This document shows positions 1 to 64,000 of a stretch of DNA of 64,000 nt, piece by piece. This DNA is from Albula goreensis (taxonomy: Eukaryota; Chordata; Actinopteri; Albuliformes; Albulidae), in contig CM040744.1 in NCBI GenBank assembly GCA_022829145.1, positions 3,470,001 to 3,534,000 of the forward strand, given 5' to 3'. The position numbers and the translations under genes were made by a program. The first letter of the stretch is position 1, and every line of letters begins with the position of its first letter. Under the pieces are notes generated by a model. The model was not told the origin of the DNA and searched no databases. It saw nothing but the letters and a program-made list of their open reading frames with translations.

Positions 1-280
1 TGCTGTAATGTATCCGGCCGCCGGGCGATGGGCATCCCGCAGGCCTGGCTGGCTGGCTGGCTGTCTGGGTGCTGTCTCATGTAATCCCTGGTCTTAAGGG
101 TAATGTGAGGATGTTGAGGGGATTAGCATTTCTCTGCTGCTTGTGGCCTTTGAGTTGCGCTAAATTGGCAGTGACCCCCAACCTTCCCAGCTCCCAGCTC
201 TTACAGGCCGGGGGTGGGGGGTAATAAACACCCCTAAATCCCCAGCTAAGCGAATAAACATACCCCAGTCTTTTCTCACA

Positions 281-525
281 CTGATGGAGAGGAAGTGGGT
301 GGGGTCAGTAGAGACTGATGGAGGAGGAAGTCAGTGGGGTTAGTAGAGACTGATTGGGAAGGACATGGATGGGGTTAGTAGAGGCAGCTGGAGGAAGAGG
401 TGGGTGGGGCTAGTAGAGACTGATGGAGGAAAACGTGGGTGGGGTTAGTTGAGGCAGGAGGAAGTGGGAGGGGTTAGTAGAGGCAGGAGGAAGTGGGTGG
501 GGTTAGTAGAGACTGATGGAAGGGA
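281..525. repeat. Degenerate minisatellite (GGGGTTAGTAGAGACTGATGG)
   Basis: There are about six diverged copies of GGTTAGTAGAGACTGATGGA followed by GGAAGTGGGTG, with variable unit length (about 30-60 bp). The flanks (1-280 and 526-1000) are unique, with a C-rich patch at 897-945, and show no gene. Confidence 0.8.
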
Positions 526-999
526 AGCAGACGAGGCCATTCAAGGTTATTAGAGGTCGACTGGATTCAGGTTCTTGGGGCCAACATTAGACTTCTGTTA
601 GCACAGTGCTGCATAATGGGTTGCTAATTAACCTGCTTGAGGGTGGAGAGAGAGGTGTTGTTAGGCGTTGTTTACATCTGCTCCACAAACGTGCATCAGT
701 GTGTCTGCGGCTCCGCCGGACTCGAACCCAGGTGCCCTGGCACAGCAGCCCAGCTCCTCCCCTCAGCCCAGCTAAGAAGACCCGAAACAGCTAAGCACAT
801 ACAGGCAGTTAGCGAGAGGCAGCAGACAGAAAAACATATACCCATACCCCGCCCAGCCTGGAGGCTAATGCAAGGTGTTTACACTTTATCTGAAAGCCCC
901 CCCCACCCCACACCCCCTCCCGCTCTCCCTCCCCCATCGCGTCCTACATTCTATAAAGGCCCTAAACACATTATACATTTAAGGCTTTACAGCCATCAT

Positions 1000-1320
1000 C
1001 AGCAAAGTGCAATAAATAATTGTAGACCCCATTAAGGTCTATTTAAAAAATGACTTCCAGGATGCAATCAAAAATCTTGATAGATAATCAATAAGAACCA
1101 GATCACTGCAACAAACAGCAGTCCATCCATCTCAATCTGACCCCATTTGGGATGACACGGAAATTCGTCCCGTTTATATTGGCTCGAGGAAGAATGGATT
1201 TAGCTCTGCTGGCCTAAAAAATATTGCATTTAAGACAAAGAGACGGTAAAAATAGCAAAGATTTCATTTCTGAACGTTTTCTTTCTTTATTAGGTGGAAG
1301 AATAAGCTATTTTGTTCCGT
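1000..1320. promoter_or_regulatory. Candidate conserved non-coding element
   Basis: This is unique sequence without microsatellites, with homeodomain- and POU-like motifs (GCAATAAATAATTG, GATAATCAATAA). The character resembles developmental enhancers in vertebrate gene deserts. No alignment is available, so this is inference. From 1320 to 1970 the sequence is AT-rich and featureless. Confidence 0.3.
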
Positions 1321-2199
1321 AATGAAAGAAAAACCCATTTAGACAGATATTGCAAGCAGCACCGAGGCACAGAATCAGAGGATAAAATGGAGGCATTCAG
1401 CTGAAAAAAAAACTGCTCACAGTTAAAAAGGAGACAACAGCACTCTAACAGAGCCAAGAGACAGCCTGTAAACGATCTGATAACGTCATATGGATAAAAT
1501 TTTAAAGTAAATATTAAACAACACTTTATGTAAATATTAATATCAGTAATGGTACTCTTCTGAAGGTGTTTTTTTGTAACAACAGGTTATTAATGGGTAA
1601 CGACAGCTTAGGTAAAATGAAGCGAAATGCAGAGGCGTTCTGTTCTTAATTACACATCTAGAACAAGGCCAGCTTTGATATATGTTAGTTACTATTGTAT
1701 AACATGTAATAGGGTTAGCCTTGTTACACATGTGTAATCAACTACATTGCAGTTACTCAGTAATAGCCAGTTATGAATAGAATAGTCCTAACATCTTTAT
1801 ACAACTATAGATGTAACCGTATTGCCAAATATTACATTAAAATATGTGCTATATTATCTTACCCTGGCCAATAGGTTTATAAAATACTCAGGTAAACTCA
1901 GATGGATTCTCTCACCTCTGAGCCTTGTTCTGCTATAGAGGAATTCTGTTTCCGATGTCATCATTAACGGCAGATGAGTATCTCTTCAGGGTGTGATGTC
2001 ATCAGTAATGGCAGTATTGTATTACAGTCAAGTCCTAAATTGGAGAGGAGAGATTGCAATCTGTCAGTCACTAAAAGAGTTAACCCTGCTTCCCACCAAT
2101 CAGCTGCTAGGGGCAAAGTTCATCTTGTGATGGAATTGGAACATAGTGGAAAAGTAGAGGAAAGTGAGAGAGAAAATTTAAAAGAAAATTTGAGGAAGA

Positions 2200-2545
2200 A
2201 AGAGAGAGATGAAGCTAGAGGAGGAGGAGGAGGAGGGGAGGCTGACAGTTTGATTTATTGGAATCTTCTAGTTAATCAGCAGCAGTCTTTACTCTAACAC
2301 GACCCAGAGAAGAGACATCCCGACAGCTTAAACTGTGGAAGGGAAGAGGGGAGAACAGAGGACAGAGTGGGGAGAGGACAGGAGAGGAGAGAATGGAGGA
2401 GAGAGAGATGAATAGAGGAGGGAATGGAGGAGAGGAGAGAGGGATCAGAGGAATAGGAGAGGAGAGGAGAGGAGAGGGGGAGATCCTGGCTGCTTGAAGG
2501 AAGCCTTGCTGCTGATGAGGTGGGGACGGGGGTGGGGTGGGGTGG
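2200..2545. repeat. Polypurine tract (GGAGAGGAGA)n
   Basis: The plus strand is dominated by A and G, with GAGGA and GGAGAGGAGAGGAGA runs (purest at 2336-2490) and a G-run at 2537-2552. Such tracts can form triplex or H-DNA. Short proline/serine-rich ORFs on the opposite strand are a by-product. Confidence 0.85.
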
Positions 2546-2639
2546 GGGGGGGTGATAGTGTTCAATGAAGTGTGAGACTCTGTGTTCAGACTCAGTAAGC
2601 TGCCCGCGCTCCCGGAATGCCAAAGAGGATTGTGGGTGG

Positions 2640-2930
2640 AAAAATTATGGATTTAAACAGCCAGCTGTAAACGAGGTCAATATGTCTGGTTCATAAACAG
2701 TCCAGAGCCTATTCCCAGAATCCAGCGAGGAGGAAAATTAGCGCGAAGCTAGCGCTGTAGACAGACCTCATTGAGATATAATTGCAGCTATAAATACAAG
2801 GGGAAAGGGCTTTCGCTGCTGGGGTAAAACACCGGAACCCCTTTGGCAGAGACGATGCGCAGGAGTGCGTGCGGCGTTCCTAATGGCCCTCAGCTTGGCG
2901 GCTTTGAATGGCGCTGGGAATTGGCACTGC
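2640..2930. promoter_or_regulatory. Candidate conserved non-coding element
   Basis: This is unique, CpG-containing sequence (TTAGCGCGAAGCTAGCGC, GAGATATAATTGCAGC) between a polypurine tract and a minisatellite, without a coding frame. This is inference only. Confidence 0.3.
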
Positions 2931-3120
2931 CTCTGCCGTTAACACACACCGCCCTGTGCCACTCTGCCGTTAACACACACCGCCCTGTCCCACTCTGCCG
3001 TTAACACACACCGCCCTGTCCCCCTCTGCCGTTAACACACACTGCCCTGTCCCCCTCTGCCGTTAACACACACCGCCCTGTCCCCCTCTGCCGTTAACAC
3101 ACACCGCCCTGTCCCACTCC
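2931..3120. repeat. 31-bp minisatellite (CTCTGCCGTTAACACACACC)
   Basis: There are six nearly identical copies at 31-bp spacing (2931, 2962, 2993 and on). Each contains GTTAAC and CCGCCCTGTCC. Confidence 0.95.
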
Positions 3121-3227
3121 AGGAGAATGCTAAACCTGGAGTACAGGTGAAACCCACTGCCTCTGTAATTAACAAGGAAGGTAATAATACAGACAGGTGT
3201 TGAACTGGAAATAAGCAGGTGTGTGTG

Positions 3228-3380
3228 TGTGTCTAGATTCGATGCAGATATGGAGTGGACTAGATTAGCAGCTGGTTTAGAGTTGTCTAGATTAGATGCA
3301 GACATGGAGTTGACTAGATTAGCAGCTGGTCTAGAGTTGATTAGATTAGATACAGGTATGGAGCTAAATCGATCAGGAGC
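3228..3380. repeat. Short tandem duplication (about 60 bp)
   Basis: TCTAGATTAGATGCAGACAT and GACTAGATTAGCAGCTGG recur about 2.3 times with small changes. Confidence 0.75.
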
Positions 3381-5410
3381 AGGTGTATAGGTATCTATCT
3401 CAGAGGCAGGGAAGTACGTGAATTTTCGCCTCATGTCATATTTGGAGTGGAAGGTCCAGAGGGGTTTTTATACTGACAGATTGATTTTTATCATTTCTTT
3501 TCTGTGAGCTGAATATTGCCTTAAAGCAGAAGCGCTTCGTGCGGAGTGGCAGGCTTCCGCACTGCCAGCGAGCCCATACCGGCCCTGAAACTTCTCCGGC
3601 TTGATATTTGTCTTTCTGTTAAAGGCAGTTTCTCTGTGGAACACACACACACACACACAATGTTTAATTTAACTTTAATCTCAAAGTATCAAGAAGGAGT
3701 TTTCTGGGGAGGATGCTGGGTAGAGATTCCACAGTTTCAGTAACTCCCTCAAGGCACACAATAAAACACAACAACGAGATTCAATTCAATGCAATTCGAT
3801 ACAATCCAAATCAATTAAATTCAGTTGAATCGAATTAAAGTCAAATTCAAATTTTGCTAACTTTATTTTACAGAGACAGAGCTTCTTGTATGACACATGG
3901 CTTCGGCATGCTCACCGCGAATACAGGCAGCAAAGATTCAGATAATATCATAGATTCAAATACTCACAGAATACAGACAGGAAAGATTCACATAATATCA
4001 AAGATGTATACTCACAGAATTTCAAAGATGCGCACACACATACACACACACACTCACACACATTTTAATTCTTTATTTGATTCCACATGAAAGATCAAGA
4101 CACATAAAAGATGTCCGAGACTACCAAAAACCACACACACAGTCACACATGCAAACATAGCTAAGAATTTCCAGTTCATATCAGCTACACAGACTAAAAT
4201 ACATAACAGTATTATTATGCGTATGGCGAAAAATCTGTGACGGGCATTCAGAATTTAGTGTTTGGTTCGAAAGGACTGCAGAGGCAAAATCACATCACAT
4301 GACTGACTGATGGGCAACTCCACACGATCACATGACCAACCACTCACACTCCCCGCCCCCCCCAAACACCCGTGAATAAATCCCTGATGTTAAACCCTGA
4401 ATGACACACACAAACACAAAATAAACATCCTCACATAAACAAAACACACACACACGTTTCCAGTTCTCACCTGTGACACCTCAAGTACTGAATCTCTACC
4501 CTGACAGGAGCTTAACCTCCCCCAATGGATCAGAGCATAGAGGGGGTGGGGGGAAGCGGGCGCTCTGAGGTGTGTGTCGAGGAAGCGGCCGCCATGTTGC
4601 CGTAGCAGCAGAGGCTTTGAAAAGAGTACATGTGTTAGAACGATTTGGATCTCAGTTTAATGAGGTGACATCAAAGGCCGGATCTATGCGTTCTGTGAAG
4701 GTTTTTTTCGGTTCGGTTTGAGAGCCATGTTCCCTCGCCGCCGACAGCTTTGACTGTAAATTCAGACGACACTTCTGCCTTCAACGCTGCTCCCTTTTAA
4801 GCAGCTCTGGAGACGGAAAAGAGAATTTTAAAATGTTTCAGGCACAGAGACCAGATGAAAAGGAGATTCTCTGTCATGTTGGGAGAAATTAGCCTGAATC
4901 GCACGGATTTCTGACTTTAAATCCTTGTCTAAACCCATCCCCAAATCCTCTTTTAGTGCTTCACTCATGTGATAAACCCCCCACCCCAACAAAAAAAGAA
5001 ATAAAAACCCTATTTCAATGATTAATCACAATTGAGTGTTTTAAATTTATACAGAAACCGTCACAGAGAGCATTCATATTTCTACAACAGAAAATGTCTG
5101 GAATTTTTTATTCGAAAATATACCATAAGATTTTTCTCTTTCCCCCCATTGTTTTATTACTATATTTATATTTCATGTTTGTGGATAAACAGACAGATGC
5201 ACAAAGATTGAAATGTCATTATATCTTAAAACCCTGAAATGTTTACGTAAGAAAAAAGTATATCTAATAATAAACCTAACATGCAGCTCGCAAAGAACAG
5301 AGCAAAACATCTGCTCAGCATACTCTTTCACATTTTACATGTTCTCAATAAATTTAAGAACATGCCATAAATTTGTATGTTTGTATTTTATTGTGATTTT
5401 AAAAATTCTG
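3381..5410. other. Unique intergenic sequence, no gene seen
   Basis: It contains short CA tracts (3641-3659, 4027-4062), a patch of CAATTCAATTAA-like AT repeats at 3778-3850, and a GC-richer stretch at 4540-4900 (GGAAGCGGCCGCCATGTTGC) that could be a regulatory element. No open frame with protein character was seen. Confidence 0.6.
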
Positions 5411-5413
5411 TTT

Positions 5414-5712
5414 TTGTGTGTGTGAAATGTGTGCTTTGTTTGTGATTGAGTGTGTGTGTGTGTGTGCATTGTTTGTGATTGTGTGTGTGTGTGTGTTTGC
5501 TTTGTGATTGAGAGTGAGTGTGTATGTGTGCTTTGTTTGTGTTTGAGTGTGTGTGTGTGTGCATTGTGATTGTGTGTGTGTGTGTGTGTGTGTGCATTGT
5601 GATTGAGTGTGTGTGTGTGTGTGTGTGTATGTGTGCTTTGTTTGTGATTGAGTGTGTGTGTGTGTGTGTGTTTGTATGTGTGTATTTGTGTATGTGTGCT
5701 TTGTTTGTGATT

Positions 5713-5795
<83 letters not shown>
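5414..5795. repeat. Compound (TG)n array with GCTTTGTTTGTGATTGAG spacers
   Basis: TG tracts are separated by repeated GTGCTTTGTTTGTGATTGAG-type interruptions and end in a perfect (TG)n of about 40 units. Long His/Thr ORFs here are artefacts of the repeat. Confidence 0.95.
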
Positions 5796-5796
<1 letters not shown>

Positions 5797-7504
5797 CTCA
5801 TTTTTATCAGCAAATTGCCTCTAATAAGTACTATTACTGAGGAATATAACAGTAAATCCAGAATAATTACCTTACCCAATACACCTCCACACTAGGTTTA
5901 CTTTAAAGTACATTTAGACTTGAGCAGATGTACATTAGAGTAGATCTAAATTTGATTAGGTCTAGGTTAGAGTAGATTTACTTTTAAATAGATATATGCA
6001 TAAGAGCATATTCACATTCGATTAGGTATACATTAAAGTAGAGCTTCATACCTACTTGTGACGGCTGACTTCATTCGAGGTGATCAAACTTTACTCTGCG
6101 ACTTTACTTTTTACATAATAACAAACAAACCTTCGGAAATATCGCAACATTTTCTATAACATTTTACATTACGTGTTGCGTTAACTTTAATGTATAATGT
6201 ACTCTTGATATTGGCTGGGAAGGAGATGTGGTACACAGGCGTGTTCGTGCTGCTTTTCTAAGCCTCGTGGCGGAGACGCGGTTATGATTTTGATTTATAT
6301 TGGAGTTACACTTAGGGAGTTAGCCTCATTATTGGGTGAGATGGCTCTTTGTTGCCGTTTCAGTTTCTGGACACCGCAGGTTCTCTCCAGTTTATCTGCT
6401 GTTTGTGCTTCTGTAAGCCTGCCCCCACATCCACACCTGCAAAATAAATCAATAACAATAAATAATAAGGTGCTTACACAAACCGTATGAAATATAGAAC
6501 GCAATAAGATGATGAAATTGGAAGACATCTGAATGACAAAGGCAGCGAAAAAAAAATACTGCGTTTCACATTGGCCAGAGATATAAATTTGGCATAATAA
6601 CAGAAGAAAGTAAAGACTGAAATAAAAACACAAACACAATCCTATGTGTTCCTTTAATAAAATTAGGGCCTAGTACTCCCACAAAGAGTTTACCTCTGGG
6701 AGGCCCACTATAATAAAAGCAGATTACTGGGACAATCATATTTATATCTAATATATCAAATCTCACAGACAGCGTTCTCCGCTGTCCCACCATGCAGTGA
6801 CAATGCGCTGAATGCCGACGGCGGTCGGGCCGGCCGTACATACAGACCGCGCGCTGCCTCCCAGATCCCGCGCCGCTAAACTTAATAAGCTTTGAATGTC
6901 AAACGCACACACACAACGGGATCTGCCGCCAATCCTTCCATGATATTGCTCCTCTGCTAACCCCCCCCTCCAACCCCCAACCCCTCCGCCCCTACCCTGC
7001 CCCAAAATAAGAAAAAACTTTTTTTGGGGAGATTTCAGCACTGGGGCTTTCATATCGTTCTCTCTTTCTTTTGACAGAGAGAGAGAAAGAGAGAGATTCT
7101 CAATACATCTTATTCTGATTTTATAGGAGGACTCTGTTTTAGCTGTGTTGTAATTATGTATATTTGTTTTTTTGTTTGCAAATCAGTTATTTGCACTGAA
7201 TTGTAATTAAGGCACCACGTGGTAAGCAAGGTGAAATCATCCGTAGATTTGTGTCCTTCATGGTGAGATTAGTCTGATATAATACTCCCCTGTGCCCTTT
7301 CCATGAGTGGACAAGCTTACTCCACCAGTGACGAGCAATCTGTCTGTTAAAGCGATGTACTGCATGCAGCTACCTTATTCTTATTAAGATATATGTCTGT
7401 TTATGGAGGTTATAATGAAGTATCTATTCTTTGTTATATATTTTTTTTTTATCTGAGAAATGAAATATTTTAAAACAAATCAATGTAGAGAAAGTGCTCA
7501 GAGC
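5796..7504. other. Unique intergenic sequence, no gene seen
   Basis: At 5890-6050, TAGATTTA/AGTAGATCTA-like motifs recur loosely. At 6770-6900 lies a CpG-rich patch, and at 7070-7100 a short GA tract. No protein-like ORF was seen. Confidence 0.6.
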
Positions 7505-7507
7505 CTA

Positions 7508-8770
7508 GAGACTCTTCCTCCACAGTAACTCTGTGCCTGATGATCCACAGTAACTCCGTGTCTCTGACTGTGCTAATAGACTCCACAGTAACTCTGTCTC
7601 TGACTGTCTAATAGACTCACAGTAACTGTGTTTGATAGGCTCACAGTAACTCTGTGTCTCTGACTGTGCTAATTTAATAGTGCTCACAGTAACTCTGTGT
7701 CTCTGACTGTGCTAATAGACTCACAGTAACTCTGTGTCTCTGAATGTGCTAATAGACCCACAGTAACTCTGTGTCTTTGACTGTGCTAATAGACCCACAG
7801 TAACTCTGTGTCTCTGACTGTGCTAATAGAGCCACATTAACTCTGTGTTTCTGACTTTGCTAATAGAGCCACAATAACTCTGTGCTTTTGACTGTGCTAA
7901 TAGACCTACAGTAACTCTGTGCTACTGACTGTGCAGATAGAGCCACAGTAACTCTGTCTCTGACTGTGCTAATAGAGCCACAGTAACTCTGTGCAGTAAC
8001 TCTGTGTTCTGACTGTGCAGATGAAGAGCCACAGTAACTCTGTGTCTCTGACTGTGCTGACTGTGCAAAGAGCCACATTAACTCTGTGTAGAGCCACAAT
8101 AACTCTTCTGACTGTGCTAATAGACTGTGCAGATAGAGCCACAGTAACTCTGTGTCTCTGACTGTGCACATGAAAGAGCCACATTAACTCTGTGTCTCTG
8201 ACTGTGCTAATAGACTCACATTAACTCTGTGCTTCTGACTGTGCTAATAGAGCCACAGTAACTCTGTGTCTTTGACTGTGCTAATAGACTCACATTAACT
8301 CTGTGTGCTTCTGACTGTCTCTGACTGTAATAGAGCCACAGACTGTGTTTCACAGTAACTCTGTGTGCTTCTGACTGCTACTGACTAATAGTAACTCTGT
8401 CTCTGACATTAACTCTGCACTTCTGACTGTGCTAATAGACCCACAGTAACTCTGTGTCTCTGACTGTGCTAAAAGAGCCACAGTAACTCTGTGTCTCTGA
8501 CTGTGCACATAGAGCCACATAAGACTAGAAAGTAACTGTGTGTCTTTGATCCACAGTAACTCTGTGTCTCTGACTGTGCTAATAGACTCACAGTAACTCT
8601 GTGTCTCTGACTGTGCTAATAGAGCCACATTAACTCTGCGCTTCTGACTGTGCTAAATAGACTCACAGTAACTCTGTGTTTCTGACTGTGCTAATAGAGC
8701 CACATTAACTCTGTGCTTCTGACTGTGCTAATGGACCCACAGTAACTCTGCGCTTCTGACTGTGCTAATG
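7508..8770. repeat. 37-bp minisatellite (CACAGTAACTCTGTGTCTCT)
   Basis: About 34 copies of a 37-bp unit (cores at 7685 and 7722), CACAGTAACTCTGTGTCTCTG then ACTGTGCTAATAGA. Copies vary (CACATTAACT, CTTCTGAC) and there are several internal deletions in the middle. The core CACAGTAACTCTGTG is itself partly palindromic. Confidence 0.95.
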
Positions 8771-9479
8771 GGCGGGGGGATTTCTTCCACAAGCAAAATA
8801 GCAAATCATCAGAAATTTGCGCAAGTTCAAATCCTAAATGAGCCATGGCCATCTTAAAAAGAGAAGCAACCAATGAGGAGACAGGCATCAGCTCCTTGTT
8901 GTGGTTGGAGGCTGTACTGTTGGCTAGTAGCACACAGGAGCATGTTCTTTTGCGTTGATGTGTGTTTCTGCGGTTCAGAACATTAATGTGAATTAAATGT
9001 AGTTCCCACCACATAGCTGTATGAAATTATGCATCACGTTCATGACATGATGGTAATAGACAGATATACACAATGGAGCTTCAGCTGGGCCCGTGTTTAA
9101 TATGTTTCCTTAAAAATGGGCAAATGTTTCAGAGGACTGAAAGAAAATTCAGAAAGTCTGTATAATCTATGAGCAATGGCATGAATGCTAAATCTTCTTG
9201 CGTTTTCTCCCTTTCGGCCAGGATATTTTTGTTGCCTGCATCACCCTAAACGTTCTTTGTGAAGGTCTTGGTCGCAGGTACTATATAAAACTGCTTGGTG
9301 ACAATGGTAATGCAAAAAGAACAAAACAAATAAAATTGAACTGAGCTAAAGGAGAACTTATAGCCTATATATTTAATCGCAGTGAAGCCTCCTCTTTCAT
9401 AAACTGAGGTCTGAATTCTGTGCAAAACCAGCACCTCACCATCAGCACATCTGTCACTTTAGATCCGGGGGTCAAAGTC
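8771..9479. other. Unique intergenic sequence, no gene seen
   Basis: No repeat or convincing ORF was seen. Base composition is ordinary, slightly AT-rich. Confidence 0.55.
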
Positions 9480-10700
9480 TACACGGACTCGTCTGGTGGT
9501 GGGGATTTGGCGAGGTTATTAAGTGCCCTGCCCTCACTCAAATAACGCCGCAATAATCAGCTTCGCAACCCGGCTCCATGCGTCGCGCCCCGTCCTGTCC
9601 CCCCGCGCGCCCCACCGCCTCGCCGCGCCGTCTCGGGGCTCGCGGTGGCCTTTGATTGCGCCGGACTGGAGCGCGAGGGGGTTCCTTCCTGTTTGCTCGT
9701 GCCTACGACGACAGCCGGCGAGCAAATGCCATGCAAATGCTGTCGCGGCGACGGGCTGCCAATCAGAGCGTCTTGGCATTCACGCCGCTTTGCCGGAGCA
9801 CTTAAAAAGCCGTGCTCTACTAAACGAGAAATACCAGCAGACGAGTCCCAATGTTTAAACACCGCGCTCAGTTATTATCCCGTAGGGATCTTGGTAAAAT
9901 GAAGACGTCTTCCAATTAAAGTGGCAGATGAACCAAAGACATGCCCTTGCGGTTTTTTCTCCCCTTTCTTTTTTTCATAAAGACAGAGAGATTATGAGAG
10001 GGAAATAACAGCGACAGAGGCTTTCATTACCGCCTGATTATGGTGATCTAATTCCCCCGAGCCGCGTCGAAGGTTCGGCACCGCGTTTGGAAGGTTTTTA
10101 ATATCATTTCTCTGGGGAGAACTGCTGAAGATTTATTAAACTTTATGAACGGCTTACATATCCAATTTAAGAGGACATACCGCGGGGCACCACTGACAGG
10201 TGATAAAATACATTCTAAAATGAAATGAAATTAAAAGAAAAAAAGTTTATGAAGACTGTACTTTGGATCTTATTTTTTGTAATGCAAATAAGTTATAAAC
10301 CACCTTTAACCCGCGGTATGCTTAATGGAATTGTCTCCATTCATATACACATCTTCAAGAAAATTGATGTGGTCTGGTTTTGAAATATTTATTCGTTCCA
10401 TCGGATTTGATACTTTAAAAATATTTATTTCTCCAACATGGACGTGAATTACCTGTCAAGCACGCTACTGACTCAAAAGCAAAACCCAGTTCATTGAAAA
10501 TCCGAGCACGGTGGATGTAATGTAGTCCAACAAACTTTTGCTGTATTAAAAAACAGGGACAAAATGATTATTTAGCTTGAAAATTCCTACATTAAAAACA
10601 ACAATTTAATTGGCCGTGTCACCGAACTCGCAGCCGAAACCTGTCTCCGGGAGGCAGCAAGCTCAAAGCCCTTTGTTTCTGGAGTTGTCTGTCATGTCGA
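9480..10700. promoter_or_regulatory. Candidate conserved regulatory region with CpG-rich core
   Basis: The core at 9530-9800 is strongly CpG-rich and contains a perfect octamer ATGCAAAT (9731-9738) and CTTTGAT motifs. It is followed by about 900 bp of unique AT-rich sequence with TCCAATTAAAG, CAATTTAATTGG and similar homeodomain-type sites. It lies in a gene-poor region and there is no convincing frame (both strands are open by composition only). It could be a developmental enhancer cluster or an unmethylated CpG island. There is no comparative evidence. Confidence 0.4.
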
Positions 10701-10883
10701 GCACTGTGTTTTTTCCCGGGGTGAATACGGACACGCAGCAGAGATAGCACATAGACAACACAGCTCAATTATCAGTGAACCTTGAAACGCACGTCTAAAT
10801 GAACTGCTTAAAATATTTCTTTTTAAAAGTCTTGGTTAAAACTGATTTAACAATGTGACACAAAACGTAATTATTCTATACAC

Positions 10884-11054
<171 letters not shown>

Positions 11055-11580
11055 TTTGTCCCATCCATAAAACTGATGAGACCAGAGCAGAACGATTTTT
11101 CAGCCAACAAAACAACCAGATTTATGTTAAACAATACAACCAAATCAATACAATAACTACTCAATAAAACAACTATCTACACAATCACAGTCCAAATCAG
11201 CCCTGCAATCAACACAAACAGCCACATCAACATTACATCTAGCTACACAACTAGGAACAAAACCGACACTCCAACCAACATAAAGCACAAATCAAATTGT
11301 ATGTAGGTTCTATAATAAAATACAACCAACTATATAATTGCAGCTCGCTACACAGTTTCCAAAACAGCATAACCAGCTGCACATTTGAACAGAAAAACTA
11401 CAAATCCAGCCTCGTGAACTAATTTAAAGATTCCCATTAAAATATAATTTCTTCATTGTGAGATTATTGGGATTTAATTTTGATTCAAAGTATTGCGTTA
11501 TTATGATAATAATTTTGTGTATTTCCTAACTTGACTGAATCTCTATAATTTCTGTATCATGTGCAGAACTGTATTAATGT
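11055..11580. other. Unique intergenic sequence, A/C-rich
   Basis: At 11100-11400 the plus strand is rich in ACAACCAAAT/CAATACAACC-like motifs. There is no gene. Confidence 0.6.
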
Positions 11581-11588
11581 GTTTCTGC

Positions 11589-11708
11589 ACACACACAAAC
11601 ACTCACACTCATACGCACGTACATACACGCTCACACACACATACACTCACACTCACACGCACATACACATACACACACTCACACACACATACACTCACAC
11701 TCCCACAA
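11589..11708. repeat. Degenerate CA repeat
   Basis: It consists of CACACACATACACTCACACT-type imperfect repeats. Confidence 0.9.
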
Positions 11709-12029
11709 ACATTTGATAACCATCTGAAAGTCGAAACAGATCGGTCTGAATATGATGTATTTAGCCTAATGTCATTAAATAACAATTTTGCATTCAGGTG
11801 TTGGATATTATTCCTTTCTAATAAAATCTCATTGATCATGATGTCAATACCAAAAAATAGTTAAAATACTTTTTATTCCAATAAAATTACAATAAACTGA
11901 AGAGCACCCAAAATCTTTTCACATACATCACTTAAATTGACAAAAGCACACATGCACACACTCACACACTGTCTCTCTCCCCCTCTCACACACACGCACA
12001 CAGAGCAGATTGCATGCTGGGAAGAGGAT

Positions 12030-12240
12030 CTCAGTCGTTGATGAGGCAGTGTTAATGAGGCTGGTTTCAGAGATAATTAGCATAGTAAAATGTCAGTAAT
12101 TTCATTGTGTCTTTCCTCAATTCCGCCTGTCAGGGACCCCGAGAGCCCTCTACTGACATTTCATTTTGCATTTGCTGAAAATTTAATTTGTCTTCATTTG
12201 ACTGTCCCTGTTCTACCCTTACCGGCTTTGGGTTTTTCAC
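12030..12240. promoter_or_regulatory. Candidate conserved non-coding element
   Basis: Unique sequence with AGATAATTAGCATAG, GTCAGTAATTTCATTG and TGAAAATTTAATTTGTC sits between two CA-rich repeat blocks. The motif density and lack of degeneration suggest an old enhancer. It is not verified. A loose GGGGTAGTTGGGG repeat follows at 12260-12400. Confidence 0.35.
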
Positions 12241-12449
12241 TCTGGGGCAGCTAAGGTGTCTGGTTTGGCTAGGGGTAGTTGGGGGTAGTTAAGTGTATCT
12301 AGGGGAGGATGGGTGGAGCAGTAGGGTAGTTGGGGTAACTGGGGGTAGTTGGGGCAGATGTTATATATAGGAGGGGCAGTTGGAGGTAGTTGTGTATTCC
12401 ACTCTCATTATTGGATTGTGTGATTACAAGGATGACCTGGAATGTAGCC

Positions 12450-12772
12450 CCCCACACACACACACACACTCATACACAAGTGCACATGCACACACACACT
12501 CACACACACACATGCACACACACTTATATGCAAGTTCACATGCACACACACACGCTCACGCACATTCACACACGCATACACATAGATATACATACACTCA
12601 CACACTCACACACACACATGCACACACACTCATACACACACTCACACTCACATTCACTCACACACACACACCGTCTCACACACTCTCACACACACATACA
12701 CTCACACACACTCATACACAAGCGCACATGCACACACACACACACACTCACACTCATGCAAACGCACACACA
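12450..12772. repeat. Degenerate CA repeat (ACACTCACACACACATGCAC)
   Basis: This is a 320-bp CA-rich tract with frequent CACTCA, CATGCA and CATACA variants. The ORFs through it are His/Thr artefacts. Confidence 0.95.
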
Positions 12773-12961
12773 GGGGGTCTCTCTGTGAAGGGGGGCTCTC
12801 TCACAATGAGGGGTGGGTAATAGGGGGGTCCCACATGCCCAAATGCCCTCTTGTGAAGATGATGGAGTGGAAGCAATGCAATCACATCCAAGAGACCGTG
12901 TTGCCATGGCGATGGACCGTGGAGAGTCACTGGCCCATTAGGTGACATTACAGCCAAGAAA

Positions 12962-13065
12962 GTGCTTTCTCTCTCCCCCTCTCTCTTTTCTCTCCTCCTC
13001 TCTCATTCTTTTCACTCTCTCTCTGTTCCTTTTGCTCTTTTCTCTCTCTCTCTCTCTCTCTCAGT
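12962..13065. repeat. CT-rich repeat
   Basis: Imperfect CTCTCTCCCC tracts end in (CT)n at about 13038-13063. Confidence 0.9.
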
Positions 13066-13139
13066 CGCTGAAATATTTTGGTTTTGTTAAGGAGTGCAGA
13101 TTTAACCGTAGTAACAGTAGGGTTGGAGCTGCAGCAGGA

Positions 13140-13184
13140 ATTATTTTTATTATTATTATTACTATTATTATTATTATTATTATA
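13140..13184. repeat. (ATT)n microsatellite
   Basis: This is a 13-unit ATT tract with one interruption, directly before the 42-bp minisatellite. Confidence 0.93.
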
Positions 13185-13194
13185 GTGAAACACC

Positions 13195-13812
13195 CCTCTA
13201 AACTATAGAGCTTCAGGTGTTACGAGGGTCAAACGCCCTTTAAACTATAGAGCTTCAGGTGTAACGAGGGTCAAACGCACTTTAAACTATAGAGCTTCAG
13301 GTGTAACAAGGGTCAAACGTCCTTTAAACTATAGAGCTTCAGGTGTAACGAGGGTCAAACGCACTTTAAACTATAGAGCTTCAGGTGTTACGAGGGTCAA
13401 ACGCTTTAAACTATAGAGCTTCAGGTGTTACGAGGGTCAAACGCACTTTAAACTATAGAGCTTCAGGTGTTACGAGGGTCAAACGCCCTTTAAACTATGG
13501 AGCTTCAGGTGTTACGAGGGTCAAACGCCCTTTAAACTATAGCGCTTCAGGTGTTACGAGGGTCAAACGCCCTTTAAACTATAGCGCTTCAGGTGTTACG
13601 AGGGTCAAACGCCCTTTAAACTATAGAGCTTCAGGTGTTACGAGGGTCAAACGCCCTTTAAACTATAGCGCTTCAGGTGTTACAAGGGTCAAATGCCCTT
13701 TAAACTATAGCGCTTCAGGTGTTACGAGGGTCAAACGCCCTTTAAACTATAGCGCTTCGGGTCTTACGACTGTCAAATGCCCTTTAAAATATAGAGCTTC
13801 AGGTGTTACGAA
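13195..13812. repeat. 42-bp minisatellite (AAACTATAGAGCTTCAGGTG)
   Basis: There are about 14.7 copies of a 42-bp unit, AAACTATAGAGCTTCAGGTG then TTACGAGGGTCAAACG and CCCTTT. Because 42 is divisible by three, the array is open for long stretches and encodes a 14-residue repeat (LNYRASGVTRVKRP), with one 38-bp unit near 13400 that breaks the frame. The last copies are the most diverged. Confidence 0.95.
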
Positions 13813-13819
13813 AGTGACA

Positions 13820-14158
13820 ATGTGGATATTTTCACCTAAGTGGAAAAAAGATGCGATTGGTGAGGATGCTGGGTTTTATTCTAACCCAGCGCTAGCTAAA
13901 GATGTTGCTGAGCCTAACACCAGGCCGAACCCCCAGCCCTCCTCGGATGAGGGTGGAGATCTCCGACGTAAAGTCAGGATGCTGTTGCTGCGGAAGCTTC
14001 CCGCTCTGCGTAATAAAATAAACGAGACTGTAATAAACCAGACCGGGGAGCTGGGGTCCGCGAGCGCCGACGCTCCGACCGACTGCAGATCTGCCAGCGC
14101 TTCCGTAGGGCTGAGAGACCGGGTTAAATCAATGTTCAGGCAGCTGCAGATTAAATAA
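13820..14158 (+). CDS. Unrecognised 112-codon ORF following the 42-bp minisatellite
   Basis: An ATG at 13820 with A at -3 opens 112 codons to TAA at 14156-14158. The residues begin MWIFSPKWKKDAIGEDAGFY, continue through LRRKVRMLLLRKLPALRNKI and end DRVKSMFRQLQIK. The composition is balanced, with Lys/Arg-rich amphipathic segments, and does not look like repeat translation, unlike almost every other ORF here. The frame is continuous with the upstream array but has no ATG there. I recognise no family. A splice-acceptor-like TTTTATTCTAACCCAG| at about 13876-13891 would allow it to be a 3' exon instead. No promoter or nearby poly(A) signal was found. It may be chance. Confidence 0.25.
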   Translation: MWIFSPKWKKDAIGEDAGFYSNPALAKDVAEPNTRPNPQPSSDEGGDLRRKVRMLLLRKLPALRNKINETVINQTGELGSASADAPTDCRSASASVGLRDRVKSMFRQLQIK

Positions 14159-14560
14159 GGGCTCCCAGGATGTGCAGTCTGAGCGCGTGCGGCTGCCCGA
14201 GAAGTGTTTGCCTGTTTATACTGCTGAGCTGGACGGATATGAGATCACATGACCCACCAATATCCCTCTGTTTCAGGACCAGAGTCAGAACTCTACAGGC
14301 TTCTGAAAACACCAGGGCTTAACGAGCTCTAATGAGCACTAACGAGCCCTAACGAAGCCCTAACGAAGCCTTTCATTCAGCAATTAAGTAATCCCCTCCT
14401 CGCCAGGGTGGGTAGCTCATTAATTACCCCGTTCATTTATTATTAACGTGCCCTGAATATCTGTTCCTTTTTTTATTGAATCATAAAGGATGTGTGACAT
14501 CATAATGGCTGATCTGGTGTTGCCGTGGAAGCACTGGGGATTGGGCTGCATGTGATTTTG
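14159..14560. promoter_or_regulatory. Candidate conserved non-coding element
   Basis: It contains TCAGCAATTAAGTAATCCCC, CTCATTAATTACCCCG and TATTATTAACG, clustered TAAT-core homeodomain motifs, in unique sequence. It is preceded by a small CTAACGAGC(C)CTAACGAAGC repeat at 14318-14370. This is inference. Confidence 0.35.
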
Positions 14561-14912
14561 CTCCTTACAGGTCTTGCTACGTGACTTTTTCCACACGGTG
14601 CTGTTCTATACCGAGCTCAATAACACGGCAGCTACTCTCACAGCCCAGTCTCTGAAATCTCCAGAGATCTCACCACGCTCTCGTCTCACCGCCTGGGAGC
14701 AGCACTTACCGCAGCAGCTATAACTAGGCCAGGGACTTGGGCAGCTCAAAGTCTGCTCAGATTGTCAGAGCACGGCTGATGAAAGAGAGACCTGCTTCAC
14801 ACAGGCCCATTCACCCTCCAATAGCAGGCTGTGTCTTACAGTAAATCTGTAACTGAACAATTGAACTTGAAGTCACAGAGTGCAGACGATTGGTTAGGAA
14901 ATTCTTTTTGCA

Positions 14913-14917
<5 letters not shown>

Positions 14918-14943
<26 letters not shown>

Positions 14944-14956
14944 TGGCCACACAGGC

Positions 14957-15002
<46 letters not shown>
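14918..15002. repeat. Paired (CA)n microsatellites
   Basis: Two CA tracts are separated by TTGGCCACACAGGCGGA. Confidence 0.95.
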
Positions 15003-15003
<1 letters not shown>

Positions 15004-15294
15004 GCCCACACATGCGCCACTGCGCTCATTTACATGTTCAGCTGGGCTGTCAGACATAGCTAATGCTAACGCTAATGCATGGTAATGGGAGACGCCCTGA
15101 AGAAAACTCGCCGTAATGAGATACAGGGGGCATGAGTTACAGACCTGTCAACAATGAGGGAGAGAGGAGGCAGAGCAGGGCGAGAGAGAGACTGCACTGT
15201 AACGCCTGTGCTTTGAGAGAATAATGCAAGTGCAGAAGTGGGGGCAGTGGCTCTGTCCTCTGTGTGGACCGGCACCCTCCCTCCCATAAGGATG

Positions 15295-15580
15295 GACAGA
15301 CAGACAGACAGATGGATGGATGGATGGATGCGGATGGCCCTGTATTTACTGCTTTGTGTGATAAAAGCTCTGCCTCAGCCCTGAAGATTTCATGAAAGCA
15401 TTTAACTCTCAACCTTTTCTCCTGCCAAAGCCTAGACTGTGACTTACCATTAACTCTCACCTAGAGAGAGAGAGAGGGAGAGAGGGAGGGAGGGAGGGTG
15501 AGAGAGACAAAGAGAGAGATAGAGAGGGAGGGAAATAGAGAGAGAGGGAGGGAGAGAGAGAGAGGGAGAGAAAGGTGAAA
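15295..15580. repeat. (GACA)n/(GGAT)n and GA-rich repeats
   Basis: GACAGACAGACAGATGGATGG lies at 15295-15330, and a degenerate (GAGAGGGAGG)n tract at 15462-15572. Confidence 0.9.
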
Positions 15581-15675
15581 TTTCACACCACAAACATCAA
15601 ATTTCTGTCCTCGCTATTGTTGGGATGAACAAAGCAGTGCAGAGATTTACACATTAAACTGCATCTGATTCCTCT

Positions 15676-15880
15676 CTCTATTGCTCTCTCTCTCTCTTCC
15701 TCCTTCACTCTCTCTATCGCTCTCCCTCTCTTTCTCCTTCACTTTCTCTATCTCTGCCTCTTCTCCTTCATGCCTGCTTGCTGTCTTGTGCTTTTTCCCA
15801 CTTACTCTCTTTCTGTCAGTTGCTTTTCTCTGCCTTTTGTTTCATATTTGCCTGCTCTCTTTCTCTCCCTCTCCCAGGCT
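15676..15880. repeat. CT-rich repeat
   Basis: This is a degenerate CTCTCTCTCTTCCTCC tract. Confidence 0.85.
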
Positions 15881-16001
15881 CTAGATAATGAGACAGACAC
15901 AGGGTGACAGTTCTGAATGGCTTTTCCTTTTGGAGCCACAAAATACAGTGGCGTTTGAAAGCTGAATAGAGAGCGTTTGTGGCAGTGTTTGTGTATGCGT
16001 G

Positions 16002-16060
<59 letters not shown>

Positions 16061-16144
16061 GTCCACAAACTGATCAAGCTGTGCTGAATGAAGTGGTAAT
16101 AGCACACACACACACACACACACGCGCACACACACACACACACA
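16002..16144. repeat. Converging (TG)n and (CA)n tracts
   Basis: (TG)n at 16003-16058 is followed 40 bp later by (CA)n at 16102-16143. The two are complementary and could form a 40-50 bp hairpin with an approximately 45-base loop. Confidence 0.92.
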
Positions 16145-16159
16145 TTGACCTTCCTGTCA

Positions 16160-16442
16160 ACTGCAGAGAGCCTTTGCTTACTTCCTGTCCACTGCAGAGA
16201 GCCTGTGCTTATTTCCTGTCCTCTGGAGAAAGCCTGTGCTTACTTCCTGTCCACTGCAGGGAGACTGTGCTTACTTCCTGTCCACTGCAGAGAGCCTGTG
16301 CTTACTTCCTGTCCACTGCAGAGAGCCTGTGCTTACTTCCTGTCCTCTGGAGAAAGCCTGTGCTTACTTCCTGTCCACTGCAGAGAGCCTGTGCTTACTT
16401 CCTGTCCACTGCAGAGAGCCTGTGCTTACTTCCTGTCCTCCG
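16160..16442. repeat. 31-bp minisatellite (CTTACTTCCTGTCCACTGCA)
   Basis: There are about nine copies of TGCTTACTTCCTGTCCACTG plus CAGAGAGCCTG. Every third to fifth copy carries CTCTGGAGAAAG instead of CACTGCAGAGAG. Each unit has a TTCCTGT ETS-like core. Confidence 0.95.
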
Positions 16443-16889
16443 TAGTGGGGGGAGTGGTGGTGGAGTGGCACAGAACCGTGTCAGCATCTGTAATCACCTC
16501 AGAGCGCACTTCCAGGGCTGCCCTCCCCGGCCACATCCTGCCGTTAATGGAGTAGCCTTCCTGCAGCCGGCCGGCCGGACGCTGATGCTAACACTAACAC
16601 GCCGTGCCCCACAGGGGCCACGACCGCAACGCTAATGCGATAGCCTGCTTCCCGTGCCAGCCCGCCCTCTCCTCTCCCCCACCTGAACCTCTGTCCCCCA
16701 TTACCCCCCGTGCCCCCACGGGCAGAGAGGGTTGGATGGACTGTGGTGGGGCCACTCTATGAAGGGTGGGGCAATGAGGTGATGAAGGCTAATTTCATTA
16801 CAGCAGCTTATCAGTCTGCAGTGAACATAAATCTGCCCTCAGCTGCAGAACACTGCTGACTGCCATGTCTATAATGTGATTACATTCTG

Positions 16890-16922
<33 letters not shown>

Positions 16923-17150
16923 GGAGACAGTGATCGTATATCCATGAGTACGTGTGTGTATGAGCGCACAAGTGTGTGTTTGCGTTTTCTCAAACATTCT
17001 TTCGCACCTGCGAAAAGCCGGACAGGTGAGACCAGACCTCTTGACACAAGGAGAGAAGCGGCGCTGGCGACGCAGGAAGTCTGATGAACGAGGAAGTAAA
17101 TTGCGCTGTGGAGCATCGCAGGCTCCGGCGGCGTGCTCCAGCGAAGCCGA
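16443..17150. other. GC-rich unique sequence with a (TG)n tract
   Basis: 16460-16720 is GC-rich, with CCGGCCGGCCGG. (TG)n lies at 16890-16920. No gene was seen. Confidence 0.55.
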
Positions 17151-17480
17151 GTCTCATTACCGCCACTGATAAGGAGGGCTTTTTAAACACATAAACACAC
17201 TGATTGGGAAACGGGGCTTGACTGAAACCCCAGGGTTTAAATAAATACTTTAGCGGTGAAGTGCTTTTAATTACTACGCTGTTTGTACTGCCGCATTGAA
17301 TGTTTGAACTATCATTCAGGACAAGCTAATTAGGACTGATTTTTCTACTATGTAATTATTAATAACCAAATTGTAATTAGACAGCTGTTTGGGAGCGGAG
17401 CGACAGCCTGTGTTAGCTGACGCTAACATGATTACCCTCTTGGCACATTTACAACAGCTCTCAGAGTGGAGCTCAGAGAG
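17150..17480. promoter_or_regulatory. Candidate conserved non-coding element
   Basis: It contains AAGCTAATTAGGACTG, ATGTAATTATTAATAACC and TTGTAATTAGACAGCTG, three TAATTA-type sites within 80 bp, in unique sequence. This is inference only. Confidence 0.38.
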
Positions 17481-19200
17481 AGAGCTGATTCATTTCACCA
17501 GGACGTATATTTATTTAATTTTATTCAACTCATTTTTTTTTTTTTTTTTTAACAAGATTTTCGCGAAAAGGTTCTTGGTTATTGAGGGCTCAGAGGGTTG
17601 TGTCAGGGGAGGGGTTTCAGTGAGGGGGAGGCGGGGTCAAGTAGATGGCCTGGTTCTAATTGGAGGAGGTCTGTGGGGGCGGGGCTGAGGACGTCTCGAA
17701 GATGTAGGCTGGGTTTGCCTCTGGAGACACTGTGGATGCTGTTTTGCTCGATGAAAAGAGTGATGCGAAACTAAACACAGAGCAGTGTGGAGCAGCCGGC
17801 TCTCATGTGCCAGTTTGGGATTAATTAACCATCCTTACTGAGAGTGGGAAGGGAACGGAAGGGGTGGCAGGACCGGAGAATGTGCTTCACGGCGGCTGCT
17901 TTAGTCTCACAGCTTTATTACCCAAGGCCCTGTGTTCTTTAACGTGCCAGTCTGCTCCTACTTTACCCTCAGAAACAGTCACCGCACACAAGCAGAGCGT
18001 GGTGACATGGGAGCTTATGAAACTGCGTGGAAACTCCATGCCTCTCATGTGCTCTGTAGCTTTATAAACAAGACGGTTACGTAAGGCAAAGAACTCCACG
18101 ACGTAAAGCCTCGGCCAAGTCTCTCTCATTCGTACAATGGACACCTCAGAGGGTGTTATGCCACTTAGATCACGGTTACTTGCAAGGTGTGGTCATTTCA
18201 ATATATTGTCAATTTTTTTGGCTCAAAATATGATTATTTTAAGAGATATCCTATCACTATAGATGATAGGCACTACTTTACGCTGGAGTAGGCAGCCGTT
18301 TCCTGAACTCAAAGCCAGTTGTTAGATGTTCTGGAACTGTCAAGTTTCGAAATGCCCGTTGGTCACATCTAGTCACAGAAAATATTCCCACAGACACATG
18401 CTGCGAGTTCAGAGAACTGCTATCACATTTTGCTGCCCAAGCAAGGTAGGTTTAGTGGCTACAAGTGATTATCTTTAGGTTTTTTTTCAAGGTTTCCTTT
18501 TTTTTTTTTCATTTATGACATCCAGTCCTCAAATGTTTTTTCCTCACCAAGTAAATTGGTCCATTGTGGTTTTTAAACTTTTAAGCTTCAATGTTAGCTA
18601 ACAAATGAGTTAAAATGTTAATGAGTGAACGAAACAGCTGACCGTTATTGACAAGGTTACGGTTGGCATGGTTACCATTGTATCGCCGCAGCATATTGAT
18701 TAAGAACGGTGATAAAACTTTTGACCTGGCCTACGTTCAAGGTGTCCAGGCTATAAGAATTTAATCGACACCTGCCAGCCAATCAGAAACATGGATTTTC
18801 TGTATCCGTGATATAAGTAACATTTGTAAAATATTTGAAGGCGTATGTCACAACATGAGGGAAATCGTTTTGGGAGGAAGTCCAAAAATTGACTTCTGCA
18901 GTCAAAATACCTCTACATTTTCAGAAATGTATATATATATTTTTATGTGTATCTATATAACCCCCCCACCCACCCTAGCCCACCCACTCTCAGCAGGGTC
19001 CTGATACACTATCTGCCCTCACAGTAAAAATAATAAAATATAAGATAATACAAAAATAACTGTAAAGTTTGTGTAAAAGAGTGTGTGGGACTGGGTAACC
19101 TGTCCCAGTGGCCTGACTTATGCAATTTCAATGAACAGTAAAACAGGGCCATGACAGACACAGGAAACAAGTGAGACAGGAACAAAAGCTGCACTTCCTG
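17481..19200. other. Unique intergenic sequence, no gene seen
   Basis: It contains a T20 tract at 17527-17550 and G-rich sequence at 17600-17690. 18180-18960 is AT-rich and featureless. I find no exon. Confidence 0.55.
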
Positions 19201-19203
19201 TCA

Positions 19204-19392
19204 GACTGGGAGAGGGAGCGAGAGAGAGAGAATTAAGGAGTAGAGAGAGACACAGGGAGGGAGGGAAAGAGGGAGCAAGGAGAGAGAGAAGGCATGAGGA
19301 TAGAGAGAGGCAGAGAAAGAGAACCAAGAGAGGGAGAGAAAAGCAAAGGGAGGAGGGAGACTGAGAGAGAGGGAGAAATAAAGAGCGACAGA
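19204..19392. repeat. GA-rich repeat
   Basis: This is a degenerate GAGAGAGGGAG tract. Leucine/serine-rich ORFs on the minus strand are artefacts. Confidence 0.88.
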
Positions 19393-19663
19393 CAATGGTG
19401 TCGGGCCTCATTAATGGAGTCTAGAACCTTCCACCCCTGTGGAGGAGAGGGGGGAAAGTTTGTGCAGAGGTGAGGGGGACCGTTTGTGGATGAAAGGCAG
19501 TTTTGGGGGGGACGTTGGTCTGCCTGCGCCCCATTGCTCCCTCTCTTATTTCCATCAGGGCCTTTTTGTTGCCGTGCACACAGGGGACCCGCCAAAAAAG
19601 CTTTCGCTTGGCTTTCCACTTTCAGCTATGGCCCAATCAGCCGCCAGACAAAAGCATGTCCTG

Positions 19664-19800
19664 TGAGAGGGCTTTACCTGCAGGGGGCGCCGTGCAGCTG
19701 CTCCACTTACACTGAGACACCCTCACACTCACGGAGAGGCCTTCACCTGCGGGGGGCGCCACCCCGCTGCTCCACTTACACTGCGACACCCACACACTCA
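19664..19800. repeat. Two-copy tandem duplication (about 67 bp)
   Basis: CCTGCAGGGGGCGCC...CTGCTCCACTTACACTG is repeated with a few changes. The GGGGGCGCC core is a CTCF-like half motif, which I note without claiming function. Confidence 0.8.
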
Positions 19801-19801
19801 T

Positions 19802-19948
19802 AGCATACATGCATACATACATACATACATACATAACAGGTATAATAACGAAGAACGAGAAGATGAATGCTGTAATAAGCAAATAGATGGAATTTTCTAT
19901 GATACATTTTTATTATTATTATTATTTTTGTTGTTGTTGTTGCTGTTG

Positions 19949-20003
<55 letters not shown>
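19802..20003. repeat. (CATA)n and (TTG)n/(TTA)n microsatellites
   Basis: CATACATACATACATA lies at 19807-19836. ATT, then TTG, then a 16-unit TTA tract lie at 19907-20003. Confidence 0.93.
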
Positions 20004-21030
20004 CTGTGCTAATAGTAGTAGCCACAGCAGTAGTAGAAGTAGTATTTTTGTATACATAGAGACAATCCTAAGCCTCCCTTTTATGTACAGAGACTGAATG
20101 TCCGCTTTATGAGGTGATAGCGGTTTCATGTTTCCACATTTCTACAGGGACATGAGCCAATCAAACACAGAGGTGAAGATGACCTCATACTCCCAGGTGC
20201 AACCATCGCTTCACTACACTGTCCTCAGGTTGACCTGAACAGTCCGCCATCTTCTGCTGCATTCTATGACAGTCTGAGATGCTGTTTTTATTACTGCGTG
20301 GGGGGCATGCTGGGAGCACCGTCTGGCTAACCAGAGGCAGCGACCAATCCGTTTAACAGACACCTTCTCAGTAAATGTTATCAGCCAATCACCATCCGTA
20401 GAACCTGAGTAGGACAGTTAATGCAGCTCTCTGCAGTTTGCTGTGATCATCTTGAACACAGCCTCAAGCTCTGTATAGTGATGTTGATGGAATATACAGG
20501 TATACAGGTAATATCCAAAGGTGTACAGGTGAAATTTACAGGTATACAGATGGGATCTGTAGGTTTACAGAGGTATATCAGAAGCACACAGGTGTATCAG
20601 CATGGTGGTCAAGGTGCTGCTGGGAAGGTAAGTACAGTGTCACTCAGGTAGGTGTACCTGTGGGGGTTTGTATTTCCCATAATCCCCTCTGTTTTTACAT
20701 GGCTGAAAGGGCATATGACATCAGCTGATACTCAGAAAACCACACCCACAAAGTAGCTGCAAACTCCTCCAGCTTGTTACCGTAGCGACTGCAGACTCAG
20801 GGACCCCCGCCACGGATCACATGACAACGCCCGTCAAGCGTTCCCACAATGCCTCTGCTCTGTCAGGTCAAGCAGAGCCAGTCATAAGCCATCTCCACGG
20901 CAACACAGGCTTCCCCCCGAGCCATAATCATATCCCCCTGTTCTCCTCTCTCTCTCTCTCTCCCCTTATTTATTTCTCTTTTCTCCTTCACTCCTTTCCT
21001 CTCATTTTTTTTTGTTCATAATATCTTTTC
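20004..21030. other. Unique intergenic sequence with ACAGGTATACAG motifs
   Basis: 20495-20620 holds loose ACAGGTATACAGGT-like repeats and 20945-21005 is CT-rich. There is no gene. Confidence 0.6.
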
Positions 21031-21139
21031 GGAAACGTGATTTTCGGCACTAATTGGTACCTTCCTCTCCTTCCTATCAAGCAGCAAGGGTCAATTCATC
21101 TCTGCCCCCCCTTCCCTCCCCCCCCCCCCACTGCCCTCC

Positions 21140-21330
21140 CCAGTCATCAGGATTTAATCAGGGCGGCAGAAATGTGGACGGCGTCATTAGCGGATGAGGG
21201 CCGCTGGAGCCTGCATCGCTACTCTGTTGGCGGCCGCGATAACGGCGCATGCACTGCGTCTGATTTATGCAGCCGAACCCAACACCCTTTAACAAGGCCC
21301 ACATGGAGGGCGGGGGGCATTAATCATAAG
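21140..21330. promoter_or_regulatory. Candidate conserved non-coding element
   Basis: CpG-containing unique sequence with AGGATTTAATCAGGGCGG, GCGTCATTAGCGGATG and GGGCATTAATCATAAG lies between C-runs. This is inference. Confidence 0.35.
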
Positions 21331-21761
21331 TGCATTGTCTGCCCGGCCGCAGAGAGCGGGGTGGGCGGGGCAGGTCTTAGCCCTCCCCCATGGCAGGGCG
21401 ATTAGGCGCTTTCACGAGCTCCAATCGTTTTGGGCTGGGGGGAGTGGGATGGAGGGGGAGGCTGAACAATTCATTAGCCCCACCCCCTCTCCCAGTAACC
21501 TCTCCCACACCCCTGTGGTGGGAGGTAGGAGTCAGTAATTGGACAGTGAGCTCTAAAAGTATGTGTGAATGGAACTGGGAAATAGTATTGCTCCCTGTCC
21601 AACCCCCGACCCCCCCATCTCACTGCACCCCACCACCGCCGCACCCCAAATCCACTCATGTTTTACAAGCCAACCCTTTAAATGGAGAAGGAGACACACA
21701 TTCCCCTGCTGTTTGAGGTGAATGGCAGTTTGGGCTCAGGAATTGGGCGGGGAGGGAGGCA

Positions 21762-22084
21762 TATATAACACCTGAAATAAAGCATTCATAACACAGTCAT
21801 AAATGCTGTATAAACATTCATTCATAATTAGTGTCATAAAGCATTTATTCAACATTTATGCCATTTATGTCAAAATTTGAAGTAAGGAATATCAGACAAC
21901 AGAAGAAAAAAGTGTCTGTGACTTTTTTTGCCATTTTAGCAACTGTGAATGTGATGTGTCAGATTCCACATTTATTTCACAAATTATATAAATATTTAAT
22001 AGATACTCTGCAAAGACAGTTATGAATGCTGCTAAATCCCTATAAATGTGTTATGAATGCTTTATGAAGGTATTATACATGGTT
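21762..22084. mobile_element. Foldback MITE with about 30-bp inverted ends
   Basis: The left end TATAACACCTGAAATAAAGC then ATTCATAACACA is matched by the reverse complement of the right end (TATAATACCTTCATAAAGC then ATTCATAACACA). The interior is AT-rich with repeated CATTTATG/CATAAAT motifs and no ORF. It is of the size and structure of a non-autonomous DNA transposon. The family is not assigned. Confidence 0.65.
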
Positions 22085-22394
22085 ATGTAACTCTACCTTT
22101 AAGAAAAAGCATTTCCTACAGTTCTCACCATATTTTCTGAGACATAATGATGGCTGTTTACCCAGGGGCGGGGACAGCTCCTCTGATTGGACTAGAGTCA
22201 ATCAAATACACAATTCCGTCGAACCTGATGTCAGTCTCTTCAAAGGCATAAGCTATTCAGAATGAAACAAACATATTCCGAAGGACGTTTGCTCGTTTGC
22301 CTCCAAAAAGTATGACTCATTCAAAGAAAATTCCGTTGTCGTATGAAAGTCTGTTTGGATTGATTTGATTCCAGTCTCATATCAGAGGTGGTCC

Positions 22395-22602
22395 ATTCAC
22401 CCTTTCACATCTCACCCTCTCACACTCTCACATCTCACCCTCTCACCCTCTTGGTGTCTCACCCTAACCCTCTTGGCGTCTCACCCTCTCACGTCTCATG
22501 CACTTGCCGTCTTGCCATCTCACCCTCTCACCCTCTCAAGTCTCACCCTCTCATGTCTCACTCACTCACCGCCTCGTCATCAAACCCTCTCGGCATCTCA
22601 CA
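22395..22602. repeat. Degenerate (TCTCACCC)n repeat
   Basis: It is composed of TCTCACCCTCTCAC units with TTGGCGTC and CATG insertions. Confidence 0.88.
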
Positions 22603-23725
22603 GAAGAGCATGCGTTCAGTTAGCATGGCACACACCACTTCCTTTTTACTGACATCGTCAATTACGCACACGGCCAATCATGGTCCACCGCCATTTCCTT
22701 TCCAGTTAACTGCACAACACAGGCGTGACACAGGCGTGACACAGGCGCAGCAGCTCTGCGGATATCTTACTGGCGCATAATTACCACCAGCAAATCAAAC
22801 GCACTCAGCCCTAAAACTTGAATATAGTAATTAATTAATACTTAAACATACGTTCAGTTTGAGTGTGCTTTGCCCAGTTTGAGTTACAGATCTCCAGTTG
22901 CAATTCATTCTTGCCAAGCCCATCCTCTCCTTCTTTATCCTCCCCTCGCTCTCTCCCTCCCTCTATCTCCCACTCTCTCCTCCTCGCTCTCCCTCTCTCT
23001 CTTTATTTCTCTCTCTTATTAATATGGATTGCTGTGTACATTCATCACCTGTATTTTATGGGATGTTAAGATGAACGAGTAGAGTGAATCTGGCTGGATA
23101 CCACGGAGGGCACTTCCTGTAAAACTTCCCGGATGCCTCATTAGTAATTTACTCTCAAATTCATCACAGTGCCCCGCCACCCCCAACCCCACCCCGCACC
23201 TCTGCGTCTGTCCAATTAAGCATCAGGGCGAGAGGACGGGGACGCAGTAAAAGAGTAAACAGGTCTTGATGCGGGGGCCCTGTATTAATTGGGCCAAAGA
23301 CTCCCCCGGCCCCCCACATAAAGAGAAATGGCAGAGGCTGTTTATTAGACCGCAGAAAGGTCAGCTTGACTAATGTCCCAGAATGTAATGAATGCTGAGT
23401 AATAGGCAGACCGGGTCTGCAGGCCTGCCGAGGTGAGGCTGAGGGATTTTACAGGCACGGTAATGTATGAGGCCGTCCCTCTGTGGGGACCCAGCCTATT
23501 ATTCCAGCAGGAGAGCGCTCCGAGCCGAGCGACCTGCCCCCCGTTTTATCCACCTATCCCACTACAACTCCCCTGATCTACCCCCAAACAACAAAAAACA
23601 CAAAACTCCCTTATGCCCCCACTGAACCACCCCCACCCCCCACCCCCACAACAACAAGACACACTTTCATAAAGAATTTTTTCACAGGGTAATTTTTGTC
23701 ATTTCCATTTGGCGCTGGGTGGAGG
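22603..23725. other. Unique intergenic sequence; possible conserved stretch at 23080-23480
   Basis: 22915-23015 is CT-rich. 23080-23480 is unique with GCCTCATTAGTAATTTACTC, TGTCCAATTAAGCATCAG and TGTATTAATTGGGCC, resembling a non-coding element. C/A-rich sequence follows at 23570-23660. Confidence 0.4.
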
Positions 23726-23726
23726 A

Positions 23727-23731
23727 TGTGT

Positions 23732-23763
<32 letters not shown>
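23727..23763. repeat. (TG)n microsatellite
   Basis: This is a short TG tract with one TA interruption. Confidence 0.92.
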
Positions 23764-23767
<4 letters not shown>

Positions 23768-24689
23768 GGGCATTGCAGGTGTATATGTGTGTGAACTGTA
23801 ATGTACATAGTCATGCTGTGGACTCCATAGGTTCCTGTTCTGGTGTCTGTTTTGTCCCTATCTGGGTGAAAATGGGAATACACAGCGCCCTCTTGTGGTG
23901 GCTCATTGTTGGGGGAGGCAGCTGCAGTTCAGTGGACATTCCCTCTGGTGGGGAGACAAGGTACTGCAGGGTAGGAGGGCAGAACTCACCTGATGTAACA
24001 CCTGCCCAGTGGGCGTGTCTCTCATAAGCCCGTGCATACCTGCCAGGGCTCAAGAGGGACTCCGCCCATGTCTGCCATGAGTGACAAGCCTTTCCAGTGA
24101 ACTAGCCAATCAGAAGACCGTTTAAGTGTTTTAGGGTGTGGCAAGATGTCTCCTAGTGATGGGGAGAGAGCTTTGGGAGTGCACTCTTTCAAACCAATCA
24201 CACATTCTGCTTTGGAAAGCCAGGTATTTTGGTAAAATATCAACTTTGCTAAAACTTTGTTAAAACCCTGTTAACCAATGTTTACAAACAATAAGTAGAA
24301 TATCCAGTCATGTGCCCAAATATCAAAATGGCTCATATTTTGTCTGCATGGCAAATAAATAATTTAACATTGTTGATCAAGTTTTACTCAAGTGAATGTG
24401 GGTTGCCAGGTTTTAAACAAATGAATTTGGCTTATAAGGTTCATTAACAACTGATTGTGGATTATGAGGTTTTACATAATTTAAAGGTGCCTCCTAAGCT
24501 TTCAGCAAGATAATGTGGGTTATTGGGTTTTACCCCCAGGATTCCAGCCCACCACTTTTCCGTTTCTGGTTTTCATTAATGATGTGACAGGTTACCCCCT
24601 CCCATTTGCTAAAAATGACATGACAATTAATCACAGGTGCAAAACTCTGGAGAAGTTTGTAACTCAGGGAGATTGTGTTCCTCATGTGG
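23764..24689. other. Unique intergenic sequence, no gene seen
   Basis: 24230-24540 contains recurring ...GGTTTTA... and AACTTTGTTAAAACCC motifs of unknown origin, perhaps an old element. There is no ORF of interest. Confidence 0.5.
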
Positions 24690-24819
24690 GGAGGTGTGTG
24701 TGTGTGTGCATATGAGTGTGTGTGTGCGTGCATGTGTGTGTGTGTATGTGTGCGTGTGTGTGTGTGCATGTGTATGTGAGTGTGTATGTGTGTGTGTGTA
24801 TGTATTTGAGTGTGTATGA

Positions 24820-24852
<33 letters not shown>

Positions 24853-24873
24853 TGTGTATGAATGTGTGTGTGT

Positions 24874-24914
<41 letters not shown>

Positions 24915-24931
24915 TGTGTGAGTGTGTATGA

Positions 24932-24970
<39 letters not shown>

Positions 24971-25001
24971 AATGTGTCTGTGTGTATGTGAGTGTGTATG
25001 A

Positions 25002-25053
<52 letters not shown>

Positions 25054-25060
25054 AAGTGTG
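24690..25060. repeat. Compound (TG)n array with GAGTGTGTATGAATG units
   Basis: TG tracts are interrupted by GTGAGTGTGTATGAATGTGT at about 35-60 bp intervals. The ORFs are artefacts. Confidence 0.95.
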
Positions 25061-25239
25061 TGTGAGTTTTAGGTGATGCATCGTCATGCTGCAGCTCCAT
25101 TCATCACCCATGCCCGCGATCGATGGGCGTGATGGCTAACCTGGCAGGCCTCCCTCCGCCCCGAGCCCAGAGGAGGAATTGGAAACATCATAGCACCAAA
25201 CCCCCCAAAAACACCCACTCAAAACCATGAGAGTGTGGG

Positions 25240-25363
25240 CAAAAACTATAAACTTAACCCCACAAAAACTATACCCTATCCCCGCTAAAACTATAACCCT
25301 AACCCCGCTAAAACTGTAATCCTAACCCCACTAAAACCATAACCCTAACCCCACTGAAACTAT
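25240..25363. repeat. About 23-bp tandem repeat containing CCCTAACCCC
   Basis: There are four to five copies of ACTATAACCCTAACCCCGCT plus AAA. It has telomere-like CCCTAA cores but is not a telomeric array. Confidence 0.85.
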
Positions 25364-25600
25364 GGGCCTCATTTATCAATTTTTTCGTAAAACTGAGTGT
25401 AAATTTATGTATCAATGGAAACGAACTAACAAATTCCACTGGATTTATCAAACACATGTAGACACAGCATTTGTTCTTGTGTGTATGTTGATAAATACCA
25501 ATCATTCGTAAATAAGAGGCGTTCACAGAATTTTCGATTAGCATAAATTGACACCCCTGAAATACCATATTAGGAGCTTGGAATCCCTTTGTTGGCAACA
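25364..25600. mobile_element. Harbinger-like terminal fragment
   Basis: It begins GGGCCTCATTTATCAATTTT, a terminus typical of PIF/Harbinger-type elements in fish. It then runs about 235 bp of AT-rich sequence and gives way to the 34-bp array. The opposite terminus is not found, so only one end is present or the array grew inside the element. Confidence 0.45.
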
Positions 25601-28568
25601 CTGCAACACTGCCAAAAAGGAACACTGTCCAACACTACAACACTGCACTAAAAGTAACACTGTCCAACACTACAACACTGCCAAAAAGGAACACTGTCCA
25701 ACACTACAACACTGCCCAAAGGTAACACTGTCCAACACTACAACACTGCACAAAAAGTAACACTGTCCAACACTGCAACACTGCCCAAAAGTAACACTGT
25801 CCAACACTGCAACACTGCCAAAAAGGAACACTGTCCAACACTACAACACTGCACAAAAAGTAACACTGTCCAACACTGCAACACTGCCCAAAAGTAACAC
25901 TGTCCAACACTGCAACACTGCCAAAAAGTAACACTGTCCAACACTGCAACACTGCCCAAAAGTAACACTGTCCAACACTGCAACACTGCCAAAAAGTAAC
26001 ACTGTCCAACACTGCAACACTGCCCAAAAAGTAACACTGTCCAACACTGCAACACTGCCCAAAAAGTAACACTGTCCAACACTGCAACACTGCCCAAAAA
26101 GTAACACTGTCCAACACTGCAACACTGCCCAAAAAGTAACACTGTCCAACACTGCAACACTGCCAAAAAGTAACACTGTCCAACACTGCAACACTGCCAA
26201 AAAGGAACACTGTCCAACACTGCAACACTGCCCAAAAAAAAGTAACACTGTCCAACGCTGCAACACTGCCAAAAAGTAACACTGTCCAACACTGCAACAC
26301 TGCCAAAAAGGAACACTGTCCAACACTGCAACACTGCCAAAAAGTAACACTGTCCAACACTGCAACACTGCCAAAAAGGAACACTGTCCAACACTGCAAC
26401 ACTGCCCAAAAAGTAACACTGTCCAACACTGCAACACTGCCAAAAAGTAACACTGTCCAACACTGCAACAATGCCAAAAAGTAACACTGTCCAACACTGC
26501 AACACTGCCCAAAAAGGAACACTGTCCAACACTGCAACACTGCCAAAAAGTAACACTGTCCAACACTACAACACTGCCAAAAAGTAACACTGTCCAACAC
26601 TGCAACACTGCCAAAAAGTAACACTGTCCAACACTGCAACACTGCCAAAAAGTAACACTGTCCAACACTGCAACACTGCCCAAAAAGTAACACTGTCCAA
26701 CACTGCAACACTGCCAAAAAGTAACACTGTCCAACACTGCAACACTGCCCAAAAAGTAACACTGTCCAACACTGCAACACTGCCAAAAAGTAACACTGTC
26801 CAACACTGCAACAATGCCAAAAAGTAACACTGTCCAACACTGCAACACTGCCCAAAAAGGAACACTGTCCAACACTGCAACACTGCCAAAAAGTAACACT
26901 GTCCAACACTACAACACTGCCAAAAAGTAACACTGTCCAACACTGCAACACTGCCCAAAAGTATCACTGTGCAACACTGCAACACTGCCAAAAAGTAACA
27001 CTGTCCAACACTGCAACACTGCCCAAAAAGTAACACTGTCCAACACTGCAACACTGCCAAAAAGGAACACTGTCCAACACTGCAACACTGCCAAAAAGTA
27101 ACACTGTCCAACACTGCAACACTGCCCAAAAAGTAACACTGTCCAACACTGCACAAAAAGTAACACTATCCAACACTGCAACACTGCCAAAAAGTAACAC
27201 TGTCCAACACTGCAACACTGCCCAAAAAGAACACTGTCCAACACTGCAACACTGCCCAAAAAGTAACACTGTCCAACGCTGCAACACTGCCCAAAAAGGA
27301 ACACTGTCCAACACTGCAACACTGCCAAAAAGTAACACTGTCCAACACTGCAACACTGCCCAAAAGAACACTGTCCAACACTGCAACACTGCCCAAAAAG
27401 TAACACTGTCCAACACTGCAACACTGCCAAAAAGTAACACTGTCCAACACTGCAACACTGCCAAAAAGTAACACTGTCCAACACTGCAACACTGCCAAAA
27501 AGGAACACTGTCCAACACTGCAACACTGCCAAAAAGGAACACTGTCCAACACTGCAACACTGCCAAAAAGTAACACTGTCCAACACTGCTCCAATCATTC
27601 GTAAATGAGAGGCGTTCACAGAATTTTCGATTAGCATAAATTGACACCCCTGAAATACCATATTAGGAACTTGGAATCCCTTTGTTGGCAACACTGCAAC
27701 ACTGCCCAAAAGTAACACTATCCAACACTACAACACTGCCCAAAAGTAACACTGTCCAACACTACAACACTGCACAAAAAGTAACACTGTCCAACACTGC
27801 AACACTGCCCAAAAGTAACACTGTCCAACACTGCAACACTGCCCAAAAGTAACACTTTCCAACACTGCAACACTGCCCAAAAAGGAATACTGTCCAACAC
27901 TGCAACACTGCCAAAAAGTAACACTGTCCAACACTGCACAAAGAGTAACACTATCCAACACTGCAACACTGCCAAAAAGTATCACTGTCCAACACTGCAC
28001 AAAGAGTAACACTATCCAACACTGCAACACTGCCAAAAAGTATCACTGTCCAACACTGCAACACTGCCCAAAAGAACACTGTCCAACACTGCAACACTGC
28101 CCAAAAAGTAACACTGTCCAACACTGCAACACTGCCAAAAAGGAACATTGTCCAACACTGCAACACTGCCAAAAAGGAACACTGTCCAACACTGCAACAC
28201 TGCCCAAAAGTAACACTGTCCAACACTGCAACACTGCCAAAAAGGAACACTGTCCAACACTGCAACACTGCCAAAAAGTAACACTATCCAACACTGCAAC
28301 ACTGCCCAAAAAGGAACACTGTCCAACACTGCAACACTGCCCAAAAAGTAACACTGTCCAACACTGCAACACTGCCAAAAAGTAACACTGTCCAACACTG
28401 CAACACTGCCAAAAAGTAACACTGTCCAACACTGCAACACTGCCCAAAAAGTAACACTGTCCAACACTGCAACACTGCCAAAAAGTAACACTGTCCAACA
28501 CTGCAACACTGCCAAAAAGTAACACTGTCCAACACTGCAACAATGCCAAAAAGTAACGCTGTCCAACT
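25601..28568. repeat. 3-kb minisatellite, 34-bp unit (AACACTGTCCAACACTGCAA)
   Basis: There are about 85 copies of AACACTGTCCAACACTGCAA followed by CACTGCCAAAAAGT. Units are 33-35 bp depending on C and A run length. It is in two blocks, 25601-27590 and 27704-28568, separated by a 113-bp copy of the left flank. The minus strand lacks stop codons in all three frames for hundreds of codons, because the unit contains none. Confidence 0.97.
27591..27703. repeat. Internal copy of the array's left flank
   Basis: It matches 25498-25610 with about two differences (AATAAGAG/AATGAGAG, GGAGCTTGG/GGAACTTGG). The flank plus the first part of the array was therefore duplicated as a block. Confidence 0.93.
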
Positions 28569-28870
28569 CAACACCATACAAACTCACCCAGCATCATAAA
28601 AAAAACTGAAAAACAATCCAACAGGACAGAAAGTTTCCCCACATGACAAAAAACCGCTCCACATCACTTATCACGTATGTGACATATCTAAAGACAAATC
28701 CCATATGAGCACTGTCCCAAACGTCACTCGAGCTGCGATCAGGAGTCGTCATCTGACATGACCCCCCAGCCCCCGAAACCTCCCCCATCGGGTAATGTGC
28801 GAGAGACAAAGATACAGAAGGGGAGAGAGAGAGAGAGAGAAACAGGGAATTGTTCTTTTGTAAACACAAT
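28569..28870. other. Unique sequence with GA tract
   Basis: A short (GA)n lies at 28826-28842. No gene was seen. Confidence 0.55.
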
Positions 28871-28879
28871 ATAGGAGAG

Positions 28880-29160
28880 CGCGTGTGTGCGGTGACAGGG
28901 GCGCAGTGGGGACTCTCTGGCGCTCGGCGCAGGGAGGAAATGATGTATCACCAAAGGCAACGCATTCATCACGCCTGATATTTCTGGACAATAAAGGAGG
29001 TGATCCTCGAGAACAATCTTTCTTCAAGGATAAATGGGGGGAAAAAAACACAATGAACTTGAAATTATACGTGGGACAGTGTGGCTCAGCACAGGGCAGC
29101 CTGGGTAATATAATCTAAGGGCTCCTGCCATAAAGACTATTTGAGCAGCAACTCTGAAAT
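28880..29160. promoter_or_regulatory. Candidate conserved non-coding element
   Basis: It contains GGAAATGATGTATCACC, GGACAATAAAGGAGGTGATC and GAACAATCTTTCTTCAAGG. ACAAT SOX-type cores recur twice within 40 bp. This is inference. Confidence 0.35.
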
Positions 29161-29194
29161 TGAAACTGTCCAAGGTTATTACATGGAAGCCACG

Positions 29195-29400
29195 GCAAGG
29201 AGAGAGAGGGAGAGAGAGAGAGAGAGCGAGGGGGGGAGAGGGAGAGAGAGAAAGAGAGAGAGAGAGAGACCTGCCCACTGCCACTACACAGAGAAACCGA
29301 GAGCGATACAAGATTCTCTTGTCTCTCTCCTTTCTTAAGAGATAAAGAAAGGGGGAGGAGATGAGAGAAAGGAAGATAAAGAAGGAGAAAGAGGAAAACC
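29195..29400. repeat. GA-rich repeat
   Basis: There are two GAGAGAGAG blocks (29200-29272 and 29338-29398). Confidence 0.9.
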
Positions 29401-29672
29401 AATCAAAGCCAAGGGGAATTATAATGCAACGAAAACAAACAACTGACTGGGAAACTCAAACACAAATATAAGCAAATTATCCTGACATTCAGCTCTCAGA
29501 TGAGAACTCAATGATGAAACACAGAGTAAGCAAGCACAGCCCGGCTGGAGAGACCACCCACACTGCCCACACTGCAACCGACAGCAGATCGAGACAGACT
29601 GTACAAATTAAGAACAACATTACTGACCAAAATCAGAACTACCCAAAACTCCCAACCCTTCCTGGAGCCCAG
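29401..29672. other. Unique sequence, no gene seen
   Basis: It is ordinary A-rich sequence. Confidence 0.5.
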
Positions 29673-29675
29673 CAG

Positions 29676-29683
29676 TGTGAATG

Positions 29684-29739
<56 letters not shown>
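29676..29739. repeat. (ATT)n microsatellite
   Basis: This is a 21-unit perfect trinucleotide tract. Confidence 0.97.
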
Positions 29740-29914
29740 GTAATACTAGTCCTTTAGTCCTTCACTGAGTGAGAAAGGGTGAGCAGATTGATGTACTCCT
29801 TCACTGTTCTGTCACCATCATGTTTAGATTTTAAGCCGCACAAGTTTTCTTGTCCTGAAGAAAAGGTATATTTGAATAAGGGGTTATGAAGGGGATGAAT
29901 CCAACGTGTAGGTA

Positions 29915-29917
<3 letters not shown>

Positions 29918-29958
<41 letters not shown>

Positions 29959-29965
29959 GTCTTTG
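29918..29965. repeat. (CT)n microsatellite
   Basis: A perfect (CT) run ends in CTTTCTCTCTG. Confidence 0.95.
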
Positions 29966-29999
29966 TCTTTCTCACACAGACGATGTAATTCTGGAATTT

Positions 30000-30960
30000 T
30001 CTAATTACACATTCAACTTTATTCAACGAGTTCCTGATTAAGTCGTTAGTATTCCATTGCCACGGTTTTTAAAAATATGTCATCTGGCACAATTGATTTT
30101 TTTTTTTTTTGCTAAGGGAACTTTAAAAATTCATATTCTTCTACTTTCCAATTGCACGCGGAGTAAACTTGACATTTGAAGAGAGGGGTTGCAGCCGAGT
30201 GCTGGATGGAAACACTGTAATCAAGTCGTTTTTAGATTCCTATCTGTAGCGAAGTCACCTATTAGCTCATTTCCATTCGATTTTAAGTGGAGCCATCGAA
30301 ACAGCGAGCGGAAACAATGGAACAATAACAGCAAGCGCACTTGAAGGCCCCCGACTGTGAAATTGTAAGAACGAATAGACTGCACTTACGAGCGGGGCTC
30401 CCGGGGTTAAAACACGGCCAGGCGGTTTGCATTAAGCGGTGTTGTGGAGAAGCCGGAGCCACTTAACGGCCGACGCACTTCTCCGATGAGCCCATTATCG
30501 CCCCGACGCGCTCGGGCTCCACAATTACAGCAGATGAATACGAAAAAAATACGCGTCCGGAACGACAGCGTCAGTCACCTCCGCCGGGTAAACCGGGGAG
30601 AGTCTGACACGCCGCACCGCGTTAGTTAACTGTGCCTTTCACATGCCGCCGCGGCGGGAGAGGAAGACAGGACCCTGTCAAAAGAGATGTATCGAAATAT
30701 CTCTCAAACTGTGCGTAATAATCTCTCATCACGGGTAATGGTCGCTCTGATAACAGGCTTTCCGGGCCGCATGTGAACTCAGGGAGGGGTGATTGCCAGT
30801 CTGAAACGGGCGACGTTAGATGGAGTGTTCATGAGTGCGAGAAATTACTCCTGAAACACTCTCGGGCTGTTATGATGGAATTATTTCGTCTGTGAAATCA
30901 TTGAAGAGGCAGACATACGTTTATCATGCACTCCTGAGACTGTTTTTGAAAATAGCAGTA
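30000..30960. promoter_or_regulatory. Candidate conserved regulatory region (about 1 kb)
   Basis: This is unique, repeat-free sequence with many retained CpGs (30390-30660: GGCCGACGCACTTCTCCG, CCCGACGCGCTCGGGC) and TTTCTAATTACACATTC, TTCCTGATTAAGTCGTTAG, GTTAGTTAAC and GTGCGTAATAATC motifs. The longest open frame in it is only 61 codons. It is the most enhancer-like block in the window by eye. No alignment is available. Confidence 0.42.
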
Positions 30961-31354
30961 GGAATATAGGGTTAGCCTCGCTCAGACACAAAGTCACTAG
31001 ATCGCACAAGTTGCCCTGATGAAAATACATCTATACAATCAGGAAATATTATATATAATATACATCACATATAGGCAAATGATATTTCAAACATTATCAA
31101 TTTCATATGAATCCACATAGTTACGGCAGATATCATGTACATATATTCTTGCAATATACCTAGGCTTAATTCACTGCTTTTGTTTTTAAAACTCTCAACA
31201 TTTAGGTTAGAGCTGATTTATATGAAGCTGAAAATATTTCATGCCATTGCCGTGTATACCTTTCCTTGAGCATCAGGAAAGAACAGAAAGGCATATGTGT
31301 GTAATGTAACTGCAAATACTGAAAGAGCCAGCCCCTAACCAGCTCAGTGTAGGG

Positions 31355-31359
31355 GTTGA

Positions 31360-31398
<39 letters not shown>

Positions 31399-31691
31399 AT
31401 GCTGAGTAGGGTTTTGGTCTGTATGTATGTGCTGTGTACAGGTATGTGTGCGTGTATGTGTGTGTGTGGTTTGTGTGTAGGGGTCTATCTGTAAGTGTGT
31501 GTGTGTGGTGTGTGTAGGGGTCTATCTGTAAGTGTGTGTGTGTGATGTGTGTAGTGGTCTATCTGTAAGTGTGTGTGTGTGTGTGTGTGTGCAGGGGTTT
31601 ATCTGTGTGTTGTAATACAGGTTGATGTATGTGTGTGTGTAGGGGTTTATCTGTAAGTGTGTGTGTGTGGTGTGTGTAGGGGTCTATCTGT

Positions 31692-31725
<34 letters not shown>

Positions 31726-31800
31726 GGTTTATCTGTGTGTTGTAATACAGGTTGATGTATATATGTGTGTGTGTGTGTGTGTGTGTAGGGGTTTATCTGT
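31355..31800. repeat. (TG)n-based minisatellite (GGGGTCTATCTGTAAGTGTG)
   Basis: TG tracts are joined by GTAGGGGTCTATCTGTAAGT or GCAGGGGTTTATCTGTGTGT at 50-80 bp intervals, about seven copies. Confidence 0.92.
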
Positions 31801-32330
31801 AAGTGTGTTATGGTACAGGTAGGGTGGCCATATCTGGCCATATTTCCCCAGGCGTAACACAGGACACAAATCAACACTGATACTGTCCTATGCCACACAT
31901 CTGTGCATGCCACCTCTCTGACCAGCGGGTCTCTGAGGTGGAGGGGTGCTGACTAAGTTGTTTGGTGGGGGGGATGGGGCGGGGGTTGGGAGTGATTTCT
32001 TACAGATTTCTCCTCTAAGCAAAGCAGTACTGTAGCCGAGAAGTCCAATTCACCACACTTAGACCGATGATGATAGAAAAAAATCTTGTCATTTTCCAGA
32101 CGGCCGAAAACACGGGAAATGTTCCTATTTTTAGAAAAAATCTCAGGACCCCCTGACAATAGTGCTATGAGGGTACTTTTCCATCTGCGTCTGCGCAGGG
32201 GCAGGCTGTTCTGTAGGCTTTGCTGGCTCTTTAGGGGCCGTTGAGTGTTTGGCAGCGCTGGGTTGTTATCGAGGTATTTGTAGCGCAGTCTTGGTGTTTA
32301 GGGTGTGCCGGGTCTTTGGGCTGGAAAATG
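31801..32330. other. Unique sequence, G-rich patch
   Basis: A GGTGGGGGGGATGGGGCGGG patch lies at 31964-31990, a potential G-quadruplex. No gene was seen. Confidence 0.55.
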
Positions 32331-32720
32331 GCTGCGCCGAGGTCACTCTGCGGTAAAAGTCGATGCATTAAGTCTCATCTTGATTTGTCTGAATTATCGT
32401 GAAAGGGGAAAAGCAGTGCGAAAGCTTCCTCGGAGGTGCACAAATCAAGCGGAAAATGACAGCAATTGACCCTGAACGTTTCCCCACCACTTATTACTCA
32501 TCAAATTACCGCTGCCCCCAGTGCTCGAAAACGGCTCTTTTAATAACGCTGAATGGAGTCTTGTTTTGCCCATTGTGCGGGAGATGAAAGCCGCTCGTCG
32601 TGGGCTCGGCGGTGCCGACTGAGAAACGCTTTGTTCTTTTTTTTAATCTTTCATCTCCCCGGTGTCTCGCGGGAAACACAAAACAAGTGGCATAATCAGA
32701 AGTGAAACATGGAAATTGGT
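32330..32720. promoter_or_regulatory. Candidate conserved non-coding element
   Basis: Unique sequence with GTGCACAAATCAAGCGG, ATGACAGCAATTGACCC and ATTACTCATCAAATTACCGC, with CpGs retained. A 62-codon ORF through it (32399-32587) ends YRCPQCSKTALLITLNG and CPLCGR, with two CxxC pairs. That zinc-ribbon look is worth checking, although non-coding is more likely. Confidence 0.35.
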
Positions 32721-32888
32721 ATTTCTCTTTTCTCATCCCCTCGGCTCTTGCCGTTGCCACGATCGGGCGGGACTGGAGGAGCAGCAGAATCCCATCCCGG
32801 ACTGAGCGTGCTCAGGAGAGATCCTGCCTAGCTCTCCAATCAATCGGTCACGCCCCCAGGGGAATAACGCCTCCGCTCACATCATTTC

Positions 32889-33135
32889 ACAGCTGATATG
32901 TGCTTTACCTGCGCCGTCCGCTAACTGGGCCGACACAGCTGATATGTGCTTTACCTGCGCCGTCCGCTAACTGGGCCGACACAGCTGATATGTGCTTTAC
33001 CTGCGCCGTCCGCTAACTGGGCCGACACAGCTGATATGTGCTTTACCTGCGCCGTCCGCTAACTGGGCCGACAAAGCTGATATGTGCTTTACCTGCGCCG
33101 TCCACTAACTGGGCCGACACAGCTGATATGTGCTT
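32889..33135. repeat. 46-bp minisatellite (ACAGCTGATATGTGCTTTAC)
   Basis: There are five nearly identical 46-bp copies plus a partial sixth. Each contains an E-box CAGCTG and CTGCGCCGTCCGCTAACTGG. Very low divergence implies recent growth. Confidence 0.96.
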
Positions 33136-33223
33136 ACGCAGGGTTACACTCAGAGCACTAAGTGTTCCAGACCTGGTTCCAGGGTTAACTGAACCCTGGT
33201 GGTGCTCAGAGTGTGAGCTCGGC

Positions 33224-33310
33224 ATTGTTCAGACTGAGTCAGTCACTCACACTTACAGACACATCGTTCAGACTGAGTCAGTCACTCACACTCACAGACA
33301 CATCTGTGAG
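33224..33310. repeat. Two-copy tandem duplication (41 bp)
   Basis: GTTCAGACTGAGTCAGTCAC followed by TCACACTTACAGACACATC occurs twice. TGAGTCA is an AP-1 consensus. Confidence 0.88.
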
Positions 33311-33514
33311 AGGCTGCAGGTTCAGTTCTCATTTAGGGCACTCTAACATAACAGGCAGCCTTCTTTCCCAGGCTTTATTACTGACCTGTAGGGGGCGATG
33401 CAGGCCTTTTGTGTGTTTCAGCTCTCAGGTGCTTCATTTCAGTCAACCATTTGCTAGACACAGCACACTTTCAAAGCATTTACTGGCTGTTGACCAAAAG
33501 GAAACTACAAGTAC

Positions 33515-33555
33515 CTGCACACACACAAACATGCATATATGCACATACATGCATG

Positions 33556-33587
<32 letters not shown>

Positions 33588-33592
33588 TCTCC
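33515..33592. repeat. Degenerate CA repeat
   Basis: It consists of CACACACAAACATGCATATA and related units. Confidence 0.9.
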
Positions 33593-33879
33593 TTGGCTCT
33601 GTAGATGACACAGTCACTGAACACAGAAGATCAACGACATGAACTAAAGTGCACTCATGTGCACTTACATATGTGCCTGACTATGACTTGTACCTGAATA
33701 TAACCAACGTATGTATGTGTGTGTGTGTGTGTGAGGTCAAAGGTCACTCCTTCACACTCCCTGCTGATGCTGATAAAGGTCTTTGCTAGTCTATATTCAT
33801 GCTTTATTCATAAGCATGAAGAAGAAGAAACACGACCTCCAGTCCTGAACACCTTTTAATGTTAAAAACAGAACACCCG

Positions 33880-34330
33880 TTCCAGCGGCCGACACCTCCG
33901 AGCCTTCCGCCACATTCCCATGACGATGTGATTACGTGTGAGTAACAGTAAGTGCGTAGTGAGTGCGTTTGTGAGGATTAGCCGTATTATTTGCACATTG
34001 CCCCTAGAGTCTGCACACACACCGGCTTTATCTCCGCAATCCCAGGCCTAATTTAATCTGAGTCAGTGCAAGGGCATTTTCGCGCCGGTCTCTTTCTGTT
34101 TTCTTTTGGTATCAGCTTTTTCCATATAAAGCACATTTCCTGGAGGGTGCCTCTGCCCTCCCGTTCAGCCGTTTAGTTTTGCATTAAGGATGCAGCGAGC
34201 GCGTCTGTCATAGCGTGGGGTGCAAGCCCAGCACATTCCGCCATCCCCGCCAATAAACGCGTGTCCGTTTCCATCCATAATTTCTGACTTTTCAATCTCG
34301 GCCGTCTGCAGTGTCAGCGATGCGCCCCCC
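33880..34330. promoter_or_regulatory. Candidate conserved non-coding element
   Basis: It contains GACGATGTGATTACGTG, GGATTAGCCGTATTATTTGC and GGCCTAATTTAATCTGAG in unique CpG-retaining sequence, followed by a C-rich patch. This is inference. Confidence 0.35.
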
Positions 34331-35638
34331 CCATGACCCCCTCCCCCCCCATCGGCATGGGCTGAGCGGTGATGTAATGGCCACTGTGTGATGCAGCACC
34401 TTCCCCCTCACCCCTGCCCTTGTGCACCCAGCTGCAGTACACTGGCTTGGCCAACAGGGGGCACCAGATCAGGAAGTTCTATTACTGTCTCTTCATGAAT
34501 CCTGCTTCTCTCTGACACAGACCCTGAAGGTCAAAGTCTAAGACATGACCCTAACATTAACCACAATGCCTGATCGTAAACACGAACCCCGACCCTAACT
34601 TTGACCGTAGGGATTAAAGTTGATGGTACAGATAATTGAGTTTTTCTCACCTGAAGCTTTGGACACGTAGCTACCTTGACCAAAGACTCACAGCGGAGAC
34701 ACCATCATCCAGTCACAACATTATAATAACATTACTACAACATTACTACTGCAGTGCTCAGAGCAAAGGAGATATCCGCAATTCCAAACTGGGGACAGAG
34801 ATGAAAAATGAAGATTGAGATGAAAAAATGATATTTTTAAAAAAGAAATAAATATGTACGTCTGCGTTACTCAGGAGTTATGTTATGAGTTATGTGTAAA
34901 AGCAGGCTCGACTACTCCACAGTTGTGTGGAGATACAAATACTGTCTGCCTCTGCACCCAGAGACGAGGCTGCCGAAATCACCTCATAGTGTCGTTTCAT
35001 TTCTGCCGCCCGGAGTGTGTCAAGATGTCAAACGCGTTCCTGAGACAGAATAATGGCAGCCATTGTTCTCCTGCAGTCAGAACGCGATGGCCTTTTCTGT
35101 ACCGGAGAAAAGTTTCAATACCTTATAATGAGCTGGAGGGAGAAAAAAAAATGGAACTACTTAGCGCACAAAAACGTCTGATTTCCTTTCAGTTATCAGA
35201 CTGGATGTGTTAATCTTGAGACGCATTGAGCTGGCTGATTGGAATGGATTGGATTTTTCATTGTTGGATGCCAGACTGCCGCCCACCTGATCTGACCAAT
35301 GGGCTGGCTCGGAATCTAGGCCAGTCGTTGTGCACGTGCTCAGTGAGAGTCCAGTTTGGGAGAGCAGGGAGCACAAAATGGAGCACGGGGCAGCAGGGAC
35401 TGCCGAGCCCGTAGCTGTGTGGACCGAACGTCCAAATGAGAACCCACAGTTTCATAGAGGAGTGAGACTCTCAGTTTATTCCAGTTCACCCAAATATTCA
35501 AATCTGAAATGAGAGCCAGAACAGTGTGAAGTTGCACAAACACACCACCAGGGCGGCAGCGTGTCAGACAGGGAAACAGAAGGTAAAGAGCACCTAACTG
35601 AATAAAGCGTTGAAACACTGGAGTAACACTCTGTCTTC

Positions 35639-35639
<1 letters not shown>
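34331..35639. other. Unique intergenic sequence, no gene seen
   Basis: A 119-codon ORF at 34854-35213 has no recognisable features. No repeat was seen. Confidence 0.5.

Positions 35640-35702
<63 letters not shown>
35640..35702. repeat. (GT)n microsatellite
   Basis: This is a perfect 31-unit GT tract. Confidence 0.97.
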
Positions 35703-35704
<2 letters not shown>

Positions 35705-35737
35705 ATCACTGATCTGCAATCAGTATCTCACTGTAAA

Positions 35738-35874
35738 GGCCTGTTTGATTACATTTACGTTGAAGAGATGTTCTTATCCAGAGCAAATTACGCAATTTAA
35801 TTTCTAACACACCATCAGTTTATACAGTAATTCAGGTGAAGTGCCTTCAACAAAGTGCCTTATCTGCTGTTTTA
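35738..35874. mobile_element. SINE-like interspersed repeat copy
   Basis: GATTACATTTACGTTGAAGA, TTCTTATCCAGAGCAAATTA and GTGAAGTGCCTTCAACAAAG are diverged versions of a very widespread fish repeat (CTTATCCAGAG core, AAGTGCCTTGCTCAAGGG tail). The exact family is not assigned. Confidence 0.6.
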
Positions 35875-35877
35875 CCT

Positions 35878-35982
35878 ATGTGTGTGTATGTGTGTGTGCG
35901 CGCGTATGTGTCTGTGTCTGTGTGACTCTGTTTGTTTGCATGTGTGCACGTATGTGTGTGTGTTTGTGTGCGTTGTGTGTTT
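35878..35982. repeat. Degenerate TG repeat
   Basis: It consists of TGTGTGTGCGCGCGTATGTG and related variants. Confidence 0.88.
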
Positions 35983-36109
35983 GTTTATGGAGATGAAAAC
36001 AGCCTGATCTGCTGAATCCACTGCTGAAACACGATGGCGATATTTTCTCACTGACTCTCTGCTCAGAGGCTGGCAGTTTTGTGGGTGTGGGGAGGCTGCA
36101 GATCAGCAG

Positions 36110-36420
36110 TTTTTTTCTTTTTTCGGGGGGGGTGTCAGATGGATTTTTGAGATGCATTTGAGATTTATGGTTTTTGTGGCAAGATTAGAAAATTGTGTTT
36201 TTTTTGGCAGTGGGTAAGACGTATGGTCTGGTTGGATTTTTGGCCAAGTCAGTATTTTTTTTTTTTGGAGGAGTAGAGTTCACTGGTTTTTGTGGGGTTG
36301 TTGAAGATTGGTGGTTTTTATGGGAAGGTTGGAGAATGGCAGGAGATTGGTGTGTTTTTTGTGAAGGTTGGAGAAGGGTGTAAGGTTGGCAGTTTTTGCG
36401 GCCAGTTCTGCAGCGTTTCC
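36110..36420. repeat. T/G-rich tract with GAAGATTGGTGGTTTTT units
   Basis: The plus strand is almost free of C, with loose repeats of GTTGGAGAATGGCAGG and TTTTTGTGGG. Strong strand asymmetry is apparent. Confidence 0.6.
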
Positions 36421-36679
36421 AGGGAAGGGCAAGCAGGCAGACCGACAGTTGCCATGGTGAGCAGGTAATGATCATACACACATCACACTAATTAGGTCTT
36501 GCTGCTGTGCGCAGCCATTGCGACCCACAGCTGGTATCATGGGATGCGTCTCATCAGCATAGTAACTGATCAGAGTGGCCGAGTAATGGCTGTGATCCGT
36601 TATCTTACTGAGATACATTCAACCCCATTAGAGCTCACATTCAAAGAGCATTCAAGACAATGGCCTAAAAGATTTCAGA

Positions 36680-36905
36680 TATGTCACTAAGCTCCACCCC
36701 TTAATATTCCTCCCTCTGGCTGATGTCACTAAGCTCCGCCCCTCACTGTCCCTCCCTCTGGCTGATGTCACTAATCTCCACCCCTCACTGTCCCTCCCCA
36801 GGCTGATGTCACTAAGCTCCGCCTCTCACTGTCCCTCCCTCTGACTGATGTCACTTAGCTCCCCCTCACTGTCCCTCCCTCTGGCTGATATCACTAAGCT
36901 TCACC
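36680..36905. repeat. 42-bp minisatellite (GCTGATGTCACTAAGCTCCG)
   Basis: There are about 5.4 copies at 42-bp spacing (landmarks 36721 and 36763), each with TGATGTCACTAAGCTCC and CCCTCACTGTCCCTCC. Confidence 0.95.
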
Positions 36906-37017
36906 CCTTGTCTTGTTGTTCTTCTGTAGTGGAGGGAGGGATGGTCCTACATTGTCAAGTCAAAAACTCCAACAACAACTGAAACCCTATAATGGCAGCT
37001 CCATCCCAGTGAACACG

Positions 37018-37250
37018 AGAGAGAGAGAGAGAAAAAGAGAGGGAGAGAGGCCCGTGTCATTTGTAGCTCCCCAGGGGGTCTGTGAATATGTGCGGTCCTA
37101 GATGCTGAGGGGGGGTCCCAGCGGAGCCACGAGCTTAGGGATCACACACTCTAATGAGGCCCTACATGAGCCTGTGAAGAGATGATTTTAAAGCTGGGAA
37201 AGAAGAGAGGGAGAGAGAGAAGGAAGGGAGCAAGGGAGAGAGGAGAGGGG
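37018..37250. repeat. GA-rich tracts
   Basis: (GA)n lies at 37018-37046 and degenerate GA at 37198-37252. Confidence 0.85.
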
Positions 37251-37559
37251 GAGATATTACAATCTTGCTTTGCCAGGATGATGTACTTTTACTGATTTTA
37301 CTATTAAAGCCTGTTAGAAATAGAATTAGTACAGATAGACGGGAGGGATGAAAGAAGAGGAGGATGACCAAGACACTATTTGCATAATTGTACAAGACAG
37401 TGTTAATTCTACAGTGTTAATTTTGGCGTTAAGGTGACTGTGCCGTTGGTGCTGAATGCAAGCTGTTAAGGGTGTCTTCCTTTTTAATTCCCTCATATTT
37501 TAAAGTCTGTTTGTGCCTCTACTTCAGCAAATGCAAAAAATGCATAAAAAAGAAAGAAA

Positions 37560-38100
37560 AAAACACGTTGAGCGCAGTGCATTGATGCTAACAAGTCGCC
37601 ATGGTGACGAGGGGTTAAAAATCACACGCTGTCCCTGTCTGACATTCATTAACTGAGCTTCAGGAAAATTACCCGCCATCTGGAGCAGTGTGGCCGGCCG
37701 TTAGCATATTTATCGGCTCCGGGCTGTGGGAGTCTTCGTCTGTATTTTTTCTGAAATATATGAATTCAACGACAGGAAGCCATTTGCATTTAAATACATT
37801 TGACCCCAAATCAGAGGAGTGACTCCTCACACGGTTCCGATTTCCACCAGCAGTAACCCCGGAAACGAGGTTCTCAACGGGACACAAACTTGCGCCGAAC
37901 TTGTTTGTCTGATTCCGCCGCTGTAATTTGTAGGTATGCTGAGTGTGGTGAGTTCACCACTCAAAGTGGGGCAAATGGAATGGTCGTAATCAGTTGTAAA
38001 AGTTTCATGAATATATTTTTTTTTTTTTCAATAATTTCCATTGACTGGAAGCTGAGCATCACTGTGGGTAAGGGCTTTGAAAAAATAGGTTATTTATAAT
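37560..38100. promoter_or_regulatory. Candidate conserved non-coding element
   Basis: It is unique, with GTCGCCATGGTGACGAGG (close to an X-box-like inverted repeat GTCGCCATGGTGAC), TTAGCATATTTATCGGC and CATTTGCATTTAAATAC. This is inference. An X-box-type RFX site would be testable. Confidence 0.38.
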
Positions 38101-38508
38101 AAAAACAAAAAAAAAAGAAGCCTTTTTTCTTTAATGTCCCATGGAATGATTAATAAAATTAGCTGTGAATGGTCACACTATGTAGCAGAAAAGATTGCAG
38201 TCCCAATTAGTTCGCAGATAAGTTGAAAACTCAGTGCAGCACAGCAGGTCTGGTTTTAAGAAATGGTTGTATTACCGTTCTAACAGCAGGGTGGTGTGAT
38301 TCAGACCTGGGCCTGCATTGATTCCTAAAGTGGTTTATTTCCCTGCAACTGCAAAGCCCAGAATGATTTACGGCACAATAATCAGAATTCAAATACAATC
38401 GAAACAACACTGTCCTAGTGCTATTATGTTTTGTTACTGAAATTTTTGCCTTTAGTTTTAGTCGCCATAAGGAGGATCATTTGAATGTAGAATGTGTAGA
38501 ATGTGTGT
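38101..38508. other. Unique AT-rich sequence, no gene seen
   Basis: A-runs lie at 38100-38120. It is otherwise featureless. Confidence 0.5.
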
Positions 38509-38546
38509 TTTTTAGCAGACACTCTTATCCAGAGTTGTATCTGAAT
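38509..38546. mobile_element. Short SINE-core fragment
   Basis: TTAGCAGACACTCTTATCCA followed by GAG is the same core as at 35738 and 50694. The rest of the element is unrecognisable. Confidence 0.5.
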
Positions 38547-38776
38547 GTATTTTTTGCTAACTCATGCTACAGAACTATAAAATGCTTCAGGAGTGTTCCA
38601 TATTTTACTTTTAGTATATGAATAACACAGTGCAATCTTCAGTGTTGAATCTGCTATGGAGTACAATTGATCACAGTTGGACTCACATAAACTCTGTTAG
38701 AGTTAACTTAACACTGAGCATTCACCTGTGCATGTCAAGGCCACGTACCTTTGGATGCTGAGTGGTTTCACCACGC

Positions 38777-38876
38777 CTCAGAGAGCTGCGCTGCTGGGCC
38801 TGAAGGCGTAGCTCTCTGAGAACGCGCACCAACGTGGCAGGAAAAAACAACTGCGTTGCGTTTTCTGCCAGGTTGG
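38777..38876. other. Two adjacent hairpin-forming inverted repeats
   Basis: Hairpin 1: CTCAGAGAGCT (38777-38787) pairs perfectly with AGCTCTCTGAG (38810-38820), with a loop of about 22 nt. Hairpin 2: CCAACGTGGCAG (38829-38840) pairs with CTGCCAGGTTGG (38865-38876) with one mismatch and an inner AAAA/TTTT. No known ncRNA family was recognised. Confidence 0.6.
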
Positions 38877-38899
38877 TTCAGTCCAATTGTGATGTTTTT

Positions 38900-39260
38900 A
38901 AAATAATTTAGCTGATAAACAACAGTGACAGGATTACGGAAGTTATGATTCTGACGTTATTAATATCTGCTCGGGTGTCATCTCGGTTTAAACGCACGCC
39001 GCCAAAAATCATAAAATCCCATTAAACCTTTTCACAATTTCCCAACCTGAAGAGTAAACAGAACGGTGAGAGCTGACGAGGGGCGTTATGTGATTCAATT
39101 AATGACATCAGACAGCGTCTCATTTCCGAACAAACCGGCACGATTCCGCGCACTCCGCCGCGTTAACCGCATTACGGCGGTGTACAGAACTGTATCTAAT
39201 ACAATTAGACTCACACAGAAGGGTGTGCGGTTGAATGACATGATTACGGATTTTTAAAGT
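38900..39260. promoter_or_regulatory. Candidate conserved non-coding element
   Basis: It is unique, CpG-retaining sequence with GTGATTCAATTAATGACATC, CCGCGTTAACCGCATTACGG and AATACAATTAGACTC. This is inference. Confidence 0.35.
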
Positions 39261-40154
39261 GTCTAAACAAGAGTGGAATTATCCAGCATAAGGAGAACAG
39301 CACGGCAGCGCTGGAAGCTACAGAAATCCGTCTCTGAATTTTATGAATGATAGTATCACAGACACTGGAAAATTGGAGAGCTGGTAGTACAAATGATCCT
39401 AAAACACCTCTCAGATAGAAGTGACACATCAAACATTTGGAAATCTGCCTTTTAAAGTCATTAACCTCTTTTTCATGGAATGTAATTGCTAGGTTAATGC
39501 ACAATGCACGCATTATTTTAAGTTTGTCACAGATACATAAGGTATTTTAAAATAAAAATCCAATTAATAGAATTCATGTTCATAACTGCCTTCAGAGAAT
39601 ATAAAAACAAGTCTAAATTTATTGATGTTGAACCAAATATACATTACAATGTACTTTGAACATCACTGTTCACTTCAGGTTATTTTTCACATGAAATATT
39701 CTGTACTCAGAGCTGCACATATCTATGTTGTGTTTAGACAAACGTTAGCACACTTGTTTATGATACTTCTGATTCTTCTTTAGTTAATGTAGTATTGATT
39801 TAACAGAATTGATCACATTAATGATATTAATTTAAAGACAAGGCCTTGGATTGGATTTTTGAAATAATTAATTGTAATCGTTTATGATATACCTCAGTTT
39901 CTGCCATGGTTTGGCAATGAGGATTTAAGTTGTTTGTATTCCCTGTGTGGGAACATTAGCTTATCCTAATTGGATAATCCTGGAGCCACTTCCTGTTCCT
40001 CTACCACCTGAGCGGTACCCATATCACAAAACACAAAACAGCCATTCTATAAACCCAAAAACCAGAACATATCAGTTCCCACAAAAACATCCAACACCCA
40101 ACACCCAACACCCGCCCAGACAAACAAAAAAATCAAAAAGCAAGAGTCAACTCT
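39261..40154. other. AT-rich sequence then A/C-rich tract, possible 3' part of the LINE remnant
   Basis: 39261-39940 is featureless AT-rich sequence. 40015-40150 is A/C-rich with CACAAAACACAAAACA and CCAACACCCAACACCC, on the 3' side of the adjacent LINE fossil, and may be its 3' UTR. Confidence 0.45.
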
Positions 40155-40560
40155 CTATCGTCTCCAACGGTACACAACACTCCCAAGCCCCCATAGATAA
40201 ATAAACCCATCTGAATGATCCACCAGCCTGTAACAGGCATGCTCCACCGAGCTAGGCAGCCAGCAGCCCTGTAATAACCCGCGCAGGGTCTCCTGTATCT
40301 GATTCTCCCTAGTTTTCCATATGGCTAACATAGCCACCCCTGACAAGTTCATTGTAACCTGCAAATGTTTCTTTCATATCATATATCTTGGGCCAAGAAT
40401 AAAAACCTCAACAGAAAACCCCTCCCCCAGCCCCCAAAAAAACTCTCCAGCAGCCTAAACAACCGCCGTAAGCGAGAGCACTGGGTGAACAGGTGGAACG
40501 AAGACTAGGGTCCCGAACAGAAAGGACAGCCCCACCCCTCCCCAACACTAGGATCCAGGT
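40155..40560 (-). pseudogene. Decayed Tx1/L1-type LINE ORF2 C-terminus
   Basis: The minus strand encodes, with frame changes and stops, CPFC (40517-40528), then in another frame SSFHLFTQCSRLRRLFRLLE, then VTMNLSGVAMLAIWKTRENQ and SVEHACYRLVDHSDGFIYLW. This order, CxxC, HxFxxC, RLxxLF, AxLAIWxTRxN and EHxxYRLV, is the C-terminal signature of fish Tx1/L1-like retrotransposon ORF2. At least two frame disruptions and in-frame stops show it is dead. The upstream RT domain is not present. Confidence 0.7.
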
Positions 40561-40770
40561 GCACCAGATGTCTGTTTGTGGCTATAGCCCCACGGATGAT
40601 CCTCACGGGAGGTCAGCTGTCCGTTTCTCAACGGGGGCCTTCATTGACCTCCAGCGGCCCTTTGGGGAAGAGTCTGGGCTGAACGATTCCGCCCACCTTG
40701 ACGCCTTCAACCCTGCCAGTGAGCATAAGTGAGATACCTTAATGCAAGTATAGTAGGCTGCTATCTTCCC

Positions 40771-40806
40771 AAGGAGAGAGGGAGAGAGAGAGAGAGAGAG
40801 AGAGCG
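40771..40806. repeat. (GA)n microsatellite
   Basis: A GAGAGAGAG run ends in GAGCGC. Confidence 0.92.
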
Positions 40807-40929
40807 CTTCCCCCTGGGCCCCTCCATGCACCTGATCGATACAGGCCAATCATCTTCATTCAACAAAATAACACTGTCATCATGGAGCCCCCGTCTGGCT
40901 GGGGGGGGGTGGGTGGTTGGTGGGGGGTG

Positions 40930-41270
40930 GCGGATATCTCTGCTGGACTCTCCTAATGGGGATTGAATGGCGCTAATGAATGGGTGCTGTGCATTAGCCC
41001 TGAAATTTGATGGTATTTGATTTACACGGAGTCCAGGTCTGATTGCTAATGTTAAATCCATTAAACTGTCTTCTGCATGCGCCCTAATGTACTTCCCTCA
41101 ATACAATACAGATTAAATAAATCCATTTCTCAGCTTAATAGAAGTGCGTAGAGCTCCCTCCTCTGACATTTCTGTTTTCTCTAAGAGCTTTGGATAATGC
41201 AGTTTTGCAGAGGAAGATTTAAAGAGCTTAAATAACTCAATGTTTTATACCGTGTGTTTGGCTGAAATGT
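40930..41270. promoter_or_regulatory. Candidate conserved non-coding element
   Basis: It contains ATTGAATGGCGCTAATGAAT, GATTGCTAATGTTAAATCC and TCAGCTTAATAGAAGTGC in unique sequence. This is inference. Confidence 0.35.
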
Positions 41271-41283
41271 CAAACGATATGTT

Positions 41284-41285
41284 CT

Positions 41286-41332
<47 letters not shown>
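41284..41332. repeat. (CT)n microsatellite
   Basis: This is a perfect CT run of about 21 units. Confidence 0.96.
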
Positions 41333-41334
<2 letters not shown>

Positions 41335-42000
41335 TGCCTGGGCTCTCAGAACTCTATTGGAAAGTACATCGTCGCCTGAGTGTCGCGAAAATCGGCGACA
41401 GAGATAATGAATTCCCAACCTCACAGTGACTGCGTCCTTGCTCTCTAATATGAGGCGATAATGTCCGCGTAGTGATGATAATGTTTCTCACAATCGCTGC
41501 GCACGTGAGATCTTTTTTTCCTGTTGTCTAGGTGACAGACACGCGCACACGGTATAATGTAATGAAGACCATGGATGGAACGGACTCATCTTTAATACTT
41601 TTTGGCTGTCGGGCCACGCCTTCAAACGCACACTTTTGCAATTGTTAGTTTATATGCTAATTTCAATAAGTAATAAAAACTCAATAAGGGTTGTTAGTGT
41701 GCTAAATAAGAATTATTTCCGTAAATGTGTCGTTTGAAGATAAAATTACAGACTGAATGTCGTCAGAAGTGAGCTATTATCAGATCTCCAGCAGTATATT
41801 TGTTTGTTTTCCCTCTCAGCATCGCGGTTGTACTTTGTAGCTTTCATTTCGTTTCCTCTGTAAATTCATAATTGTATGAAAATATCATCTATGTACATAA
41901 CATCTGACAATAATTACCTGGATGGTAATTCAAAAAAAAAAAACAGAATAAATAAAAATGAAAAGACAAGAAACAATGCATGCTTTCAAGATAAAAAGGA
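41333..42000. other. Unique AT-rich sequence with CpG-bearing first 250 bp
   Basis: 41350-41560 has GTCGCGAAAATCGGCGACAG and GATAATGTCCGCGTAGTG, possibly regulatory. The rest is AT-rich with an A-run at 41932. Confidence 0.45.
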
Positions 42001-42059
42001 TTAGCTACAGCAAATACATTTTCTATGAGTGCATATGAGACTAGAAGAACTGTGAGCAG

Positions 42060-42180
42060 CATACCAATGAGGGTGAAAGAGAGGAAAAAAGGAGAAAACA
42101 GAGATGAGAGGAGAGAGGGATGAGAAAAGAGTGGTACAGTAGAGTGAGGAGAGAGGGCTAAAGAGAAGGGAGGATGAGAG
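42060..42180. repeat. GA-rich tract
   Basis: It consists of degenerate GAGAGGAGAGAGGGATGAG units. Confidence 0.8.
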
Positions 42181-42209
42181 ATGATGGGGTGGCACTAGTA
42201 GTGGAATTT

Positions 42210-42500
42210 GTGTCGCCGTGGAAATGCAGTGATGCTGTGTCTCCGGCAGGTGGCTGGGACGTGGTGCTGGGGGCTGAAAGGTTGTTACCATGGGGACACA
42301 GGTTGCTGGGGTGTGGTGCAGGGGCAGTTACAGTGCTGAGGGTTGTTGCCATGGAGTCACGGGTGGCTTTGGTGTAGTGCAGGGGCAGAAACAGAAGGGG
42401 TCGTTGCCATGGAGACACGGGTGGCTGTGGTGTAGTGCAGGGGCAGAAACAGAGGCAGGGGTCGTCGCCATGGAGGCGCAGGTGGCTGTGGGGTGTGTAG
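42210..42500. repeat. About 60-bp minisatellite (GGTGGCTGTGGTGTAGTGCA)
   Basis: There are four to five diverged copies containing GTTGCCATGGAGACACGGGT and TGTAGTGCAGGGGCAG. GTTGCCATGGAGAC is a near-perfect RFX X-box-type inverted repeat and recurs in each copy. Confidence 0.88.
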
Positions 42501-42718
42501 CGGGGACGGCAGCCGGTGTCACACTCTGACAGAAAACACATTTCCTCAGACCCACTGCTTTGATGTGGGATGTCGAATAGTGATTTATATCTTCTGCTGT
42601 GGCGTTTCGCAGCCCCTCCACAGCGTGCCGCCTGCTGCCCGGATTACGGCAGCATTATGCGTCTGACAGGCACGGATCCCTGCACTGCTTCTGAAAACCC
42701 CGCTCTCTTCCTCTCCGC

Positions 42719-42875
42719 TGCTCTCTCCCTCTCTCTCTACTGCTCTCACCCACCCCCCACTCTGTCTATTGCTCTCCTGCTCTCTATTGCTCTCCCTCTC
42801 TTGTCTCTGGTTCTTTCTTGCCCTCTCTAGCTCTTTCCCTCCCTCCCTCTCCCTCCCTCTCTCTCTTCTCCCCAG
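42719..42875. repeat. CT-rich repeat
   Basis: This is a degenerate CTCTCCCTCTCTC tract. Confidence 0.88.
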
Positions 42876-43880
42876 TAACATGGACAGGTTATTTTCGGAT
42901 CGCTCAGTTCAAAGCCGCTGGATTCTGTTTCATTGCTGAAATCTTTTTGTGCCGTGCTTCCACGCATTCACATCCACGCTGCGCCCGCCGTTTCTGATTC
43001 CTCCTCTCAGGGTCTGGAGCTCAGACTGCTCCCCGCTTTACGGCCGTGTGGGGGCATGTGGAGACAGCTATTGCACGGTTTGGGTGAGATATTTCACAAG
43101 CATAAAGGCAGAGAAATCCTTTTACACTCTGATATTCTCTGCTGTTTGATGGAGTGTGAAGCTGGTAAATCACAGGCAGGTCTAATGAATTACATTACTG
43201 CTCTTTTCATTTGGGTGCTCTGTTCCTGACTACAGATTACATGACTAGAGCATTCCTGTACAATATAGACTGAGTGTGAGATTACATTCAGTCTAATCTC
43301 ACATAATATCTTTTCTTAGTGCTTCTCATAACAATTCTGTTTGAGACTATCCTCGTCTCACAGAAAACTTTTTAAATTTGTTGCTAGGATGCAACTTTTA
43401 GAATATTTGCACCATCTTTTCCCTCAGAGTAACTATGATATCATACAGCAAATCCTGTCTCCGCTTTCTATCAGATAAACTCCTCTGAAATATGACTTTA
43501 TTTGCAACAGAATTTAAGAACTCACAATTACTGTCTTCATTGAAGTAATTTTTATACACTTTGCTAAGTGACTTTCCTTAATACAGCTCTATTCAAAACA
43601 ATTTTTTTCAGCTTGTTTACTTCATTTTAGGTCCTGTGCAGAGTCACTCTTTGCATTTTTATGGCTGATAAATAGAGATGATTTTTGACAACAATTGTTT
43701 TTGGAGCCTTAGATTTCTAAGAGAGTAATAAAAGCAATTTCTTATGTCATATTTGGGGAACTAATTCCTGGCTGCAGTGTTCAGTATGATGGCTGTGTGG
43801 GTGATTATGTATGCGTGTTTGTGTGTGTCTGAGAGAGTCTGTGCAGAGGTTGACCACAGTCCTGTGCTTCCTTCAGTTTT
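42876..43880. other. Unique intergenic sequence, no gene seen
   Basis: It is mostly AT-rich. A 98-codon ORF at 42933-43229 lacks recognisable features. Confidence 0.5.
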
Positions 43881-44210
43881 CATCAGGTAATTAACTGCCT
43901 AAAGCCAGCTGCGAGGAAAACCGACAGCGGCGCTGAAAATTCGACGGATCGGGCTGTCCAGGCCGCATCATCACCATCTCCACGCTCCTCGCGGGCCCCG
44001 CTGCGCTCATCGCAGGCCGCGCTTTCCTACGTTTGTTTATTCAATTGCATGTTTTTCCTTTCTCTTCACATCGGAACGCTGCAGCACAGAGCAGGGCCGC
44101 TGCAGGTCGAGAGCTTAATTAAAATATCAATGTTGTTCTGTCCACTTGAGTCTGAAATGAGCCGCACTGTTTGTCTTCTCTGTATGAATGTTACAGTTAA
44201 TGGAGATAAT
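43880..44210. promoter_or_regulatory. Candidate conserved non-coding element
   Basis: It contains CATCAGGTAATTAACTGCC, a CpG-rich patch CGGCGCTGAAAATTCGACGG, and GAGCTTAATTAAAATATC. It is unique and lies immediately before a TG repeat. This is inference. Confidence 0.35.
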
Positions 44211-44245
44211 GGAGAGCCATCATCAACAGAGCTACACATGCCAGC

Positions 44246-44536
44246 TCTGTGTGTGTGTGTGTGCATGTGTGAGTATGTGTGCATGCATATGTGTGTGTGT
44301 GTATGTGTGCGTGCATATGTGTGTGTGCATGCGTGTGTGCGTGCGTGTGTGTGTGTGCGTGCATGCATGTGTGTGTGTGTGAGTATGAGTGTGTGCATGT
44401 GTGTGTGCATGCGTGTGTGTGTGTGTGCGTACATATGTGTGTGTGCATGCGTGTGTGCGTGCGTGTGTGTGTGTCTGTGCGTGCATGCATGTATGTGTGT
44501 GTGAGTATGAGTGTGTGCATGTTTGTGTGCATGCAT

Positions 44537-44600
<64 letters not shown>
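44246..44600. repeat. Compound (TG)n array with GCATGC/GTGCGTGC units
   Basis: TG tracts are interrupted by alternating purine-pyrimidine GCATGCGTGTGTGCGTGCGT, ending in (GT)n of about 29 units. Almost the whole 350 bp is alternating purine/pyrimidine, a Z-DNA-prone sequence. Confidence 0.95.
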
Positions 44601-44602
<2 letters not shown>

Positions 44603-44699
44603 TAGCCATGTCTCTCTCTCTGTGTCTTTGTTCTCCCTGGCGTATCAATAAAACTCCAGCCATTTTACTTTTAAAGAGCACCCTGCCTCCAGCTCAGAG

Positions 44700-44805
44700 T
44701 CTCCCTCTCTTTTGCTGCCCCTGTCCTCTCTCTCTGTTTCTCTTTCTCCCTCTCTCTCTCACTCTGTCCCTGTCCTCCCTCTCTCTCTCTTGCTCTCCTC
44801 CACTC
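44700..44805. repeat. CT-rich repeat
   Basis: It consists of degenerate CTCTCTCTGTTTC units. Confidence 0.88.
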
Positions 44806-44946
44806 ACAGTACAGTTTTTTTGTTCTTTTTTTTAAATCAGAAGACCGCACTTGCACATTAATTAGCCGAAGCACAGAGCAGAGGGGTCCATAATAAATAC
44901 AAATAATGAGTCAGCTTCAGGATCTGCTGGCACAGAGAAAGTTAAA

Positions 44947-45336
44947 AATCACAGACGAGGGGTAGCACTGACAGATTACCTCTGAAAATCACAGACGAGG
45001 CGCAGCACTGACAGATTACCTCTGAGAATCACAGACGAGGGGTAGCACTGACAGATTACCCCTGAAAATCACAGACGAGGGGTAGCACTGACAGATTACC
45101 TCTGAGAATCACAGACGAGGGGTAGCACTGACAGATTACCTCTGAGAATCACAGACGAGGGTAGCACTGACAGATTACCTCTGAGAATCACAGACGAAGG
45201 GTAGCACTGACAGATTACCTCTGAGAATCACAGACGAGGGATAGCACTGACAGATTACCTCTGAGAATCACAGACGAAGGGTAGCACTGACAGATTACCT
45301 CTGAGAATCACAGACGAGGGATAGCACTGACAGATT
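44947..45336. repeat. 40-bp minisatellite (AATCACAGACGAGGGGTAGC)
   Basis: There are about ten copies at 40-bp spacing of AATCACAGACGAGGGGTAGC then ACTGACAGATTACCTCTGAG. The last four alternate between GAAGGGTAGC and GAGGGATAGC copies, a higher-order two-unit pattern. Confidence 0.96.
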
Positions 45337-46477
45337 GAGAGGGGAAGCTTTTGGCTGAACAAAATGAGACACTCCATGTCTGAAAGCATGAGGTAGGATG
45401 TTGCAACTTACTTTACATGTTTTTTCTCTCTGTGTTCCCTGTGTAGCTATTCTCCTAATTTTACATTTTTGGGTTGTGAAAGTGTAATTTTTTGTGTACT
45501 ATATTATTAATTGAGGCGACCTAGGCTTGTTTCTAGCTCACTTCATATAGAGGACTGCTGTCTTTTGCTGCTGTGTTTTTCCAGCTACATAATACATACA
45601 GGCAGTCAAGCAATGCAATCCTGTGTTCTGACTCTGTGATAGGAACCAATCACAGAGTTCTGTCATGTTAAGAAAAGCCTTCTGATTGGTTCAGTGCATC
45701 AATGACTGCACATGCCATCTCCACCCAGTCTGGTGTTAATGAAGCTTCAATGTACAGTCAGTGGTCTCTCCTGAGAGAGAACTCTGCCCCCTACAGGTGA
45801 TGCAGGGTTGATTACCACCACACAAGGAAAGTCAATTCCTTGTTCTACCACCAGAGGGCGAAACAGCTCCAGATGTGTATTCACAGCCATTGTTTGACAG
45901 GCTTCCTGCTCCACCTAAAATCAGACTATGGCGCATTTTCAGCCTGGCGTTGAGGTGAAGAGCAGTTAAGGCTCTTTTCTAGGTGTGACCCGGACACCTG
46001 TTCGCAACGTTACGACAGAAACTCCCTGGCAACCACAACCCCCCACCCCAGGGTTTTCACATGAATAACTTAGCAGGGTTTGCTTTTTGGAGCAGTGTCT
46101 GGGCGTAACTATGTCATGCACAAGCCAAAGGTAAACTCAGCTCAGCTCCTCTGCTTGTATGGCTGGCGCCTCGGTGCGGTTATTAATTTATACGCAGCGC
46201 GCATGCCCCCCTCGTGCCCCCCTCGTGCGATGATCAGAGACACTCTGCGCCTGCCGAACGCTGAGGGGGTGTGAGTGCATGAGTGACTGCACTAGAAACG
46301 GGAAAGCGATCCTAAAACAAACCCACTCTAAAGAGATGTCATTAAACTAACACTTTACAATATCTCATCTCAACTGAGTCAATATGTCACATTTTCATAA
46401 TGTAAAAAAAGGCAAACACAAGCAGAGATTAAAAATTACAGCACTTTGCAGTTTCTCTGACATCCTGCATCTCAGGT
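45337..46477. other. Unique intergenic sequence, no gene seen
   Basis: A 10-bp perfect hairpin ACTCTGTGAT/ATCACAGAGT lies at 45628-45658. 46140-46270 is CpG-rich. There is no convincing ORF. Confidence 0.5.
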
Positions 46478-46826
46478 GTGAGGCTGTGTGAGTGTGTGCA
46501 CGCGCGTGTGTGTGTGTGTGCATTGTGTGTGCGTGTGTTTGGGAGTGCATTTGAGTGAGTGTGCTTCTTTGTGAAAATGTGTGTTTGTGTGTAAGACTGT
46601 ATATTGGTGTTTTTGTACAAGACTGTGTGTGTGTGTGTGTGGGCATGAGACTAATTCATGAGTGTGCGCGGGCATTTGTGTATGTGTTTTTCTGTGTGTG
46701 GGAGAGAGAGAGTGTGTGTATGTATGACAGTCAATGCATGAGTGAGTGTGTGTATAAGAATCTGTGTGTGTGTGTGGGGGACGCAAGTGTGAGTGTGTGC
46801 ATATGTGTGTGTGTGTGCGCATGTAC
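46478..46826. repeat. Degenerate TG repeat
   Basis: It consists of imperfect TGTGTGTGCG, GAGTGTGTG and AAGACTGTGTG units. Confidence 0.9.
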
Positions 46827-47869
46827 CAGTGTCTAAGGGCATAATTAAGAGGTTGCTGCCAGCGCTGTGGCCCTGCCTGTCTTTCAGGCTGGCAGAGTTT
46901 AGCCTGGTTTCATCAGTGTGACAGGAGTTACCGCGCACTGCCAAAGTGTTTTAGAGCATAAACACAGAGCGCCTCCCTCCTCTCCCTTCCCATTGTTCCT
47001 CACAGTAGATTAAGATACAGTAATAAATCACTGCACAGTTACTAGACATCACCGCTACCCTGAAGCCTGCTTTCCTGAAAAACCAGAAAAGGTCTCTACT
47101 GCCCTCTGGTGTCCATTTGAGGTGCTGCAAGCCGCCATTCATTAATGTTGTCTGTTTTGACACTGGCACATGAGGTCTCCATGCTGTTTAACGCAGTGAT
47201 GCTGTAATGATGCACTTGTTTTATTCAACACAAGCATTCTGTGGCTGCTTGTAGTTGTGTTTCGTTTGAAATAAACCGAAAATGTTTCATGGGACGACGT
47301 TCCATGTTCCTGTAGAAAAAAAGTAATCTTTCATCTCTTATTTTGGAATCATTTTCAAGCAATTCAGCCAGTTTTACTGGCATGACAAGTGCAATTTATT
47401 TCCAAGGCATATAGAAGATACTGTAAATAACGACAGTGAAAGTTCCAGGAACGACAGAGTGTCACTCAGTCATAAAAATAACAATAAAATGGCCATGAAT
47501 TATAGTTCAGACACATGTAAACTCTCGGTATCAGGGACAGAGTGGTGCTGTATCCATTACAGTCTCTCGGGCCGTGGGCGCTGTGCTGTTTAGAGTCAAG
47601 ATAGTGAAGCTGTGGGTTCATCACCCAATAAAACTGATTTTTAAAAATGAATTCTGTCTTTGTTTCATATATTTTGTACAGTGAATGATAAATTCTCGGA
47701 TCACTTACGAGAGAGCATCTTTATCCTGTACTGGCGTTTATGGAGCCACTCCAATACCGTTTACTGTCTGGTACTGTCTAACACTGTCTAGCATCCCTGT
47801 ACACCACGCTACACGAGGGATGAACTCATTCCGCCGGAATCACGGGGAGAAATGAGAAATTAATTAATG
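46827..47869. other. Unique intergenic sequence, no gene seen
   Basis: No repeat arrays or protein-like frames were seen. Confidence 0.5.
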
Positions 47870-48720
47870 GCGCTGATCCACTGCTTCAGACAACACTGCT
47901 ACAAGCGAGGAAAAGGTCAAGCGTTCTTCTCTGACTCAGACTCCAAATGAAGTGAAATAAAACGAGAGAAGGCTAAACCGTAATCCTCTGTTTTAGCGCC
48001 GAGGGACACAGCTCCGCACTCGGGAAGGCAGATCTCCGCTCTTTGTCTTCACCTGAGCACATAGGTATGCGCGCTCCCAGCGCCGCCAGGATTTGCCGCC
48101 GTACCAGCTTTAGCGGAGAGCTTTTCACATGACGGTGCGCACCGCAATTAAGAACCAGTAATTTGCTTGTAATTCAAGAGCAGAATTAGTCACAGTAACG
48201 GGACGCGGCAGTGAGGTGAAATTCCTTGTTAAGAGCTCAGCGCTGGATTAGACAAATTCTCCACGGAGGGGAAGCGAGATTTGTCGGGCGGCCTTTCATG
48301 TTCTTTAACCGAGAGGGGGGGATTACGTCTCCTTTGAGCGCGCGGCCCGTGTCGCTGAAAAGCCGCGGCGGGAAGAAAAGGCGATTGGAGTTTTTTTGTC
48401 TGGGCTCTGAGTTTATTGGGGATGGCCACGGAGTAGATGATTTCACATCAAACCAAGGGATTATTCAAAGCCAGGATCTTCTCAAGTAGTTTTTTTTTTT
48501 TTCATACGCGGTTCAGACTTTTCGTGGGGCGCAGCAGCTATAAAGCGTGTTCCCGAAGCTTAGGGGCTGCAAATTGCAAATGCGTTGAGCTGAACCTGTC
48601 TCTGAATGGACGGCTCCTCAATGTGTTTCGCAGAATTGCTGTAAATCTGAGCTCACTGTGTCCCTCACAACATATCCCGAGCGTAGAGCAGCCAGCTATC
48701 CCCCTCACAAGCCCCCACCC
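47870..48720. promoter_or_regulatory. Candidate conserved regulatory region with CpG-rich core
   Basis: It is CpG-rich at 47990-48380 (CGCGCTCCCAGCGCCGCC, GACGGTGCGCACCGCAATTA), with TAATTTGCTTGTAATTCAAG and CAGAATTAGTCACAG. It is unique and repeat-free. It could be an enhancer or a small CpG island. No splice-compatible coding frame was found. Confidence 0.4.
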
Positions 48721-50440
48721 CCTGGTAAGTATTAAAATCTTAGTGCAGCACTGATTTTCTGTGGGTCACTTTCCTTCCAGGCTGGACTCAATCTCTGGTA
48801 CATCTCTAGAGGGTTTCATTAGCCTTTCTGGCCCTGTCATCCCGAAATCCGTTTGGAATTGAATTTGTTTTGGTACCAGTGACTGACCAATGCTGTATTA
48901 TCCGAGCTCATCCACAGAAGACAGAAAGACAAGTAGTTATGAGGTTATAAACAAGAGTCTGACAAGTAAAGCCCTCTCCTGTCAGATTAAGCTATGATCA
49001 GACTCAGTTGCCAGCCTTGTTATTATGACATCATAACTATGAGCCCAACTATCTTCTTGATGATGAGGAAGTTGAAATCTCTATCAGAGAGAGGTGCAGT
49101 GTCTTGAGTGGACAGTAGCCTAATAATTTTTCTGCATAAAAGTTTCAATCCACCATTATATGTATTAGAAGTATATCATATTAAACATTTCTTTAGAGCT
49201 TTGCACATCTTCACAAGGTTGTGGACATCACTACTTCTTCCACCGTCACTACATTCTCAAGTCACATGACAACAAGCAGCCAACGAGCTCACAGGAAGTT
49301 TGTAGGAAATGTACATTATTACCTTATTTCTATCAATCCCACAAACAGCATATATTATGTTATCAGTTCATATGTGCAGCATCCAAAGACATGCAGTCAC
49401 CATCTTGTTTACTTTGTAGCTCATTGAAGCAAAGTCTCTAGTTTTGAACACATGAAGTCTCATGTCTCCCTTACTTTCCCTTCACTTCAGCTAGCAGTTT
49501 CCAAAACTAGCCAATGCTAGGTAGCATATAAAAAAAAAAATAACACAAATCTGCTCTTAAAAACAGCTGGAGCTGATCACCAGCCACCTGGGCAAGTGGA
49601 AAGTTAAATATTAAAAGTGGTGTGGCTGTAAGGTAAAACTTCTGGTCAAACTATCTCCTAAAAGTACCTTGAAAAATTAAGACTGTAGAACAAGTGTGTA
49701 CAATTTATCATTTTCTCCTGAAATTGATATGAACACAGTGCAGGTTTGGCTTATTGCTTTGTGCTTTTCTCATGATTTCCTCATTATCTATCAAATGGTC
49801 AATGCCCAGGTGTCCACACTAATTTGGACTTCAAATCGACCCCCCTGTCGGTATGTATAATGTCATCACTTAAAATGTGCCTTCAGTAAGACAACGAAAG
49901 CATGTCTTTTATCTGTCTTGTAGTCCACCAGCCCTAGGATGTGAAAGATAGACCTGCTTCTGACAGAACGTGGCATAAGGCAGTCAATACTACCTCATCA
50001 CATTAAATGTGTCTAATTAAGAGCAATTAATGGCTTGTTCTAATTTTGGGGTTGCAATTGCAGTTGGAATGAAAATCGTCACAAGCAGGAAGGCCCCAAG
50101 GCCAAATCTGAGAACAACTAAATGGCACTTCTGATGTTTAAAGGAATATTCTAGTATTTCTTCACAAAAGCAATGTTTGACTTACCTCAATGATGTGGAT
50201 TGGTCCAGGCAGGTGTCCTCACTCCGTTATTTAACAAGCTACATGGCCATCTTTCCCTGTAGCATTAGTAACCAAAACCAATGAGAAAGAATAAGCAACC
50301 TTTTCGTGCGCTTTTAAAGTCATAAAAATGTCCTTCAGTCAAACACAAACATGTATGGGAGTGTTGCTGGAACTACTTTCCATTCCATGGATCCATTCAC
50401 CTATGGGCCAGTAGCTCATGGCTTTTGCTGAATCTGATTG
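48721..50440. other. Unique AT-rich intergenic sequence, no gene seen
   Basis: An A-run lies at 49530-49540. It contains no tandem array, one of the longest array-free stretches in the window. Confidence 0.5.
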
Positions 50441-50450
50441 GTTAGTTCTA

Positions 50451-50605
50451 ACACAGGGGTGGAGATGTCTGCTCCTGCAGACCCACAGGATGTTTAGGTT
50501 TTTGTCCCAACCTAGCACCTGGATCCACTTACCAGCAGCTCAACAGTGCCACTATCTGAGTCAGGTTTGTTCTTGCTGGAATGAAACTAAAACCTTTACA
50601 CCCGA
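50451..50605. mobile_element. Possible interspersed repeat
   Basis: ACACAGGGGTGGAGATGTCT, GCTCCTGCAGACCCACAGG and TTTTGTCCCAACCTAGCACC resemble the start of non-autonomous hAT-type repeats common in fish. The ends are not defined. Confidence 0.4.
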
Positions 50606-50693
50606 TGATTCTTGTTCTAAACAAGAATTTAAGATTTAATAGCTAAATTACCACTTGGTATCAAACAATGAAATATTGTAAGTCATAATAACA

Positions 50694-50886
50694 TTAGCTT
50701 TTAGGCCCTTAGCAGATGGTCTTATCCAGGGTGACTCACACTGTTTACATTGTGACACACTACCAATTTACACAGCTGGATACTTAGAGAAGCATTTCAA
50801 GCAACGCTCCTAGCACAAGGGTGTAATACCCGTGCTCTATCTAGGAATCGAACTAGCAACCTGTGAGTAACAAGCCCAGCTTTAAG
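50694..50886 (-). mobile_element. tRNA-derived SINE-like copy (minus strand)
   Basis: The plus strand starts CCCTTAGCAGATGGTCTTATCCAGGGTGAC-like (core TTATCCAGGGTGAC) and ends with AGGAATCGAACTAGCAACCT. On the minus strand this gives AGTTCGATTCC, a tRNA B-box, next to a GGGTTACTC-like stretch. This fits a SINE read on the minus strand. Confidence 0.6.
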
Positions 50887-51960
50887 TTGTGAATTCAGTC
50901 CTGCCAGAAGTCAAAGTTGAGAGGCCACTGGCCTCCCTGGGGTCCCTCACGGTGGCAGGTTTGCGTGGATCTCCACCCGCTGTTTCCCCTGCTCTGCCAC
51001 CACTGGCAGGAGGTGTGCCGACAGAGCGTAGACACCCTGACGGATGTGGTTTTTCCGCCAGCTTCACGCCCGCTGAGCGCGTGGGAAACAGAGAATCAGA
51101 GAGAAAGACGTGCGTTTAACGGTGTGGGCAGGGGGGGTCACGGATTAAAAACCTCCCGCCACGACGCCGATTTCACGCAAGAGCCGGAGGGGGGACGCCG
51201 TGGAGCCCATCTCTGAGCTGTTTACGCCCTGCAGAGTCACGCGGCCTGCATCGGCTGATCCGGGAGGGACGTCAGGCTTTGACCAGCTCTGGATTCCAAA
51301 TGCGTATCGCGAAATCGTAAACAATCAAAGAAAAATGCGGTGCGTAACTTAAGTGCCCTTTCCCTGCTTACAGTGACTGGGGAAACGTCCCCTGCGACTC
51401 CCAAACCGGGACAGGGAGTTCAATCATGTTACAAAGTGCTTTTCTCCAACTCAGATTTAATCACCCCACAACGAGATCAATGTGAGGATGGAGGTGAGCA
51501 GATGGATGGAGGAAGAGGTACCCCACCTGCCCTGAGGGACACATCATTCCGGAAAATTCATTTTGCCGGGAAAAATCACCGCCTGGCTCTTATCGATGTG
51601 TTCCGCCGCTGCTGCGCTGGCAGAAATAAGAGTGCGGTAACTAAGACTCTCTCTGGTCCTGCAGTGAAATATTAAGAGCAGAGCCTCGGGCATTGCCGAG
51701 TGCTGGCTTTGAATCAGGCCCATATGAGAGTGACTGCGAACTAAGGGAAGCGTCGGCCGAAGAGGGATTAAATAAAGTTTAACTATCGCTGCCTGAGTGT
51801 CTGCGAGCCACCGGCGGCCTGCTTTAGGAAAACTCCTGCAGGTGGAAAGCTTCCGCGCTGTATCTGCCCCAAAGCTTGGAGTCGGAGGGGCTATCGCCCT
51901 AGCAAGGATGCATGCTGGAGGCCAGCCGACATGATTGGTCGATGCATGACATGACATCAC
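50887..51960. promoter_or_regulatory. CpG-containing unique region, candidate regulatory
   Basis: 51040-51880 keeps many CpGs (CACGACGCCGATTTCACG, GTATCGCGAAATCGTAAAC). Several 70-140-codon open frames on both strands exist because of composition. The one at 51544-51960 (minus) has no recognisable motif. It is likely non-coding. Confidence 0.33.
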
Positions 51961-53634
51961 AATGGGAAGTCAGCTGACGCAGTCCTGAAGTTCTGATTGG
52001 GACAAACCTCCTTCATTCACTGTGCAAAGGTTCCTGTTGCAGTAAGGCTGGGCCTGTAGTAGCTGCAGGTCACCCTCTCTGTGCCTGTGAACCCCCTTGC
52101 AGCTAACGCAGAGCAGAGCTGCAGTCATTGTGCAGTCCGAAACCGTGGTTCTAGACTACAGGGCGGCGAGCAAAACAGCTCCACCTCCGGTCAGCTACAT
52201 TAGTGTGTTAGAGAAATTACGCACAGTTTATACACGTTGGTCTGGGAAGGCCGTCAGCCAGGCTCTGCACTGCTGGTAAATGCTAAATGAGCGTAATGTA
52301 AAGGATATGCGTTTGTCATGTTGTGGTGAAAGGGATCAAAATGCAGAGACAAATTGTGAGAAAAGGCGGGACATACTTAGATGATGGTATTTTTGGAGCT
52401 ACATGTTATTTTCTCGCTGAGGAAAAGGTGGAAAAGTGCGAATGCAGAGGGAACAGTCCCCCTGGGCCCGGGTGTGTGTTTGGGGGTGCCGGGAAGGTGT
52501 GGCACATCTGAGCGCAGCCTCCACATGGTGCCTCGCGTATGCGATAAGCGACCAATTGAGAGCATGACGCAGGCGTGCCTTTCACACCTCTGAGTTTACG
52601 CCGTATTTCAGGTGAAGGGGGGTTGGGAGGAGTTATTTTATATTGTCCTCAGTGAGAAATCCTCACAAAAAGGTGAGTTATTTCACCAAGCTTTCTCTGC
52701 TCATCTACACCAAACTGGCATTTTTTTTCAACGAAGACATTAAGACTAAATTGAATTAAATTCTGTGTTCTTACAGCATGATTATCTACTTAACGTTTAT
52801 GAAATATTGGTATAGTTTGGTATAGGTGTTTTGTGTTTTTCCGCTACATCAAATTTGCGTTGATTTGATTGGTTTCCTCTACTTGTTGGGTGAAACTTTA
52901 TTTCGCTGGCTTTCTTATGTTTGACCCTACGTTTTTCGGAGGGCCCCGATGAAGGTCTATGGAATGAAAGCTCAGTCAAATAAACATCGAGCATGCCAGT
53001 CCATCCCTGGTTCAGAGTCCCGGGTACGGGTGAGTGTTCAGTGGTCTCTGACCCGACAGAACAGTGCTGGTGTGAAGGTTGCCTTGGTGATAACTTCTCC
53101 TCACCAGTGCTACTGTAGCTTGACTGCCATCCAGTGGCAGTTCATGAGTTCTGCAGTAGTCTTGCATTTCATTCAAAGAGTATCCATTAATACTGTCCTG
53201 TCAGGGTCAGATTTCATCAGCCATTTCATTATGGATTATTTCTAACTGTGAACAATTTTAGACACTGAAAGCACTAATAAATATTCATGTTTTTCAGTGG
53301 TGCACAAGTCAGAAATTTGGTAAGAAGTAAGATTTTTATCTGGATTCAAAGTTATATTTTTTTAAATCCTTGAGGCGGGTTTAATGTAATCAAGTAACAG
53401 AAATTCCCATCTGCGATTACCTGTGTTCTACACAGCTTTCACACCTGTGTTTCACCATGCAGCTTTCTGGCTGAACACAGCTGCACTCACTGCTGCAACA
53501 CTGTTCAGACTGGACAGGAAGCAGCAGCACAAAGTGAAACATGGAATATTCTGTTACTGTTATAGAATAGCCTTATCTGTTACTCCCTAAAACATTTCAC
53601 TCCATCAACATACAATGGCACAGAGAAGAATACC
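51961..53634. other. Unique sequence downstream of PSAT1, no gene seen
   Basis: No arrays and no convincing ORF were seen. GTTTACGCCGTATTTCAGG and similar CpG-bearing stretches lie near 52560-52620. Confidence 0.5.
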
Positions 53635-54168
53635 TTGGTAACATAAAACACTTTTATTAATATTATTACTTCCAGACGTTATGGTTCACCAAACAAACAC
53701 ACACTTTTTCCACAGAGAAACACTAAGTCGCTAAGCAGCACTGATATGGAAAGTAACATGTCGTCATACTGCAGCCTCTCTCTGACTCGTTAGTTGAATG
53801 CAGATCGTCATTAAGACTCGTGAAAAGCACCATCTATATACATTAAGGCATTAGAGCAGTGAGGCGGCTCGGTGCGCACCTGACAGTAACTCTGTCTGAG
53901 GAGGTGTTCAGGTGCGGAACCAAAAGTAAACATGTTCAACACACAGTATTAGTAACAGAGAACTCCGTCACGGTAGTGTTTGGTCCCAGTTTTAACGGAG
54001 TCAGGATCTAGAATGTATAACATGACTAAAATGTGCGCCGCGACAAATGTAGTAACAGACTGGCTGAACGCTCTTGCGGAAACCACAGCCCCACCCCATT
54101 TAGCGTATTACATCCCAACCGCCAATGGAAAAGGAACGTCGTGAGCATGCTGGGCTGTGATTGGCTGG
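53635..54168 (-). other. PSAT1: PSAT1 3' UTR (inferred)
   Basis: This is non-coding sequence after the PSAT1 stop codon, running to a canonical poly(A) signal about 510 nt downstream. The extent is inferred from the signal only; no transcript data are available. Confidence 0.55.
53653..53658 (-). terminator. PSAT1: PSAT1 poly(A) signal AATAAA
   Basis: The plus strand reads TTTATT, so the minus strand reads AATAAA. It is the first canonical hexamer I found in a plausible position after the stop codon. Cleavage would be expected 10-30 nt further, near 53635. Confidence 0.5.
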
Positions 54169-54271
54169 TTACTGGTGCTCCTTCAGGAACTTGGTCATGT
54201 AGTCGGCCAGAGCTTGCGTTTCCTCCACTGTCACGGCATTGTACAGGGATACCCGAATTCCTCCTACCGAC
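54169..54271 (-). CDS. PSAT1: PSAT1 coding exon 9 (terminal)
   Basis: This exon is 103 nt and encodes [20 protein letters not shown] and then [13 protein letters not shown] before TAA at 54171-54169. The acceptor is CCTGCAG|. It completes the conserved substrate-binding loop HRSVGGIR split across the exon 8/9 border. Confidence 0.94.
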
Positions 54272-56877
54272 CTGCAGGGGGCAGAATCACATCAGCATTG
54301 CCATTATTGCAGTTTTAACATACCTTCAGGTGTATTACTGTACCTCACTTACTATACTGTACAGGGGTGTCCCTGTTAGTGAGCTATTAAAGAGTGCTAC
54401 TGTACCTGGCCCTTACAGGTGTGCTACTGTACCTGAGCCCTTACAGGTGTGCTACTGTACCTGTGCCCTTACAGGTGTGCTACTGTACCTGTGACCCTTA
54501 CAGGTGTGCTACTGTACCTGAGCCCTTCCAGGTGTGCTACTGTACCTGGGCCCTTACAGGTGTGCTACTGTACCTGGCCCTTACAGGTGCTACTGTACCT
54601 GTGCCCTTTCAGAGAGATCATGCCAAGTTTGGAAGCCCCGTCCAGGAATTTCTTCTCAGGGCTTCGTCTCCATCTTTCTTTCCGATCCGGAAAGGCACAT
54701 TCATCCTGCTCCGGCATGTCTGATCCACCGGACACCTGGGGGGGGGTCATTACATCACACACGTGCACGCCCACTCACATGCACACACTTGTGCACGCAC
54801 ACACACTACTAGTGCTTCAGCATGCAACAACACACACACTAGTGCTTCACATAACACACACACACACACACACACACCCATAACACTGAACACTGCAGCC
54901 AGGAATTAGTTTCCCAAATATATAACATAAGAAATTGCTTTTATTACTCTCTTACAAAGCTAGGGTTCCAATAACAATTGTTGTCAAAAATCGGTGCACA
55001 CAGCATGTTATGACATAACTCTACTCACACATAGAAACCATTGGATTGGTTGATGAGGTCATAGATCATTCCGGATTTCTCCTTGCTGAGTTTCTCCATG
55101 GCCGCCGTGCCCCCACACCTCTGAATCCAGTCCAGCACCAGACCCAAAATATAGATACTGTGAACAATGGAGAGAGAGTCACACAAACGGCATCACTTTA
55201 TACCCTCTGTGTCCTCTCTGTAACCCCTCCCAACTGAGATCAAAACCCCACCCCTTCCACAGGCTCCACCCTTCACTGCATGCAGCCAGCAGGTGGAGGT
55301 GAAGAATAACTGAAGCAGTGTGGGGTATTGTACAGGTGTGTGCAGGTGTGCTGTACCTGAAGCAGTGTGGGGTATTGTACAGGTGTGTGCAGGTGTGCTG
55401 TACCTGAGGCAGTGTGGGGTGTTGTACAGGTGTGTGCAGGTGTGCTGTACCTGAGGCAGTGTGGGGTATTGTACAGGTGTGTGCAGGTGTGCTGTACCTG
55501 AGGCAGTGTGGGGTGTTGTACAGGTGTGGTGTACCTGAGGCAGTGTGGGGTATTGTACAGGTGTGTGCAGGTGTGCTGTACCTGAGGCAGTGTGGGGTGT
55601 TGTACAGGTGTGTGCAGGTGTGCTGTACCTGAAGCAGGGTGGGGTGTTGTACAGGGAGTTGTTCCCAGCCTGCACCTGGTAGTCGAGGACAACGGGGCAT
55701 TCATTCAGTGTCTTCCCCAGCAGGTCCTCCCGCACGATGACCACAGTCACCCCCGCACAGCCAACGTTCTTCTGTGCCCCAGCGAAGATCAGCCCGAACT
55801 GCAGCCACACAGCACCGCGACCGTTATACACGCGCTCACACTCACATTCAGCAGAGTAACAGCTGCAAGGCTACAGCAGACATCACGGCTGTAGGAGGGG
55901 CCAGAGTTCACCTCAGCCGACCCAAAGCCTGTCTCTGCAGTGCTGCGGTCATCTTCACTGGGCTATGGGCTAAACAACCCCCAACTCACTGGGCTAAACA
56001 ACCATGTGCAGAGGTCAGATCTCAGGGTTGCAGTGTTCTCTGGGTTTTAGTGTTCCAGCACTATCTTGGTTCCTTTAAATCATTGATTGGCTAATGTGTT
56101 CATGCACTTTGATTTTGCGTGAACACATTAGGGGGTCCCTGGAACAGTGTGGGGAACACCAGGTGTACAGTACCCGAAACTTGCAGGTGAGGCGACGGCC
56201 CGCTCACCTTTGACACATCGACGGGGCGTGACAGGAAGTTGGAGGACATGTCACTGACGAGGACGACGCCCTTGGTTTCAGGCACGAAGTTGAACTCCAC
56301 GCCGTGGACCGTCTCATTGCAGCAGTAGTACACGTAGGAGGCCGAGGGGTTCAGGGACCAGCTACTGGGGTCAGGAACCTCTGCAGGGAGAGCACAACAC
56401 GACCATGGGGTTACGCTCTCATACCCCACACGACCATGGGGTTACGCTCTCATACCCAACACGACCACAGGGTTACACTCTCATACCCAACACGACCACG
56501 GGATTACACTCTCATACCCAACACGACCACAGGGTTACGCTCTCATACCCAACACGACCACGGGATTACGCTCTCATACCCAACACGACCACGGGATTAC
56601 GCTCTCATACCCAACACGACCACGGGATTACGCTCTCATACCCAACACGACCACAGGGTTACGCTCTCATACCCAACACGACCACAGGGTTACGCTCTCA
56701 TACCCAACACGACCACAGGGTTACGCTCTCATACCCAACACGACCACGGGATTACGCTCTCATACCCAACACGACCACAGGGTTACGCTCTCATACCCAA
56801 CACAACCACGGGATTACGCTCTCATACCCACCATTAAATTCTCATAACCATATGGCTAAACCAACATAACTGCAGGG

Positions 56878-56961
<84 letters not shown>

Positions 56962-59523
56962 ACAGACACACAGACACACAGACACACACAAAGACACAGA
57001 CACAGACACAAAGACACAGACACAGACACAGACACAGACACTCTTACTTACTGGTGTAGCTGTCCAGTTTGGGGTGCACGATGTTCACCTTGCCGTATTT
57101 CTCCGCCTCTTTAGCAGCTTTGGAGGACCAGGTGCCTGTGACCAGGTAATCTGCACACCTGTCCTCTTTCAGGCCAATCAGGTTGAGGGGGACGGCACTG
57201 AACTGACCGGTCCCGCCCCCCTGCAGAAACATCACCTTGTAGTTGTCAGGAATCCCTCTGTTCGAGGGGAGAAAGGACACCATGCTTATTCATTACCTAT
57301 AACAACGGAGCGAGGGATAGAGGAGAGGGGGAGCGAGAGATGGGGGGAGGGGGCTGGAGTCCCACCTGTATCACTCACAGAAATCACACGCATATAAAAG
57401 AAAAAAAGGACTTTATTCATCATGCAATAAGACAGAATGGATCAGAACTAAGACAGGATCACTGCCCACAGAACTGATGATGTGCTGGTTTGGCTTTAAG
57501 TTAAACCAGCCTCTGTCAGCCACTCACTGAACTGAATGCAAGGCCCACATGCTGACATCATCAGAAAGAGACAGCCTCTGCACGAGTGACTACATGGAAC
57601 GCGTACACAAACACACACACACTTCTAATCCTCTGTGATTTATTGTTTGGGAAAGGTAACACAGTGACCACAACACATTACCATCCACATTCCACTTCCC
57701 AATCAGTTCATCAGAAGAAATCGTAACATCCAATCAGAGAGGGGCATTCATACTACTCCCATTCCATCATCCAATCAGATCAGAGCGGATGGTTATCCGA
57801 TCATAGAGGATGGTGCTTACAGGAGTTCCCGGAGCAGGCTCTCAGCAGCTTTCAGGATCTTGGTGAAATCGGAGGAGCGGTGACTCATCTCTGCAGAAGG
57901 AGGGAGGAGTTTATGTCACCACAGAAACCTCAACAACTTCAGAGACCTGCTTTTATGCTCTACTATGCAGAGAGTTCAGCTACTTATAAAAGTTTGAGGA
58001 AAACTTCAGTGAGGGAACTTTAAAAGAGAGGCCATGAGAGTAAATACTGTCATCAACAGCCAGTGCATGTTTCAGAGAGAGAGAGGAGAGGGAGGACAAG
58101 TGGAGAGGAGAGGAAGGATGAGAGGAGAAGAAAGGAAGGATGAGAGGAGGAGAGGAAGGGCGAGAGGAGAGGGAGGACAAGACGAGAGGTGAGAAGAGGG
58201 AGGAAAAGAGAGGACAAGAGGAGATAGCTGCAGAGTTGTCTCACCCAGAACGCTAATCCCGATCCCATTATAATCCAGAAGTTCTTTCTGAGCCGCCAAA
58301 AGTACCTGCCAGTCAAGAGAGAGAACAGGCAAGCCACACAAAATATTAGCACCACACAGGTGTGCTTCCATTCACAAAACAATAGCACAGCACAGGTGCA
58401 CTGCAACTCCCAAACCGTTTTTTTAGCTTTGTCTACGGTGGGTTTTTAAGTTGTTGCTGTCTTTCATTATTGCATCATCCACCTTCACATGCATGAACTA
58501 CAGGAGAAAGGACGCAGACCCTGCATCTGCTGGTCTCTCACAAAACACTGCTTAAATAGGGGATACAACGATATGTAATCAAATTCTTTACATAACTTTA
58601 TTAGGATTAAAAACTATACTTAATCATAGTGTATCATTATACAATCATCATTCTTTAAAATAATATTTTGAAAAGTACTTAACTTGTAATTAGACCTTTG
58701 TTAAGATGGACACAATCATGAGTTACCAAAACACTGAAAAGGGGAACGGATACACATCTGCATAATCATTACCACTGTATTTAGAAAATTATTTTATCCA
58801 GTGCGTGTGTCGTGCGTGCATTTTGAATATTTACAATACTATTTGTCAAAGAATTTAAATTGCAGTTCAGAAATGCAAAATGAAAGCAAAAGGCGTCCAC
58901 GTTATGGTCATGTTGACGCCCTGTTTGCATAAGCATTACAAAACTTCTACTAGAAATACAAGTTAAACATTTCGGAGAGGCTCAGTTTCGTGGCTGCACC
59001 CCCTAGAGGCCACAGCGACTCCGCGAAGCGTGAATTGTCTCCCTTTTTCTACAAATGACCGGCTGACGCAATTCCCACGATCAGCCTCGGATGACTGAAG
59101 CGCGAACTAGCCAGACATTCCCGACCATTGTGTTTCCAAGGCTGATAACCTCGGCTGTTACGTAAAATGCTTTGGTTCAATTACTTTTGTTTTTGTTAAC
59201 ACAATTTCACGTGCAACGTCGAATGCACGACCGCATGCAATATTTTTGAATGGATAAAAACTAGCTCATTAGACAAAAACATCTATGGAAAGTTTGCAGG
59301 AGTCATTCAGAAACAGCTCGTGAAACACCTCCTGGCACTGGATGCAACGCTGACGACTTAAACTAGCAAACTGCTCATCAAGGCTCTTCGCTGAATGTAC
59401 ATCGTTTCATTCTACATGCAGGCAACAAACTGATGACATCTTGCGAATAAAACCGAGAGAACTTACAGGCTGAGGAAGTTTTGCCGGTCCTGCACCAAAG
59501 TTCATCGTGCGTTTGTTGTCCAT
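54169..59523 (-). CDS. PSAT1: PSAT1, phosphoserine aminotransferase (whole coding span, nine exons, frameshift in exon 8)
   Basis: This is a class V PLP-dependent aminotransferase. It converts 3-phosphohydroxypyruvate plus glutamate to 3-phosphoserine plus 2-oxoglutarate, the second step of serine synthesis, in the cytosol. Nine exons read on the minus strand match the vertebrate PSAT1 protein from end to end: [11 protein letters not shown] at the N-terminus, [29 protein letters not shown] (cofactor phosphate loop), [29 protein letters not shown], the Schiff-base lysine in GAQKNVG (about residue 199), and [15 protein letters not shown] near the C-terminus. The coding length is 1106 nt; 1107 would give 368 residues, close to the 370 of human. 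The missing base is in exon 8 (see that entry). The ATG at 59521-59523 is in good context (A at -3, G at +4) and directly precedes the family N-terminus. CEP78 lies about 1 kb upstream in the same orientation, as in human. The gene identity is certain. Whether this allele is functional is not. Confidence 0.96.
54393..54604 (-). repeat. 28-bp minisatellite in PSAT1 intron 8, seeded from the exon 8 donor
   Basis: There are about 7.5 tandem copies with a 28-bp period, measured between identical landmarks at 54419 and 54447. In the gene's sense each unit contains GGGCACAG|GTACAGTAGC or a close variant. This is the last bases of exon 8 (AAAGGGCACAG) joined to its splice donor. The array begins at the donor itself, so the true donor is the first unit of the array. 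Confidence 0.9.
54599..54735 (-). CDS. PSAT1: PSAT1 coding exon 8, one base short (frameshift)
   Basis: This exon is 137 nt, with acceptor CCCCCAG| and donor CACAG|GTACAG. Its first part reads [20 protein letters not shown] and on to GDEAL. Its second part, [19 protein letters not shown], is only found in the +1 frame. The entry phase from exon 7 and the exit phase into exon 9 demand 138 nt, and human exon 8 also codes 45 whole codons plus three split bases. The switch lies between CTG and AGAAG at 54656/54657, as if one G of CTGGAG were lost. Read literally, translation continues for 12 foreign residues and stops at a TGA about 19 nt before the exon end. That is too close to the last junction for classical nonsense-mediated decay. 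Residues lost would include the HRSVGGIR substrate loop. Confidence 0.92.
54765..54880. repeat. CA-rich repeat in PSAT1 intron 7
   Basis: This is a degenerate CA tract with a duplicated CACACACTAGTGCTTCA motif, ending in a pure (CA)n of about 11 units. Confidence 0.85.
55029..55157 (-). CDS. PSAT1: PSAT1 coding exon 7
   Basis: This exon is 129 nt and encodes [20 protein letters not shown], then [20 protein letters not shown] and FY, with split codons at both ends. The acceptor is TTCACAG| and the donor GT|GTGAGT. This is the helical stretch following the active-site domain. Confidence 0.94.
55318..55650 (-). repeat. 47-bp minisatellite in PSAT1 intron 6, seeded from the exon 6 donor
   Basis: There are about seven tandem copies with a 47-bp period (landmarks at 55331 and 55378), one copy shortened. 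In the sense direction each unit carries a near copy of the last 25 bases of exon 6 (encoding YNTPPCF) followed by the donor CAG|GTACAGC. The copy nearest the exon is the exon end itself. Confidence 0.92.
55629..55798 (-). CDS. PSAT1: PSAT1 coding exon 6 (catalytic lysine)
   Basis: This exon is 170 nt, starts [16 protein letters not shown] and ends SLYNTPPCF plus two bases. The lysine of GAQKNVG forms the internal aldimine with PLP. Human has serine where this protein has cysteine in NVGCAG. The acceptor is GCTGCAG| and the donor AG|GTACAG. Reading past the donor stays open into the adjacent minisatellite down to about 55193, so intron retention would not terminate at once. Confidence 0.95.
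55799..56207 (-). other. PSAT1: PSAT1 intron 5
   Basis: This 409-bp intron includes a short palindromic-looking stretch at about 56095-56130, where AATGTGTTCATGCA is followed by TGCGTGAACACATT. The two arms form a hairpin. It is otherwise unremarkable. Confidence 0.75.
56208..56380 (-). CDS. PSAT1: PSAT1 coding exon 5
   Basis: This exon is 173 nt and encodes [19 protein letters not shown] through [12 protein letters not shown]. It includes NETVHGVEF and the SDMSSNF motif with the Asp that pairs with the PLP ring nitrogen. The acceptor is CCTGCAG| and the donor AAG|GTGAGC, ending in phase 0. A 31-bp minisatellite starts about 15-20 bases upstream of the acceptor. Confidence 0.95.
56395..56838. 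repeat. 31-bp minisatellite in PSAT1 intron 4
   Basis: There are about 14 copies of a 31-bp unit containing GGTTACGCTCTCATACCCAA on the plus strand. Copies differ mainly at CACGGGATT versus CACAGGGTT, alternating along the array. It ends about 15-20 bp before the exon 5 acceptor, so branch-point choice must fall in or beside the array. Confidence 0.93.
56877..57041. repeat. Compound (CT)n(CA)n/(GACACA)n microsatellite in PSAT1 intron 4
   Basis: CT repeats run into a long CA tract and then CAGACACA-type variants, reaching almost to the exon 4 donor. In the transcript this is a (UG)n tract starting about ten bases after the 5' splice site. Confidence 0.95.
57052..57257 (-). CDS. PSAT1: PSAT1 coding exon 4
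   Basis: This exon is 206 nt and encodes [15 protein letters not shown] through [12 protein letters not shown]. It contains the PLP-phosphate loop [11 protein letters not shown] and the [14 protein letters not shown] motif. The acceptor is GAACAG| and the donor A|GTAAGT. A long (GT)n tract starts about ten bases after the donor. Confidence 0.95.
57258..57820 (-). other. PSAT1: PSAT1 intron 3
   Basis: This 563-bp intron contains a short GA-rich patch at 57300-57350 and otherwise unique sequence. A TTTATT (AATAAA on the sense strand) at about 57412 is a potential premature poly(A) signal, with no support for use. Confidence 0.8.
57821..57890 (-). CDS. PSAT1: PSAT1 coding exon 3
   Basis: This exon is 70 nt and encodes [20 protein letters not shown] with two flanking split codons. 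The acceptor is CTGCAG| and the donor is |GTAAGC. SHRS is the highly conserved substrate-side motif of phosphoserine aminotransferases. Confidence 0.94.
58072..58215. repeat. GA-rich (polypurine) repeat in PSAT1 intron 2
   Basis: This is a degenerate GAGAGGA/GGACAAGAG tract. In the transcript it is a long polypyrimidine stretch, so it could act as a decoy acceptor tract upstream of exon 3. Confidence 0.85.
58245..58305 (-). CDS. PSAT1: PSAT1 coding exon 2
   Basis: This exon is 61 nt and encodes [20 protein letters not shown] plus one base of the next codon. The acceptor is GGCAG| and the donor is |GTGAGA. It joins exon 1 in phase 0 and exon 3 in phase 1, giving the family block LPQPVLL and then SVLEMSHRS. 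Confidence 0.94.
58306..59466 (-). other. PSAT1: PSAT1 intron 1
   Basis: This 1161-bp intron is unique sequence, AT-rich in the middle, without tandem repeats, unlike introns 2, 4, 6 and 8. CpG-containing sequence near 59000-59240 could be promoter-proximal. I see no ORF of note. Confidence 0.8.
59467..59523 (-). CDS. PSAT1: PSAT1 coding exon 1
   Basis: This exon is 57 nt and encodes 19 residues beginning [17 protein letters not shown]. It is followed by a GTAAGT donor at 59466-59461 and ends in phase 0. The short N-terminal extension before [10 protein letters not shown] is the usual length for animal PSAT1. No in-frame ATG is needed further upstream. Confidence 0.93.
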
Positions 59524-59645
59524 GATGCTTTATGAGAGCTCGTTGCCAATAGTTTGTTTGCAGAGTGTAATCACCGGCTCAACTGACCTACTTTGACTTT
59601 CTCCCGCTGACACATCTGTTAGATCTGCCTTTACCACAGCGCCTC

Positions 59646-59760
59646 CCAATTCCCAAATCACATCTCTACTCCCCTGCGTTCCGATTGGGCAAACTCCCAT
59701 ACCGTGTCTTATTGTTCGACAAACTATTGGGTGTTATGAACTCTGGACTCATGTGATTGG
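59646..59760 (-). promoter_or_regulatory. PSAT1: Putative PSAT1 promoter with three CCAAT boxes
   Basis: ATTGG on the plus strand (CCAAT on the coding strand) occurs at 59684-59688, 59726-59730 and 59756-59760, spaced 42 and 30 bp, about 160-240 bp upstream of the start codon. A CCAAT in the opposite orientation is at 59646-59650. Multiple CCAAT boxes at this distance are typical of NF-Y-driven TATA-less promoters. I saw no TATA box and no clear ATF4 amino-acid response element, although mammalian PSAT1 is known to be ATF4-responsive. The transcription start site is not determined. Confidence 0.45.
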
Positions 59761-60425
59761 GTGGTCGTTCACGAGTAGGGAACGTGATCAGACACTCACA
59801 AGTCCAAGATGAGTATTTTTAAAATTAAATTATGCGGTGTGACCAAAAGTTTTAGAGAGAATTCAGCGGGTGCTTGGGTGACATTGACTTACTCGGTTAA
59901 TTGTTGGTCGCACAGTAGCGATAGTTCATGCACCAATTGAAACACGACATTGTGTGTCTAAAGCTTATGCTTTTACGCTGTTGCACTCACTACGGGTTAA
60001 ACATTTCTTACTGCAACAAATGAAAACGATTGCAGTTAGTGTATTTCAAGTCGTATTAATCACCGCTAGGTTTGATTTATGATCTCATTCAGTTAAGATC
60101 CACATCGTTGTAAACTTAGTCATTGCTAGAACAAGTCTATTCAGATGAAATTACTGTAGCACTATGTATTTTTATGTTATGTTATGAGACACACCTATGT
60201 TAAAGGGTAAAACACCACTATGATAAAACATAACCATCTCAATGGCAAGAATCTCCTGTTAACGGGGGTGCAACATTGTACTTTTCAACACGCCTGCAGC
60301 ATCACTCCACAGAGTGAAAGGGTTCAGTGCAAGGCACAAACAAGGGCTTGAAAATGCTTTTAAATGTGGCAGTTAGGTTCAAATCATGCTTACACAATAA
60401 TTTCACATTTGGAAAAATGCAAAAT
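59761..60425. other. CEP78-PSAT1 intergenic spacer
   Basis: This spacer is unique, AT-rich sequence between the CEP78 3' end and the PSAT1 promoter region. No ORF or repeat of note was seen apart from scattered TA-rich stretches. Confidence 0.7.
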
Positions 60426-60427
60426 GT

Positions 60428-60460
60428 TTTATTTATACAATGAATTTTGGCACATTTATT
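60428..60460 (-). terminator. CEP78: CEP78 poly(A) signals
   Basis: Two AATAAA hexamers on the minus strand (TTTATT at 60455-60460 and 60428-60433) lie 100-135 bp after the stop. They give a short 3' UTR and leave about 0.9 kb before the PSAT1 start. Confidence 0.5.
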
Positions 60461-60562
60461 TTTTTTAAAAAATGGTACTGTACAGGGAATAATGGTGAAG
60501 GAGGCATGGTCTGAGGTGGGCGGGGTTTTCTGTAGCAAGGCGGGGTCTGATTGGGGCGGGGC

Positions 60563-60988
60563 TCAGAACCCCAGGTCAGACCCAGCACCCAGGCTGCTGA
60601 GGGACTGGATCAGCTCCAGAGGCTCGGAGTCCGACCCGCTCCGGTCCGTTCCGGAGACCCCCGACGCCCCCTTGATGCTGGGGCTGGACCTCCGGGGGGT
60701 GTCCCTGTGCAACCCGTTGCTATGGGAGCTGCTGCTACGGGAACCTTCCCCATTGCCAGAGACAGAGCGGTGTGTAGATTCGAGTGGAGAGGGGACCCCA
60801 GACTGTATGGGATCTTTCGCCTGTTTCTCTGAACTGGACGACCGCTGACCACTTCCTGTGGAAGCTGGCTGGCTGACGGCCACTTCCTGTGTGGACCCTC
60901 CTGGCAGGGAGTTCCCCGGGGGTGACACAGCGCCCCCTGTGGGGCTGGTAGGCTGAGGCACGGGGGGAAGGAGGCCCTCATCCTGTAT
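60563..60988 (-). CDS. CEP78: CEP78 terminal coding exon, low-complexity C-terminal tail
   Basis: This exon is 426 nt (141 residues plus TGA), joined in phase 0 from CTGCAG|ATACAGGATGAG. The composition is dominated by Ser, Pro and Gly ([30 protein letters not shown]), a disordered tail. Weak residue-level conservation is expected here. The continuous frame and correct splice phase are the main support. Confidence 0.82.
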   Translation of the reverse strand: MQDEGLLPPVPQPTSPTGGAVSPPGNSLPGGSTQEVAVSQPASTGSGQRSSSSEKQAKDPIQSGVPSPLESTHRSVSGNGEGSRSSSSHSNGLHRDTPRRSSPSIKGASGVSGTDRSGSDSEPLELIQSLSSLGAGSDLGF

Positions 60989-61919
60989 CTGCAGGACACA
61001 GGTACACACCACACCTTAGATACACAGGTATATAGTAGGCTAGTTACACAGAGACACCACCTAGCCTACACACACACACACACACACACACACACCAAGC
61101 AGTCACATGCACATTGTGGCAGAGATCAGGGTCACAGGTGATGCTGATTGGTCAGGGTATGTGTCATGTGACGTGAGCACGAGGGGCAGAATCTCATTAT
61201 CCCATTATGTCATTACATTTGGGTCCAAAAGTCTGAGACCACTAGTGAAGTGCTTCTGTTTTGCATTCTTTCATAATTTGCATTACATATCATAGAAACA
61301 ATTTCAGTGAAAAGCTGAATTTTTTAAAAAATGTACATGAATTTCAGAATGGGTTAGGTTAAGGAATATCCCCCTTTTGCTTTAATGACAGGGTGCAGTG
61401 GAGCTGGCATGGACTCCACAAGTTTGAGCAAAACCTGGTGATCCATGTTATCCAATAGTTTTTAGGTGTCCAAAACTTTCAAAGCGTTTAAGTTCCTCCA
61501 TAAATGTTCGATGGTGTCTGACCTTTTGGACAGAGGAGTTGACATGATCAATGTGACAAATTTGTATAAATTTGATCTAGAAATAGTGTAGAATCTTAAT
61601 ATTTCTTCATTTTAAATGCCAGAACTTCTCTTTGTTTAAAATATTTCAAAATCCAGAAACATTCTGTTTATTTCCATGTTTACTTGAGGAAAAAATAAAA
61701 CAAAATACAATGTAATCTGGTTTTAGACTTTTGGACCCCACTGTTTGTGTTTCAGCCAGAGTGAGTATGCTGGCTGTGTCTCTTTACACACACAAATGCC
61801 TGTGGGAGGCACACAACCGACATGCACACGCACAAACACACATACACCAACATGCTCACACGCAGTGACTCATTCCCATACTAACAATCAAACATGCAAT
61901 CATTCTCTCGCACTCTCTG

Positions 61920-61978
<59 letters not shown>

Positions 61979-63743
61979 ACAGAAACACACACACGGCTGT
62001 ACGTACTGGTGCAGTAGCAGGCCTGGCGCCCCTGGCTGTGTTGGGGGTCAGGGTGGAGGAGAGCTGGGGTTGGCCGAGCGAATTGGCTGAGTCTAACCCT
62101 GCCATGGAGGCCAGCTGGCCCAACCTGCAAGAGACAGACACCGCACAGCACTGAAACCCCGCGCCCACCAAACTTACTTTCTGCTTTTTCACCAACAAAT
62201 ACACAGCGCAGCACTGAAGCCCCGTCCCCACCCGACCCCAGCAATCACTCATAGAACAGAAGTAGACAATTGTGATGTCAGAATTCACAGAGCTAGCTGG
62301 AAAAGTAATGGAAAAACACACTTAAACAACAAAAACCAGTGGCTACCTATCTATCAAACTAGCACATTACCATGTGAATTCAAAGATATGGCTAGCAATT
62401 TGTTAATACTCGTTCAAAGGTATTTAAGGTATGTTAGCGGCCAGAGCAATAATGAAAGCAACAGCTTCAGTCAAAGGACTAAAAACTCTTCGGACTGGAT
62501 TTTGTCAACACTAAGTATTCCTGAGCTTTTGGTATTCTGAGCCATGCTCTGTCTCGATGCGCGTGATTGGCTGGGTCCCCGGCCTGCAGGCTGACGTGTG
62601 ATTGGCTGGGCCCCCGGCGGCCTGCAGGCTGATTGGCTGGGTCCCAGCAGGGTGAGAGACGGAGCACTGAACTAAGAGGAACGGCGTGTTCCTGCCCCCT
62701 CGCCTCCCCCAACCCCCTCCCCCCCACTCAGTATGCGGGTCGCACACAGGGCCCTGTGCTGCAGCCCAAGTATTGTGGGTCAGCACTGGAGCCTTTTAAC
62801 TGCCTCTTTCATCACTGCTGCCTGTGAGAGCACAATGCGGGGAGAAGGGGAGCGGGAAAAAAGGTTGAGCGGGGGACCTGGTGAGGTGGGGGGGCGGAGT
62901 TAAAGCCTCTGTTTGAACCAGGCTCTGCCCGAGAGAACCCAGAGCAGCCGCGTGCCAAAAAGCAGAGCCAGCACACCTGAACCCCTACACCTGGTGTAGG
63001 AGACCTGCTGGGCAGTGTGAAGCTCTCACATCTTTACCTGCACAGGGAGTGTTCTGCTGAAGCTCATCTCATACACACCTGCAGCAGGTGTGAAAGGTTA
63101 CAGTGTTTGGGGCGCAGACACACAGGGGCTGCTGATGAAGTTATGTAACTTCGACTGATGCCGAGGATACCTAAGCCAATCAAAATACTATGGGGGATGG
63201 TCTTTTAATGTGAATACTCGTGAGCACAGAGATGTAAATGAAATTTGAAAGACTTCCGTGGTAGGATACATGGATGCATCGTTCGTTTCAGGAGAGAAGG
63301 AGGCGAGTAGGGGAGGTGAAATTTCGTCTCCCACCTTTTTGGAACCGTGGAGGGGGGGAGGACATAAAGATAACTTTCCAGGGGGAGGAAGGGGTGGAGG
63401 AGGCGAAGAGGCGAGGAGACGAAATTTGAGTATTGGAACACACCCACAGGGAGGTTTGTTATCAGGGTCAAAGGTCACTGTGTTTGACATTCAGACACAC
63501 TGAGGGTTGTTATCAGGGTCAAAGGTCACTGTGTTTGGCATACAGACACACACTGCGAGTGAGGGTTCTTCTTTACCCAGCATCCCTCAGCAGGTCCAGG
63601 AAGGCGTGGAACTTGTTGAAAGACTTCTCGATGCTGTCCAGCACGGCGTCGTCCTCCAGGGCGCTGGCGGCCAGCGACTGGCTCTGCAGTGCCTCCGTGA
63701 GGGACGCGTTCATACTGCGCAGCCGGTGCACCTCCAGCTCCAG
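60563..63743 (-). CDS. CEP78: CEP78, centrosomal protein 78 (3' part: last three coding exons; 5' part beyond the window)
   Basis: CEP78 is a centriole-associated protein with N-terminal leucine-rich repeats and a C-terminal coiled coil. In human it is linked to cone-rod dystrophy with hearing loss and to ciliary and PLK4-related centriole control. Only the C-terminal part is in the window. The first exon here reads [20 protein letters not shown] and then [20 protein letters not shown] with DAG. The next begins [11 protein letters not shown], which together match the vertebrate [21 protein letters not shown] block. The last exon is a Ser/Pro/Gly-rich tail ending ...LGAGSDLGF. Phases match across both introns (2 and 0). 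The LRR exons must lie at coordinates above 64000. The position upstream of and in tandem with PSAT1 is the vertebrate order and supports the call. Confidence 0.9.
61217..61745. mobile_element. Non-autonomous Tc1/mariner-like element in a CEP78 intron
   Basis: Both ends carry inverted copies of one motif: GGGTCCAAAAGTCTGAGACC at the left, and on the right the reverse complement of GGGGTCCAAAAGTCTAAAAC. The interior includes TGACAGGGTGCAGTGGAGCT and CTGGCATGGACTCCACAAGT, sequence of the kind found in Tc1-like elements of fish. It is about 530 bp, carries no transposase ORF, and the ends are diverged. Confidence 0.7.
61920..61977. repeat. (CA)n microsatellite beside a CEP78 donor
   Basis: An almost perfect CA tract of about 28 units sits 30 bp beyond the penultimate exon's donor. 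It is (UG)n in the transcript. Confidence 0.95.
62007..62124 (-). CDS. CEP78: CEP78 penultimate coding exon
   Basis: This exon is 118 nt and encodes [20 protein letters not shown] and then [19 protein letters not shown]. The acceptor is TTGCAG| and the donor CCA|GTACGT. It joins the previous exon as DA-G-LGQLA, matching the human protein. The donor is within about 25 bp of a long CA tract. Confidence 0.88.
62125..63576 (-). other. CEP78: CEP78 intron upstream of the penultimate exon
   Basis: This 1452-bp intron contains imperfect repeats of TGATTGGCTGGGTCCC at 62563-62645, a G-rich patch at 63345-63425, and a 51-bp tandem duplication near 63455-63550. I see no additional exon. Confidence 0.75.
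63452..63550. repeat. 51-bp tandem duplication carrying two DR1 motifs
   Basis: GTTATCAGGGTCAAAGGTCA occurs twice, 51 bp apart. Each copy includes GGGTCA-A-AGGTCA (63465-63477 and 63516-63528). This is a consensus direct repeat with one-base spacing of the kind bound by HNF4, RXR or PPAR-type nuclear receptors. Function is not shown. Confidence 0.7.
63577..63743 (-). CDS. CEP78: CEP78 coiled-coil exon
   Basis: This exon is 167 nt with heptad-like [19 protein letters not shown] followed by [20 protein letters not shown]. The donor is |GTAAAG. The acceptor CGCAG| at 63745-63744 has only a weak T/G-rich tract upstream, so the 5' border is the less certain one. Confidence 0.85.
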
Positions 63744-64000
63744 CTGCGACCAGCACACACAACATCACACACAGACCCTGGGTTTAACGCACGCTCTCAG
63801 ACAACAGGCAAAAGCTGATAATTATACTCAAATCACTACCCTGACCTTGCTAACAGACTACATTCACCTTAACAGAATACCTGCAGTCTCTCAGATTTAA
63901 AAGCCCACACCGTTCCTGTGGCTAAAGTAAACATATTAGTAATGAAGCAACACAAATAACTACGGTGGATATTACCAGAGACTTTCCCATTTAATACCAC
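63744..64000 (-). other. CEP78: CEP78 intron, window edge
   Basis: No further exon is recognisable before the window ends. Confidence 0.6.

Follow-up and report, generated by a model that had tools for sequence, protein, structure and literature searches.

How does a row of near-identical splice donors come to stand directly behind a conserved exon, and what does it do to the message? The question arose from a preliminary description of the DNA analyzed here, a stretch of 64,000 nucleotides from Albula goreensis (hereafter the window; C4:3470001-3534000 of an assembly of 931.9 Mb in 208 contigs), in which an intronic minisatellite was noted that seemed to be built from an exon end together with its own donor. 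This donor-spanning minisatellite of intron 6 proved to be real and not a product of chance. The reading that we favor, with a probability of about 75%, is that of a "mirage" minisatellite, i.e., a neutral tandem duplication across a donor that later expanded, with its first copy still serving.

The PSAT1 gene in the window

The gene lies on the minus strand at about 54-58 kb of the window. Its exon 6 (56 aa) matched human PSAT1 chains over the full length, through NTPPCF, in a PDB sequence search (E about 1e-25), and exons 4, 5 and 6 each scored above the cut-off of the Pfam family Aminotran_5. Judged by these similarities, the exons encode phosphoserine aminotransferase, and the gene is PSAT1. 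Exons other than 4, 5 and 6 were read by eye (Table 1). A one-base frameshift at 54650-54660 (minus strand), where the frame switches between ...KKDGDEAL and EKKFLDG..., interrupts exon 8; it reflects an error of the assembly or a genuine defect. CEP78-like coding stretches, recognized by eye, adjoin PSAT1 at 60.5-63.8 kb (minus strand); the two genes are neighbors in human as well. A codon-bias scan of the window gave 80 segments, among which PSAT1 and this CEP78-like neighbor were the only ones recognized by eye. Elsewhere in the window, a 3-kb array (25596-28567; 34-bp unit, 87 copies) has no recognized gene beside it, and a 46-bp array (32888-33135; 98% matches), whose units carry CAG|GTAAAG on the minus strand, adjoins no recognized exon.

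Table 1. Position of PSAT1 exons and donor-spanning arrays in the window
Feature	Position	Strand	Basis
PSAT1 exon 4	57052..57257	-	borders by eye; Pfam
PSAT1 exon 5	56208..56380	-	borders by eye; Pfam
PSAT1 exon 6, 170 bp; true donor 55629/55628, CAG|GTACAG	55629..55798	-	PDB human PSAT1; Pfam Aminotran_5
47-bp donor-spanning minisatellite (intron 6): true junction, six decoy donors, last copy without GT	55310..55655	-	TRF; unit list; exon-tail identity matrix
PSAT1 exon 7	55029..55157	-	by eye
PSAT1 exon 8; true donor 54599/54598, CAG|GTACAG; one-base frameshift inside	54599..54735	-	by eye
28-bp donor-spanning minisatellite (intron 8): 7.9 copies, seven decoy donors	54394..54612	-	TRF
PSAT1 exon 9, final coding exon	54169..54271	-	by eye

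Anatomy and direction of the intron 6 array

TRF assigned to the intron 6 array a period of 47, 7.6 copies, 90% matches and a score of 566, and reported further periods of 84 and 131. The 47-bp unit consists of 26 bp of exon 6 tail and 21 bp of intron head. Read on the minus strand, exon 6 ends with ...CTGTACAACACCCCACCCTGCTTCAG at 55629, and the border is CTTCAG|GTACAGC. Decoy donors follow at 55582, 55535, 55498, 55451, 55404 and 55357, and a last exon-tail copy at 55310 reads CAG|TTATTC, without a GT. Successive donors are spaced by 47, 47, 37, 47, 47 and 47 bp, and the single spacing of 37 indicates that one unit lost 10 bp. CAG|GTACAG, as in the true donor, is found at five of the six decoys; the sixth reads CAG|GTACAC and is followed by the 37-bp unit. 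The row of near-identical donors in the preliminary description was therefore found as claimed, and so was the true border as its first unit, with a tail that encodes YNTPPCF, matched in human PSAT1. Its figure of about seven 47-bp units holds in that seven copies stand behind the exon, and fails in that one unit has only 37 bp and the last copy lacks the GT; the shared exon tail, given there as 25 bp, measures 26 bp and is matched by the copies at 23-24 positions.

Since the exon 6 tail encodes a stretch that aligns to human PSAT1, the exon came first. This supports the earlier proposal that the array came from the exon and not the reverse, as do changes that the copies share among themselves. 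Each of the seven copies is identical to the exon tail at 23 or 24 of 26 positions, and any two copies are identical at 24-26 of 26, a small margin over the exon edge. One difference from the exon is common to all seven copies and a second to five of them. Moreover, a C/T variant alternates along the array, which points to growth by dimers. Together, the shared changes and the alternation suggest a homogenization that spared the exon edge, as in the globin gene BflGb6 of amphioxus, where homogenization is described inside the cluster with the edges spared (PMC3087553).

A second array in the same gene

An array of the same kind, absent from the preliminary description, was found at exon 8. Its decoy donors lie at 54574, 54546, 54518, 54489, 54461, 54433 and 54406, and its unit repeats the exon 8 end, ...AAGGGCACAG|GTACAGTAGCACACCTGT, with about 10 bp of exon tail in the 28 bp. 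Units that span the exon-intron border and contain exon sequence thus occur in both arrays; in the intron 6 array, the inner units resembled one another more than they did the edge copy, by a small margin. Exons 6 and 8 share one and the same 9-mer, CAGGTACAG, as their true donor. The intron heads are also alike, with GTACAG followed by CACACCTG, and the exon parts differ. Given this likeness, the two arrays may not be independent, and their intron parts may share an origin.

Two further arrays were noted beside PSAT1 exons. One, of 14 copies of a 31-bp unit (56395-56830), is separated from the exon 5 acceptor by 14 bp; the other, CA-rich (56901-57041), is separated from the exon 4 donor by 10 bp. 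With these, four PSAT1 introns or intron ends are filled with repeats. Folding of the intron 6 and intron 8 arrays was no better than that of their shuffled counterparts (z +1.83 and +1.26, respectively), so that no structured RNA is indicated, and such an element was rejected for both on this comparison.

Similar arrays at other exon ends

A DNA search with the array and its exon returned 12 other loci at 65-73% identity, all of which were read. Six of them have an array at or near an exon or exon-like frame. The array on C2 begins at the donor of a SIK3-like exon (PDB E 4e-18; Pkinase 3e-8), and that at 49.23 Mb of C3 begins at the end of a PDZ exon (Pfam 5e-13; MPP-like by eye), where up to about 40 copies of the donor motif stand behind the real exon. 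On C14, the matched array follows an exon named TBC by eye, with no match in Pfam or PDB; the next exon of the same gene has its own array and matched RabGAP-TBC at 3e-4, below the curated cut-off. Two successive introns of a TBC-like gene (L005:2-786 and 1185-1882) each contain a 48-bp donor-spanning array. In L050, L051 and L052, the array starts at, or 12 bp past, the donor of an exon-like open frame; none of these frames matched Pfam, and that of L050 matched nothing in PDB either. Units of the SIK3-like locus, L051 and L052 have no intact donor copy. No exon was found at the array start at five of the 12 loci (on C25, C1, C10, C9 and C18), and the array on C5 extends past the sequence examined. 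Because these loci were found by their likeness to a donor-bearing array, they show recurrence and not frequency. The earlier view of the structure as unusual in kind was not supported: it has been published under the name of mirages in amphioxus and recurs at other exon ends here.

The same 12 matches could be taken to mean that a dispersed minisatellite invaded the intron and merely resembles the exon. We consider this highly improbable, as the PSAT1 tail encodes conserved protein, the units differ between loci, and the TBC and PDZ copies, unlike the SIK3-like ones, carry the tail of their own exon. A dispersed-repeat origin was set aside because of the difference in units between genes.

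A further sample of exons came from family searches and comprised 30 myosin loci, several of which overlap, together with eight stretches of 10 kb; it is too small to give a rate. A search for ion-channel families served solely for choosing stretches. TRF arrays with a period of at least 14 and a score of at least 80 were present in four of the 30 myosin loci (L015, L022, L023 and L027). Of the last three, which were read by eye, L027 contains a donor array and L023 an exon-start array, and the arrays of L022 do not begin at an exon end. In L023 (2170-2877), an array stands at the start of a myosin exon and the first bases of the exon are copied on both sides, which by eye makes it an acceptor-side counterpart. 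Two of the 10-kb stretches had no array with a period of at least 10, five others had short arrays, and the remaining one (L043) showed no exon end at the three places read.

Strength, frame and retention of the decoy donors

Donor strength was scored with a custom matrix derived from 113 donors of the genome, by which CAGGTACAG is a weak donor (4.4, with the 10th percentile at 4.6); the donors of PSAT1 exons 2, 4, 5 and 7 scored 6.3 to 9.1. The scoring of each unit, suggested earlier as a check, bore out that decoys equal the true donor: all scored 4.4, apart from one at 3.0. Past exon 6 the frame stays open to about 55196 (ORF 55196-55870), i.e., for about 144 codons, in good agreement with the 145 previously estimated; the 47-bp consensus unit contains no stop triplet in any frame, and for that reason the intron is open. 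The intron 8 unit contains TAG and TAA.

When the decoys were joined to exon 7, five of the six shifted the frame and met a stop inside exon 7, and only 55404 (+225) remained in frame. In this translation exon 7 was taken to 55030, one base short, which touches the true and +225 messages only after exon 7. The expectation that every third decoy keeps frame thus has to be replaced by a single in-frame decoy, and elongated proteins, formerly preferred to immediate stops, are not the expected outcome.

The GT is retained at all six decoys of intron 6 and all seven of intron 8, which either a recent spread or use would explain. Retention elsewhere was counted in ungapped units matching the consensus at 72% or more. 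The PDZ array retains GT in 38 of 38 units and one TBC array in 11 of 11; the other TBC array has the G in 13 and the T in 12 of 14 units, slightly less than its mean identity of 0.957. At a muscle myosin exon end (L027:2044-2714; by eye ...SFQTVSALFR), a 38-bp unit is present in 17.7 copies with GG changed to GA, leaving decoys without GT: GAT stands in 16 of 17 units where the true border reads GGT. Across these few arrays (PDZ, two TBC and L027) a consistent sign of selection for or against decoys was not seen.

Such counts bear on the view that the array is functional, either through dual-specific or recursive AG|GT sites or as tandem donors that tune PSAT1 output by way of frame-shifted messages. 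CAG|GT at every intron 6 decoy and the premature stops in exon 7 would suit it, and dual-specific AGGT sites, with an excess of introns spliced there in tandem-repeat genes, are on record (PMC10809524). The second PSAT1 array nevertheless differs in unit and length, and the GAT copies of the myosin array imply that such an array needs no working decoys. A functional role is accordingly rated as quite improbable.

Donor octamers and distance from contig ends

A further alternative holds that the splice donor itself promotes the birth of arrays, as a preferred seed of duplication through, for example, transcription-linked breaks, R-loops or exon-end repair. In the genome, the donor octamer CAGGTAAG occurring three times with gaps of 12-40 gave 708 matches vs. 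211 for the reversed octamer, and single occurrences numbered 34,503 vs. 24,337. Merged into distinct arrays on C1-C4, the matches listed contained 22 arrays of CAGGTAAG (possibly missing those in the last 0.3 Mb of C4) vs. three of the reversed octamer, an excess of about 5.2-fold per occurrence (p 0.0016). Arrays at two of the seven located PSAT1 donors point in the same direction. However, octamers of the same base make-up vary widely: in a second pair, GGACTAGA gave 35 triple matches (two arrays on C1-C4) and its reverse AGATCAGG 467, unscaled by single occurrences. This spread is why we do not call the CAGGTAAG excess proven. CAGGTACA represents a second donor type; the donor-type counts cover CAGGTAAG alone.

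Upstream sequence was read for all 22 listed arrays, and seven of them begin where a coding exon ends: SATB1 (PDB E 9e-34), KCTD1 (PDB E 8e-29), a contactin-5-like gene (PDB E 2e-26), an MTERF3-like gene (PDB 3e-18, as mTERF domain-containing protein 1), a C2H2 zinc finger gene (Pfam 4e-6), a TTC38-like gene (by eye alone, with no Pfam match) and, also by eye, L096, in which the array follows an open frame behind an acceptor-like site. A recognizable coding exon was absent from the other 15. As a control, 20 isolated CAGGTAAG sites from C1:55 kb-1.63 Mb were inspected, three of which are coding exon ends: two DENN (4.5e-14 and 6.8e-12) and one of a proteasome alpha gene (0.014, and by eye). 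These proportions of coding exon ends, 7/22 vs. 3/20, did not differ significantly (Fisher p 0.28), and the arrays were searched harder, with about 900 bp upstream and four PDB searches, than the controls, with 330 bp and no PDB search. Exon calls were made by eye and not blind in both groups. Frames from 16 arrays and 10 control sites were run against Pfam. Of the remaining arrays, four lacked a 20-aa frame, and L096 and L097 were left out; of the remaining control sites, eight lacked such a frame, and two were excluded because they were simple repeats. On balance, seeding by the donor appears unlikely, if less so than the other alternatives.

Position sets the listed arrays apart: 19 of the 22 are no more than 5 Mb away from a contig end, a zone that makes up 18% of the C1-C4 sequence (p about 8e-12 against an even spread; contig ends were taken for chromosome ends). 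None of the three reversed-octamer arrays does so. Meiotic breaks of zebrafish are reported to form near subtelomeric regions (PMC8531508), and breaks so placed would suit an expansion of arrays driven by recombination.

Discussion

As we infer it for the mirage reading, a tandem duplication over the exon 6/intron 6 border would have copied the 26 bp of tail with the 21 bp of intron head. Such an event should be costless while the first donor is used, because the whole exon is kept and later copies are intronic. The copies would then have multiplied, partly as dimers, and been homogenized by slippage or unequal exchange. Most likely, the first donor stays in use and splicing at the decoys is absent or infrequent; where a decoy is misused, the message would mostly be truncated and probably degraded. 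Neutrality in its simplest form does not require that a single gene carry two arrays, or that CAGGTAAG arrays exceed those of the reversed octamer.

Arrays of this kind are experiments made by nature, in conserved vertebrate genes, on how a donor is chosen and how introns grow or are gained. A bolder and rather doubtful extension is that donors act as mutagenic seeds in this genome and that arrays arise at an elevated rate from exon ends close to those of chromosomes, with intact decoys in perhaps hundreds of genes. If so, the splicing machinery would have to ignore rows of decoys in all of these genes, which would amount to a natural test, across the genome, of how splicing picks the first among identical donors. 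In a limited look at the literature, outside subscription journals and preprints, no survey of such arrays across a fish genome was found.

Intron gain by duplication of an AGGT proto-splice site was reportedly proposed by Rogers (1989), Zhuo (2007) and Gao and Lynch (2009). The idea is summarized in PMC3087553. As it supposes, the segment duplicated here holds AG|GT; unlike it, no new intron was seen. In human genes of segmental duplications, minisatellites with units of about 30 bp at exon-intron borders are reported to be able to alter splicing (PMC2812944). The PSAT1 arrays resemble these internal tandem repeats in being minisatellites at an exon-intron border, whereas the human ones belong to recently duplicated genes and are linked to novel introns, and here an ordinary PSAT1 intron was lengthened.

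The closest parallel is found in amphioxus. Mirages have been described there in Adh3, TnC and the globins BflGb6 and BflGb9, with PGBD5 being similar, and regular splicing reportedly proceeds undisturbed by them (PMC3087553, PMC3902484). They share with the PSAT1 arrays the tandem copies that span a border, the many AG/GT signals and a homogenization of the inner units without the edges. The amphioxus cases come from a cephalochordate and were studied one gene at a time, by RT-PCR and for variation in length; those described here come from a fish, are found at two places within a single gene and also at other exon ends, and are known from the sequence of one assembly. By their sequence, the PSAT1 arrays are a further member of the mirage kind, now in a fish.
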